This document shows positions 1 to 64,000 of a stretch of 64,000 bases of DNA, one piece after another. This DNA is from Branchiostoma floridae (lineage: Eukaryota; Chordata; Leptocardii; Amphioxiformes; Branchiostomatidae), in assembly GCF_000003815.2 (NCBI RefSeq), contig NC_049987.1, positions 21,916,125 to 21,980,124 on the forward strand, given 5' to 3'. Within the stretch, counting starts at the first letter, position 1, and the number at the start of each line of letters is the position of its first letter. Below the pieces are notes generated by a model, which ran no database searches, was not told the DNA's origin, and worked only from the letters and a program-made list of their open reading frames with translations. The translations under genes were made by a program, and so were the position numbers.

Positions 1-850
1 CATATACAGCATAACATAGCAAAATATATATGACTAGTATGAGAACCAGCATGCTGATTTAGTTCAGCTTTATTGGATTTTCATTAACATTGACCCCAAC
101 TTGCTAATTTTCACCCATCAGCCGGGGGATTGGAGTTCGACAGAAGTCGGTTCTCCCGTCGTTGACACTAACGCTTCCCGACGTGCGATTAACTAACCAG
201 AACGAGGAAGCGATGATATATCATCGCCGCTGCAGACTCGGCGACTCTATTGATTGTCTCCCCCGCCAGGCTCCGTATCTCCACAGGCCATTCCTCCAGG
301 AGGAGTCGGTAATAATGGTCGCCACGACAACATTCATCTCCGCGGCTGGGAAAATTGCACTCAGCCATTTTCAGTCAATGCCACTGTCTTTGTTATCGAC
401 TCCGCCAAGGCAGGGGATGTTACATTCGTGATTCTAGATCTCAATCCATTTTCAGCCATTTTCTTACTGCGATATGATAAAGTATAGGTTCATGATACTT
501 TTCTGTAATGTGAAAACTTTAACCAGTGTCTCAGCAATCAGTTAGTAAAACATCCTGATTAATGGCAATAATGATAACATATCCTTGCCCCAAAGCTAAT
601 TACAAGGTGGTATACAATGTGTAGATGCTAATTATAAACAGAAAAGAGAAATGGACTATATTAATATAATTGAATTAAAGGCAAAATTGATAACAGGGTT
701 GAGGGTTGAAATTTTTTTTCCTTTACCTAGACAGTGCAGTGTGGTTAAGGTCTGGGAAAACCCATTTGGGGTGTTCAAAAAATACATGTTGCAGTTAAGT
801 GTGGACTCTAAGTTTTTGTCATAAAGTGTCTTATAGCAAGTCGATAATTT
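1..850. other. Unassigned sequence
   Basis: No gene could be supported here. Between about 130 and 450 the composition is GC-richer than its surroundings, and two overlapping frames stay open on the plus strand (162-431 and 254-487). Neither has a recognisable domain, and no convincing splice sites frame them. A decayed exon is possible but unproven. Confidence 0.4.
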
Positions 851-863
851 ATGCAGATTTTTA

Positions 864-882
864 TGACGTCATGATGACGTCA
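864..882. promoter_or_regulatory. Two tandem CRE palindromes
   Basis: The perfect 8-bp palindrome TGACGTCA occurs at 864-871 and again at 875-882, separated by three bases. TGACGTCA is the consensus full CRE bound by CREB/ATF bZIP dimers. A third copy lies 570 bp downstream at 1439-1446, next to a possible transcription start region. Binding is inference. Confidence 0.4.
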
Positions 883-1438
883 TCAAGTATTATGGGGCCA
901 CGCCCATTTTCATAAAAAATGAACCTACAGGCTGGGGATTGGAGATAAGTCAATGGAATCTCTTGTAATATGTCCATAATAGTGATGGCAAGCCATACAA
1001 ATTCGTTTTTTATCAGATTTCCAAATACTGATTTTTAACGAATTTTTTTGTGTGAATTTTTATTGCCCCCGATGCCCCCAGCCCTGGGGGACTCAAATAG
1101 CACCGCATCGTTTCGGCCGAATTTGAAGCTTTAGTTTTGAGGGTTAACTCCACAAAAATGACTCTTTTTCCCTTGTTTTATGATTAGTTTTACCATGGGT
1201 TCGTCGCAAAAATCATTTATCTATCGTAGTTGTAACATATTTCCCCTTCAGGGGCCGTAAAAGAGCCAAAATCGCCGGGTTTTGGCCTGCATTCCATAGG
1301 CCCCGCTCACTTCCGGTAAAATGCGAGGTCATTGACCTTTCAGCACGCAGAAGCACAACAGAAATGGCGCGATTTGCAAATCCAAGCCGGGGGTGACTCC
1401 GCAAAACCTGCCAGCCCGAAATAAACAACAACACGCGA

Positions 1439-1478
1439 TGACGTCACGGCCATGCCGCAGCCAAGATGGCGGACTCGG
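1439..1478 (+). promoter_or_regulatory. CRE plus YY1-type ATG in a CpG-rich patch (candidate first exon)
   Basis: A CRE palindrome (1439-1446) is followed 20 bases later by CAAGATGGCGGAC, which resembles the YY1 motif found over start codons of many animal housekeeping genes. The ATG at 1466 has a good context and reads Met-Ala-Asp-Ser. It then meets GTGAGA, a plausible splice donor, at 1478. If not spliced, the frame runs 36 codons to a TAG. The patch from about 1250 to 1540 is rich in CpG. This looks like a bidirectional or housekeeping promoter with a tiny first coding exon, but no downstream exon was identified, so the gene is unknown. Confidence 0.35.
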
Positions 1479-2374
1479 TGAGAGGCGAAACCCGCCGAGC
1501 GCTTTGTGGCGAAGTTTGGGCCGGAAAACGGCCGTATACAGGGATATGTCCTACAAAGTATTGTAGGACAAGTCTTTAGGATTATTCTGATGCCTTTTGG
1601 AGACACTCTATCCGTTTTTTCTGGAGATACGGACTTGTTTTTGATGCCGGACCCTCACGTCCCTTTGTTATGCCATGCCGCCACATGATCCGAGAAAAAA
1701 TTATACACATGTGCGCCCACGATTTCCACAGTTGTCGGGACGAAAACAGCTAGCTTCTGCGGGGCTTGATTGGGATAGATAGCCCCGAGAAAGGAGATGG
1801 CCGAATGTGGTATGGAATAATTCAGCAAATTGTTGAGTAATTTTTCGTCGTAGTCAAGGGTCGGAGCACTAAACTTTAAAGCTTTTGTATGTTTGCCCAG
1901 ACGGTTACATATTTTACGTAAGTTCAACATTGTATTTGCAAAATATCGACAATCTGCATGTTGTAATGTTTGTCGGAAGTTATTCTTCAACTACTCGATG
2001 TGTAAAGATATTTGCCGTGTCGTCGGTCCGAAATGTTACGTTACTATGTAATGGCCATCCAAGAAAGAAAGCCGTTACTTACAGCAAGGAACTTTTATCT
2101 TTGGTTACAGTGAAGATTGAAAACATTGAATCTATTACAATAAAAATGAACGCTACCGTTACTGGTCTTTTGTCATACTTGTTCACATATCAGTGCAGTC
2201 AAGCCGTTGGTTACGTTGCTATCCAAGAATGAAGAAATAAAGCCATTGCAGTTGACGCTAGATCGGAGTTTGCACGGGCACTAAATTTATTAAATTTAAA
2301 ATAAAAATGAATGTTACTGAATGAAACTTTTCTTCACACCAGAACAGTTTGTTTTATTGAATGAATGAATATAT

Positions 2375-2503
2375 TTATTTTATATACAAATAATCAGGGA
2401 ATTCCTCTTCTTTCTTGAGATAGCTGTGAAGATCCTCTGTGGGTCTGTCGTCATCCACATAACGTAGCCTGATTGGTCCAGTCGCCTCTTGTTTTCGCGC
2501 CAT
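2375..2503 (-). CDS. Small ORF, 42 residues, unknown
   Basis: On the minus strand an ATG in strong context (CCCATGG) opens a 42-codon frame ending in TAA, with AATAAA-like sequence overlapping and following the stop. The composition looks coding: charged and balanced, with the segment LRYVDDDRPTEDLHSYLKKE in its middle and no low complexity. It could be an independent small protein, a terminal exon (an AG lies shortly upstream, after an in-frame TGA), or a retroposed fragment. No family is recognised. Confidence 0.3.
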   Translation of the reverse strand: MARKQEATGPIRLRYVDDDRPTEDLHSYLKKEEEFPDYLYIK

Positions 2504-3000
2504 GGGACAGCTGGGCTGCCCTCAAGGGGCGGAGCAGGCTGTTCTCAATAATGCCCCAGTTTCCAGGGGGGTGAAAAACAATTTTCTCTTCAATTTATGG
2601 GTCAAATTGTGTCATTGGTGTGAAAAACACCAAAGATAATCAAAATAGACCTAAAGAAACACCACTTCTGATGGAATAAAATTATTTTCAAGATATGCCA
2701 CAGGATGGGTTTACTCCAACCTTAAATTAACATGAATAAATCTAAATCAACTTTTGATAATTTTAAGTTTGTTCAAATGCAAAAATAACAGTACCATATT
2801 TCTTTATGATGCCTGTTTCACGCTCAGCTAACTGATAGATAAACACCGTCAGACATTAATCATACACGAATGGCTCCTATGATTTATGCTTGTAGGGTGA
2901 CCTCAGCTTTATTGGTAAGCCCAGTCCGACCATATTGCCAGCAGTGTTCTAATGGCTCATCACTGAATGCATTGTTGCATGTGAGTCTTACATACGAACC

Positions 3001-3496
3001 TACTGTAAATGCACTTTAAAGTTTAAGTTTGCGGAGATTGAATTTTGCGGTAGAGAGGAAATAATGTGTTTGCGGTAATTTTGAGTTTGTGGTAATGCTT
3101 TAGTCATATACTGTAGAGTAATGGAAACATTGACGCCTATGTGGACAGCCACCTGCTAGCGACTGGGCAGGGTTGCTACAGATGAACAAAACAGTCACTT
3201 TTGGCAGTGCTGGACAGGTCAATTGTTGCTGATCTAGCGTTATTTACCCTCTGAATATGTAGCACTTCTTAATCATTAAGAACATGTATTCAATGTTCGA
3301 AGATCTGTATTCACCGTAACAGATGCCTCCCACACATCACAATACTGCACGATATACAATACGTAACACTTACATGTTGCGGTTAGACAAGAGATAGGTG
3401 AGAAGACAGATTTTTAAAAAAATGTTAAATTTAAAACAAAAACTGTGAACATACATTTGTACATTGTAAACCCGGCGCAAACATTTCTGCATCTAC
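3001..3496. repeat. Possible MITE with TGTAAATGCA-type ends
   Basis: The left end reads TACTGTAAATGCA and is followed by 'tttgcgg' motifs. Near 3470-3496 'gcgcaaacatttctgcat' appears, the complement of the type of end seen in the better-preserved copy at 15405-15625. Boundaries are approximate and the pairing is weak. Confidence 0.35.
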
Positions 3497-4219
3497 CGGG
3501 CTTTTAGCCTGAGGCATGCGTAATGGCATCATTTGGACGCACTTTTCTTAAAATAACATATTAAGAAATTGGACACACTAGATGCCCTTAAACTGGGGAG
3601 CAGATCTTCTAACAAGCATGAAATTCTGATTGATCATGGAAGCCACTAGGTTGTTTGTGGTCAGTCTTCTACTCTGCACTATGGAAGGTAGATGCCCCCG
3701 GACCCCCCTACAATAGTGGTGTCTATATCACTTACCATGACACACCAAGAAATTTGGACCCCCATAATAAAGCCCTAGCTAAAAGCCTGGCATCTACAGT
3801 ATTGCGCTGTTATCTGCAGGCGATCGTTACTACTGTCCGCGGGGCGCCACGTGAACGGGAAACACCGTAAAACTGGGGTAATAACTCAGGGATTTTACCG
3901 AGTCAGTCTGGGCCGCTTCACGATAAAACTAAAAATGGTAATGTTGTTTAATTCATCAAATTGATTATTTTCCTTCACTCATCTTCCAATAAAACTGTTT
4001 AGATAGGAGCCTTCATTGTAAATAATTGTCAACTAATCAAATAATTACGTGACTGTCTGGCACCAGACCAAAAGGATAAAAGATTTGATGGGTATAGTTT
4101 TTTAGGTTGGAGATTTTTGATTATCATTAACTGTATGCAAGGCTTAGGTATTACATGTGATTGAACAAGATACAGCATTCTGCCTATGCATGCATGCAAA
4201 GCTAGCTATAGCTGTGTAG

Positions 4220-5490
4220 CCCCGAAGGGCATCTCTACAAAAAAACAAGCTCATTAATCCAAACACAGATAATGATATCTACCAACACAGACGAATGTTC
4301 AAACAAATACAGGAAGTTAGATACATCTACAATGTAAGTTAGAAAAGTTGGTGTGTCGTGCCGAAGGGCTTCTCTACTTACTCATTAATCTTCACACAGA
4401 CACAAATGTAAGGATCTCTAATTTTACACAAATGAACTTTCAAGCTGTATGTCAAACAGCGAATTAAAGATATGTATCAGCAAAACCGGTGTGTTTTAAG
4501 GGATTTTTTTTCAATGCAAAGCCATTTGACTACTTCTAAGCAACAAACTAAGTTCATCAAGTTGATGGACGATGGAAATTGCCAGGAGATAGCATTGAAC
4601 ATAAGTGTTGAAGGCTTGAAGATGTACAGTCAGAGTCAGACTGACTGTACATGGGAAACAGTTGCCATCAACAGAGTTCATAGTTTGGCAGTCCGAGGAA
4701 TAAATCTGTTATAGCGCCAAGTGGCCAGGAGATAGCAATGAACACTTGTTTCGAAGGCTTGAAGATTGTACCAGGTACATATAGGGACGGAAACAGTTGT
4801 CATCAAGAGAGTTCATAGGGTGACAGTCTGTAGAGAAAAGCTCTTGTAGCACAGAAGGGCCAGGAGATAGCGGCCAACATTAGTTTTGAACTTCGAAGGC
4901 TGTATCTGTATCTATATAACCGGTATAACCGCCCTTCGGTGTAACGCACCGGATTCACAGGCATGCAGCATGGCAGTAGCTGGTTATATTACACTGAACG
5001 ACTGTATAGTAGGAGGGAAACAGTTGTCATGGAGAGAGTTTGGCAGTCTATGGAGTAAAGCTGTGGTAGTGCCGAAGGGCGTCTCTACCACTCATTAATC
5101 CCCACAAAGATAGAGATATCCCGTACCAACACTTTTGCTTCAAAGGCTTTAACTTTAAGATTGTATAGCATACGTAGGATGGAAACATTTGTCATTAACA
5201 GAGTTCACAGTTTGGCAGTCCACCAGGAAAAACTTGTAGCGCCAAGGGGTGTCTCTACCGCTCATTAATCCCTACACAGATATGGATCTCCTGTACCAGC
5301 ACTTCAAAACATTTGCTTCGAAGGCTTTAACTTTAAGATTATATAGTATACATAGGATGGAAACATTTGTCATTAAGAGAGTTCATAGTTTGGCAGTCCA
5401 CAGAGAAAAACTTGTATCGCCAAGAGGCGTCTCTACCACTCATTAATCCCCACACAGATAGAGATCTCCTGTACCAACACTCCAGATTAT
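4220..5490. repeat. Degenerate minisatellite, unit about 140-180 bp
   Basis: A recurring unit contains 'gccgaagggc', then 'tctctac', then 'ctcattaatc', then a stretch with 'ttcgaaggctt', 'ggaaacatttgtcatta' and 'gagttcatagtttggcagtc'. The TCTCTAC anchor occurs at 4232, 4371, 5082, 5252 and 5430. The last three are 170 and 178 bp apart. Between 4470 and 5060 the units are rearranged or shortened (around 4715 and 4848). Several ORFs of 60-80 codons here are by-products of the repeat. Confidence 0.7.
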
Positions 5491-5688
5491 CTCTGCCTGC
5501 CTGCCTTCAGCTGGAGCCCCCTCCTGGGCACCCTGCACCTATCCTGGGTCAGCGGCTGGCTGGGAACAGATAACAACAGCCCAGGGGACTCTCCAAACTT
5601 TTTCCCTCATCAATGATCCTCAAACAGCTACTTCAAACTATCAAAGCCGTTTTTCCTTGTTGGACCAGTCCATGAAAACCTGAACTGA

Positions 5689-6029
5689 AACAAGAAAGCT
5701 TCTGAAAAAGCTGGCCGGTGCGTATTTTGGAAAAAGCCTGGATGTTAAACAAAATCACACGAAAAAAGAGTTTTTAAACATCGAATTACTGAATTGGTCT
5801 TTCTTCTATTAAAAAAACACTACATGAGATTTGTCTAACAACAACAAAAAATTTAGCAAGTGGGGTTCGAACCTACGATCTACGGAAGATAGGTACCGTG
5901 CTGTAGACCGCTCGGCCACGCTGGCTCGATTACGCAATAGCACGTATAGAAGGGCTATTTGGTTAAAGTGACCGATTCATGCATCCATCCATCCATCCAT
6001 GCATCCATACAACCGCTTCTCCCGTCTCA
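5689..6029 (-). repeat. tRNA-derived SINE, copy 1
   Basis: On the minus strand, 5925-5856 resembles a tRNA. An A-box-like TGGCCGAGCGG lies near 5908-5918 and a B-box GGTTCGAACC near 5863-5873, with about 35 bases between. Sequence on both sides is shared with the copy at 12310-12642, including the tail 'gctggccggtgcgtatttt' at 5711-5729 (plus strand). The shared unit of about 340 bp shows that this is a dispersed SINE and not a functional tRNA. A (CATC)n tract at 5983-6008 interrupts this copy. Confidence 0.75.
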
Positions 6030-6123
6030 TAGCCGGTGCTACGCACCGGCAAAAATCAGAGAAACTGGATTTTGGACCGATTCATGTGGTTTGGGGCTTA
6101 CAAAAAAGTGAAAGTCCTTCCCG

Positions 6124-6390
6124 CGCCTGATTGCGCATAGGGCGGCACCCATCTCTGTTTCAGTAGCCCTGGACCTCACAACTTTGTGCAATCACTACAG
6201 CAGGTCCACAGCTAGTCCACTGGTAGTGGCGTGTGTTCAACTTCCATACTCTTTCCCAAATGCTGAGTGCTAAGCAGAGAAAGCAGCATATACCTTTTTT
6301 TAAGTCTTTGGTATGACTCGGCCGGGGATCGAACTCACGACCTACAGAATGTAAGGAGAACACTCTACCCACTCGGCCATTACAGGTCCA
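6124..6390 (-). repeat. Second tRNA-derived SINE family
   Basis: On the minus strand a tRNA-like head occupies 6390-6306: A box TGGCCGAGTGG, B box GAGTTCGATCC. It is followed by a non-tRNA body to about 6124 containing 'gattgcacaaagttgtgagg' and 'gagatgggtgccgccctat'. This architecture is typical of tRNA-headed SINEs with a conserved central domain. It differs in sequence from the SINE just upstream, so two families lie side by side. Confidence 0.65.
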
Positions 6391-6409
6391 AGGAAATAAC
6401 AAGAGCGGA

Positions 6410-8300
6410 ACAGAGGAGAGTCAGCGGCTGACTAGCAACAGAATTAACAACAGCCCCCGGGACTCTCCAAACTTTTCCCTGATCAATGAGCCTGCAACAG
6501 CTCCTCCTTTACATCCACAAAGGATTTCAATAAGTGAATAAATGCATCTGCATTCATTGATCAAATGCCAGCTACACTGACATGGTGAAGATAGCTTCAA
6601 ATCCAGTCCTATTTATAGTATTATCTTTAGTCTGCTTTCAACAGTGAGTTCTAACCTGTTGATAAATAAGAATTATTGCAGAAATGCACCTTGTTGTCAT
6701 GTCATAAAAATCTGATGCTTCCCTTGTGTACACTTTGTATAGAATTTCTGCATCAAATTAGGATTTCTAGTAGTTTTTGCAAAACTTCAATCTACATGTA
6801 CATTGTCTCTACTGCTATGTATTAGTATGATGTGCAGACTACTGGGAGGGCTAGACTATACACTCTCAAATATGTGGAATATGTTCCCAGCTGAAGTTTT
6901 ATCTGGATGTGAGAGTTGGTTGATGGCTGGCCTCTGGGCACCAATTCATATCCGTGCGGTTGACGTCAGGAGTCGACATTGAGCGAGCGCTCTTCCACGA
7001 GCTCGATGTGAGAAACTGATACAACAGATTATCTTCAGGCCATGGCAATTACAGAGAGGAGCAAGAGGGATGAGAGTGAGGGTGGGAAAATGTAGAATCC
7101 CATTACAGTCTGTTCAGGTCGACTTCACAACTAACACAACTCAGGGAATTCAAACTTGCTCCAAGGCAGCATGTCTCATTCAAAGTTTGTGAGATGTATA
7201 TGCACAAATGTAATCTGCTTTTAGAGAGGAAGCAGAAGTTTGCAAGGAGTAAACCAGGAAGCCCAACTTTTGCCACGCATTTATTTGGCATTTACATTGT
7301 ACACCATGAAAACTCTTACCTAAGTAGGAAGTTCTTTTCTGTCATAAACTCACATGTGTATAAAAACATAGAAGCATGAAATACCCTCCAATGCCACCTG
7401 GACTTTGCAAAAGAATTTTTGAGATAGCAGGAAAATGTATGTATGCCTACGAATAAACAGGCATGGTATTACAAATCATCTTAAGCAGTAACAGAAAACC
7501 ACTGAATATAAATGTAAAGCCTTAGGTCCCATGTTTGAGCCACACCTCGAGCATGTTAAAGATCCCACCACACTTATTAGAGTTAAAGTATGCATGTACG
7601 TAGGTCAAATCGTATATATACAAGTTGTGTTATGCCCTACATGGCAATTTACTATTTATGCAAATGAAACCATCATAGATAAAACAAAAAACACTAAGGT
7701 CTCAACAACATGATACTGTTACTGTTACTAGAAGTGCGGCAGATTTCAACCGCTATTACCATTCAAATGTATCAACTTCTCTCCCACCGCTCTAGTGTAA
7801 GGACTAACTCATCTATTATTTAGGCTTATATTATGCTGCTTTATCCCCAATTTTCCCCATGAAGTGGCAGGGAATATTGCAGCCGTTTCTTTCATCACTT
7901 TTCCATACAAGCTAGACAGAGTCTGCCCAAATCTTCATTTTTCATTATAGCAGGTGTCACCGACTGCTTAATTACATATTCATAAAACAAAACCAGAGTA
8001 TTGGGAGAATTATAAATATTCCAGCATACACAATAGGGGAATTTCACACGTTGTTAAATTCTATAAATACCAAATGTAAATGCCATACACACCCTTGAAT
8101 CCTTGACAATGAATTCTCTTTCCTGAATTAAGTTTTGGCAGCAAAATTTACTAGGACAAAATCCAGCTCCTAGCTCATCTCCAGTCTCAAACTTCACAAG
8201 ATCATTTGGCGACCAAGAAAATCTGATCTACAGTTTGTAGACAGCTGGCATTTATATTTATAGTGTAGACAGGATACAGTAATTTGCAAACGGCAAAAAC
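6410..8300. other. Intergenic, no gene seen
   Basis: AT-rich sequence with only short shadow ORFs (60-70 codons). No domain, paired splice sites or strong repeat was recognised. Confidence 0.5.
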
Positions 8301-8424
8301 TGTGAACCAACAAGTGGTCACAGTGGCTACTAGTAGGTGGCAACTTGAACAGGTGGTCCTGGCCTTCTGAACAAGTGGTCACTTACAGTTAGTTATGCAT
8401 GTTTGAATGTACTGTGTACATTCA

Positions 8425-8600
8425 TATCAATGGCCAGATGGCCCTTATGTAGAGGTGGTTACATGATGTACATGTTTGACTGTACATGTGTATCAATGGT
8501 CAGGTGGTCCTGATGTAGAGGTGGTCACTAGTACAGCTTTGACTGTATATCAATGGCCAGCTGGTCCTTACCTAGAGGTGGTCACTTGTACAGTATTGTA
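8425..8600. repeat. Minisatellite, unit about 57-66 bp
   Basis: The motif 'tatcaatggcca...gatgtagaggtggtcac...ttgactgta' starts at 8425, 8491 and 8548. Upstream at 8305-8400, related 'aagtggtcac' and 'aggtggtcctgg' motifs suggest further decayed units. Confidence 0.6.
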
Positions 8601-9009
8601 GTTGTACAGGTTGAACTGAATTCAGATCTGTAGACCATGATTTCAGAGCAGTGTCTACAGCCATACCTGTAGACTAAGGCATGTGGGAACTCATCAGGCT
8701 TCCTAAATCCTCACATAAAGCCCTGATTCTCTACATCTTGGCAAAAGACCAACATCAAGCCCTGAGGATCCTAGAGTTACCCAACCTGGTTCTGGATAAA
8801 ATCAAATACATGAAATGGATGCTGTTTTTCCCAAAAAAAATCCTTTCGGGCATGGCTGATCAAGAAACAAGTCAAGATGTTACTCAAATTCTTCCAAAAA
8901 CCTGGATTCATTTATTTCAGCTTTATCAAATTGGATTCTACAGAGACCACATGATTTTTTAGCTCTATCAGTATTGTTACATGTTATCTAAGTTTGCAAA
9001 GCCAAGCCA

Positions 9010-9056
9010 AGAGAGAGAGAGAAGGAGAGAGAGAGAGAGAGAGGGAGGGAGAGATA
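9010..9056. repeat. GA-rich simple repeat
   Basis: Near-continuous (GA)n with GGAG interruptions; a polypurine tract. Confidence 0.8.
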
Positions 9057-9607
9057 TCATAGAGAGATTGTGAAGGTAGTGCAACATGATCAACAGATGG
9101 AAAGTCTTTACACCCATGCTTAGTAATCTCTATGCGTCCATGTGGACAAGCTCAGAGTTAAGATAAATGTACTTTTGCAGCATTAAATGTATGTGAATTT
9201 TCCTAGTGCTTTCCTTGAGAAGCTTTTAAAGTAAAAATGTAGAGCACTTCAAAGATATATAGGACATTGCAAAAACACAAATAAAATACTGAGCCAAACC
9301 CAACATATGCTTATAGAGTAGCCCCCTTCCCATTAGTTGGCAATCTCTGAACATGGAATCCTTGAATTCATAGTTAGAATATGATGCAAGATATAAAAGT
9401 TGAAATACTATCATTTCAAAAACATCAAAACACACCAAACAATAAAATTTTCAAAGAAATTCATTGAGCGATCTGTCAAATCTTTGGCTGCTCAGCTATA
9501 AGCCTCCAGTGAAAATGGAGTACTATTAATCATTGTCATTGTCATTGTCAGTATTACATGAACATTTGCTTAGGTTTAAAATGTGTTCACATCTGTTGAG
9601 CATGATT

Positions 9608-9737
9608 TCTCCAAGCAGAGGTTCAGCTCCGGCTTTCAATTTTGTACAGTTTTCTTCATGTCCACTGACCAGTACAAAATATAAAGAATGCCTATAAACA
9701 CGTCAAAAATAGTCGGAGCCAAACCTCTGTTTGGAGA
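9608..9737. repeat. MITE family D, copy 1
   Basis: The left end 'tctccaagcagaggttcagc' is the inverse of the right end 'gccaaacctctgtttggaga', giving terminal inverted repeats of about 22 bp on a 130-bp element. The same ends flank an element at 31525-31711. No coding capacity. Confidence 0.65.
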
Positions 9738-10559
9738 GTACACTATGCTTGGATCTAAAAAAGGATGGTAAAGCATAAGATCATCTACGCTGTCTGTATG
9801 AGGTACAATAGAAAGTCGTGCGTTCCGTTGGCACTATTTTTCCAGTCCGAGGCATTTAAATCACCCCACCAGCTGCAGGAAACATTGATTTCAGATTTCC
9901 CCCCATCACCAGGAACTGCTGCTGCTGGTACAGCCAAATTGCTTCCCTTAAAAATTGATGTTAGTCATAGGAGCAGTAAGAGATGACTTACGGCCTGTTT
10001 CAGTAGTACTTTTACTGTGACGGGGTAGGTTTCTGAATTTTGCAGTTCCCTGTCTTTGGTGTGTCTGTCTGTCTTTGTGTTTGTGTCTCTGGATATTTGT
10101 GGTTAGCATTAGTTTAGAACCTCTTGGGAGGGTTGTAATGATATCCGGTATATGGATGAAGGTTGGGAAGGCAAAGTTCAAGGTCAAATTTGGGCTTCCT
10201 TGTGTGTGAACTTGGTACTGCATCCAAATCTTTTCACAACACGTTTCAACAAGCAACTACTCTTAAAGCCTTTAAACAGTCTCTGATATCATAACACTGA
10301 CATCTGACCTCTGATCCCAATGACTTTTCAATTACCTTATGATTTTTGTGATGTTGAGTTGTTATTGTGTATGAGTTGTTATTAGTAAGTTGCGTATATG
10401 ATTTACTGATCCGAATTGGATTATTCTTTCTTATGTTCAGTCCGATTGATCAGGACAAATGGCAGTGACATCTGACCTCTGACCGCAATGACTGTCCAAT
10501 GACCCTATGAGTTTGTGATCTTGAGTTGTTTTTGTTATTAAGTATGAGTTGTTATTCTT

Positions 10560-10753
10560 TTGAGTTTTCCTAAGTTGCTTGTATGATTTACAAACCCGAA
10601 TTGGATTATTGCTTTGTTATGTTCAATCCTATGTTTGTATTTATCTTTTGTACTTTGAGTTATTATTATTGTTATAGGGCTCCCTTGGAAATCAGTTACC
10701 ACGTTAACTGAAGGGACTACCCTAAAGATCAATAAATAAATAAATAAATAAAT
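10560..10753 (+). mobile_element. Non-LTR retrotransposon 3' end
   Basis: The sequence 'gggctcccttggaaatcagt' (10678-10697), followed by 'gaagggactaccctaaagat' and a tail of (AATA)n to 10753, is typical of the 3' end of CR1/L2-like LINEs, which end in short microsatellite tails. The upstream part from 10000 on includes two diverged copies of 'gacatctgacctctgatc' (near 10300 and 10468) and may be more of the same element. No reverse-transcriptase frame is visible. Confidence 0.5.
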
Positions 10754-11659
10754 CTTTCTTTCTACTTTTTTTTGCACTAACAATGCAGTGTTTTACAATG
10801 TCTTTTCAGACATTGCTACATGTTGGGCACCTTGCATTAAAAAAAAGCTAAAACGAGTAAGTTGGTTATGTCTAAAATTACAAACATTGACAATGAAAAA
10901 ATGAACTCATACCACACTTGTTGCAAAGTTTGATTAGCCCCCTTCCCTTTAGATGATAATCCCTGAACATGTGTATCCCATGTTGCAAGGTTGTAGTCCA
11001 ACAAAAGCGTCACTCGCATTAGAAACATCATCACATGTTCCTCTGAGCCCTTTTGTTTATTTCTCACATCACGAATCATCCTCAAGAATCTTTTGGCCCA
11101 TCAACAGAACCCAGCTGGAAAAGCTATTTAGGTCTCAAAGTACAGGCACAACATCACATGTGAAGTAATATTCACTCTGGGGCATCACAGATTCTCACAT
11201 CCAACTGTGGCTTTCTGTAGGAAAAGGCAAGTCTTTTGATCCAGTTTTATCTTACAGGAAGCATTTCTCCCAGCAGCTGTAACTTTAGTAGGACTGGCAC
11301 TGTTTCTGGCACATGTAGTACATACACTCATACAGTTGCATGGAGTACATACTAGTATAGGACTAAGGTGTAACAGTTGGTTTTGCAATTCTGGGCCACC
11401 TACAAGAACAGACTTCCCTTTGGTTTAAATTGCTGATTTAAGCACGTACATAATTGTGCAAATCAAAATAGAGCAAACTAATTTGAACATTTTGATATGA
11501 TGATGATGATTTGAACATTTGTAACTAATGTTGTGTCACATTATATCTATTGGAGCTCCCAATGTGATTTTTTTTTCTAACCATCCTCACCCCCCTTCCC
11601 CCATCTTTCTGTTTTCTATATTCCAGAGGTAAAAACAAACAAACTAACAGACTAGTAGT

Positions 11660-11870
11660 GAGTAGTACATTTATGAAGATTTCACAATCAGGTAAACAAT
11701 ATTTAGATACAATTCTATCTCCACAACTGGATTAAAAAAAACAGAGATTTACTTCCGGAAGTTTCAAGTGCCACCCATCACTAGAATAAACAGGCAGAAA
11801 AATAATTTTATTCAAATTCAATACAAGTACAGCTAGCTATCTAGTTGTAGAGATTGAATAAAGTATTTGA
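11660..11870. repeat. Dispersed repeat family E, copy 1
   Basis: The series 'tttatgaagatttcacaatc', 'aggtaaacaatatt', 'caattctatctccacaactg', 'gattaaaaaa' is repeated in the same order at 31228-31330. The shared order over about 110 bases indicates a dispersed transposon fragment. Confidence 0.5.
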
Positions 11871-12309
11871 ATAACTTATTGTATAATTTAAATAACTTAA
11901 TATTGCATTTGAATAACAGACTAGTTCTTTACCACTAACAATTTCTCCACCTGGTTTCGAGTAGAGATGACATCTTTGCTGCGGAGTGAAAACACTTGTC
12001 TGTCTGGCCGCTATCTAACAACTCAATTGGGCAGAAGATCAGACAAGGAAAGGTCAAACTTCACATGACCTTCCCAACAGTGGGCTTTCTTGCACAGTGG
12101 TTAATTTGTCTGAGACCTGGAAAGCAAGGGGACCTAACATGTATAATATTGACTGTTTTCTACAGTAGGGTCGTCATTGTCAGAAGGGTCTGCATGCTAC
12201 TACTAGTATTTTCTATTACCGGTAGGCGTAGACAGCCTATTTTCATTTTTGATTTTCCCTTCATCTGGAAAGCAGTCTTGAAGTAATTTGTCATTTTGTG
12301 GCAAAAGTA

Positions 12310-12642
12310 AACAAGAAAGCTTCTGAAAAAAGCTGGCCGGTGCGTATTTTGGAAAAAGCCTGGATGTTAAACAAAATCACACGAAAAAAGAGTTTTTAAA
12401 CATCGAATTACTGAATTGGTCTTTCTTCTATTAAAAAAACACTACATGAGATTTGTCTAACAAAGAAAACAAAAAAAAATTTAGCAAGTGGGGTTCGAAC
12501 CTACGATCTACTGAAGATAGGTACCGTGCTGTAGACCGCTCGGCCACGCTGGCTCGATTACGCAATAGCACGTATAGAAGGGCTATTTGGTTAAAGTGAC
12601 CGATCCATGCATCCATGGATATACAACCGCTTCTCCCGTCTC
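12310..12642 (-). repeat. tRNA-derived SINE, copy 2
   Basis: Nearly identical to 5689-6029, including the tRNA-like head (12552-12482 on the minus strand) with the same A and B boxes and only a few substitutions. It lacks the expanded CATC tract. A minus-strand ORF at 12431-12697 is an accident of this element. Confidence 0.75.
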
Positions 12643-13327
12643 GGCAAAAAAATGGTGCATAATTGTCTTCCTTGATTTTAGCATAATACATTTTCATCTG
12701 ATTTTAGTATTTAAAAGTGTTGTTGGGAACCCCCCACCCCCCATACAGACCCTCATACATATAGACTATAAGGTTCCTCTGCAGGAATTATGAATTTGGA
12801 ATTCTTAATTTTCATCTTACCATAGCATTTGTAATAGCCTATGACTACAATGTTCATGTAGTTGGATGGCGATGACTGTACATGTATGTCTTTATATAGC
12901 CTTGTAAGTTTAATAAATTACATGATGTAAAACTAAACAACCAAAATTTACCATTAGTCCCAGTGTGCAATGTTAACCACAACTGAAACAAGTGTTCCGA
13001 CCCCTGTTCATGCACCTTTGTACGTAGTTCCCAATTGAATCTGGCCGAGCGGTTCTGGATCTGATAGAAGTTCACCAACCGTGCCGACCCACTGCAGTGA
13101 TTGAGCGCAGTCAGCAGCTAGAACTGGGACATCCATACACAACTTCCCAACGCATCCATACATCAACAATATACAGGTAATCTCCCATCGTACTCACCCA
13201 TTCTACTTGGTGTTATCAGATGAGAATGGACATTTGGAATTGACTTAATATATATACCCTAAATTTCAAGACACAATCGGACTAGAAGTACATCATTAGA
13301 TATTGGTCATATGTTATTTGAAGTAAT
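12643..13327. other. Intergenic, no gene seen
   Basis: Low-complexity and AT-rich patches with a few short ORFs; nothing recognisable. Confidence 0.4.
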
Positions 13328-13506
13328 CATGCCCGAAGGCTAATTGAACGGATTCAAATGCAACTTGAGACTGTATTATAGTCTTAAGTTGACACTTTTT
13401 TTACATTTCGGTACTATTTGTACATAGTATGTCTCGAAATCTTGAAAAACGGCTCAGGCCGAATGATGTATCAAGGTTAAATAAAGGTTGAAAAAAAAAA
13501 AAAAAA
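13328..13506 (+). mobile_element. Retroposon 3' end with poly(A)
   Basis: A stretch ending 'aggttaaataaaggttg' followed by a run of 15 A's (13491-13505) has the form of a reverse-transcribed 3' end: polyadenylation signal, then A tail. The preceding 'cggctcaggccgaatgatgt' is not coding. The family was not identified. Confidence 0.45.
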
Positions 13507-15400
13507 GTAAAGTAATACTTCTAGACTAAAGTGCACAACACTAATCAGTTATAAGAATTAAGATAGTATGATTACAATTGTCATAGTTGACTAATGTATT
13601 TCTTTGATGGCAGTGATAAATGAACTGTCCCAAGTTATGCATAATGAGTGGATTTTGTGATTTTAGTAGAAACATTACTGAGTCTTTTGGTGATTTCCTA
13701 GATGATAAAAGCTCTAAGGGGTTGCTAGCACTTCCCCAAATCTCAAACATCATCCCTGTACTGATGTACTTTACACAAGTACTTTACACATGCATGTTAT
13801 CTTCTTATGTGTAAACTGTGCCACATGTACATTTACATTGTACATTGCCCTAACCTCACGCACCCAGATAGCACATCATCCCAAACTACTTAGCAAAATT
13901 AATCCATGCTCAGTCCTTCACACCTTGATGCACCAAATGTTTTACCTATCTTTAGTTAAAATTCATGAAGATATAGAGTCATCCTCAAGGAGGTCACACT
14001 GTCACAGGTTGACTGTTGAGTTCATAAAAGTCTAAAAAGACAATAAAACAAGTGAGAAATTCTCTGAGCCTTTGGGGCAGGATCAGGCTGTGTAGGGAAG
14101 TACTTATAACTTGTGACAGCTCTGATATTGAGAGAAGATACATGAAATGTGAGACTTTTTATATACATGCTGAGCCAGTTACATTAAACATGAATTACAG
14201 TGTATGATGGTTGGCATCATGGTGCTAAAGAAATTTTGAGTCACTGGGTTGGAGGTATTCGAACATCCAACTTAAGCTACTTAAGCTCATAATCTATAGA
14301 AGGTATAATGTTAAAATAATGCACATTTATATCTTTTTCTCATACTAGGAAGCCAGGCACAACTACTGGAAAAAAAAATACTACAGCACATGCAAGTATA
14401 GATCACTTCAAAGCGTAATGCTTGAAAAAAGCTACAGGTCCAAAAATAAGAATTACATACATGTATAAAGCCTGTTCCAAAGCAATTTTGCTTAGACATG
14501 AAATATCTATTGTTGTCTCTGCAAATGATATTAGCACCATTTCCTACAACACCACAGTAATAACTCTTTCCGATGCTTCCTACTAAATTATAGCTTTATT
14601 CCCCTGGGTACGTCTGTGGCTGGATTGTATATGGTCACCAAAGTATGCCCTAAAAGCACAACACTGTCCCTAACCACTCATTCTGAATGTATTATTCATT
14701 CCCAGATTAATTACAAGTCTTTATGTCCATTGTTCACAGGTGCCTGGAGGTGGCTGGGCAAAAGTGTTTTAATAGTATACTACATGTGATACCAATGATA
14801 TCAAAGGGACGACATTTGCTAACAAACAGTGCATCTTTACTTTTTCTTTAGATTTCAAATCGTTCCTATGAAGAAATATGCTCTTTTTGACCAAACTTCA
14901 TTGAATGAAAGATGAGACAAAAGTCTAACGGCTAAATTTACACCTCTTTGCTAACCTACATGTTTTAGTTCGAGTCACCATCTTGGATCAGGTGTTTTTA
15001 AAAGTTTGAAGTTCAACAGTTATACTAATGTTAACATGTTAAGTCATCATTGAATATAATAGGGAATTCTAAATGATTACAGTGTTATTTTAGTCTCTGT
15101 CTTAAACTTTGCAATTTAAAATCTTTTTCTTTCATCATGTTGGGTCAAACATTTTGAGTCTGAAAAAAAAAGGATCTGAGAAACTGTAAATTCCATTGGC
15201 CTTGCCCAGCCTAGGCCTGGATGCCATCATGTCAACATGTCACAGCTAAGCTGATAATCATTGCACATCAGTGAATGTTTTCACAAGAAACTTGATCATC
15301 CAGATTGGCAGTTATCATCACACCTTTGATACAACTCTCCCTGGGAGCCAGACTGTTGCCAGCAGGGCCTACATAGGCCAGCTCCACATGTGCCTACAGA
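13507..15400. other. Intergenic, no gene seen
   Basis: AT-rich DNA with scattered ORFs under 85 codons in both strands and no supporting signals. Confidence 0.45.
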
Positions 15401-15404
15401 CCCA

Positions 15405-15625
15405 CATACTGTAGATACATTTAAATTAGTGGGGATTTAATTTCGCAGTAGTGGAAAAAGGGACTTTTCATGGTGGTTTTAAGTTCGTGGTAGCACCATG
15501 CACTGTAGTCTCTTACTGGTATGAAAAAGTGTTTGCGGTGGTTTTAAGTTCACGGTGAAGTGGTCACCACGAAAACCCGCGAACATAAAACCATCGCAAA
15601 CATTTCTGCATTTACAGTACATAGT
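15405..15625. repeat. MITE with 'TACTGTA..ATGCAGAAATG' ends
   Basis: The right end reads 'acatttctgcatttacagta'; the left end begins 'tactgtagatacattt'. Inside, 'gcggtggttttaagttc' occurs twice and its inverse 'gcgaacataaaaccatcgc' once, giving a foldback-like body. Parts of the same pattern appear at 3001-3496 and around 55365-55395. Confidence 0.5.
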
Positions 15626-16319
15626 ACAGACCACCAGGGGAACTCTATCTGACCCCTGAGGAAGGAAGTAGGGAAGCCGTCCTGGTTAATTTTTCACCCA
15701 AACCAAGAAAGATGGCACCCAGGCAAATTATGAGGAAAGCTCTGGCTGAGAAAAGGGAATTTTAAGAATTTAAAAGAATAACATGAATGACCATCCAAAT
15801 AAAATACAGTGAAACCTGTCCAAGTGACCACTTTTGTATACAGTCTGCAATTACAGGTGCTGTGACTTGCTTACACCCTCCATACAAAATATATATGTCA
15901 CAAGAAATAAGCAAATAAAATCACTTATCCCTTCAGCCAAGCTCTTTGCCTACTATCCAAAATATTTTCTAGTACAGTTCACTAATCAACAAATAGCGGT
16001 AAAAATGCTACCTCTTCGCCAACTCCCATTAGAAACGGTGATAAAAAGGTGAATTTAGCTGCATCTCCTGGCTGCGTTCTCTGCTGGAGATTGATGCAGA
16101 GTTTATGCACCTCTCCATAAAAGCATGTGCAGTAAGTAATATAACTGCGTGGTGATGATTATACACAGAGTTTATCACATCGGACACACCCACACACAAG
16201 TCAGCTGCAGCTCACTAATCATCTGTGTATGTGAGTAACAGACACTGTACTGTAGAATGTTTCTGTAAACTGTCTGTTGATGTGATAAGACCAATTCATA
16301 ATAGTAATATGCACCACAT

Positions 16320-16431
16320 ATATGTCACAGTAGAGATCACGATCCAGTAGAATCGCCGATTCTCCTAGGTGAGGTCGCAATCAGGATCTCTCCTAGGAGA
16401 AACACCGATCGCGATCTCTACTGTGACATAT
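16320..16431. repeat. 112-bp near-perfect palindrome
   Basis: Arms of 25 bp ('atatgtcacagtagagatc...' and its inverse) match with one mismatch. Inside lies a second nested inverted pair, 'tctcctagg' (16361) and 'cctaggaga' (16392). Almost the whole segment can fold back on itself. It is probably a tiny foldback transposon. Confidence 0.7.
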
Positions 16432-17605
16432 GTAATACAATGTAGTAATAATAAATGTACGGCTACCTCAACTGGGTTTGCTGAAATGCATCACACATAT
16501 TTGGGGAGAAACACAGTTTTTAATTGCATTTTTTAAAAACTTTCTGCATGATGCTTGAACTATGCACTAATAGTCTAGTAATTATGATGGGCATACTGAA
16601 GAGGAAAAGTGACAAATTAAATTGATTATTAATTTGATAAAACCAAAACATCATGATGTACATTTTGTAACAAGGCATATGAAATAGGCTAGCCCAAACC
16701 TAATCATGTCTCATGGACAACCCTATGATCAAAAGATATAATTAAGACTTTAAGTGTGTGTTGTTGTTTTTCTTTTTTAAAACAATGCACAGTGTCTAAC
16801 TCAAGGTTTGGTCCCCTTTGTTACGTGGTCTATTTCTACAGTCAAACTGGACAGTAAAATGGCATGTTTACATCATACCTTTAGATATCCATATACGTGT
16901 GTTAAATTGTACTGTATGTAGCTGTTATACATGTAGACCTTACGTAAGTCGCTGTACTTTTGTCGCGTCTCAATAAAGATTATTATCATAATACCACCAG
17001 TATCCTTCACTTTGCTAACATTAACAATAGACCTATGCACATACATTGTACACGTGATTCCTGTTTTGTCACTGCTAAACTTAGCAGGGAGGGTTCATAG
17101 CCAGTTGATTCCGCAGCCTTTGTTTAACTCCAAGCAGATGTTAGGAGGCAAACTTGCTTCTGTCACAAAGCAGCTCCTCAAGTTGGAAAAGGTATTATGA
17201 ATTGGTTGGTTCAGAGCTTGTCGTATTCTAACTTATGCAGATACTGCAGAAGCAATATGATAGAAGATATAACAGCTAGGAAAACGTTAACATTTTGCCT
17301 CCCAGGTAATACAAGTCATAAGATGTGATTACATCCCTGCAAGTGTACCTTTATTACTTGTATCAGGTAGCCCAAATACCAAACTGCCTTCAGCATAACC
17401 ACACTGGATTTGTAGGTTTAGGGTCACACATAAACTCAGTATGTCGAGCTACAAGTACAAGCTAGCTATCTAACTTATAATCTAAGGCCCCTAAATGTTG
17501 CATATGATGAAAACCAGGTCTGAGATCTTCTAGCCAGTTGGGATGTTGACTTGCCCTTTAAACTTTAACTTTAAGTCAAGACTGTCAGTGTCAAGTCTTT
17601 TCTTG
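16432..17605. other. Intergenic, with possible retroposon end near 16.9 kb
   Basis: No gene. 'gcgtctcaataaagattatt' (16964-16983) resembles a retroposon or transcript 3' end with a polyadenylation signal. Otherwise AT-rich sequence. Confidence 0.4.
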
Positions 17606-17608
17606 TAA

Positions 17609-19105
17609 GGGACCGTACGGCGTTTAGTGAGGGGGGAGGGCCGGTCGCCAGAGGGTCGGGTCAAAAAATTTTTGCATGGCCCTCCCCCCAGGTAAATTTT
17701 TTTTTGCTAGGCCCTCCCCCCAAGACAAAATATTTTTGCTTGGCCCTCCCCCCTCCTATCAACTTTGAAAAAAAATATTCAAGACGCCAATAAAACACTG
17801 CGCTCCCGCATTCGGAAATGTCCTTTGCGTCATACTTTTTCATGATTTTCATCGAGAAGCAGATCTCTCACCCCTAGTAAAAAAAGGAAAACAGAATGGC
17901 TCAAAATATCTGCTTAATAGAGGGATAAATATCTGCTTCATAGAGGCATAAATATTTGCTTTATAGAAGCTATTTCATTGTTTTGATATTAAAACAACAC
18001 TTAAAAAGCATTTGTACCTGGATTTCTAGTAGATTTGCGCCACGAAGCGGCGCGCGCCCCGCAAGCGGAAACGGAAACGGAAACTATTTTTAATTTACAT
18101 ATATTTTGGACTTTTTCTTGGTTCTGTGGTGGTAATAACTTACGGTAAATCGGGGGGAAAAATGAAAACCAAAACGACAGCACGATTCGACTTCCAAACT
18201 GTAGTGGGGAGGGGGGCGCCGACGCGTGACGCTGATTTTCCCACGGCGGGGTATTAAAGACCGGTCGCCGGCGGGCGTGAGACCGCAGACTTGCAGGAGA
18301 TCTTTTAGAAATGCCACGCTTTTTTTGCCACGATTTCCTGCATTGCTTTTTTATGGGAAAATTTGCTGGTTAGATGACATTTCTCTGAAAAAAAAATACG
18401 AGGGTTTCAAGTTTTTGAGAACGACGTTCCGAACACCATGTTCGGCGCCAAAGGCACGAAGAATCGCAAGGTATGTCCGGGAGAATTTTGAAATCTTGAC
18501 CCTCTTAAAAGCTATTTCCTTCAGTTTGAGGAGATATTTTGCTGACAAACAAAGCTAACTTTAAAAGCATTTCAATTTAGAAATACAAAATTAAATCGCC
18601 CCCAAACACATTATCACGATGTCGGTCACCAAAGGCGCGAGGCCGGTCACGTCAAAAGGGATCCAGGGAAATTTGCAAATATTTACCCTCGAGTTCTGAA
18701 ACGCCATTTCTTACATTTTGAGGGCAATAAGACACGGGTAAATTTTGCTGGCAGACTAATACAGAGTTTAATAACATTTCTGTACGTGAAGAAGGTTTTC
18801 GAGGGCGTCATGCATAAGCCCCGCCCCCTCCCTTTCGCATTTTCACTGTGTCCCGAGCGCCAACCTCGGGCGATCCCTTGCAGAGGTCCAGAAAAATTTT
18901 GAAATCTTGACCCTCTGAAACGCCGTTTCTTGGATTTTAAGGGACATATTTTGCTGGCAGACCAAGCTATTTTTTTTTTTTGCTTGGCCCTCCCCCCAAG
19001 TAAAAAAAAATTTGCTAGGCCCTCCCCCTGGCAAAATATTTTTTTGCTTGGCCCTCCCCCCCCTGGCGACCGGCCCTCCCCCCTCGCTAAATGCCGTACG
19101 GTCCC
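17609..19105. mobile_element. Harbinger-like non-autonomous DNA transposon, 1,497 bp
   Basis: The ends are inverted repeats of about 45 bp starting GGGACCGTACGGC and ending in its inverse, with only a few mismatches. TAA directly flanks both ends (17606-17608 and 19106-19108), as expected of a 3-bp TWA target duplication made by PIF/Harbinger transposases. Just inside each end is a run of directly repeated 'ggccctcccccc' motifs separated by T- or A-rich spacers (17680-17755 and 18985-19080). The body holds three diverged copies of a module containing 'gaaatcttgaccctct' and 'attttgctggcagac' near 18485, 18675 and 18895. No transposase frame is seen, so the element depends on a partner elsewhere. 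Class assignment rests on TIR and TSD form. Confidence 0.75.
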
Positions 19106-19108
19106 TAA

Positions 19109-20206
19109 GACAGGAAGTTTGGTAAACACCTTTCCAGTCATTGGTTACTACAACATGCCTCAGGCCAGACAGAGATCTACTGATAAATGTTTCCACTAAA
19201 ACTATTCCTTTGGTGAGAAAAGAATATTCAAAACACAGCATAAAATCAGACCACTTTTTTTATAATTATCAGCTTCATTTTACAAACATGGATATCCCTC
19301 AGTAGGCCTTCATATTGACATGCTGATGTCGAACAGACAGAGTAAGTAGTACTAGCTGCTGAGGGGTTAACCAAGAGGACATTATCCAATTACACAAAAA
19401 AAGCTCCTAGTCAAAACAGAAGCTAAGTAATCGTTATTTGGAAACCATGTTAGCTTCATTCCAGTTGAAATAGTTGACCTCAGGTCACGGGGTGATGCTT
19501 CGAATCAGCTGCATTGTGCAAACATTGTCATGACATAGAAAACCTGTGTTGCATGCGATGGAAAAAAAAAATCAAGCTGGAGATAGCCATGGTTTTATTT
19601 CTTTTGTTTACATGGTTTATTTGGAGTGCATTCTTTCCTTATCTATAGTATCACCTAGGATGCTAACTAAAGGACAGCTGCTCTTCCAGGAGAGAACACT
19701 GTGCAAATATAATATCTTTCCAAATCTAAGAGTGATGTGAATCAAACCACAAACTTTGACAAAGGATGTGAGGACAGGAAGAAACATAATTTTGCCCCAG
19801 AAGTACAAGAAAAAAAAATACACATCTTTTCTTGTATTCCTTGTTTAGTCTCTTTTTCTTATGTAATATATTACTTAGTATCTTTGTACAAAATGTATGA
19901 TCCTCGGGAGTACATTTCTTTGTTCAAACAAATAAACATGCAAACACACGTGCCATACTGAATGACAAATACAGCATACCTGTAACTTAAGTATAAAAGA
20001 CACATGCATTCAGCATTACGTACATACATGTACCTGTACCAGGCACCTATTCAGTCAGTGTAACAAGAAGGTCACACCAAACATATAACCACTCCCCTAC
20101 CCCTCCCCTACCCTCTCCTCCCTGCCCTAAAACAATTTTGGTTTTCATTGTTTTCCCTTTCAATCAGTCAACAGTTCTTTGTATAAATACTATAATGTAC
20201 ACATGA
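19109..20206. other. Intergenic, no gene seen
   Basis: AT-rich sequence with small ORFs only; a pyrimidine-rich C/T tract lies at 20090-20130. Confidence 0.45.
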
Positions 20207-20564
20207 CAGGGCTCAAAATAGTGGGTGCATGTGCACCCAGGTGCACCCAAAATTGAAACTGTGCACCCAATTATTTTCTGTGGGTGCACCCTAATATTTT
20301 CTTGGGTTTATGTATTTAACAATATCAAAGTATACTAGTATACATCATATTCTTGACATCTCAGTGTTAGAAAGATGATAAAAATGTCTTTCATGGTACT
20401 TGGTACATGGTAAGAATTTGATAGCATGTAACTAAGTTTTGAAATTAGGTTTTTCTGACATTCTACTTAAATTTAAGTGTTGCACCCAAAACGTTTTTGG
20501 TGCACCAATATTTTAAGCTGGGTGCACCAGTGCAACTAATCCCAAAAATTAATTTCGAGCCCTG
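20207..20564. mobile_element. hAT-like MITE, copy 1
   Basis: A 358-bp element with ends CAGGGCTC.AAAAT / ATTTCGAGCCCTG. Subterminal regions are packed with 'gggtgcacc' motifs in both orientations. CAGGG ends with subterminal repeats fit hAT-type non-autonomous elements. No clean 8-bp flanking duplication is visible. An opposite-oriented relative sits at 36381-36714. Confidence 0.65.
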
Positions 20565-21568
20565 AAATGCCACTCTCAATTTATCAAACCAGCTTCTCAT
20601 TTACTGGAATCCCTAAGGACCATTTGCCTGACCACAAAGCACATTTGACAGATATTCCCAATGACTAATTTTATTTATTTTGGTAATATAATTATGTTTT
20701 GCTTTTTATAGTTCCTATAGGCTAGAGATGTATGCTTTCTCTTTTCCTAGCAATGTAGGCTAAAGGTATCCCTTTTTTTCTGCTATCATTGAAGCACCCC
20801 CCATTCAAACCACTGTCAATTACAATCAAATTACATCATTTTCACCTAGCACTTAGTGACTGCGTGTCATATTGTTTTGTTTTCTATTGTTGATATCTAC
20901 ATTATGTATATCTCTACCTGACACACCAACTTGGTCTTGCCTATACTAGTATGTAGGTACTGTATCCCTTGTGGGATTTTTGCCAAATCACATGCCAAAA
21001 GTATCCATTCACACGTAAGTTACTGTCCATGACCTTTTTCTCACCTATCTGAGCAGGTGTGGTTCCTCCCATGGGCCATGACGTTTAACGCGGCCCACTC
21101 CCCGTCAACAGCTCATTTATTACGACACATATGGGACTCTCATTGGGAGGATCGTATGCCGCGTTGGCAGCCAATAATGTCCAATTTTTCCAGCCTGAAA
21201 CTTTCTTGTTGATTTTTTTTTGCTGGGAAGCTAAGGGTTAGTGAAACGTCTTGGGGAGACGTCTGACTTCCTGTATTTAAGACACACGATCTGGGAGAGT
21301 TACTGTCACTACGCACAGGTGTAACTTAAGGAGGATCTTCGATGTTTTTAAGACAAGACAAGCGAGACATTCCGTCTCAGCTTCCTTGCGATGCGTGGCA
21401 GGGGGACTAGAGGGATCAAATGATGTGTAAACCCATTGTTACTTGTAGTAGTGTACAAACCAGCCGCGGTTTGCGTAAAGAATTAACTAAACACAATCGC
21501 GCGCGTGTGACCAATTGATCCGTTTTTTGAAACAGGTAGCGATATGTGTACACGGTGGTGCGACTCAC
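20565..21568. other. Intron or downstream region of the mannosidase gene
   Basis: On the minus strand this follows the splice donor of the mannosidase exon, so it is expected to be intronic. No further exon of the catalytic domain was found here, so the first intron must continue out past any recognisable sequence. Confidence 0.5.
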
Positions 21569-22153
21569 CTCTTTTATTTTGTCCCGTTTCATCTTGGTGT
21601 CCTGGTCGGTAGGCTCGCCACCGCTCACCCCTACAGCCCCGGTGTCCACCCTGTTCACCTCAAGAAGCTCCTTATTTTTCTCTTCCTGTTTCCTCTTTTC
21701 CTCCTCCTCTCTCTGCAGTTGGAGCTTCGCCTTGTCCTGTTTTATGTCGTTTTTGACGTCATCGTCCCCAAACTTGTTCAGGACTTGCCTGGCCTCCTGA
21801 AGGACCTTCTCCTGCTCGATTTCGAGCTCCTGTTTCCCTCGGGACTTGGGAGAGTCCACCACGTCTCTGGCGACGTTCTCGACGGGGTCGAAGTCGTGCT
21901 GGTGGAACTTGAGTCCCTCCACCGGAGGCGAAGCCGGCGGCTGCGGCCGGAAAATGTCCCCGGGTTCGCCGGGCCCCACCACCTTTTCGCGGAACTCGGG
22001 AAGGAAAAACATGGCGCCCACGAGGACGAAGAGAAAGGCAGCGACAATCAGCAGCACCATGAACTTCTCGCTCATGCGAAGGGTCTGTCTCTGCGGCACG
22101 GGAACACCGTTCACGTAGCGCCGATGCGTCGGGAGCAGCGGTGCCGCCGCCAT
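21569..22153 (-). CDS. MAN1A: Golgi mannosyl-oligosaccharide 1,2-alpha-mannosidase, first coding exon
   Basis: Class I alpha-mannosidases (GH47) trim Man9GlcNAc2 to Man5GlcNAc2 in the Golgi lumen. This exon encodes 195 residues of the type II membrane protein: a short cytoplasmic tail, one transmembrane anchor (about residues 31-51, starting EKFMVLL and ending FFLP), then a charged, Glu/Lys/Gln-rich stem (about 110-190). It ends in KMKRDKIKE at a GTGAGT donor (21568). In MAN1A1/MAN1A2 the equivalent 'REK.KIKE' precedes 'MMKHAW', the start of the catalytic domain. The SEKF-anchor segment and the 'GGEP' motif resemble MAN1A2 most. The start at 22153 was chosen because AAGATGG is a strong context and the upstream in-frame opening is only GTG. 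The catalytic exons are not in this window, so activity cannot be judged. The ATG lies in CCAAGATGGCGGC, a YY1-like motif. Confidence 0.85.
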
Positions 22154-22405
22154 CTTGGTTCCACCTGGTACCCACAAGTCACTGCGAGAAGTCACGAGTA
22201 GTAGGGCATGTGCACTGCGAATCGTTGTCGAGAGGTGTCCAGTCTACATGTACGTTGCTATGAAATGGGAAGTTTGTTCAGTACAGGTTGCTATAGGGAA
22301 TTCGATGAGAAATTTGGCAGCGACATCTATGTGGATGATGAAATGTTACCTTGGCAACTTTTATCGAATACGCTATGTTTAGAAGTTAACAAGATCGATT
22401 AAGAC

Positions 22406-22936
22406 TAAGGCCGCAGCAAGTAAATTTTATGGATGACATCCGTGCGCTCATTAATTTTCGCCTGATTTCAGAAAAAAAACAAGAATTTTTGGAGACGGTC
22501 GACGTGACGGAAACTTACCAAAATTAGCAAATGTTGTGTTGTAGCCTGATGATTGTACTTGTAGAAGTGATACTTGCGAGGTACCCAGGACTGTAGTTGT
22601 TACTTGTAGAAGTCAAAATACTAGTACAGTAGTTGGATAGTTGCAAAAGTGGCACCAATATGGAAGCCATGAGTATAGTTGCCAACTTTGTTAGTGATAC
22701 CAATCTACCACACTAGTGTCACTTTTAATACACCTGTGCATGTCTTGAATACAGGAATAAATGCCTTCTTGGCTGTTATGTCCCTTTAGTTCTTGCTACA
22801 GCATTTATGGTGTCTATTTTGAAAATGAGGCCATCTTGTTTTTTTTTGTACCCATCTTGTGTTTTTTTCGCCCTATCTCACTATTCTTGAAGTCTGATGA
22901 GGATGTCATCCATAAAATTTACTTCCTATGGCCTAA
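22406..22936. mobile_element. MITE family C, copy 1 (~530 bp)
   Basis: The left end 'taaggcc...' followed by 'taaattttatggatgacatc' is mirrored on the right by 'gatgtcatccataaaattta' then 'ggcctaa'. Terminal inverted repeats are about 40-60 bp and there is no coding capacity. Related copies lie at 33109-33491 and 40177-40655. This copy sits just upstream of the mannosidase start. Confidence 0.75.
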
Positions 22937-24108
22937 TACCAAACTGAGGACCGATTATTGCTAGGTCATCAAGAGGCAACATGTTTCTATTAAACTGCCC
23001 TTCCCATTCTATATTTTCAATTTGTAACAGTCCTTAGAATAACCCTAAGTTAAGGACTGCTGTACATTCAAAAGGGAGAAATTAAGGGCATTATGGAAAC
23101 AATGATACATGTAGTAGACCAAGGAGCTTTTATATCTAATACAAAAGCTCCTTGAGTAGACAAATAATGATAACAATTTGAAGATGTATTCGAACTAACG
23201 TTATAAACATTAATTTTATAGCGCTACATGACTGACTGAAATGTCAAAATAGATATCAAATTGGCCGCAAAAGTTCAGAACCCTTTGCACGATATGTCAA
23301 TTTCCAAAGACACAAAATTAATAACCGCTTGCACTGTGTGTAAAAGCTACTCCCAGCGGCCAAGACAAGTACTGCAGAGTAGAATATGGGCGGTACATCA
23401 GGTGTGTATCATAAGGCCACTCTCACCAAGCGGAGGCACGTTGGAGCTCGAGACAACGAAAACGTGCCTCAAAGGTGCCTCTAACGAAATCCAACGTGCC
23501 TCCAACAAAGGCACCGTGTTTTTGAAATTTAACACTCCATTGCCAACTTTTGATACTATCTAATGCTACCATAGGATCTGCTTGGAGATTAGACATCCAG
23601 GCTACTACTTAGGGTTTATTTGTCAAAAGGCACCAAAATAACATTTTTGCATAGATTTGATTCGACTCTAATGACATCAAAAGCCGCATCAAAAGTCATG
23701 AACAGAGACATTTGTGCTATAAATATTTGTGCTCAATTTGGGATCTATGTTAAGCTTGTAAACGTTCAACAATTGACATCAAGCACAATAATTCAACCTT
23801 AGTCTAGTCCTATTGTTATAAATAATTCCGTTCACCTTACACGAAATGGCATTCGTTTTCTTACTTGATTTAACGATTGCCAATTAGCAGTGAATAAAAT
23901 AAAACTTCTACTGAACTAAAGTAAAAATAACGTTACATTCATAAGGATATGTCAAGGGTAAACATGTCTATCACAAAACGTTTAAACTCTACACTATCCA
24001 TCTATAGGCAGAGGAGGTCTGACACAATAGCCAACTGCCCAGGTTTCTTCGTTCTTGTTTCTCAAGCTGATTCTCTAGCTTATGTCTGCTTAGTTACACG
24101 ACAATGTT
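22937..24108. other. Intergenic, no gene seen
   Basis: Small ORFs only. Around 23440-23520 a GC-richer stretch repeats 'acgtgcctc' and its variants four times; its meaning is unclear. Confidence 0.4.
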
Positions 24109-26715
24109 TTAACCGTAGATACTCGTCATCATCTGTTGTAACTTTTTATAATAGCTATAGGCCGTTCTGTGATCGCCGAGTGTCATCCAACAGATACCTA
24201 AGTTGTTCAGCAAGGCGGCAATGTCAGGGTGCGCTGAACTCTTGCCATAAATCCTCCACATCATCTGCAGTGACCACTCATAATAGCTAACAGCCTTTTT
24301 GTGATTACCAAGGTTACTCCAGGCGTTAGCTAAATTGTTCAGTGACGTTGCAATGTGGGGATGTGCAGCGTTGTCGCCATAGATACCCCACTTCATTTGC
24401 AGTGACAATTCATGATAACGGATGGACTTTTTGTGATTTCCAAGGTCGCCCCAGGCGGTACCCAAGCTGTTAAATGAATGGGCAATGTCGGGATGTGCAG
24501 TACTTGTACCATAAATGCTCCGTTTCATCTTGAGTGACTGTTCATAATAGCCGATGGCCTTTCTCTTATCACCATTTTTTCTCCATGCCCCGCCCAAGTT
24601 GTTAAGTGACAAGGCAATGCTAGGATGGGGAGTTGTCTTACCATAGGTACTTCGCTTAACCTGTAGTGACTTGTCAAAATAGTCGATGGCTTTTCGGTAA
24701 TCACCGAGCTCACTCCAGGCAGCACCCATGTTGTTAAAAGATTGGGCGATGTCAGGATGTGCATTATCTTCACCATAAATACTTAAGCTCATTTGTAGCG
24801 CCTGTTTAAAATAATTCATGGCTTTTCTGTATTCACCAAGGTCCATCCAGCCATACCCTAAGTTGTTCAGAGCCCCAGCGATGTCGGGATGTACAGTGCT
24901 TTCACCGTAAATGATTCGCATAATCCGTAGTGATTGTTCAAAATAATTGATGGCCTGTCTATGATCTCCAAGGTAGGTACAGGCGCCGCCCAAATTGTTA
25001 AGTGTCCCTGCAATGTCAGGATGTGCAGTGCCCTCGCCGTAAATACCTCGCTTCATCTGCAGCGACTGTTCTTGATAGCTGACGGCCTTTCTATAATTAC
25101 CAAGATCACCCCACGCGGTGCCTAAGTTGTTGAGTACACCTGCAATATCTGGATTTGCCGTGTTCCCACCGCAGAAACACTGCATCATGTGTAGAGACTG
25201 TTCATAGCATCTGATGGCTTTCCTGTGATCACCAAGGTTCGTCCAGGATCCACCTAAATTGTTAAGTGACTGAGCAATATCAGGATGTGCGGTTCCTTCA
25301 CCATAGATATCCAGGTTCATCTGTAGCGCCTGTTCATAATAGCTGACGGCCTCTCTGCAATCACCAAGGTCTATACAAGCACAGCCCATATTACTAAGTG
25401 ACATAGCAATGCTAGGATGAGCGGTGTTCTCACCATATTCAGATAGATTATTCTGTAGTGCACGCTCTTGGTACTTTTTAGATTTTGTGTAATCACACAA
25501 ACTTCTGTATACCTCTGCTTCTAGTCTGGCGGATTTATCAAATAGAGTTGACTGCAGTTCCAATAGCGGGTCATTGGCAAGTTGTGATATGAAATACTTC
25601 AATGGTCTTGCTGTGTAGTAGTATCTCATGAGCTGTTTAGTATTCATAAAGTAGAATACTTTCTGCAGTTTCTCAGTTTCTGTATCTGTCAGCATTGCTG
25701 ATAAAGCTGACATATTTTCTACTTGACCACCATTGTTTATGTATGTCCGCAACCTTAGTTCTGCTGAGATACTGACTATTACAATCAGATGATGAGCGCT
25801 CTCGTTATTGATTACCCCGTACTTGTTCAACTTGTGAATAGTCTCCCAGATTGTCGTCGGTTGTATCTTACGAAGTAGCGCCCAACAAGCCACTGCAAGG
25901 CTCGAAAATCGATAAATTTCTTTCTTCACATTCAGCAGACTGGATGTGAGAAGCTTAACTTTAAACGTTGATGCATTCTCACTTAGTAAGGATTTAGCCA
26001 TCAACAAAGGGAGTTTTCCGTCATTATCTTGAAGGTGTTGACACAATAGAACGGTATACACATCGACCAAACGCTGGTCTCTTGTGATCAAACACACATT
26101 CCCCAATGTATTGGCAAGATGGTAACCTTTCTTCAAATGGAACGTAAGGTCGCCTTTGAGAATGTCGGTCATCTTGCTTGGTGTTTGAATCAATTCGCTT
26201 CTTACACCACCGCTGTTGCCCCTGCCCAGTGGAGTCTTACATGCATGTGGCATGGCTCCATCTAAAGAAAACCCACGTGGTGTTACGTTGTCGTAAAACC
26301 AGTCATCGAGTGGGTCGGCTGAGTGGAAATCATTGAGCGACTTAATTGCCATGGCCGGGAGAATGGTCTCTCCCAGATTGATCACTTTGAGATGCAGATA
26401 GTGAGTGAGGTTTCGGAAGTACGTCACATTATTTCTGTTTCCTTCTCTATCAAGATGGCAAATTCCAGATCGGAGTACGGGGTTACCAGTCCCGTGGCCT
26501 GTGAACCCAAACCTATCATTGCGTACTTACAAGGAGGTGAGCCCATTACCTCTATGCATTCATCTACAACTCCAGAAATAAACGCATTTCGCTGTTGAAC
26601 GATGGTCTCAAACAATGCTCGGATTGCTTCGGCCCTCTTCCTCTCTACCTCATTCATGTTCGGGTCGTCATCATCAAGGCTATAAGGGTCTATCTCCTGT
26701 TCGATTCTTTTGATC
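24109..26715 (-). CDS. Nucleotidyltransferase-DUF294-like-TPR fusion protein, 5' end in gap, one frame break
   Basis: The frame enters from the gap at 26715 and continues to a TAA-type end at 24109. The N-terminal part (26715-26450) holds the fingerprint GLGSQATG.....YSDLEFAIL. This matches the GS...SD.(D/E) core of polymerase-beta-like nucleotidyltransferases, closest in form to PII-uridylyltransferase/DUF294 proteins. A conserved middle follows ([27 protein letters not shown], then an alpha-helical stretch with LNKYGVI and AELRLRTY like the DUF294 C-terminal helices). The last 440 residues are ten TPR units of exactly 44 residues (about 25428-24112), consensus HPDIA..LNNLG.AW.DLG..RKAI.YYEQSLQM...IYG. 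No intron is visible in about 2.6 kb. One base appears missing near 26445: the domain runs off to a stop at 26424, and the next frame resumes at the expected residues (DREGNRNN then [12 protein letters not shown]). Sequencing error or a recent mutation are both possible. The second motif acid is Glu rather than Asp, so catalysis is uncertain. Confidence 0.8.
24112..25428 (-). repeat. Ten tandem 132-bp TPR-coding repeats
   Basis: The 3' half of the nucleotidyltransferase-TPR gene is a DNA-level tandem array of ten 132-bp units, each one 44-residue TPR. Unit length is constant, with no insertion or stop in any unit, which argues for selection on the protein. Units differ at many positions, so the array is not freshly amplified. 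Confidence 0.85.
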
Positions 26716-26815
26716 NNNNNNNNNNNNNNNNNNNNNNNNNNNNNNNNNNNNNNNNNNNNNNNNNNNNNNNNNNNNNNNNNNNNNNNNNNNNNNNNNNNNN
26801 NNNNNNNNNNNNNNN
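26716..26815. other. Assembly gap (100 N)
   Basis: A run of exactly 100 N, probably a placeholder of unknown size. It hides the 5' end of the nucleotidyltransferase-TPR gene. Confidence 0.95.
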
Positions 26816-27830
26816 GTATGGCGTGGCATTAGCTGGTGCGAATTGCATTTTGTTTTTCTGCAAGTTGCAGACTAATTTTCTGGGAAAAGAAGTTAATCTA
26901 GAATGAGAGGGGAAACATCAGAGGGTTGGTACGTGAGAACTGTGTCTATGGTCATTGAATCCCCGTGTTTTTCTGGAGACATTGCAGACCCTTCCTCTGC
27001 GCACCCCAGTTCCGGCCGTTTTAGACTGACGAACTTCTGAAACTGTATGATAGTTTTGAAATAAATACGGTTTGAATCTGTTTTCGTACTGTTTTAGTTT
27101 ATCAGTCGATTTAGCCTCCGAAATATTGTTTTTAACTCAATAAATAATGGAGGTTTTGTTTTTAAAGTGATTGTCTATGTTTACACTTATTTCAGCCAGC
27201 AGTAAGTAACTTAAGTTTAGAGTGGATGGTGATTATGTCTGACAATTGGGCGCCAGGGGAAGCCGTTTGCTAGGTTGGCCCACAGAATTTTGTCACACCA
27301 TCATTTGAAGCAAAACCACCAACCTCACGATGGAAGGCCAGGAATGAAGGATTTCTTCTTGTAAAGCAGTACTTAGGCTTCACTCACATTTCCTAGCCCG
27401 AGGCCCGGCCGGGCTGTAACGAAGAATTAAAGTTTATGCTAATAAAATGCACAAGAAATGGTGTTGAAATATTTTTGGTACGTTTTGTGCTTTTATTGCA
27501 TTTAATATCTAAATTTTCTTTTTGGCGACGCCTCAAGGAGAAGCTTGATAGTATAGAGAGCGTCCGTTTGACAAGAATTCCCAAAATTTCGCAGGCATGT
27601 GGGGAATTTTCCCCATGCATGTGTAGTTGTATTATCCCTTTAGAGGGGGATAACTCGGGAATCGGCTGACGGATCTTCATGATAGATGGAATGTAGATTC
27701 AGAGACCCTTACATAATGAAGTGCTAATCATGCAAATCAGGGGCTAATTTGTATGATTAATGATGACAGTTTATAAATGCACTGCATTTCATGTTAAAAT
27801 GCTTAAAGATATGCCATGTGTAACACAAAA
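26816..27830. mobile_element. Composite dispersed repeat A+B, copy 1
   Basis: Part A (26816-27010) contains 'gcattttgtttttctgcaag', 'tgggaaaagaagttaatc' and 'gtgtttttctggagacattg'. It is shared with copies at 29.4, 30.8, 51.3, 53.1, 60.1 and 62.0 kb. Part B (27180-27830) is nearly identical to 63036-63825, including 'tctgacaattgggcgccagg', 'gcgacgcctcaa', 'atagtatagagagcgtccgt' and 'ctgacggatcttcatgatag'. The same A-then-B order in two places shows one larger element of unknown class. The short hairpin AGCCCG...CGGGCT at about 27397-27416 is conserved in both copies. No transposase or reverse transcriptase is evident. Confidence 0.7.
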
Positions 27831-27848
27831 AGAGATAAATATTAGGCC

Positions 27849-27924
27849 TTTTGCTATAACCACCGAATAAAACCACCGAGTGAGTTAAGAGAACGAAGTG
27901 GTTTTATGAGGTGGTTATAGCAAA
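27849..27924. repeat. Foldback with 33-base arms
   Basis: Left arm 'tttgctataaccacc' then 'ataaaaccac'; right arm 'gtggttttat' then 'ggtggttatagcaaa'. The loop is about a dozen bases. It begins where similarity to the second A+B copy stops, so it marks the element boundary or a later insertion. Confidence 0.6.
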
Positions 27925-28250
27925 GTACCAGGCGTTATGACACCATATACACCTAGGAACAGGCGGGTTTTAAACGTTATTATCATATAGCGTACCCAAA
28001 CTTGCAAACTCCTGTATGATGCATAGATTCCTTGGTTCTATGCGTATGAATTCCTTCGTCGAATATCTGAAAATGCACATTTGTTCTTTCGTACAAACAT
28101 TTGTAAGGAGATTGCATTTTGAAACCAAAATTCGAAAATGTTCTAAACATTGCAGTCTTGACATGTCAAACCTTTGAAAACTTTTACTATAATGTATTCA
28201 TGATTATTCCTCCCTGCGGGGTCTGATATTTCTTTCATTCTCTGTGCTAT

Positions 28251-28394
28251 TCTGATTGGTTAATTCCCTGTGTATCGCTCCTTCTGATTGGTCAGGTGTC
28301 AAAAATTCTTAACACTGGTTTTGAAATGTTTTAACACCTGACTGGCCGGAATTCCATGTGCCATAAACAACATGAAATGGGGAATTCTGATTGG
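28251..28394. promoter_or_regulatory. Three CCAAT-type motifs
   Basis: CTGATTGG (inverted CCAAT box core) occurs at 28251, 28283 and 28387, close together and in one orientation. NF-Y binds this core. There is no identified gene start nearby except the retrotransposon relic at 28590, so the motifs may be chance or belong to a transposon promoter. Confidence 0.2.
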
Positions 28395-28589
28395 TCCACG
28401 TCGCCTGGCTATATGATAATATCTTGTAAACAAAATTCACCTTCTTCGGGTATTTACTTATCCCTTATTTACTTGCTTCATCCCTTGCGAGACATACGGC
28501 CATGACTTTTGTTTCTTCCATCTGGGTCTGTCCTGCGCTACAGTCTATAGCTCTATGACTACCTGACAACCAACAACATTGTTTTACAT

Positions 28590-28920
28590 GTTCCTTCCGG
28601 TTTCAGATCTGGTCACTTAACACAGACGGCTGTGCACTTACTAACTAAGAGGTGGTTCAAGGCCATGAACGGCGGCGAACTGACTGGAGCAGTGTTCATT
28701 GACCTGTCCAAGGCCTTTGACACACTGGACCATTCCATTCTTCACCAGAAGATTTCCAGATATGGCATACAGGGCCACGCTTTTGACTGGTTCCAGTCAT
28801 ATCTCACTGGAAGAAAACACGGTACTTCAATCAATGAAGCAACCTCCGAGGTCCACCAAGTAACATACGGGTACCTCAGGGATCTATACTAGGACCCCTG
28901 CTGTTCATCGTTATCAACGA
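28590..28920 (+). pseudogene. Reverse-transcriptase fragment of a non-LTR retrotransposon
   Basis: The frame reads SGFRSGHLTQTA, then GAVFIDLSKAFDTLDHSIL, then YGIQGHAFDWFQSYLTGR. These are the finger and catalytic A-region signatures of LINE reverse transcriptases (first Asp in FIDLSKAFD). After VTYG near 28868 the frame shifts by one, and the expected PQGSILGPLLF continues in another frame to about 28915. The YADD box and everything beyond are absent, so this is a dead, truncated insertion. Confidence 0.85.
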
Positions 28921-29399
28921 ATGGTAGCAAGTGTAAATGCATGGCAATAAATATAAAACGGCGAAAACAGGGCATTCCACTTTTAGGATGTTTTTATGTA
29001 AAAAAAAAACTTTGGCTACGTACAAAAAGATCTGTATATTCTCTCGAAATAAAAGCTGAGGCGTGTCTACCACTGTACTGTACGGCATCATTGATTTGGT
29101 GCGTATTCTCTATTCTCCTGTGTTATTTCACTACTCGACAAACTCCTTAGAATATTCAGAAAACGTCGTGCTGGTTGGACCAATTGCTGCAAGATCATAC
29201 TAAAAGTATAGCAGGTTATTTTCACTGTGGATTGCCGGAGAGCCACTGTACAGTGGTGGCGAGAGTTCCGCCTGTCACATATGGAAGACCTGGAAACTGA
29301 GCAAAATTGGCAGCGATGAGATATTGGATGATGTGTTTTGACATGGGTTATGACTAGGGAAATGATGATCCACCGTTCTTAATATACTGGGTTTTAATC

Positions 29400-29780
29400 G
29401 GTCAAATTAAGGCCACATTTGCCTTTATCTGGAGGGATGACGTGGCATCAGGTGGTGCGAATGGCATTTTGTTTTTCTGCAATTGGCAGACTAATATTCT
29501 GGGAAAAGGAGTTAATCCGAGCTGGGAGGGAGAAACATCAAAAAGTTTCTACGTGAGAACTCGTAATGTAGTCATTTGTACATGTTTTTCTGGAGACCCT
29601 TCCTGCTATTATGGGTAAAATATATAAAGTCTACCATGACATAGCGCTGTAAAATGTTTGTTGTGACTTACATACAGTTCAGCTTTTCAAACAGAGACGT
29701 TCAAATTTTTTAGAACTTTTATTTCAGTCATGTTGTCATGTTCTCAATAACAGTGATTGACAGCATTTATTTGATAGGCA
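29400..29780. mobile_element. Dispersed repeat A, copy 2
   Basis: Contains 'ggagggatgacgtggcatca', 'ggcattttgtttttctgcaa', 'gagttaatccgagctggga', 'atcaaaaagtttctacgtga', 'tttttctggaga' and later 'caataacagtgattgacagc', in the order seen in the other copies. It lacks the MITE that interrupts the copies at 50-62 kb. Confidence 0.7.
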
Positions 29781-30789
29781 ACACATTAGACTACATAGAT
29801 ATACCTTTGACAAGAATTTTATTCAAATTACTTTTGTATTGTCAAATGCAGTACTTTGAACATGGCTAAAATAAAAATTTCCTCCAAACGCAAAAATGTC
29901 CTACTTTTCATGACAACCACGTGACAACCAAACAAGTGACCAAACAAGTTACCAAATTTTGCAACAATATGCATTCGATAGATGTACAAATTGTCTCTAC
30001 AGGGTACGCATTTCAAGCCCAAAAATTACCAGAACGGCACTTAATCACTTATAGCCGCGTTAAAAAGTTGGGCCAAAATTACATTTTTAGAAGCTTGAAA
30101 TATTGCATTATTTTGATGCTGCCCAAGCACTGAAATTTATCTCGCTGGACATTTCATAACGATATTTAAAAGCCTATTCAGATCTTGTTTTGTTTTCTTC
30201 TGATGATACGATCAAAGGAGTTGCAGTGATATTGCCGTAAAGTATAATAATTTGGGGAAAATGGCAAGAAAACTTGATTTTCCCGTTACCATGGCAACAA
30301 GGAGTTTTGATCTAAAAGAAGGCTATTTTAAGAGATTATGGGTCAAATATTGTCACTGTGCAATACATGAGCCAAATCATTTTTTAGCCTTGCCACCATT
30401 GTTTGATCCTTCCAGACATTTGCTCTTAACTGTGTCCAAAGGAGGATAACTACTGGAGCGGACTGATCCTCATGCCAGCCGACATCTTTCTCACTATTGT
30501 CACTCCTCAGTAAGACAGCCAGAGCCGCAGAGTTCCCGTTTACAACTTTTATTCAGTCTGTCACACAGACAGGTTTCATCAATATGGCTTCTTCAGTGGT
30601 CCAGACTCAAGTGAGCAGAGTTCACAAGCTTTGGAGATCAGCAAGAAAATTTAGAGTTGGTTCAGGCCTGTTACGAAGGAAATTCCATTATTAAGTATCA
30701 GCTGTTTGGGCATTGTGTTTCTTTCGTCCGTTTACAACTGTTACTGTGGAAAATGTATGAATATAGGAGCTAATACCTTGATTAGTCTG

Positions 30790-31220
30790 CCGACGTAAGG
30801 CGACATTTGCTTTTATCTGAGCGAATGACGTGGCATGAGGTGGTAGGAATGGCATTTTGTTTTTTTGCAAGTGGCACACTATTTTCTGGGAAGAGAAGTT
30901 AATAAGCGGTGGGAGGGAGAAACATCAAAACATTTCTACGTAAGAACTCGTAATGTAATCATAGAATCCCAGTGTTTTTCTGGAGACATTGCAAACCTTT
31001 CCTGCCATTTTAGGTAAACATGTAAAGTGAACTGCAATATAACGTTAACTCTGTATGCTGTTGTAACTTACACTCGGTTCAACTGCAACAACATAACACG
31101 CAGGGGTGACTAGCGTTTGTTTTTTAAACTTTAAATTCAGTCATGTGATCAACATAGACTTTCTCAAGAACCGTGATTGACAGGTGTCACAAACGTCAAG
31201 GCACAGCGAAGCAATACTCA
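30790..31220. mobile_element. Dispersed repeat A, copy 3 (lacks the TAGAGTC MITE)
   Basis: The same series as the 29.4-kb copy, continuing through 'caatataacgttaactctgt' and 'gtgattgacaggtgtcacaa'. At the point where other copies carry the TAGAGTC MITE, this copy reads straight through, giving an empty site. Confidence 0.7.
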
Positions 31221-31227
31221 TATACGC

Positions 31228-31400
31228 GTACTACTTTTATGAAGGTTAGACATCCAGGTAAACAATAATCAAATACAATTCAATCTCAACAACAGGATTA
31301 AAAAACTGGGAATTTCCGTTTTTGTTCCAGTTGTGGAGATCGACTTGTATTTGATCTACTCGTATAATAGTGCTGTCGTTCTTGCTAATATAAGTTGAAC
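31228..31400. repeat. Dispersed repeat family E, copy 2
   Basis: 'ttttatgaaggttagacatc', 'aggtaaacaataatc', 'caattcaatctcaacaacag' and 'gattaaaaaactgg' follow the order of the 11.66-kb copy. It is then followed by 'ttgtggagatcgacttgtat', partly inverse to the left half, suggesting a foldback element. Confidence 0.5.
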
Positions 31401-31524
31401 AAGAGTTCGACGAACTAATATATTCGCCTAGTAATTTGCTTTACTACAATGAAAATTATGTGCACAAGGTTGTTATTAGTATGGTTCATATTAATTCATT
31501 ATGTCCTCTTTTAAAATCATACAC

Positions 31525-31711
31525 TCTCCAAGCAGAAGCTCGGCTCAGGACGCGCAGATATAAAGAAAACGGTACAAATTCATGAGAACGTTCGAAAATA
31601 ATTCATTCATTCATTCATTCATTCATTCATTCATTCATTCATTCATTCATTCATTCATTCATAATGGCTAAAACACATCATAACTACCGAAGCCGAACCT
31701 CTGCTTGGAGA
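31525..31711. repeat. MITE family D, copy 2, with an expanded ATTC tract
   Basis: Ends 'tctccaagcagaagctcggc' and 'gccgaacctctgcttggaga' are inverted copies of each other and match 9608-9737. The interior carries a perfect (ATTC)n tract at 31601-31660, absent from copy 1. Confidence 0.7.
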
Positions 31712-32271
31712 TTAGAAATCACATGTAGTGCAATGTATATAAACTTAAGAAATAAGAATAGAAAATGCACAACAAACTTTCATCACGAACACATTTTTAT
31801 TAGCGTCTACGGCCTTTTACACACTCAGATCCCCCATTATCCTTCTCTGTATCTGTAGAGCATTTTGTACATCAGACGAGTTACATACTTCTTATCCAAA
31901 TCTTATCTTCTTCAGGTATCTGCTCAACATCAGATCAGATTCAAACCCATCTCAGTTGCTATATGGTTAAAACCCACTACTACAAAAATGCATTCCTAAC
32001 GTGCTTTTTACCAGAGGATTTTTTTTTCTTCATACAAGATTTTCCTTTAACAAGCCGCTTCTGGGCCTCAAACATGCGTCAAATCATTCTATGTTCCTAC
32101 AGAAGTTTGTACTGTAAACTGTAAACATTAAATGTTATAGAATCTTACATCTAGTTTTAATTTTCCCTTCTTTTTAGAACACTTTTTCTTGCAATACATT
32201 TATGTAGATCTAAAAGACTAAAACTAAGACAAGGCTTATCATTCAAGCAATTAATAACGGTGTACCGAAAG
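31712..32271. other. Intergenic, no gene seen
   Basis: AT-rich; ORFs under 65 codons without support. Confidence 0.4.
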
Positions 32272-32324
32272 TGCGAAAAGGAACGAAAAGGAACGAAAAG
32301 GAACGAAAAGGAACGAAAAGGAAT
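32272..32324. repeat. 10-bp tandem repeat GAACGAAAAG
   Basis: Five to six head-to-tail copies of GAACGAAAAG, nearly perfect. Confidence 0.85.
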
Positions 32325-32750
32325 GGAGTATGAAGCAAACTTAAATAAAATCAATGAGAATATAAGGAATCGGTACTGCGGGCGTTAGAAGCCTATGAAA
32401 CGTGTTTTATTTTACCGAGAATTTGACATTATCAAATTTTTACAGCGCTGTTTCAGGCTGTTGTTTTTGTGTGGCTAAATTATTCTTTGAAGATCTGCGA
32501 AATACAAAGAAACGGAACTGAGATAAGAAAGTAAGGACTAAAATTCATTGGGTGGTAGATGAATATCGATTATTATACATTTTCAGGATGAGGCAAGATT
32601 GTAACGTTGTTGTTGTATTTGGGTGGCTTTTATTCTCCCTAGAGGGGAGCGCCGCATGCAAATGACCCGCGAAATCCGGTCAGGAAAGATATGCTAATAA
32701 ACTGCTGCCCCACGAGCATGACAGCTCCTTTTAACATGGCCAACAACATG

Positions 32751-32850
32751 NNNNNNNNNNNNNNNNNNNNNNNNNNNNNNNNNNNNNNNNNNNNNNNNNN
32801 NNNNNNNNNNNNNNNNNNNNNNNNNNNNNNNNNNNNNNNNNNNNNNNNNN
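32751..32850. other. Assembly gap (100 N)
   Basis: A placeholder-sized gap in intergenic sequence; no gene crosses it visibly. Confidence 0.95.
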
Positions 32851-33108
32851 TCCTCTTCTGGCCAATATCTGGTTTAGAACAACATTTATTACTTGAACAC
32901 TACCATATTTGTGATATTATTCTAGAAGGTCACTCCACATGAGCAAGAAAGCTTAAACGCCCTTCATTTTCAATCCATTCCTGTAAAAATATCAACATCT
33001 TTTTAATCACTGGGTGTTATCTTGCTCTTAGTAGTTTATGCATACACCACATCATCATGAGTTTGGAAAATTTCTTTGTCGATTGTTGCAATAGTTTTGA
33101 ATGTTGTC

Positions 33109-33491
33109 TAAGGCCATTGTTGATTTGATTATATGGATGACATTCTCTGGGAAACTTGAGACTGATGCGAATGTGCAATAAAAATGGTCCTCATTTTGGA
33201 ATACAAGCGGTCAGGAAGATTGAACAATGACATAACACACAGAATATGGTGTGAGGAACAATAGATTTTTTCATCATCATTTTTTTCGCGTCTTTCTTCT
33301 CTGACCTTGGAATTGACAGTGACATTTGATGCTAAAGTATGCATTTCCCGATACCTTTTGGCAATCTATCGTATTTTTCAGCTGCTTTGTACGATGTTCA
33401 GTTTGGTTCAAAACGTTTTTTCTTTGGAAATAGTCAAAAATTTATATGTGTGCGTAGATGTCATCCATATTATCACATCAAATTGGCCTAA
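33109..33491. mobile_element. MITE family C, copy 2 (~380 bp)
   Basis: Left 'taaggcca...ttgatttgattatatggatg', right 'gatgtcatccatattatcac...ggcctaa'. The ends are inverse of each other and match the copies at 22406 and 40177. A GAAA/TTTC-rich centre has no coding capacity. Confidence 0.75.
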
Positions 33492-34640
33492 TTTGGATAA
33501 AAACTGTGTTGTTGGAGGATAATGAGAATCTTGAATTTCTGAATAGAGTAGATTATCATAAGTGGCTGGAGTAGAATTAAGTTGACCCATGTAAGTTTTG
33601 TCACCTTTCTTCAAGGAACCTCCTTATGTCTTTTTCAAATGAAAATCTTTTATGCAAAAACCTTTGTTTGCACCCTGATATCACAGGGTGGAAGTTTTGC
33701 TTGTTGGACTTGAGAAATTTATTGAATATTCCAAATTGCCCATGTGTTTGTTTATAGATTTAGTAGAACGTCTTGGTATCATTCAGGTAATACATACCAA
33801 GAAATATCCAAATGTAAATGTTTCTCCTTCAGGCAACATCTCGCCCCCCTCCCTCTCCACAGTTAAGGTATTATGAGGTAATCTGATCCTCATCCTCCAT
33901 GTTTGTAACCTTTATGATTGACAGGTCTGTGGGACAATGTGAGAAGCAACAAGAAGTCAGAGATGTGCATTTTCCCTGTTGTGTAAATAGTGCACATATT
34001 TTTATGCTATCAGGGAAAACAATGTGATGTAAAGAAATAAAACTTAGCCTCCATCTGAATTTGTTCTACAATTTTGAAATAATTTCTTGATTTTAAAATC
34101 ACGCAATTGTTTTTGTGACCTAGGAGATTAACCTCCTTATTGTGATGAATTTTTCTGTCCACCATTTACAGTGTATGACAGATTGAAATGTTTTGTAGCA
34201 ACTGTACATGTATACGTAGTTAGCAAAGGGTCCTGTTTCCCACGATTTAGTTCTGAAGTTGTCTCCATTGGTTGGTGTGCTTTTATGTTAGGCTCACTGT
34301 TCTGTAAGTGGAAAAGATGTACAGTGTATCATTAAATTAAAGGTATAATTTTTCGACCAATTTACTTGCTGTGCTGGCTTTGTGTGATTCTTGGACAGTG
34401 GTTCACTGTTAGAATGTTTTTAAATTATAAATGACACAAGATGATAGAAGGCCCAAAATGTAGTCATTTTGAGGCCCCATCAACACCTACCCACACCAGA
34501 CCTGAATCTGGATTGGATTTTCTGTACCAGTACCCATCCCTAGCGCCTAGTACAGTCATTTCAGAGTTCTCTGACAACATACCACTGTCAAGTAATTTTC
34601 TCATTACAATTAAAATGATATGTTAAAAAGTGTCTTATTA
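33492..34640. other. Intergenic, no gene seen
   Basis: AT-rich with short ORFs only. Confidence 0.4.
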
Positions 34641-34643
34641 GCT

Positions 34644-34666
34644 TATATATATATATATATATGTAT

Positions 34667-34697
<31 letters not shown>
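34644..34697. repeat. AT dinucleotide repeat
   Basis: (TA)n interrupted by a central 'gtatatacatgtat' palindrome; the whole tract can fold back. Confidence 0.85.
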
Positions 34698-34699
<2 letters not shown>

Positions 34700-35259
34700 A
34701 ATTCATTCAGTTCTCTCACTCATTATCATTCATCATCTCACTAATTGCATAATTCATATCCATTGAAGTTCCTCTCGAGCAAAGTTACTTTTGTATGAAG
34801 TTCCTGTCAATTAGCACGACCAAAGTGCGAATTGATATACTGAGACCTAATTTGCATAATCTAAACTCATGTATCATCAACACTGTAACAGCGTGTTGAA
34901 GTTGAACTCATCGGGCCGTTCCAAAGAAACTGGAGGGGGTCGTTTATATGCCACTGGAAGACTTATATAATTAGGGGGGTTGGGTTAAAGCCTTCGAACA
35001 GCATGACTAAGGGGGGAAAGCAGTCAGGATAACAGGGTAGAGGGGGTTGAAGCCTTGGGGCTCAAGACTAACGGGGTATGTAGATTGGTATGTCATCAAC
35101 CCCTATTTTCTTTTTGGAAACAACCCATATCGAGGGACTCAAATGGGGACATCTAGCGGTCAATGATATTATTGCAGAATTTGGTCAGCCACGTTACTGT
35201 TGCAGTGTAACTTTTAGGCTATTGTCTCTTCCACCGTGTCTCCGCAACCATTACTCATT

Positions 35260-38200
35260 ATGAACGTAACGAACGATGAACACCCCAAGGCAGTTCTCCG
35301 TGGCCTGAACGAACTGAGGGAGCAGGCAGAGCTGACTGACGTGGTTCTGGAAGTGGAAGGGAGAAGGTAAGTTGGGTAAGTTTGGGGGAGGGTGCAAGAC
35401 AAGGGGGCCGGGCCGGGGGAACAGTATTTTATAATAAAGGTTTTGGATACTTCCTCAAATGATAGAATCTTTGTTCCTATCAAGATGTCAACCACAACCT
35501 CTTTGCTGCAATCTTTAACACATAATTCTTTTACTCAATCAATAGACCAGCCTATGGTTGCCAGACACTTGCAAGACTCATTAACATTTAAGGGCCAAAA
35601 TGTCCCCATCCCATATGAAGGGAAAGTTAGATAGAACTTTATTGCACGACAATTGTACATGGTACAAAGTATGGCAACAACTGTTACATAAAGTACAAAA
35701 TAGAGGTATAGGATAAAGCTTAACATCATAGTTAACATAACAATAAGGGCTAATATGCATAATTCATTCATATAGTATCATAATGAAGTAGGCTAATCAT
35801 TAGCTTCAGTATTCTTTCTAATAGCAAAGCAGTCCTTGATATATTTGCCTATTTTTGCATTATGGGAGTGAGGGTGTATTCAAGAAAACTCTACAACCAG
35901 CCCCTAGATTAGACCCTGATAAACCCCACTCCATAGATATTTAATATTGAGATTAGGCTGAGGGTCCAGTATCCAGGCTATGGATGGACGTTTAATGTAT
36001 AAAATGGTTGTTAATCTGGCATCGCCCTGAAAACTTGGGGTATTTGTTACCACTGGAAAAATGACAATGGAAGATCGACTGGAAATATGATCTCTTCTAG
36101 TTTCCCCTGCCATCGCGCCGTCCTGGCCTCCTGCAGTCCTTACTTCCGTGGCATGTTCACCAGCGGCTACGCGGAGGCCAAACAGGAGAGGATCAGCATC
36201 CAGGGTGTCAGTGAGGTAGCCATGGCAACCATTCTCGGCTATGCCTACACCGGCTGCCTACAGATGGAGCCAGACCAGGTCCAGGCTGTGATGTCTGCAG
36301 CCAGACTGCTACAGGTGAGGATGCTGCTGAGGCCACGGTGGTATGGTGGTATCATTTTGGCGTAAATATTATAGGGTGTTCAGGGCTCGAAATTCACTTT
36401 GGGGATTAGGTCCACTGGTGCACCCAGCTTAAGAAATTATGTGCACCAAAAATTTTTTGGGTGCACCACTTAAATTGAAGTAATAACCTAGTAATAAAAC
36501 TTAGTTACAAGCTATCAAATTCTAAAACAAGTACCATGATAGACATTTTTATTATATTTCTAACACTCATGTCAAGAATATGATGTATACCTGTATACTT
36601 TGACAGTTTGATATCTTTACATACAAAAACCTAAGAATATTTGAAAAAAATTGGGTGCACAGCTTCAATTTTGGGTGCACCTGGGTGCACATGCACCGAG
36701 TATTTCGAGCCCTGGTGTTTGACTCAGAACACAGAGGTCTGGGGTTCGAATACCCTAATAAAGTATGTCATCGATGTTGTGCCCTTGGGAACTGCACTTT
36801 TTACAACTTTCTATGATGGTTGACACTGGTAAAAATGAGTGCCTAGCTTCTGTTCAGGATATCCCTCTTTAATACATGTATTAAATAGGATGTTAAATGG
36901 AGGTCCCGTGTTTGAGGAGAACCACTTTGTGTACGCAGAAGGACCCCTCCACACTTATCGAAAAGAGTTTACAGGTCCTTCTCCATGTGATCATTAGTGG
37001 ATCAAATTAATAGGTCCGGATATGCAGCTTGTACTGTTCAATACAAATCTGGTGTGTTACACCATAAGGGTTTTCTGGGTATTTAAAACTAACAAAGGTT
37101 CTTGTGTTTCCTTACATACATGTAGACCATTAGGTGTAGTGAACTGAATGTGCATGACTATGTCTATTATTACCAGGTGGATTTTGTATGCTGTAAGGCT
37201 GCAGAATACATGAAGAACCATCTAGACGTGTCCAACTGCTCAGATGTGTTGATGTATGCTGACATGCTGGGGGACCAGGCCCTGATGGAGTCCTGTAGTA
37301 CGTATATCGCATCCAGGTCAGTCTAGAACTGCATGATACTCTGACTCAGGGAAGGAAAGGAATTAGTGATCTCGATCCAGTTTTAGCTCACTGAAAAGTT
37401 AGTGGTCGTGACAGAGAGGACAGACGTTATGTACAGTATTTAGTACATGTTCATTGTACCAGGGAAATTTCCCAAGGCTCTTTTTGACAAGCACAATGAA
37501 GCCATGGCTTAACGTCCGGTCCTAAGGACTGCATCAGTAGCGTGCATGTCGGGTGAGCGACACATGTACAGCCGGAATTGAAATTAATGCATCTAGTTCC
37601 AGAGGCTGCTAAACCACTGGGCTACGCACACTATCGGGGCTGTCTCCAGTCACCTTCCATATAGAGAATTTGGATGAGTGCAAAATGCATAAGATTTAGA
37701 TTTAAAATGATAGTCTTCTGTTCTATTTTATGTAACTTTCACAGGTTCAACCAGGTGTCACTGCAATCATCCTTTCTCCAGTTACCACTTCCCCTGCTGC
37801 AACCACTGCTCAACAGGGATGATCTCATGACCAACTCAGAAGACGACGTTGTGCATGCAGCTCTAAGGTGGATTGAGTTTGAGAAAGAACGCTTGCAGAA
37901 CCTTCCTGTCCTCTGCAGTTCCTTCCGTCATTCCTTTATTAGCAGGGAAATTCTCACAGAGCTTGAGAGCAAGCGTCCGTCAACAGACATCAAGTTGGTA
38001 TACAGCGACAGTACAGCCCAGCGGTTAGGACAGACACGTACTGAGATGCAGATTTTTGTTAGGCGCGACTGGCTGGAGATTGCTTCCCCTTATTCTGCTC
38101 CATGCTACGACCCTTTGAGTCGTAAGTTGTACAAGATGGATCTGCCTGACCGCTTGTCAATGACTAACGTTTCAATGGTAGCAACTCCGGATAACGAACT

Positions 38201-39976
38201 TTACTTGGCAGGACACATAAAAAGTGATAGGAAGTTGAGTTTTCGGGAAGCCATGAACGATCCACAGCTGCAGAAGGCCTTCTACCAATACAATCACCTG
38301 CTGAATACCTGGGAATCCAGATGTGAGATGATTTCACCAAGAAATAAGTAGGTACTTTGTCTATGTTTTCAGTAAGGAGAAACATCTTGTTTTTAATGTA
38401 AGCTACATTGCTTTAACTGAGTCAGCTTACAGATGTGCCCTACATACATGGTTGTATGTTGTATGTTGTCATTCTCATATAGGATATTTAGTCATAGCTG
38501 ACGGTGCAAGGGCTTAGGCCGATAACTAATATAGTATTTTACCAAAGTCAATACTGACCAAAGGGACTTTACGAAAGAATAGGCCATTGTCTTATGTCTA
38601 CATTTTAAAGATGCACAAAAAAAAGCATTGGAGACTTATTTTGCATATGTAGCGGACTTTAGTATTGCCATGAAAAACAATTGCTCATCGTTGCAACATT
38701 TATGTTTAGGACTGCATTATAGATATTGATAGCATTAAACATAAGTGTATATAAAGGACCGTTAGGTATAGTGAATTGAGTGTGCAGGGAGAGTAATATG
38801 CTGTATTTGTTTATTACTACCAGATATTACTACCATTCTGTATGTACATGTTTGTAGCTGTAATGAGATCTAAGGTTGTGATAATCCTTTACTATTTTCC
38901 CCAGGTGTAGTCTGGTGTATCTGAAGGGGTACATCTATGNNNNNNNNNNNNNNNNNNNNNNNNNNNNNNNNNNNNNNNNNNNNNNNNNNNNNNNNNNNNN
39001 NNNNNNNNNNNNNNNNNNNNNNNNNNNNNNNNNNNNNNNNNNNNNNNNNNNNNNNNNNNNNNNNNNNNNNNNNNNNNNNNNNNNNNNNNNNNNNNNNNNN
39101 NNNNNNNNNNNNNNNNNNNNNNNNNNNNNNNNNNNNNNNNNNNNNNNNNNNNNNNNNNNNNNNNNNNNNNNNNNNNNNNNNNNNNNNNNNNNNNNNNNNN
39201 NNNNNNNNNNNNNNNNNNNNNTGCTGTGTGCCTGGATGACAGCATCTATGTGCTGAGTTGGAAAGATTGCTACTGCTTCAGCCCCACAGAGACTTCGTTG
39301 GAATAAAATTGCGGACGCACTTGGATACCCAGTGGACCGACAGGTTGTCGTATACGAGCGGCGCATCTACAGTCTCGTGGAGAGGTACGAGACTGAGGCA
39401 TTCGTACATGTGTACAGCCCTGAAGACAACACATGGAAACCCTCTGGTAATGGCATGAGTTTTACCTGCGACTATGCAACGCTGTTAGTGTACAACAGTA
39501 TCCTGTACCTTATCACAGTACCTGTCTCAGATGTGCATACCCACTGGACATTGCTGCAAAGGAGAGATTGGCCTCCGATTAACATGTACAAGTACCAGAA
39601 ATCCAATGACTCTTGGTCAAAGCAGGACAGGAAAGACAGCATGGTTCCGCCCATCTCGCGGTGGATGTGTGCTGGGAGTACCACTATCACAAAATGCGTA
39701 TGCCTGGTGGCGCCGATGATACCAACCGCTCTGGGAGATGCAAGTTCATTCAAGGACAAACAGAAATTCATGGAAGGAAGTTCATTCCAGGACAACCATT
39801 TATGAGCTGAACTGGACATGTATGGTGAAGAGGGTGAGAACTCTTCCACAGATTCCTTCAACCATGAAATTATGCCAGACGAGCTATACAACAACAGTGA
39901 GGACAGCAGTTCAGACCAGGAGAGTGCTGATGGTGACGGAGACAGGGAGGTTGGAAATGATGATGGGGACACCTGA
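35260..39976 (+). CDS. BTB-BACK-Kelch (KLHL-type) protein, five exons visible, gap and frame break
   Basis: KLHL proteins are substrate adaptors of Cullin-3 ubiquitin ligases. Exons: 35260-35366 (ATG; BTB start, LTDVVLEVEGRR), 36101-36314 (BTB core FPCHRAVLAS..YFRGMF), 37177-37316 (BACK start VDFVCCKAAEYM), 37745-38347 (rest of BACK, ALRWIEFEKERLQNLP, then linker) and 38905 onward (Kelch repeats, CSLVYLKGYIY), entering the gap at 38940 and resuming at 39222. All junctions are GT-AG and keep frame. One extra T near 39298 breaks the frame: TETS runs into LE-stop, whereas skipping one base gives SWNKIADALGYPVDRQV, a normal Kelch-blade sequence. The frame then meets TGA at 39803-39805. After it the same frame stays open 56 more codons, acidic and Ser-rich (NSSTDSFNHE.., DSSSDQESADGDGD), to a second TGA at 39976. 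The true end is therefore either 39805 or 39976. An hAT-like MITE sits in intron 2. Confidence 0.85.
36381..36714. mobile_element. hAT-like MITE, copy 2, in the Kelch gene intron
   Basis: Ends CAGGGCTCGAAATT and ATTTCGAGCCCTG with subterminal 'gggtgcacc' motifs. It is 334 bp long and opposite in orientation to 20207-20564. GTGTT occurs immediately on both sides, a possible remnant of target duplication (shorter than the 8 bp normal for hAT). It lies wholly within intron 2 and does not touch the splice sites. Confidence 0.7.
38940..39221. other. Assembly gap (282 N) inside the Kelch exon
   Basis: Hides about 94 codons of Kelch repeats if the size is correct; frame across the gap cannot be verified. 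Confidence 0.95.
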
Positions 39977-40176
39977 GCTGCCATCTGTGCAGTTCTCACC
40001 AGCTCAGTTGAGCATAGGGAGTCCCTACACTGTGATTTGTATCCCCTTTGCTGTCATCATCACCTGATGGTCATCATAGCGTTCCATGCCAGTACTGCAG
40101 CCAGGCCATGGCTGTGATTTGGTCCCTACATACATTGTATTTCAACCAGTGTAGGGTCTTTTCTATTGTTTTGAAA

Positions 40177-40655
40177 TAAGGCCACATTGACTTGATTATA
40201 TGGATGACATCCGCGCTCGCACCAATTTTCGGCCATTTCCAAAAAAAAAAAAAGTTTTCGACCACACAATAAACTGTGCAAAGCAGCTGTAAAATGAGCA
40301 CAAATATTCCGTAGATTGAAAAAAAGTATCAGAAAACAGATAACTAATGCCATATATAGAATGCCAAAATGAATCTAAAGTCAAAGAATAAGATGTGAAA
40401 GGACGGAAAGAAAAAAAAAATCTATTGTTGGTTGGGGGAGGTACCAGTACAGAAAATTCAGGTCCAGAGGATCATGGTATACCGTGGTACCATACTATGT
40501 GTGTTAAGTCCTATGTTCAACCTTCCTGGCCACTTTGATTTCATACTGAAGGCAACTTTTTTTTTTTGGCCAAACTTTTTTTTTATTCGCTCGCTCGCAT
40601 CAGTTCTGGAGTTCCCGGAGGATGTCATCCATATAATCAAATCAACATGGCCTAA
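40177..40655. mobile_element. MITE family C, copy 3 (~480 bp)
   Basis: Left 'taaggccacattgacttgat' then 'tatggatgacatcc' and 'gcgctcgcaccaattttcgg'. Right 'gaggatgtcatccatataat' then 'caacatggcctaa', preceded by 'cgctcgctcgcatcag'. Terminal inverted repeats extend about 70-80 bp. It lies just downstream of the Kelch gene's last codon. Confidence 0.75.
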
Positions 40656-42150
40656 CAGTAAAAACTGTTGGCTTAATTTCAGTAAAATTTGGCCCTCTTC
40701 TGAGGGTTACAAATTTTCAGGAGGAGGGTGCTTATGCCTGGGAGGCTTGCCATGTGGCTTTGCCATGCTAAGATGCCCCCTATGCTGTTAAAAACAATCC
40801 TGGTGAGAAACCTGCAATGGAAGATGTTTCCAAAGGTTGTAAAGCAGCCCTAGATAAACAGATATTGAATTTTTTAAAGCAGTCACTGCTTTTTGCTCAG
40901 AAAGAATCCATAGCAAACATGCTATTTTACAAGTGTAACATTCTTACATAATTACAGCACCAGTAATCATATCCAAGAACAAGACAAAAGGAGTCTGGGT
41001 ACCATCCTGAGTAACATCATCCATATATAGAAACAGCTGGCTCCATCTTTTCCTGGTAGCAAGCGAAAAGATTGAGTCAGCAGTTACGACGTACGAAGGA
41101 TAGCACCCAGGCTACGGCAGAGGAGGAAGTTACCAGAATCTTGACAGAATCAGGGCAGGTAGTATATATTAGATTCCATTGTATGAAGCATCAATGAGTT
41201 GTTAACTTGTTCTTGTTATTTGTTTGTACTAAATTCCCCTACATTATGTTTTAATTTCATTTTTGTGGTCCATTCAGTGATTCACAGTTTCCTTGCACTA
41301 CTAGTAGTAGGAGAGTAGCTGAGTTCAGTCTTGTAAATTATTGTCAGCTGTTTTTGAGTGTGACTATATTGAACCATCAAAGATGTTACGCAAGGACAAT
41401 TACATTGACAAGACTAAAAGAAAAACTGCCTTGTTTGTTCTGTTTTATTATTCATCACTGGCTAGCTATAGCCTCCGTTGCAGGCACCGACCGTCTGACT
41501 TTTTTCAATAACTAAACGCAGTTTACCTATAGTTACCGGCTTCTGGTGGGCGGTTCATCCTGTTCCTTTCAAGCATGACATCAGAACCTAGTGTCTACCA
41601 GAGGACTGCTCGTAGTTGTTGAAATAAAAGACCGACGGGGGCTTTTGCGGAGACTACTCCTGTACTACTACCCCTTTCTACTTGGGTACAGGTGACCGCT
41701 GAGTGACCAAAGATTTCATAGATAGCCCAACAAATTCCAGAGATAAAGAACGACTTGGGTTTTTTAAACATTCTATGTGCTGTGTTGTCGGTCAAATCAT
41801 ACTTTTACATATTGTATCATATTCGAATAATGAAAGGGGTCGGGGTGGTTTCACATGTGCGTATACATTCAAGTCATTATGAGAATTCTTAGCCTCTACC
41901 AGGCTCCACAGGTCACTGGAAAAATAGTAGAAATTGGACAAATATGTATGTCCAATTTCCGTGGAGCCTGGCACAGGCCTCATACGGACCTCATATACGG
42001 ACTTGAATATATACGGCATTATACGAACGTGTGAGCCCACCCTTGCACACGTCCAATTCTGGTCGCTGTCTAGTGGAAAGGGGATCTAAAGCGTCTTTGA
42101 TTCTCCAGTACCTCTACATGAATTTGATCGCAGCAAGGTCTGAGACAGTA
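40656..42150. other. Intergenic, no gene seen
   Basis: Several short ORFs. A local inverted pair ('aggctccacaggtcactgga' near 41899, 'gtggagcctggcacagg' near 41961) suggests a small foldback. No gene signals. Confidence 0.4.
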
Positions 42151-43029
42151 CTAGGTGTTCAGAATCGGCGTAGTCTCGCTCAGGCTGCCGTAAGGGCCAT
42201 GCCTCCTCCTTCGGCCGAATCGGTAGGCCAGCACGGGGCCGACCACAGCCAGGCAGGCGACCACTGCCAGTGCGGACACAGTCGCGACCTGTCCCGGGGG
42301 AAGCTTACCACCGGTCCGCGGCGCCGGGGTGAGAACAGCTTCTGGAACAGCTGTCGTGGTGGGGATAGCTTCTGGGAACAGCGTCGTGCCTGCAGGAATG
42401 TGAATTAAGTCAATGTATAGCCTGATAACCATCGTGAGCTTGTCACTATCTCTGCAGTGCTAGGGGTGATGGCCGCCCGCCCGGTTCATTAGCGCGAGCC
42501 GGCGAATTCTTAAGGTTTCAAGGTTGGCTAAATTGGCATTTTGACTTTCCATTGTTTTCTCATTAATGAAATAAGAAAGAATGGAGCCGTAACGAATATT
42601 GATAGATGGGCATGAAACAATTCTAAATCTGATTTTTGGGGCCATATGGATGTCGTATTAGGTTTTATTGCCCGTAATATTATTTTGGTACATTGGCACT
42701 TTGGTACATACCACTGCAATGAAGCTATGTTTTTCATGTGCATAATGATGAAAGCTACACTGACTCACATTTGCGCCACTTGCCATATATGATATCCCGC
42801 TGAAATTAATGTCATTTATGTATAGCTACGTAAAAAAACTTACCAAGCCCGTCACAGGGAAAGATGTTGCAGGTTTTGTAGTCTAGGTTGTCCCCCATGC
42901 AGAACTGGCCCCCGCCAGAGTTTACCGGGTTGTCGCAGGCGCGTTTCCTCCCGCTAGACCCACCGCCGCACCGAGCCGGGCAGGCCGACCAGCCGGTCCA
43001 GCAGCTCCAGCTCCCGTCGACGTCTTCTA
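42151..43029 (-). CDS. TSP1-domain single-pass membrane protein, last two exons
   Basis: Exon 43029-42844 (186 nt, phase 1 at both ends) encodes a complete thrombospondin type 1 repeat: GSWSCWTGWSACPARCGGG, then RKRACDNP, then CNIFPC. It shows the W..W, R-layer and six-cysteine pattern of these extracellular modules. It is bounded by an AG acceptor and a GTAAGT donor. Exon 42389-42151 joins in frame (G|GC). It adds a Thr/Pro-rich stalk (GTTLFPEAIPTTTAVPEA), a transmembrane segment (VATVSALAVVACLAVVGPVL), a basic stop-transfer RFGRRRR and a short cytoplasmic tail ending TTPILNT-stop. The protein is therefore a type I receptor-like molecule with TSP1 next to the membrane. Upstream exons (signal peptide, other ectodomains) are not recognised; some may lie in or beyond the gap at 43480. 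Phase 1-1 exons are the usual currency of shuffled extracellular modules. Confidence 0.8.
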
Positions 43030-43479
43030 CTGCACCGATAAGGATAGAGTGGAGGGGTGTCGTGTTTAGATAAGTCGAGACTAATGTACACAGGGACGGG
43101 GGGCGTTATAGTTATAGACTTCCATATACCTGTGACCTATTTCTGGAATCACTTGTCTATCTTCATGTACACTTTGTAGAAATGCTTATAGACTCTTATC
43201 TACATGTGAACGCCTGCGAACGTCTATGTGAACGCCTGCCGATATAGTGTGTTTATTTTCTAATATCCAATATCTGGTCGACTGATTTTTTTTCAGTCCG
43301 TTTTTTTTCGGACCGGTCCATAAGATACACAGTTTTGTACGGTATGATGTACTGTCTCACACCTAGCTTAGCCCGGAATCATGATCATGCATCGGGGAGC
43401 AGTTAACTTTTTCACCTCTCGGCGTCCCGTGGGACCCCCATGTCTACCGCCTCCTGGTCAGTACGTCTCACAGACGCTC

Positions 43480-43579
43480 NNNNNNNNNNNNNNNNNNNNN
43501 NNNNNNNNNNNNNNNNNNNNNNNNNNNNNNNNNNNNNNNNNNNNNNNNNNNNNNNNNNNNNNNNNNNNNNNNNNNNNNN
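43480..43579. other. Assembly gap (100 N)
   Basis: A placeholder gap. On its minus-strand downstream side the frame SVRRTDQEAVDMGVPRDAER ends at a GTGAAA donor (about 43420), so part of an exon of the TSP1 gene may be hidden here. This is weak. Confidence 0.9.
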
Positions 43580-43993
43580 GAGTCCACACCTTATGGACGA
43601 TGCCTAGGACAGCATGTGAAGTGTCTGGAGCGGTTCACGCTTGCAAACATGCTTTGCTTTGCATTGTTTAAAACTGTAGCGGAAAATTTGGTTGGATTTA
43701 ACGAACGACGGGCGGGGGATGGAAACAATTCAGGTCGCTTTTTGAAAAAAATACAAAATCGTTGGCACTATTCATGACTGGGTACAAGGCATTAACACGG
43801 TTATGTAACGCCCATTAAGACATTTACAACCTCATAGAACAAACAGAGACGATGTCTTCTATCGGCATCCGTCCATTATAGTTTCCCGAGCCAGCTCTTG
43901 CCGTCATGACGAGTACGACAATTTCATTATCGGCGCTTCTTGTTCAGACCTCACACTGTATTCACAGACCTAGACATTTATATTGATAATGTC

Positions 43994-44635
43994 ATGAAAT
44001 TTGCGAAACAAGTTCTTCTCGCCGTTTTTCTTTCACACGGTAAGATACCTCCTCTTGCCATGCGTTTCTTTCCTCTCTGTAGAAAGCTTTTCCTCTCATT
44101 TTTATACCCCCTTTGGCGTGCCATAAACCGGCGGGAAACTAACCAATTATGAAATTTCATGTCATGTCGCCCTACTTGCTCTCATTCAGCTCCGCTTGCG
44201 CATGCTTTCGAAGAGAGTTGGAAATATATGATTCTAGAACACAAACCAAGCTTTATCCTTGTCCTAATTCACGACCTTCCACGACCGCTGGCGTTTTATT
44301 ATCGTGTCTGCATTCTCCCAAATCCGTTTTTTTGTACGGAGTCGGTACTTACCACTTACGGATCCCAAAATTTACCCACGTTTTTGCACGTAAATGGCAC
44401 ACAGTTTCAAGTACGGCGGGTGTCACTGGTTTTATGCAAGCAGTCCAGCATTCGTGTGATCAATTGTAAACAAAGCTATCAGTCCGTATCTCTGAGCTTA
44501 AAACCGTTTTCAAACAATGTCTTGCGTTCAAAGTTATGTAGTAGGCATCCTTACATCTTCTCAGATGCAAAACCCAAAACAGTTAAGAGTGTTCACAATT
44601 TCTCCCCAGGTTTGGAGCTAGGGATTATTAGGTAG
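43994..44635 (+). CDS. Candidate secreted protein, two exons, unknown family
   Basis: Exon 1 (43994-44039) reads MKFAKQVLLAVFLSH plus one base and ends at GTAAGA. An acceptor CATTCAG ends at 44189, and exon 2 (44190-44635) continues in phase 1, giving APLAHA then FEESWKYMILEH. The joined N terminus is a textbook signal peptide with an A-x-A cleavage site formed across the splice. The mature part, about 142 residues, has five cysteines, one N-glycosylation sequon (NGT) and no domain I recognise. It ends in GIIR-stop. Against it: codon use is unbiased, the acceptor lacks a long pyrimidine tract, and the frame also stays open upstream of the acceptor. ATGTCATGA at 43991 forms a minimal overlapping upstream ORF. 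It lies on the opposite strand to the TSP1 gene. Confidence 0.4.
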
Positions 44636-45796
44636 GGTCTGGTTAATAATGCCATTTGTGCATTGTAAAACGAGATTCATCGTTCAAATGTCTTACTTGG
44701 CACGTTGAACAAGTGACACATGGATAAAATCCAACAAGAATTATGTCAACTTAATGATGAACGAACCCGGCTATACCTACCAAAAGGCAAGGCGGCCAAC
44801 AGGTGGTCACAGAGCTATCGTGCCTTCTATCCACCAAAATGACGATTTCACATGTCAAATTGCGTCTTATGAGCTATCAAATGTTTAAGCTATTCACAAT
44901 TGCTGAAAAGTACAAATAATGTCGTTACCTGTTGATTCGAACATGATAGAACTGCACATTTGAGTGTCGCCGTGATGTGAGTTTAGTTATATGTTTGTCT
45001 TACTTTCACATAGTAACCCAGTTAGCTTAACTCGTACGTGAATTTAGCTAGCTTGGGATGTCAAATGACGACTATATTCAGTCATGAATACAGCAGCTGG
45101 ATTAGACAGAAATCCGACTCTATGACATCGATCGATATCGAACACATTCTGGTCTCGCGCCATCATCAAAACGCGTTCTAATGGCTGCTTTCTGCAGAGA
45201 CGATTCGGAGTTAATTTCAACCACGGTACGGTGGAATTACGCCATTCTTTCTAAAACGCGAACAAATTGGCATTTGTGAACGAAATTTTCTGTAAAGTAG
45301 CTTCGTAATATGACCTACCTGTGCTATTGATAGCTCTGATCTTTCTTTATTCCCCGAAAATAACAGTCGAATAAACTGTCTTCAATTTTCACAAAGCGCA
45401 AAAGTGCATCATTTTTAGAAACTCTGATAGCGTATAATACTGTGTTACTTGGAATGAAATCAGTTGTTAGATACCCTACACATTTTCATTCTTTTTTGTT
45501 GAACAAATTTATCAGGAACTTGTCAATATTACGTGTGAATCCTGTAATGTGCAACATATACCCAAGGTGCAGAAACACCTACGCTTGGCAGAATGGGCGT
45601 CTTTTTCCATCATATAAAAGACATTTTACACATCGACTGGCCTACTTTGCAATACACCGTACGCTGTGAAAATACACATATCATAAGAAAATCCCCTTTC
45701 CGTATCTTCAAGAGATCCACTCGCCCACTGTGCGTCAACACAAAAAAGTGCGTCAACTCAAGGTTAGTCTACGGATATACAAAAAGTAATCCTTTC
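44636..45796. other. Intergenic, no gene seen
   Basis: AT-rich sequence; ORFs at 45442-45669 and 45593-45895 have no features beyond length, and the latter runs into the tandem array. Confidence 0.4.
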
Positions 45797-46527
45797 TCTC
45801 AAAAGAGCAAAATATGCATACATAGTTTCAGAAAATTATTGCGCACCCAAAAAAGTTTGTCCGAAGGAAATCGGACATTGTATCGCGGCATCTGAATTTT
45901 GAGGTCAAAAACCGTGTTTTTGGCTCAGAAGAGCAAAATAAGCATTTTTGATAGAAAATGTGCATACATAGTTTCAAAAAATTATTGCGCACCCAAAAAA
46001 GTTTGTCCGAAGGAAATCGGACATTGTATCGCGATATCTGAATTTTGGGGTCAAAAACCGTGTTTTTGGCTCAGAAGAGCAAAATAAGCATTTTTGATAG
46101 AAAATGTGCATACATACTTTCAGAAAATTATTGCGCACCCAAAAAAGTTTGTCCGAAGGAAATCGGACATTGTATCGCGATATCTGAATTTTGGGGTCAA
46201 AAACCGTGTTTTTGGCTCAGAAGAGCAAAATAAGCATTTTTGATAGAAAATGTGCATACATAGTTTCAGAATATTATTGCGCACCCAAAAAAGTTTGTCC
46301 GAAGGATATCGGACATTGTATCGCGACATCTGAATTTTGGGGTAAAAAACCGTGTTTTTGGCTCAGAAGAGCAAAATAAGCATTTTTGATAGAAAATGTG
46401 CATACATAGTTTCAGAATATTATTGCGCACCCAAAAAAGTTTGTCCGAAGGAAATCGGACATTGTATCGCGATATCTGAATTTTTGGATGTTTTTGCCTC
46501 AGAAGAGCTCATTAAGCATTTTTGTAA
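45797..46527. repeat. 146-bp tandem array, about five units
   Basis: The anchor 'gcgcacccaaaaaagtttgt' starts at 45841, 45987, 46133, 46279 and 46425, exactly 146 bp each time. Complete units differ by only a few substitutions. The first unit lacks about 21 bp ('catttttgatagaaaatg' region) and the last decays after 46480. Because 146 is not a multiple of three, overlapping 62-codon ORFs appear in successive units; these are by-products, not genes. Confidence 0.95.
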
Positions 46528-48057
46528 GACTGGATACATGTGTTGCCCGTTTTGAATGGAATTCGAAATGTAGTCAGGTACCTGGTCTGTTGAACTCTAT
46601 TCCTAATCTTTATTGCTACGTGTCAGATAAAGTTGTGACGTTAGTCACGTTACTGTCATAAATCCCTACAAAAACCATATTGAGGACCGACATCACCTGA
46701 TCATTGGAACAGGTGGTTGTCACTACAGACTGTTTTGAAGCTGTGTCATTAGGAAATATCTTTCTGACCACCAAAATGTGGTCACATTGTTCGGTGGTAC
46801 CTAGGCCGTCTTTAAAACAATATGTCCATAAGACTCTTTCCTTTTCGCTGCGACCTGACGTTCAGGACAGAGTGCACATTTTGCTCGCTGAAACCTCTGA
46901 AAAGCTGATAGTGGAATCTAGTGAAGACCCTTGTGCGCTCATTGAGTTAAAGGGTCACATGTGGCTATTTAGCGCCGTCTAGTGGAATAGGGGCCTTTGC
47001 GATTGTTGAACGTTCCTTCACCGACCCTGGGTGACCTTGGCGATCGCTGAGCGCTCATGTCTCATACGAGGTGTGATCAATAAGTTTGCGTCATCGCCCA
47101 GATATAAGGTGCACAACTCAAATCTCGGGGCACCTTACTGTGGCTTACAGTTGTCTACCAGTTCAAATCATTACTTTAAAGCCGATTCATTTGTCTTCAA
47201 ATGATGTACAACAGGTGTACAGCTAGTGGTGCTTTTATATGTGTCATTGGCGCGCTTTAGAGTCTTGAACATGCTATATTTATCAATAAAAAGTCTGTAT
47301 TTTTATATTGCCGCTGTCCAATTGTCTTTTCCATGCGTTTGGTTGAAAATATTTAAACTGTAATATGAAACTGGTGGAACATTCTGAAAAAATTCCGACT
47401 CTCAAGGTGATATATGTTATTAGAGCAGTGCATTCCGGCGAAAGTTTGTGTCATGATTTCAAAGGCGAAAGTGCGCGTAATTAAACATAAAACATCCAAG
47501 TTTACAATCTTCACAACAGCTTTTAGCTCTCGTTGTTACGTTAAAAAGACGACAAGCGTCATGAAACGATAAAACAAGCTCTAAATGATTCTCAACATCT
47601 GTGTGGCATCATAACTTCAGGGTCACGGTTTGGCCAAGAAATCAGATAGTGCCTTCATGGCTTCAAATTCTGCCATGTGACGAATATTTGTTGTGCTCTT
47701 GGGAAAGGCGCTTTACACAAATTCCCTCACTCCACCCAGGTGTACAATGGTTACCTGTCTTCGGCTGGGGAGGTAAAATGTGGTGAAAGGAGATGGGTCC
47801 GCCTTGCCTTCCAACACCATGCCCCAGACACAGTGGGTAGCTATTTAACCCACTGTCCGTGCAACCTCAGAAAGGCTATTGGACTACCTTTAATTACCTT
47901 TCCTTCTTTTTACCCTTTACCTTCACGTTCGTAGAGCGACCGTGAAGTTGTCTGGAACACCGTATTTTGTTCAGGACATAGGGTGAAAGGAGCCCCGTAA
48001 GTAATCTGACAGCACTCAAGTTTAAGCGCCGACTGTCAGAGAATTACGAAAATCGGA
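46528..48057. other. Intergenic, no gene seen
   Basis: One 92-codon ORF (46704-46982) is the longest frame and has no recognisable domain. The rest is AT-rich sequence without paired splice signals. Confidence 0.4.
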
Positions 48058-48780
48058 TAGAGTCGATTCCATAATACCGAGAGGGTGTTTCTTGCCTTTT
48101 GTTCCAACATTTTGGAAATCTTTGTAACAATCTAACTGTGATAAGTAACTGTTTAGAACTATTCATAACATCTATGTGACGTTCTAAATATTTCTATAGT
48201 ATTCAAACATGTTAGAAACATTTCTAACATCAAATACATTATTTCTGTTAGTTTCTAAACTGTTCCAACATAGATACATCATTTGTGATCACATGTTCGA
48301 ACATGGAAACAATATGATGAAACTGGGTCAGTGGGCTGGGAAGAGGGCAATTCACACATCCCTGCCAAGTGCAGGAAATTATGTCTGTCTGCCACCTTCT
48401 CACAAAAGACTCACCATTGTATACTAAAGAACATCTAAAAATACAAGAGCCAAACAAAGGACCAAGCTTAGCAGCTTTGTTTATGGGGTCAATAAAAGTT
48501 TTTATGGAGGGAAAAAATGACACAAAATGTTGGAACATGTTGGAACAGTAACAGAAACACATAGATGTTTGAAAATTGTTCTAAATAAAGAGATAATTAT
48601 ATCATTACTTTCCCAAATGTTCCAACAAATATAAAAAGGTTCAAACATGTTTAAACTTTCATTTTGAAATGTTTGAACAATTTCGAACTTAAGTAACTGA
48701 AATGTTCTTTTACTCAAAATAGTTCAAACTTATTACAAATATCATTTCAAAACCATCTCGGTGACTTGGAATTGACTCTA
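48058..48780 (-). mobile_element. TAGAGTC MITE, full length, copy M1
   Basis: 723 bp. Ends TAGAGTCGATTCC and GGAATTGACTCTA are inverted repeats of about 28 bp (continuing ...ACCGAGAGGG). TA at each end is the likely target duplication, as for Tc1/mariner-type elements. The interior is rich in short self-complementary words such as 'gttagaaacatttctaacat' and 'catgttcgaacatg', and has no ORF above about 100 codons. Its flanks are unrelated to those of M2, so it is an independent insertion. Confidence 0.8.
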
Positions 48781-49572
48781 CTATGTTAATATATAATAGA
48801 AAAAAATCCCCAGGCTATTAACCTTCGCCGTAGACGATAATGCCATGTAGTTTTCAGCGGCTCCCATACTCTCCCCCAGCTAAGTTATACTATAACGTTA
48901 TAGTTAGAGTTAGACGCTGCAAACCGCCGTAACTTCAGACAGAGCACTACCATCATCTGCAAAGATGGAATGATGCCTACTAGAGTTAGACGTGTGGAGG
49001 ACTTTTATTACGAGTTGTTTTGTATCTTTGGATGCACGATGAGATCTTGGGGGCATAGATGTTTATCTTGTTGAAAATCTTGCCGACTTATAGCAGTGGT
49101 GAATACGTGTGACGATTACACAGGTAGACACTGTAGGAACAGGTAAAGTCAATTATTTTGATTTTAGTTTATAACTATTGAAAACTAATTACATTCCAAC
49201 ATTGCCTTTACTCTTTGGTTATATATCTGAGAAATTGCTATTCAGTTGTAGACGAGCTCCCTTGCAACCTTAAGAATTTCTAGATTATACTGGACCTGCA
49301 CTGTCGTATTACCAGCCTCCTTCGCAGCCTTTTAGGAGCGACAGCGATAATGTTTCGATGGAGCGCTGATTCACTATTTTCAATCAACACATGCATATAG
49401 GCCGGGTTTGACTTTTTCAACATAAAGACATTTTGCACACCCGATTGGCCCACTCTGGGATACAGGTACGCTGTGAAAATATATAACTCGGCACAAAAAG
49501 TTTGGAATATTAAATTTGGGTGATCATATTTTGTATGGTTCTGCATCAATTTCCAAGTACTATATATCAACT
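48781..49572. other. Intergenic, no gene seen
   Basis: Sequence between M1 and a large gap; no gene signals. Confidence 0.4.
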
Positions 49573-50498
49573 NNNNNNNNNNNNNNNNNNNNNNNNNNNN
49601 NNNNNNNNNNNNNNNNNNNNNNNNNNNNNNNNNNNNNNNNNNNNNNNNNNNNNNNNNNNNNNNNNNNNNNNNNNNNNNNNNNNNNNNNNNNNNNNNNNNN
49701 NNNNNNNNNNNNNNNNNNNNNNNNNNNNNNNNNNNNNNNNNNNNNNNNNNNNNNNNNNNNNNNNNNNNNNNNNNNNNNNNNNNNNNNNNNNNNNNNNNNN
49801 NNNNNNNNNNNNNNNNNNNNNNNNNNNNNNNNNNNNNNNNNNNNNNNNNNNNNNNNNNNNNNNNNNNNNNNNNNNNNNNNNNNNNNNNNNNNNNNNNNNN
49901 NNNNNNNNNNNNNNNNNNNNNNNNNNNNNNNNNNNNNNNNNNNNNNNNNNNNNNNNNNNNNNNNNNNNNNNNNNNNNNNNNNNNNNNNNNNNNNNNNNNN
50001 NNNNNNNNNNNNNNNNNNNNNNNNNNNNNNNNNNNNNNNNNNNNNNNNNNNNNNNNNNNNNNNNNNNNNNNNNNNNNNNNNNNNNNNNNNNNNNNNNNNN
50101 NNNNNNNNNNNNNNNNNNNNNNNNNNNNNNNNNNNNNNNNNNNNNNNNNNNNNNNNNNNNNNNNNNNNNNNNNNNNNNNNNNNNNNNNNNNNNNNNNNNN
50201 NNNNNNNNNNNNNNNNNNNNNNNNNNNNNNNNNNNNNNNNNNNNNNNNNNNNNNNNNNNNNNNNNNNNNNNNNNNNNNNNNNNNNNNNNNNNNNNNNNNN
50301 NNNNNNNNNNNNNNNNNNNNNNNNNNNNNNNNNNNNNNNNNNNNNNNNNNNNNNNNNNNNNNNNNNNNNNNNNNNNNNNNNNNNNNNNNNNNNNNNNNNN
50401 NNNNNNNNNNNNNNNNNNNNNNNNNNNNNNNNNNNNNNNNNNNNNNNNNNNNNNNNNNNNNNNNNNNNNNNNNNNNNNNNNNNNNNNNNNNNNNNNNN
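49573..50498. other. Assembly gap (926 N)
   Basis: Gap bordered by the left arm of the inverted duplication; the true left boundary of that arm is hidden here. Confidence 0.95.
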
Positions 50499-50523
50499 AA
50501 AAGATTGCATACGGCGCATGTTA

Positions 50524-51239
50524 TAGAGTCAATTCCGAGTCACCGAGAGGGTTTTGAAATAATATTTGTAGTAAGTTTGAACTATTCTAAGTAAAAGAAT
50601 ATTTCAACCACTGAAGTTCTAAACTGCTCAAACAATTGAAAATGAAATTTTGAACATGTTTGAACCTATCTTTATATGTTGGAAACATTTGGAAATTGAT
50701 GGTACAAATATCTCTCTATTTAGAACAATTTAGAAACATCTATGTGCTTTTGTTATTGTTGGAACATGTGACCACATGTTCCAACAATTTGCGTCATTTT
50801 TCTCCATAAAAACATTTATTACCACCATAAACCAAGCTGCTAAGCTGGGTCTTTTGTTTGGGTCTTGTGTTTTTAGATTTTCTTTAGCAGACACTAATGG
50901 CTCTTTTGTGAGAAGGAGTCAGACAGACAGAATTTTCTGTACTTGGCAGGTATGCGTGAATTGCCCTCTCCCCAGCCCACTGACCCAGTTTTACCATTTT
51001 GTTTCCATGTTCGAACATGGAATCACAAATGATGGATCTATGTTTGAACAGTTTAGAAACTAACAGAAATAATGTATTTGATGTTAGAAATGTTTCTAAC
51101 ATGTATGAACACTATAGAAAATATTTAGAACACAATAGTTCTAAACAGTTACTTATCGTAGTTAAAATGTTATAAAGATTTCCAAAATGTTGGAACAAAA
51201 GGCTAGAAATACCCTCTTGGTAATGCGGAATCGACTCTA
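50524..51239 (+). mobile_element. TAGAGTC MITE, full length, copy M2
   Basis: 716 bp with the same 28-bp inverted ends as M1, in opposite orientation. It is inserted in repeat A: the flanks 'catacggcgcatgtta' and 'gtacacctaatatatttt' are the two halves of an A copy. The 30.8-kb copy of A is the empty site. Confidence 0.85.
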
Positions 51240-51754
51240 GTACACCTAATATATTTTACCCAAATGGCCTGCGACATCTCCAAAAAAACACAGGGATCTA
51301 ATGACTACACTGAGTGCTGACGCCGAACTTTTTGATGTTTCCCCTCCCAGCCTAGATTAACTCCTTATCCCAGAAAATTAGTCTGTCATTTGCAGAAAAA
51401 CAAAATGCCATTCTTACTGCCTCATGCCACGTCATCCCTCTATATTCATATTTCGTATACCCGAATGAAACGTCTGTTGTTTTGTTTGCGTTTTCTATGC
51501 TATTCTTAATAATTCTGTACCTGCCCTCCCCCGAAGGAATAGTTCGTGCCAACTCTCAAATCTAAATTGACCAATCACATCTCATTATTAGCATAATGAT
51601 ATACAGTCAGAATATTAAACCTATAATACCACATATGTATTATGTTATACATATAAATATCTATACACACTGCATTTTGCCTGGTGATAAGCGAAAAGAT
51701 CGCAGTCATGGTAAACACAACCAGAAACTGTCGCCACCTAGAACTCGAGACATA

Positions 51755-51915
51755 TCTTCAGGAAGCAGTAACGTCTTGAGTCTCATCTTCATGGAGCAGT
51801 AACGTCTTGAGTTACATCCTCAGAAAGCGGTAACGTTTTGTGTGACATCTTCAGAAAGCAGTAAAGTCTTGAGTCGCATCCTCAGGGAGCGGTAATGTCT
51901 TTTGCTATATCTTCA
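51755..51915 (+). repeat. 31-bp minisatellite in the left arm, unit 1
   Basis: Five units of the form 'tcttcaggaagcagtaacgt' plus 'cttgagtcgca', with variation at a few positions, running into the gap. Equivalent arrays lie at 53560-53720 and, inverted, at 61420-61665. Confidence 0.85.
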
Positions 51916-52384
51916 NNNNNNNNNNNNNNNNNNNNNNNNNNNNNNNNNNNNNNNNNNNNNNNNNNNNNNNNNNNNNNNNNNNNNNNNNNNNNNNNNNNNN
52001 NNNNNNNNNNNNNNNNNNNNNNNNNNNNNNNNNNNNNNNNNNNNNNNNNNNNNNNNNNNNNNNNNNNNNNNNNNNNNNNNNNNNNNNNNNNNNNNNNNNN
52101 NNNNNNNNNNNNNNNNNNNNNNNNNNNNNNNNNNNNNNNNNNNNNNNNNNNNNNNNNNNNNNNNNNNNNNNNNNNNNNNNNNNNNNNNNNNNNNNNNNNN
52201 NNNNNNNNNNNNNNNNNNNNNNNNNNNNNNNNNNNNNNNNNNNNNNNNNNNNNNNNNNNNNNNNNNNNNNNNNNNNNNNNNNNNNNNNNNNNNNNNNNNN
52301 NNNNNNNNNNNNNNNNNNNNNNNNNNNNNNNNNNNNNNNNNNNNNNNNNNNNNNNNNNNNNNNNNNNNNNNNNNNNNNNNNNNN
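51916..52384. other. Assembly gap (469 N)
   Basis: Within the first left-arm unit; by comparison with the second unit it should hold the segment after the minisatellite. Confidence 0.95.
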
Positions 52385-52473
52385 TGGATTTGTCTGCTGC
52401 TCCCAGCCTCCTTCACGGCCTTCCACGGGTATTGGCGAGAGGGAGGGATGGATAGTTTTATATACGGGTATTC

Positions 52474-52553
52474 ATGTGTGTGTGTGCACGTGTGTGTATG
52501 TTTATGTGTGTGTTTGTACGTGTGTGTATGTGTATGTATGTGTGTGTGTGTGT
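52474..52553 (+). repeat. (TG)n microsatellite with GTA interruptions
   Basis: Directly abuts the truncated MITE M3 at GATCACATG. The mirror-image junction at 60838-60925 has (AC)n, showing that the truncation predates the inverted duplication. Confidence 0.85.
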
Positions 52554-53042
52554 GATCACATGTTCCAACAATTTGCGTCATTTGTTTTCCTCCATAAAAA
52601 CTTTTATTACCACCATAAACCAAGCTGCGAAACTGGGTCTTTTGTTTGGGTCTTGTATTTCTAGATTTTCTTTAGCAGGCACTGGTGGCACTTTTGTGAG
52701 AAGGTGTCCGACAGACACAATTTTCTGCACTTTGCAGGGATGCGTAAATTGCCCTCTCCCCAGCCCACTGACCCAGTTTTACCATTTTGTTTCCATGTTC
52801 GAACATGTGATCACATGTGACTACAAATGATGGATCTATGTTGGAACAGTTTAGAAACTAACAGAAATAATGTATTTCATGTTAGAAATGTTTCTAACAT
52901 GTATGAACACTATAGAAAATATTTAGAACATTACACAATAGTTCTAAACAGTTACTTATCATAGTTAAAATGTTATAAAGATTTCCAAAATGTTGGAACA
53001 AAAGGCTAGAAATACCCTCTTGGTAATGCGGAATCGACTCTA
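52554..53042 (+). mobile_element. TAGAGTC MITE, 5'-truncated, copy M3
   Basis: Matches the right two thirds of M2 and ends CGACTCTA. The left part is replaced by (TG)n. Confidence 0.85.
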
Positions 53043-53559
53043 GTACACCTAATATATTTTACCCAAATGGCCTGCGACATCTCCAAAAAAACACAGGGAT
53101 TTAATGACTACACTGAGTGCTGACGCCGAACTTTTTTATGTTTCCCCTCCCAGCCCAGATTAACTCCTTATCCCAGAAAATTAGTCTGTCATTTGCAGAA
53201 AAACAAAATGCCATTCTTACTGCCTCATGCCACGTCATCCCTCTATATTCATGTTTCGTATACCTGAATGAAACGTCTGTTGTTTTGTTTGCGTTTTCTA
53301 TGCTATTCTTAATAATTCTGTACCTGCCCTCCCCCGAAGGAATAGTTCGTGCCAACTCTCAAATCTAAATTGACCAATCACATCTCATTATTAGCATAAT
53401 GATATACAGTCAGCATATTAAACCTATAATACCACATATGTATTATGTTATACATATAAATATCTATACACACTGCATTTTGCCTGGTGATAAGCGAAAA
53501 GATCGCAGTCATGGTAAACACAACCAGAAACTGTCGCCACCTAGAACTCGAGACATATC

Positions 53560-53720
53560 TGCAGGAAGCAGTAACGTCTTGAGTCGCATCTTCATGGAGC
53601 AGTAACGTCTTGAGTTACATCCTCAGAAAGCGGTAACGTTTTGTGTGACATCTTCAGAAAGCAGTAAAGTCTTGAGTCGCATCCTCAGGGAGCGGTAATG
53701 TCTTTTGCTATTTTTTCAAC
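53560..53720 (+). repeat. 31-bp minisatellite in the left arm, unit 2
   Basis: Nearly identical to 51755-51915; five units, then 'tttgctattttttcaacagt'. Confidence 0.85.
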
Positions 53721-54141
53721 AGTTTCAAACCAGATAGACTGCTCCTTGGTTTGTAATTACTTTGTTTTACATAAATACTTGTAGTTGTTTATTGTCCCTA
53801 ATGACATTTTACACAGAAAGATGGGTGAATCCTAAAGTATAATAGCTCAGGAAAAACATTTCATGAACAAGCATGTCTGAAAAGTACACGTCAGCAACAA
53901 GCCCAGCTAATACAGTAGGTAGGGACTTCAAAGCTCCGTGTTGATTGGATTTGTCTGCTGCTCCCAGACTCCTACACGGCCCTCCACGGGCGTTGGCTGG
54001 AGGGAGGGAGGGGGTAAGGGGGGAGGGGGAAGGTAGGGAGGTTAGCAAGGGAGGGGTAGGTTTGTGGACGGGCATCCATTGTATGCGGTTAAACAATTTT
54101 TGTTAGTTCCGCTCGGATATCAGGATCAAGCCGATAGTATG

Positions 54142-54215
54142 ATAATGGTTTTATTTGCTGCTCAACATGTACAGAATGGCAGGGCGCTAACACTAGGCCC
54201 TGAATTGCTCTTGTA
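54142..54215. other. Start of the unique spacer
   Basis: First sequence past the left arm; no gene features before the gap. Confidence 0.6.
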
Positions 54216-55155
54216 NNNNNNNNNNNNNNNNNNNNNNNNNNNNNNNNNNNNNNNNNNNNNNNNNNNNNNNNNNNNNNNNNNNNNNNNNNNNNNNNNNNNN
54301 NNNNNNNNNNNNNNNNNNNNNNNNNNNNNNNNNNNNNNNNNNNNNNNNNNNNNNNNNNNNNNNNNNNNNNNNNNNNNNNNNNNNNNNNNNNNNNNNNNNN
54401 NNNNNNNNNNNNNNNNNNNNNNNNNNNNNNNNNNNNNNNNNNNNNNNNNNNNNNNNNNNNNNNNNNNNNNNNNNNNNNNNNNNNNNNNNNNNNNNNNNNN
54501 NNNNNNNNNNNNNNNNNNNNNNNNNNNNNNNNNNNNNNNNNNNNNNNNNNNNNNNNNNNNNNNNNNNNNNNNNNNNNNNNNNNNNNNNNNNNNNNNNNNN
54601 NNNNNNNNNNNNNNNNNNNNNNNNNNNNNNNNNNNNNNNNNNNNNNNNNNNNNNNNNNNNNNNNNNNNNNNNNNNNNNNNNNNNNNNNNNNNNNNNNNNN
54701 NNNNNNNNNNNNNNNNNNNNNNNNNNNNNNNNNNNNNNNNNNNNNNNNNNNNNNNNNNNNNNNNNNNNNNNNNNNNNNNNNNNNNNNNNNNNNNNNNNNN
54801 NNNNNNNNNNNNNNNNNNNNNNNNNNNNNNNNNNNNNNNNNNNNNNNNNNNNNNNNNNNNNNNNNNNNNNNNNNNNNNNNNNNNNNNNNNNNNNNNNNNN
54901 NNNNNNNNNNNNNNNNNNNNNNNNNNNNNNNNNNNNNNNNNNNNNNNNNNNNNNNNNNNNNNNNNNNNNNNNNNNNNNNNNNNNNNNNNNNNNNNNNNNN
55001 NNNNNNNNNNNNNNNNNNNNNNNNNNNNNNNNNNNNNNNNNNNNNNNNNNNNNNNNNNNNNNNNNNNNNNNNNNNNNNNNNNNNNNNNNNNNNNNNNNNN
55101 NNNNNNNNNNNNNNNNNNNNNNNNNNNNNNNNNNNNNNNNNNNNNNNNNNNNNNN
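54216..55155. other. Assembly gap (940 N)
   Basis: May hide the TXNL1 exon preceding the PITH exons. Confidence 0.95.
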
Positions 55156-55219
55156 TTTAGATTCAAGAAAGTCTGGCTTGGGAGTGTTTTGGACGAACAG
55201 CAATGGCCCACCCCTTCAG

Positions 55220-56425
55220 GCCACTTTCTGGACAAGGGGGGGCCAGTACCTGGAGTCCAGACTGGGACGAACAGTTCATCATGACGTTCTCCTTCAACCC
55301 AGCGGATCAAACTGCACTCACTCAAGATCCAGGGGCCTGATAATGGTATGTATGACTAGCCTGCTGTAAATGCAGAAACGTTGGTAGTTTTATGATTGCA
55401 TTTTTCACAGGCATCACAGCACTGTCAAACGGCAAACTCAAACCATGCACCGCAAGAAATTTGGGGACAACTTTTCCCATTTTCTAAGCTCTACATGTTG
55501 TTTAGTATGATTGATTTCGTCACCAAAAATGGAATAGTTTCTTGTGTTGGATCGAAAAAATATTAAACTCACAAGTTGCAGATATGCTGTTCAACTGCTG
55601 TTAAAACTTTCAGTTTGTACTTCGAGTCCTTTTTCTGATAATGACATGGTCACTTTTTTTTCTTCCCAAAAAGGTCAGGCAGCAAAAACAGTGAAGATCT
55701 TTATCAACCAGCCAGCCACACCAGACTTTGATGCAGCAGAGAGGAACGACCCTGTCCAACAGTTCGAGTGGGTATTCACTCTTTGAGCCAATATTTCACA
55801 AACATAGTCATAGAACGTTAAGCAAAACTTCTGATCTAATGTTACTGTTCCTAAACACCACATTAGGTACTTAGGTACAGGTCTGTAAATGAACAGTTTG
55901 AAAAAAGGCACCTATGCTGTTCAATGATGACAGAAACATTGATGGATTGCTGACAATGTGATAGAATATCTATTTAAACATAGCATAATTGAACTAGGCG
56001 GGCATATGCCTGTATTTTAGACCACTCAGAATGCTAGATATGTAACTAAGCTCTCCCTTTTGCAACACCTTGCAAAAAGGATTTCAAGTCATAGAAGTCA
56101 CTGATGACAAAGTCACATTTTTTTGTCATTTTTACCAGTGCTAAATATTCATTTTTGTTTAGCATTTACAAGTCTTTGTGGTATTTTTAACATTTTTCAC
56201 CAAAATGATTTTTGTGATACAGTACCAGTACATGGAACCGTCATTAAGCACTATTCTGATCCCTCTAAATCTAAGAAAGTCTCTTTTTCTTTGATGTAAC
56301 CTTTTATTTGTTTTGATTTTGAAATTTTATGCTATATTTCCATTAGGTTAACGGCTGATGATGTGAAGGAAGATGCGGTTATCAACCTGCGATATGTGAA
56401 GTTCCAGAACATCCAAAATGTCACT
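55220..56425 (+). CDS. TXNL1: TXNL1 (thioredoxin-like 1), PITH-domain exons
   Basis: TXNL1 is a cytosolic thioredoxin with a C-terminal PITH domain that docks on the 26S proteasome. Three exons of the PITH part are visible. Exon a (about 55220-55345) reads QYLES, DWDEQFIMTFSFNP and RIKLHSLKIQGPDN in three different frames, because one extra base near 55259 and one near 55302 break it. Exon b (55674-55767) reads GQAAKTVKIFINQPATPDFD, then AAERNDPVQQF. Exon c (56347-56425) reads LTADDVKEDAVINLRYVKFQ, then NIQNVT. Splice sites are GT-AG: donors at 55346, 55768 and 56426; acceptors ending at 55673 and 56346. The residues closely follow vertebrate TXNL1. The thioredoxin domain and the last exon are not seen; gaps lie on both sides (54216-55155 and 57047-57964). 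Two indels in 45 bases next to a gap, beside clean exons b and c, point to consensus error. Confidence 0.85.
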
Positions 56426-56469
56426 GTAAGTCAATTACATGTATCTCTTTGACTTTCACCATTTGTCCT

Positions 56470-56910
56470 TCCATTGAGAGACACTCAGCATACCATTCTC
56501 ACTCTCCAGCAATGACGTGAACACCTCACTATGAAATTCGGCTACACATTGTTGCAATCAACAACATTCAGACAGTGGCTACCACCAACCCGAGGTGAGA
56601 CCAGTGGACGACGTACCAGATCACGCAACAAACTGACCACTATCAATGCCAGAACGGAGCGGTATAAGAACAGTACCAATCCGCACATCGTCTGACTACT
56701 GAACTCATGAACTGTGTTGTTTTTACCTCATCTGTCGATATTACCGGTCAATCCAATATGTATATATTTTAATACGGTTGATAACTGTGACAATTTTAAG
56801 TGTCCTCGTTAAGTATCATGTGAGTACAAGAGCAATTCAGGGCCCATTTTTTTTAGTCCTGCTATTCTGTACACTTTTAATGGACCAAATAAACCATTAT
56901 TAAACCATTA
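56470..56910 (+). pseudogene. LINE ORF2 C-terminus and 3' end
   Basis: The frame reads REHLTMKFGYTLLQSTTFRQ, then WLPPTRGETSGRRTRS, then INARTERYKNSTNPHIV and a stop. This is the C-terminal style of non-LTR retrotransposon ORF2 ('RT.RYKNS..P..V'). An upstream in-frame TGA near 56515 shows decay. The following AT-rich part ends near 'ccaaataaaccattattaaa', a possible polyadenylation signal and tail. It lies just after TXNL1 exon c, presumably in its intron. Confidence 0.65.
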
Positions 56911-57046
56911 GGTTCTTCTGAAGCTCATATCATTACACTGTCTAATACATGTACTAAAATCCTTCTACAGCACCATCTTCTTTCTCAGACTGTAAAAATT
57001 AGGGAGCTCTCTCTGACATGTACTTAGTTTTTCACTCCTAAATACA

Positions 57047-57964
57047 NNNNNNNNNNNNNNNNNNNNNNNNNNNNNNNNNNNNNNNNNNNNNNNNNNNNNN
57101 NNNNNNNNNNNNNNNNNNNNNNNNNNNNNNNNNNNNNNNNNNNNNNNNNNNNNNNNNNNNNNNNNNNNNNNNNNNNNNNNNNNNNNNNNNNNNNNNNNNN
57201 NNNNNNNNNNNNNNNNNNNNNNNNNNNNNNNNNNNNNNNNNNNNNNNNNNNNNNNNNNNNNNNNNNNNNNNNNNNNNNNNNNNNNNNNNNNNNNNNNNNN
57301 NNNNNNNNNNNNNNNNNNNNNNNNNNNNNNNNNNNNNNNNNNNNNNNNNNNNNNNNNNNNNNNNNNNNNNNNNNNNNNNNNNNNNNNNNNNNNNNNNNNN
57401 NNNNNNNNNNNNNNNNNNNNNNNNNNNNNNNNNNNNNNNNNNNNNNNNNNNNNNNNNNNNNNNNNNNNNNNNNNNNNNNNNNNNNNNNNNNNNNNNNNNN
57501 NNNNNNNNNNNNNNNNNNNNNNNNNNNNNNNNNNNNNNNNNNNNNNNNNNNNNNNNNNNNNNNNNNNNNNNNNNNNNNNNNNNNNNNNNNNNNNNNNNNN
57601 NNNNNNNNNNNNNNNNNNNNNNNNNNNNNNNNNNNNNNNNNNNNNNNNNNNNNNNNNNNNNNNNNNNNNNNNNNNNNNNNNNNNNNNNNNNNNNNNNNNN
57701 NNNNNNNNNNNNNNNNNNNNNNNNNNNNNNNNNNNNNNNNNNNNNNNNNNNNNNNNNNNNNNNNNNNNNNNNNNNNNNNNNNNNNNNNNNNNNNNNNNNN
57801 NNNNNNNNNNNNNNNNNNNNNNNNNNNNNNNNNNNNNNNNNNNNNNNNNNNNNNNNNNNNNNNNNNNNNNNNNNNNNNNNNNNNNNNNNNNNNNNNNNNN
57901 NNNNNNNNNNNNNNNNNNNNNNNNNNNNNNNNNNNNNNNNNNNNNNNNNNNNNNNNNNNNNNNN
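57047..57964. other. Assembly gap (918 N)
   Basis: May hide the final TXNL1 exon. Confidence 0.95.
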
Positions 57965-58383
57965 CATGATTAATCCATAATTGGTTTCCCATTTTTTTAA
58001 AAGTTAGAAAGTGGTTTAATTTATTTTGAATGATGGTGTTGCCAAGATATTTATTACAATTCTTAAATGCACATTCCTGGCAGTGGCACTAGAGGGATAA
58101 CTGATTATGGTCATCTGACCTGGGGCCAAGCAGAGCCACGGCAATCAGGAAAGTGTCTATCCTTATGGCAAACAATAACTCCTGCTGTGATTTGGAACCT
58201 GTACACTTTTGTTTCGAAGACAAATTAAGCACTAGTTTCTATAACGGGCATCTATAAAACTATCACCAGTTACATATACGAATCATTACATGAATTAAAC
58301 ATGAATTATAATTGAAACAATAGAATGATGGGTTTTCTTAATACATCAAGTGAATTTAGCGCTGATTTGCATAATTTGTATCC

Positions 58384-58437
<54 letters not shown>

Positions 58438-59274
58438 GCTACTTGCATACCGAATATCAAGTTACACAGTTATCCCTCTGAAAAATGTTTTGCAAAACAC
58501 CTTGCAGTTCTCGAGCAAGCTGCTAGGGGTGGGGGCCCAAACCTTCTTCCTTACACTAAAAGTATGTACCTCTAATGCATCAGGAGCACAGCATATCCAG
58601 GGCAAAAGTTATATACAAAACGGTTCTGCTGCAGTACTAAGGCCAACCACCATGAGGCCCAAAATTGGCTTTGACCGCTGCGTGAAGAACACTTACCCAC
58701 ATACTAAATATCATCACAATCCATCCTGAGGTTATTGCACTGGATGCACACACACACAGACACACACACACACAGACACGCGGAGCCAAAACTATAACAC
58801 CATTTTTCATGGAGGTAATGATTATCAAACACACAAGCGTGAGGATTCCTCGTAAAGAAAGCGTACAGCATTACATAGGCTATGTCATAGCGCCGTCGAA
58901 ACACAGAAAACGACTCAAAGTATCAACAAAGTAACCCCTGACCTTTTCTGACCTTCTGCCTGGATATTGCATCAATACAATTAACCAATCGCACCAGCTT
59001 ACGCGTTCCTCTTATGTGAAAATCCAATCGTCAAGGCAACCGACTAATAAAATGCATGATTTAGCTAAATTGATAGAAGCCACAGCACATCATGTGGAAC
59101 ATGAGGCCCACCGCAGACGTACATTACATATTTGAAATGTTTCTTCACAACAACGTTTGTTTCCTTGAGACATCTTCATCTAACATGCCACGTTACAGCA
59201 AGTACTGTGAATGTTTAGATACACACTGAAAGTGAAAGATTAAGCAATCCTGAAATAACGTCGATACCCCACCC
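57965..59274. other. Spacer, no exon recognised
   Basis: An AT dinucleotide tract (58391-58438) and a short (CA)n with GACA interruptions (58745-58782) are present. No continuation of TXNL1 was found. Confidence 0.45.
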
Positions 59275-59759
59275 CATACTATCGGCTTGATCCTGATATC
59301 CGAGCAGAACGAACAAAAATTGTTTAACCGCATACAATGGATGCCCGTCCACAAACCTACCCCTCCCTTGCTATCCTCCCTCCCTCCCTTCCTCCCTCCA
59401 GCCAACGCCCGTGGATGGCCGTGTAGGAGTCTGGGAGCAGCAGACAAATCCAATCAACACGGAGCTTTGAAGTCCCTACCAATTGTATTAGCTGGGCTTG
59501 TTGCTGACGTGTACTTTTCAGACATGCTTGTTCATGAAATGTTTTACCTGAGATATCATACTTTAGGATTCACCCATCTTTCTGTGTAAAATGTCATTAG
59601 GGACAATAAACAACTACAAGTATTAATGTAAAACAGAGTAATTACAAACCAAGGAGCAGTCTATCTGGTTTGAAACTGTTGAAAAAAAAGGACACGCCCA
59701 AAACCATTTTGTAATGAAAATAGCTACCTCAGAATTGTAGGCGCAAGCTTAAGTAAAAT

Positions 59760-59868
59760 NNNNNNNNNNNNNNNNNNNNNNNNNNNNNNNNNNNNNNNNN
59801 NNNNNNNNNNNNNNNNNNNNNNNNNNNNNNNNNNNNNNNNNNNNNNNNNNNNNNNNNNNNNNNNNNNN
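59760..59868. other. Assembly gap (109 N)
   Basis: Falls at the minisatellite of the inner right-arm unit; collapsed repeats are the likely cause. Confidence 0.95.
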
Positions 59869-60356
59869 AGCTCTCGGGGTGTGTTTACCGTGACTGCGAT
59901 CTGAACGCTTATCATCAGGCAAAATGCAGTGTGTATAGATATTTATATGTATAACATAATACATATGTGATATTATAGGTTTAATATGCTAACTGTATAT
60001 CATTATGCTAATGATGAGATGTGATTGGTCAATTTAGATTTTGAAAGTTGGCGCGAACTATTCCTTCGGGGGAGGGCAGATACAGACTTATTTAGAATAA
60101 CATAGAAAACGCAAACAAAACAACAGACGTTTCATTCAGTGATACGAATTATGAATATAGAGGGATGACGTGGCATGAGGCAGTAAGAATGGCATTTTGT
60201 TTTTCTGCAAATGACAGACTAATTTTCTGGGAAGAAAGTTAATCTGGGCAGGGAGAAACATAAAAAAGTTTGTGCGTCAGAACTCAGTGTAGTCATTAAA
60301 TCCCTGTGTTTTTTGGAGATGTCGCAGGCCATTTGGGTAAAATATAATAGGTGTAC

Positions 60357-60840
60357 TAGAGTCGATTCCGCATTACCAAGAGGGTATTTCTTGCCTTTTG
60401 TTCCAACATTTTGGAAATCTTTATAGCATTTTAACTATGATAAGTAACTGTTTAGAACTATTGTGTTCTAAATATTTTCTATAGTGTTCATACATGTTAG
60501 AAACATTTCTAACATCAAATACATTATTTCTGTTAGTTTCTAAACTGTTCCAACATAGATCCATCATTTGTGATCACATGTGATCACATGTTTGAACATG
60601 GAAACAAAATGGTAAAACTGGGTCAGTGGGCTGGGGACAGGGCAATTCACGCATACCTGCCAAGTACAGAAAATTCTGTCTGTCTGACTCCTTCTCACAA
60701 AAGAGCCATTAGTGTCTGCTAAAGAAAATCTAAAAACACTAGACCCAAACAAAAGACCCAGTTTCGCAGCTTTGTTTATGGTGGTAATAAAAGTTTTTAT
60801 GGAGGAAAACAAATGACGCAAATTGTTGGAACATGTGATC
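60357..60840 (-). mobile_element. TAGAGTC MITE, truncated, copy M4
   Basis: Mirror image of M3, truncated at the same place (GATCACA next to (AC)n). It begins TAGAGTCGATTCCGC. Confidence 0.85.
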
Positions 60841-60925
60841 ACACACACACACACACACACACATACATACACATACACACACGTACAAACACACACATAA
60901 ACATACACACACGTGCACACACACA
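60838..60925 (-). repeat. (AC)n microsatellite
   Basis: Mirror of 52474-52553, with the same GTAC-type interruptions. Confidence 0.85.
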
Positions 60926-61419
60926 CATGAATACCCGTATATAAAACTATCCATCCCTCCCCCTCGCTAACGCCCGTAGAAAGCCGTGAAGGAGGCTGGG
61001 AGCAGCAGACAAATTCAATCAACACGGAGCTTTGAAGTCCCTACCTACTGTATTAGTTGGGCTTGTTGCTGACGTGTACTTTTCAGACATGCTTGTTCCT
61101 GAAATGTTTTTCCTGACATATTATACTTAAGGATTCACCCATCTTTCTGTGTAAAATGTCATTAGGGACAGTAAATAACAATAAGTATTAATGTAACCCA
61201 CATACATACAAAGAAGCAGTCTGTCTGGTTTGAAACTGGTGTTGTCGAAAGGACACGCCCAAACCATTTTGTTGATGAAAAAAGCTACCTCAGAATTGGA
61301 GGCGCAAGCTATTGTATGTAGGGAAAACAATAAATATTATGTAAAAATTCAGATATCCCTACTCACGCGCGACCTCTGCAGCGGTTCCAACCGACCTGCT
61401 AGGACAAGACGTTGCCGCT

Positions 61420-61665
61420 TCCTGAAGATGCGACTCAAGACGTTACTCCTTCCTGAAGATGTCACTCCAAACGTAACCGCTTCCTGAAGATAAAGCAAAA
61501 GACATTACCGCTCCCTGAGGATGCGACTCAAGACTTTACTGCTTTCTGAAGATGTCACACAAAACGTTACCGCTTTCTGAGGATGTAAGTCAAGACGTTA
61601 ACGTTACTGCTCCATGAAGATGCGACTCAAGACGTTACTGCTTCCTGAAGATGTGTCTCGAGTTC
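61420..61665 (-). repeat. 31-bp minisatellite in the right arm
   Basis: Inverse of the arrays at 51755 and 53560, here with about eight units, so copy number differs between arms. Confidence 0.85.
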
Positions 61666-62174
61666 TAGGTGGCGACAGTTTCTGGTTGTGTTTACCATGA
61701 CTGCGATCTTTTCGCTTATCACCAGGCAAAATGCAGTGTGTATAGATACTTATATGTATAACATAATACATATGTGGTATTATAGGTTTAATATGCTGAC
61801 TGTATATCATTATGCTAATGATGAGATTTGATTGGTCAATTTAGATTTGAAAGTTGGCACGAACTATTTCTTCGGGGGAGGGCAGATGCAGAAGTATTTA
61901 GAATAGCATAGAAAACGCAAACAAAACAAGAGACGTTTCATTCGAGTATACGAAATATGAATATAGAGGGGTAACGTGCCACGTGGCATCACGCAGTAAG
62001 AATGGCATTTTGTTTTTCTGCAAATGACAGACTAATTTTCTGGGATAATTAGCTAATCTGGGCTGGGAGGGGAAACATCAAAAAGTTTGTGCGTCAGCAC
62101 TCAGTGTAGTCATTAAATCCCTGTGTTTTTCTGGAGAGGTCGCAGGCCATTTGGGTAAAATATATTAGGTGTAC

Positions 62175-62254
62175 TAGAGTCGATTTCGCATTACCAAGAG
62201 GGTATTTCGTGCCTTTTGTTCCAACATTCCAACGCTGACTCGGAATTGACTCTA
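62175..62254 (-). mobile_element. TAGAGTC MITE reduced to 80 bp, copy M5
   Basis: Both ends are intact (TAGAGTCGATTTCGC and GGAATTGACTCTA), but the roughly 640-bp interior is gone. The join is at 'ccaacatt' / 'ccaacgctgac', where CCAAC occurs on both sides. Flanks are identical in content to those of the full-length M2, so M5 is the same ancestral insertion after internal deletion. Confidence 0.8.
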
Positions 62255-62404
62255 TAACATGCGCCGTATGCTAATTTTTATTTCAGCTTTATGGTCATGC
62301 TCTATCTCAATAACAGTGATTGACAGGTGTCAGAAACGTCAAAGCACAGCCCAGCAATACTCGTATACTGTAGTATTTCGAATATAAGCGTGTCTGTAAC
62401 TGCA

Positions 62405-62440
62405 CACAGACACACACACAAACGTGCCTATAAACAGACA

Positions 62441-62502
<62 letters not shown>

Positions 62503-62513
62503 TACACGCATGC
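62405..62513. repeat. (CA)n microsatellite
   Basis: A long, nearly pure CA tract, especially 62445-62500. Confidence 0.9.
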
Positions 62514-62639
62514 ACACAATATAGTATGTGTCTTACTCTAATATAAAGCTAACTGCAGTTGAATTGATGAGGCCTAAAGTTAACAGAGCTCCAGTATGTT
62601 AGTTTACAATATACCCGGTAACACAACACACCAACACAG

Positions 62640-63825
62640 GCCACTTTTGTCTTATCGAAACGGAGGATGTGGCATTAGGTGGGGGGAAAATGCATTTTGT
62701 TTTTCTGCCAATGGCAGNNNNNNNNNNNNNNNNNNNNNNNNNNNNNNNNNNNNNNNNNNNNNNNNNNNNNNNNNNNNNNNNNNNNNNNNNNNNNNNNNNN
62801 NNNNNNNNNNNNNNNNNNNNNNNNNNNNNNNNNNNNNNNNNNNNNNNNNNNNNNNNNNNNNNNNNNNNNNNNNNNNNNNNNNNNNNNNNNNNNNNNNNNN
62901 NNNNNNNNNNNNNNNNNNNNNNNNNNNNNNNNNNNNNNNNNNNNNNNNNNNNNNNNNNNNNNNNNNNNNNNNNNNNNNNNNNNNNNNNNNNNNNNNNNNN
63001 NNNNNNNNNNNNNNNNNNNNNNNNNNNNNNNNNNNTTTTCACTTATTTCAGCCAGCAGAAAGTAACTTAAGCTCAAAGTGGATTGTGATTATATCTGACA
63101 ATTGGGCACCAGGGGAAGCGGTTTGCTGGGCTGGCCTATGGAATTTTGTCACAGCATCATTTGATGCAAAACAACCTCACGATGGAAGACCAGAATGAAG
63201 GATTTGTTCTTGTAAAAAAGTACGTAGGCTCACATTTCCTACCCGAGGCCCGGTCGGGCTGTTTGCGAAAACGAAGAATTAAAGGTTATGCTTATGAAAT
63301 GCACAAGACGCATGGTATTGAATTATTTTTGGTACATTTTGTGTTTTTATTGCCTTTTATATCTGACTTTTTTTTTGGCGACGCCTCAAAGACTAGCTTA
63401 TTTACCTGTCATGTCTGATGACGTCAACGTGGCCTGAAAACCACGAAAGGCATAATGGCAATATTGGCGAGATAGAGACCTCTACACCCCAGACTAGGGC
63501 CCTTTTTCGGGGGCTAGCCTAATAGTATAGAGAGCGTCCGTTTGACAAGAATTCGAAAATTTCGCAGGCATGTGGGGAATTTTTTCCCAGGCATGTGTAG
63601 TTGTATTATCCCTTTAGAGGGGAATACCCCGGGAATGGGTTGACGGATCTTCATGATAGTTGGAATGTAGATTCAGAGACACTCACATAATCATTGCTAA
63701 TCATGCAAATTAGGGGCTAATTTGTATGATTAATGATGACAGTTTATAAATACACTGCATTTCATGTTAAAAATGCTCAAAAATATGCCCTATGTAACTC
63801 AAAAAGAGATGAATATTAGATTTAC
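62640..63825. mobile_element. Composite dispersed repeat A+B, copy 2
   Basis: Part A starts 'ggaggatgtggcattaggtg' and 'gcattttgtttttctgccaa', then a gap. Part B (63036-63825) closely matches 27180-27830. This copy has an extra stretch at about 63385-63520 ('gcttatttacctgtcatgtc' to 'gggggctagcct') between 'gcgacgcctcaa' and 'tagtatagagagcgtccgt', absent from copy 1. It therefore carries an insertion of roughly 130 bp, or copy 1 a deletion. Confidence 0.7.
62718..63035. other. Assembly gap (318 N)
   Basis: Gap inside repeat A+B copy 2. Confidence 0.95.
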
Positions 63826-64000
63826 TGTTAAGGATATATCCGATTGTCAAATATTTCCGAAATTCCGTAGCAATTCGTCCGCGCGTGCGCAATTACACCA
63901 TTTTTTGAAAGAGAATGACTCGGGAAGGGGTTGACGGATCATCGTGATTTTGATATGTAGATAACTTTGGAGATACCTTCCATAAAGAAGGGCTAATCAT
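63826..64000. repeat. Tandem continuation of repeat B
   Basis: 'gaatgactcgggaaggggtt', 'gacggatcatcgtgattttg' and 'gggctaatcat' parallel 'aataccccgggaatgggtt', 'gacggatcttcatgatagt' and 'attgctaatcatg' about 270 bp upstream, so repeat B contains diverged tandem units. The segment runs off the window. Confidence 0.55.

Follow-up and report, generated by a model that had tools for sequence, protein, structure and literature searches.

AMPylases are grouped in PMC8097203 into four families, Fic, SelO, GS-ATase and DrrA. According to the same source, the DrrA/SidM enzymes carry the motif G-x11-D/E-x-D/E, and the family that we describe here likewise has G-x11-D-x-E. A second relevant architecture is the Neochlamydia family NEX2 (Domman et al. 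2014; PMC4209131), in which DUF294 is joined to C-terminal tetratricopeptide repeats (TPRs), often together with an F-box or OTU domain; the F-box is N-terminal and found in the majority of members, and OTU is found in some. DUF294_C, for its part, appears in PMC3710099 among the families in which the R-x4-6-H active site of HEPN RNases is not conserved. The layout of NEX2, DUF294 and then multiple C-terminal TPRs, is also present in an animal: the window analysed here, a stretch of 64,000 nucleotides of Branchiostoma floridae DNA, holds one broken member of a large lancelet gene family with this layout.

A sequence-only reading of the window had noticed a GS...SDLE nucleotidyltransferase fingerprint, a conserved middle and ten TPRs of 44 residues, and all three are there (Table 1). 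The fingerprint lies on the minus strand at 26460-26513, the conserved middle lies downstream of this motif, and the repeats are spaced by exactly 44 residues in 9/9 intervals and score 216.5 bits against Pfam TPR_10. The single open frame that had been assumed for these parts is not there, as the window copy is split over two frames, one of which (frame B) ends in a TGA. The open stretch of frame A runs from 26526 to 24109, with P0001 counted from 26448 and its stop at 24109-24111. The first two predicted metal-binding acids lie in frame B and the third in frame A; the window copy is thus disrupted by a shift of frame a little upstream of the TGA, and the shift may be either a recent mutation or an assembly error. 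When the window was searched at E < 1 with a query for the missing N-terminus, the sole match was at 26714-26661. Compared with other copies over about 300 codons, the window copy has a median dS of 0.98 and a dN/dS of 0.205; it is an old paralogue, and with a dS of about 1 and this ratio it was long kept under selection before breaking, if the break is real.

Table 1. Layout of the DUF294/TPR feature on the minus strand of the Branchiostoma floridae window (24109-26714) and of the adjoining gap
Feature	Position	Strand	Basis
Transferase first half (frame B)	26427..26714	-	translation; Pfam DUF294 20.4 bits, E 5e-4
Frame B stop, TGA	26424-26426	-	translation
Predicted metal-site motif G-x11-D-x-E (GS-x10-D-L-E here), in P0002	26463..26507	-	sequence
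Frame A / P0001: transferase second half, helical middle, TPR array	24109..26448	-	translation
Third predicted metal-binding acid, D codon of RGFSLDG, frame A	26260..26262	-	matching column D167 invariant in 31 rows
Helical middle, DUF294_C-like and like the helical part of DrrA, P0001 residues 171-265	25654..25938	-	profiles
Ten tetratricopeptide repeats, 44 residues each	24115..25434	-	spacing; Pfam
100-N assembly gap, removes the N-terminal part of the window copy	26716..26815	.	sequence

Three whole-genome searches of the 513 Mb lancelet assembly returned at least 58, at least 92 and at least 97 loci, and their union comprises at least 102 distinct loci on 15 contigs, among them 23 on C7, 16 on C4 and 12 each on C12 and C174. 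The last two lists have 89 loci in common, which makes the count likely to be close to complete, although it is a lower bound. With at least 102 related loci in the genome, the feature seen in the window goes beyond chance. Many loci are clustered and some are young, the smallest pairwise dS being 0.056. The matched region is free of stops in 93 of the 97 loci of the third search, and the stretch from transferase to TPRs lies in a single frame in all 27 intact copies that were read (L003-L029); the number of repeats per copy ranges from 10 to 21 (28 copies counted). In most of 26 upstream regions an acceptor-like AG stands just before this giant exon, and 19 of the 20 longer upstream regions (all but L017) hold a conserved, TPR-like stretch of exon size, with a second short exon-like stretch still further upstream in several loci. 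These stretches mean that the genes are probably not intronless, contrary to what had been read from the window.

The catalytic motif of the family is conserved. G-x11-D-x-E is found in all 27 intact copies and in all 31 rows of the family alignment A4, which comprises 6 lancelet and 25 bacterial rows, and RG[FL]AFDG, which supplies the third aspartate, is again found in 27/27 copies. The invariant columns of A4 are G85, S86, S96, D97, E99, D167, G179, L185, K274, R279 and R331. Loss of the catalytic acids across homologues had been named beforehand as the observation that would speak against an enzyme; all three acids are kept in the 27 intact copies. Over 416 codons of the core (27 copies, 351 pairs) the medians of dN, dS and dN/dS are 0.10, 0.39 and 0.27, and the transferase core is thus under purifying selection.

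As for the enzyme class, the proposed nucleotidyltransferase of DUF294 type is borne out by an intact paralogue, L007, with 25.4 bits against a DUF294 (PF03445) cut-off of 21. L028 (22.3 bits) and L023 (21.1) also pass, and the window piece itself, at 20.4, stays just below. No such pass was seen for DUF294_C (PF10335, cut-off 22.5), for which the scores are 19.3 bits in the shorter window piece, 17.8 in P0001, 16.3 in L007 and 17.0 in L023. Across the 31 family rows, Pfam matches at E 0.01 or better were obtained with SidM_N in 19, DUF294 in 29 and DUF294_C in 16, the best E values being 1.4e-6 for SidM_N and 4.6e-10 for DUF294_C. The six SidM_N bit scores seen in bacterial proteins are 15.8-19.3, below the cut-off of 27, and SidM_N is absent among the Pfam families matched by L007.

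The earlier suggestion of a PII-uridylyltransferase kind gives way to another solved enzyme, as the closest one found with the whole-family profile is the DrrA/SidM AMPylase. The A4 profile matches DrrA chain 6yx5_B with E 2e-11 in both domains, scoring 16.5 bits in the transferase (residues 28-113) and 28.2 bits in the helical domain (residues 179-318); a chain that is apparently unrelated, 7w5z_O, is also listed by this search, with E 0.001. A smaller profile, A2, built from 11 bacterial rows together with the two window pieces, finds DrrA with E 1.8e-7. A profile of lancelet sequences alone (19 rows) did not match DrrA/SidM in the PDB, so the link to DrrA runs through the bacterial relatives; searching the PDB directly with the window pieces gave nothing useful. 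We know of no report of a TPR array in DrrA. The sole PDB match of the lancelet-only profile is an MNT antitoxin (E 0.029). MntA-type antitoxins also give a weak match to the motif in NCBIfam (6/6 rows, best E 8e-4), but these proteins are small (the model has 106 positions) and L007 reaches 16.5 bits against a cut-off of 60. The enzyme class is well supported by the profile matches: the intact members are predicted to be TPR-guided protein AMPylases or other NMP transferases, and most likely they would be AMPylases of the DrrA/SidM kind. The polymerase-beta fold is predicted; from DrrA and from the architecture we infer that the nucleotide is transferred to protein, that it is AMP, and that there are clients.

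The TPR array shows a different pattern of change. In 395 repeats, entropy peaks at repeat positions 11, 18, 21, 22 and 40, with 2.5-3.4 bits against less than 1.9 at every other position. With LG set as TPR positions 7-8, these peaks correspond to TPR positions 2, 9, 12, 13 and 31. The most variable, concave TPR positions given in PMC1261162 are 2, 5, 9, 12, 13, 33 and 34, and four of the five most variable lancelet positions are among these seven. The numbering and the seven positions were fixed before the ratio test, at a time when the entropy peaks had already been seen, and were later checked against PMC1261162. Relative to array-wide synonymous change, replacement change is 1.63 at the seven groove positions (gene bootstrap 1.42-1.81) and 0.58 at the remaining repeat positions (0.53-0.65), and the permutation p values for groove versus rest are 0.011, 0.002 and 0.0007 in three identity bins. 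Synonymous change is raised in groove codons too, and the first groove ratios of 1.50, 1.64 and 1.45, obtained with array-wide pS, become 1.26, 0.91 and 0.86 with the groove's own pS. Counting single-step codons alone and dividing by the groove's own pS gives groove ratios of 1.08-1.55, and their intervals include 1: at 93% identity, for instance, the ratio is 1.54 (0.79-4.29), and at 90% it is 1.08 (0.80-1.51). The non-groove ratios are 0.52-0.60 overall with intervals below 1; for the other 36 positions they are 0.55 at 93% and 0.60 at 90%, with upper bounds of 0.74 and 0.71. Multi-step codon changes are mostly in the groove (1120 of 1793 at 90% identity). The groove positions therefore escape the constraint that is seen at the other repeat positions. 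Positive selection on the groove is not a firm claim, since these intervals include 1 and a loss of constraint without positive selection also fits. In 42 Neochlamydia repeats, variation is not confined to the groove.

Relatives outside the lancelet were found in bacteria. P0001 matches 238 plasmid records; among the 20 matches listed, 19 start at residue 281 or later and so cover mainly the TPRs. A single record of the 238, a plasmid of Neochlamydia sp. S13, covers at least 80% of the query (E 6e-79). Its region holds several proteins with DUF294 and TPRs, and for one of them, P0005, a whole-protein Pfam scan gave DUF294, TPRs and an F-box-like match; these proteins correspond to the NEX2 family of PMC4209131. 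A scan of genome contigs added 11 loci, all in records titled as metagenome-assembled genomes (MAGs), from Amoebophilaceae, Rickettsiaceae, two Alphaproteobacteria, Cytophagales, Chlamydiae and a Gammaproteobacterium. Nine of these proteins were scanned, with L037 and L038 left out: seven reach the DUF294 cut-off (L036 with 20.7 and L039 with 19.0 bits fall short), and six have TPRs above cut-off, with sub-cut-off TPRs in L031 and L040 and none in the truncated L039.

Whole-genome surveys with profile A1, in which a strong match means E 1e-30 or better and the weak limit is E 0.001, gave strong matches in 11 of 232 Chlamydiota genomes (34 at the weak limit) and in 11 of 262 genomes of the order of G002 (12 at the weak limit). 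The order of G001 gave 2 of 241 (29 at the weak limit, the rest being 8e-7 or weaker), and the class of G009 gave 1 of 369 (49 at the weak limit, the rest 2e-11 or weaker). Since the seed genomes are counted within the surveys, these shares are biased upward, and in the order of G001 and the class of G009 every genome with a strong match is itself a seed. Ordinary bacterial DUF294 proteins match the profile weakly, and such matches, in open frames that are mostly 490-700 aa long, are widespread in the control groups; in the order of G001 they stay below 30 bits, save in G001 and G004, and three such rows are set apart by a long branch in the tree. The relatives with the same layout are chiefly in Chlamydiota, in Rickettsiaceae and their order, and in Amoebophilaceae. 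These are lineages known for living inside cells. Two scans of viral contigs gave no relative, and a viral origin was rejected.

In a first tree of 45 rows, all lancelet or bacterial, the ten lancelet rows form one clade (100/100), which lies inside a clade of 24 rows (99/94) together with alphaproteobacterial and Cytophagales rows. The order of G002 supplies the three rows nearest to the lancelet (93/74), and L031, from G002, is assigned to Rickettsiaceae. The picture is kept after the removal of seven rows, namely long-branch rows and ordinary DUF294 proteins (83/94 and 90/75). In AU tests of groups that were named after the first tree had been seen, a grouping of alphaproteobacterial with Cytophagales rows that excludes the lancelet is disfavoured (p 0.027), and the lancelet and Neochlamydia as sisters are not rejected (p 0.085). 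The sister group and the rooting of the lancelet clade are uncertain. The tree would suit one transfer from bacteria, with the lancelet as the sampled eukaryote, and the family was probably gained from an intracellular bacterium, the direction of the transfer being our inference.

We propose the following scheme. A client protein would sit in the concave groove of the long TPR superhelix. The domain with the polymerase-beta fold, which carries G-x11-D-x-E and the third Asp, would take AMP from ATP and attach it to a hydroxyl side chain of the bound client. As the variation is mainly in the groove, each paralogue probably picks different clients. The family would go back to a single acquisition by the animal, its source being an effector-like protein with TPRs from an intracellular bacterium, and would then have expanded to about 100 genes, probably in host-microbe conflict. 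Conflict with microbes seems the likeliest setting because other expanded, repeat-bearing families, such as coral TPR-CHAT (PMC12314368), are analogous and because the relatives are chiefly in intracellular groups; the immune role that had been guessed from the window alone remains a conjecture with new circumstantial support. Taken as a whole, this scheme of DrrA/SidM-kind, TPR-guided protein AMPylases, gained once from bacteria and expanded in conflict, has in our judgement about an even chance of being right. A bolder version, that a captured TPR-guided AMPylase has become an immune repertoire of about 100 genes, whose diversifying grooves recognise microbial or hijacked host proteins that are then inactivated by AMPylation, is offered tentatively and is rather doubtful.

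Other functions of the same proteins have to be weighed. Protein modification could serve the animal's own regulation, with many endogenous clients and no conflict. Purifying selection on the core would agree with this, as would a groove in which positive selection is not proven, and the window TPRs are of nephrocystin-3 type, a type known from ordinary animal proteins too. Nevertheless, some 100 copies, many of them clustered and some young, with variation focused on the groove, speak against it, since a family engaged in conflict typically looks like this, and we think such a regulatory role unlikely. Quite unlikely in our view is a CD-NTase-like sensor, in which a ligand sensed by the TPRs would trigger the synthesis of a free second messenger. 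The same superfamily would be expected from the Pfam DUF294 and NTP_transf_2 matches, and a diversified sensing array would fit the groove variation; however, the closest solved relative of the family, helical domain included, is a protein AMPylase, and the matches listed in Pfam and in PADLOC, a collection that includes cyclase models, contain no model of a cyclase or CD-NTase, so that the CD-NTase idea raised from the window finds no support there. The transferase could even be a dead fold that is simply carried along with the TPRs as a scaffold, as the window copy might suggest, in which a frame break separates the third acid from the other two. Its intact paralogues and the family rows, with their complete acids and a core dN/dS well below 1, make this very improbable.

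The direction of transfer is the part of the proposed scheme with the most serious competitor. An old eukaryotic family may have been taken up several times by intracellular bacteria and used inside their hosts; we regard this as somewhat unlikely. The bacterial holders are chiefly intracellular lineages. The eukaryote sample consists of the lancelet alone, and the F-box and OTU domains of NEX2 (PMC4209131), together with the F-box-like match of P0005, would also agree with such an uptake. On the other hand, the bacterial rows are far more diverse than the lancelet rows, the lancelet clade sits among them, and weak DUF294-like matches are wide in the bacterial control groups. That the loci are bacterial contaminants or a mobile element might be suspected from the bacterial nature of the relatives found and from the presence of some copies on small contigs, C174 (0.46 Mb) among them. 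We give this almost no credence, as 57 of the 102 loci are on six contigs of 17-34 Mb (C4, C7, C9, C15, C17 and C19), most of the upstream regions have the acceptor-like AG and the conserved exon-like stretch described above, and the viral contigs are without a match.

If the proposed AMPylase scheme is true, an animal family of polymerase-beta-type AMPylases would be new beside the animal members covered in PMC8097203. An invertebrate chordate would then have a recognition repertoire that can be read, made up of about 100 genes whose catalytic core is constant and whose groove varies; client recognition would become directly testable, and an animal would have adopted the architecture of an effector of an intracellular bacterium. 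In titles and abstract openings of the literature on DUF294, searched with most subscription journals outside, no animal DUF294 protein was found as a topic, and with the same coverage no title or abstract opening among the matches listed describes such a lancelet family.

Among described systems, NEX2 of Neochlamydia S13 is similar to the lancelet family over the full length and has the same order of domains. Its repeats, however, are 42 residues long and those of the lancelet 44, and, unlike NEX2, the lancelet genes form a multigene family in an animal and probably have introns. Neither F-box nor OTU is among the matches listed for the giant exons of four paralogues, a comparison that covers these exons. 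The TRADD-N expansions of Branchiostoma (PMC8195603) were considered and set aside, as they are described with WD40 and not with TPRs or a nucleotidyltransferase. The coral TPR-CHAT family (PMC12314368) likewise joins an enzyme domain to a long TPR array and has reached 276 and 304 copies by tandem duplication; in contrast, its enzyme is a CHAT protease-type domain that follows the TPRs, and that of the lancelet is a nucleotidyltransferase. What is new here is that an animal has the known bacterial combination of DUF294 and TPRs, in an expanded family whose groove is variable.

The two candidate exons on the plus strand, the first of which carries the Pfam domain, probably belong to one BTB-kelch-type gene. 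The open stretch of 113 residues contains GAVFIDLSKAFDTLDHSILHQKI, a motif characteristic of LINE-type reverse transcriptases, and looks like a remnant of such an enzyme.

Features in the window and the basis on which each was listed
Feature	Position	Strand	Basis or detail
Long open frame with hydrophobic stretch MVLLIVAAFLFVLVGAMFFL	21416-22243	-	Frame scan; no match in Pfam scan
Long open frame overlapping the preceding one on the opposite strand	21491-22201	+	Frame scan
Open stretch, 113 residues, containing GAVFIDLSKAFDTLDHSILHQKI	28551-28892	+	Motif as in LINE-type reverse transcriptases
Exon 1 candidate, BTB-kelch-type gene	37665-38351	+	Pfam BACK domain, 51 bits
Exon 2 candidate, BTB-kelch-type gene	39257-39805	+	No match in Pfam scan
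Tandem array	45809-46484		Unit 146 bp, 4.6 copies, 97% match
31-bp tandem unit, similar at three sites	51747-51901, 53562-53704, 61405-61653		One of the three sites on the opposite strand

Elsewhere in the lancelet assembly (G000), two copies of the DUF294-like and TPR family have open frames far above the others among the matches listed, namely 2152 residues at G000:C174:170676 and 2038 residues at G000:C4:27733958. On the bacterial side, in G365, a genome in the order of the one whose family protein placed in Rickettsiaceae (G002), a family match (contig C17, near 32000-32839) falls inside a reading frame that stays open for 11,442 residues, and that contig has more family matches at a distance of a few kb. 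In the plasmid region L001 of Neochlamydia sp. S13, two adjacent annotated pieces (L001:11-3788) look like a single DUF294-TPR gene; the next two family genes are separated by an IS4 transposase gene.
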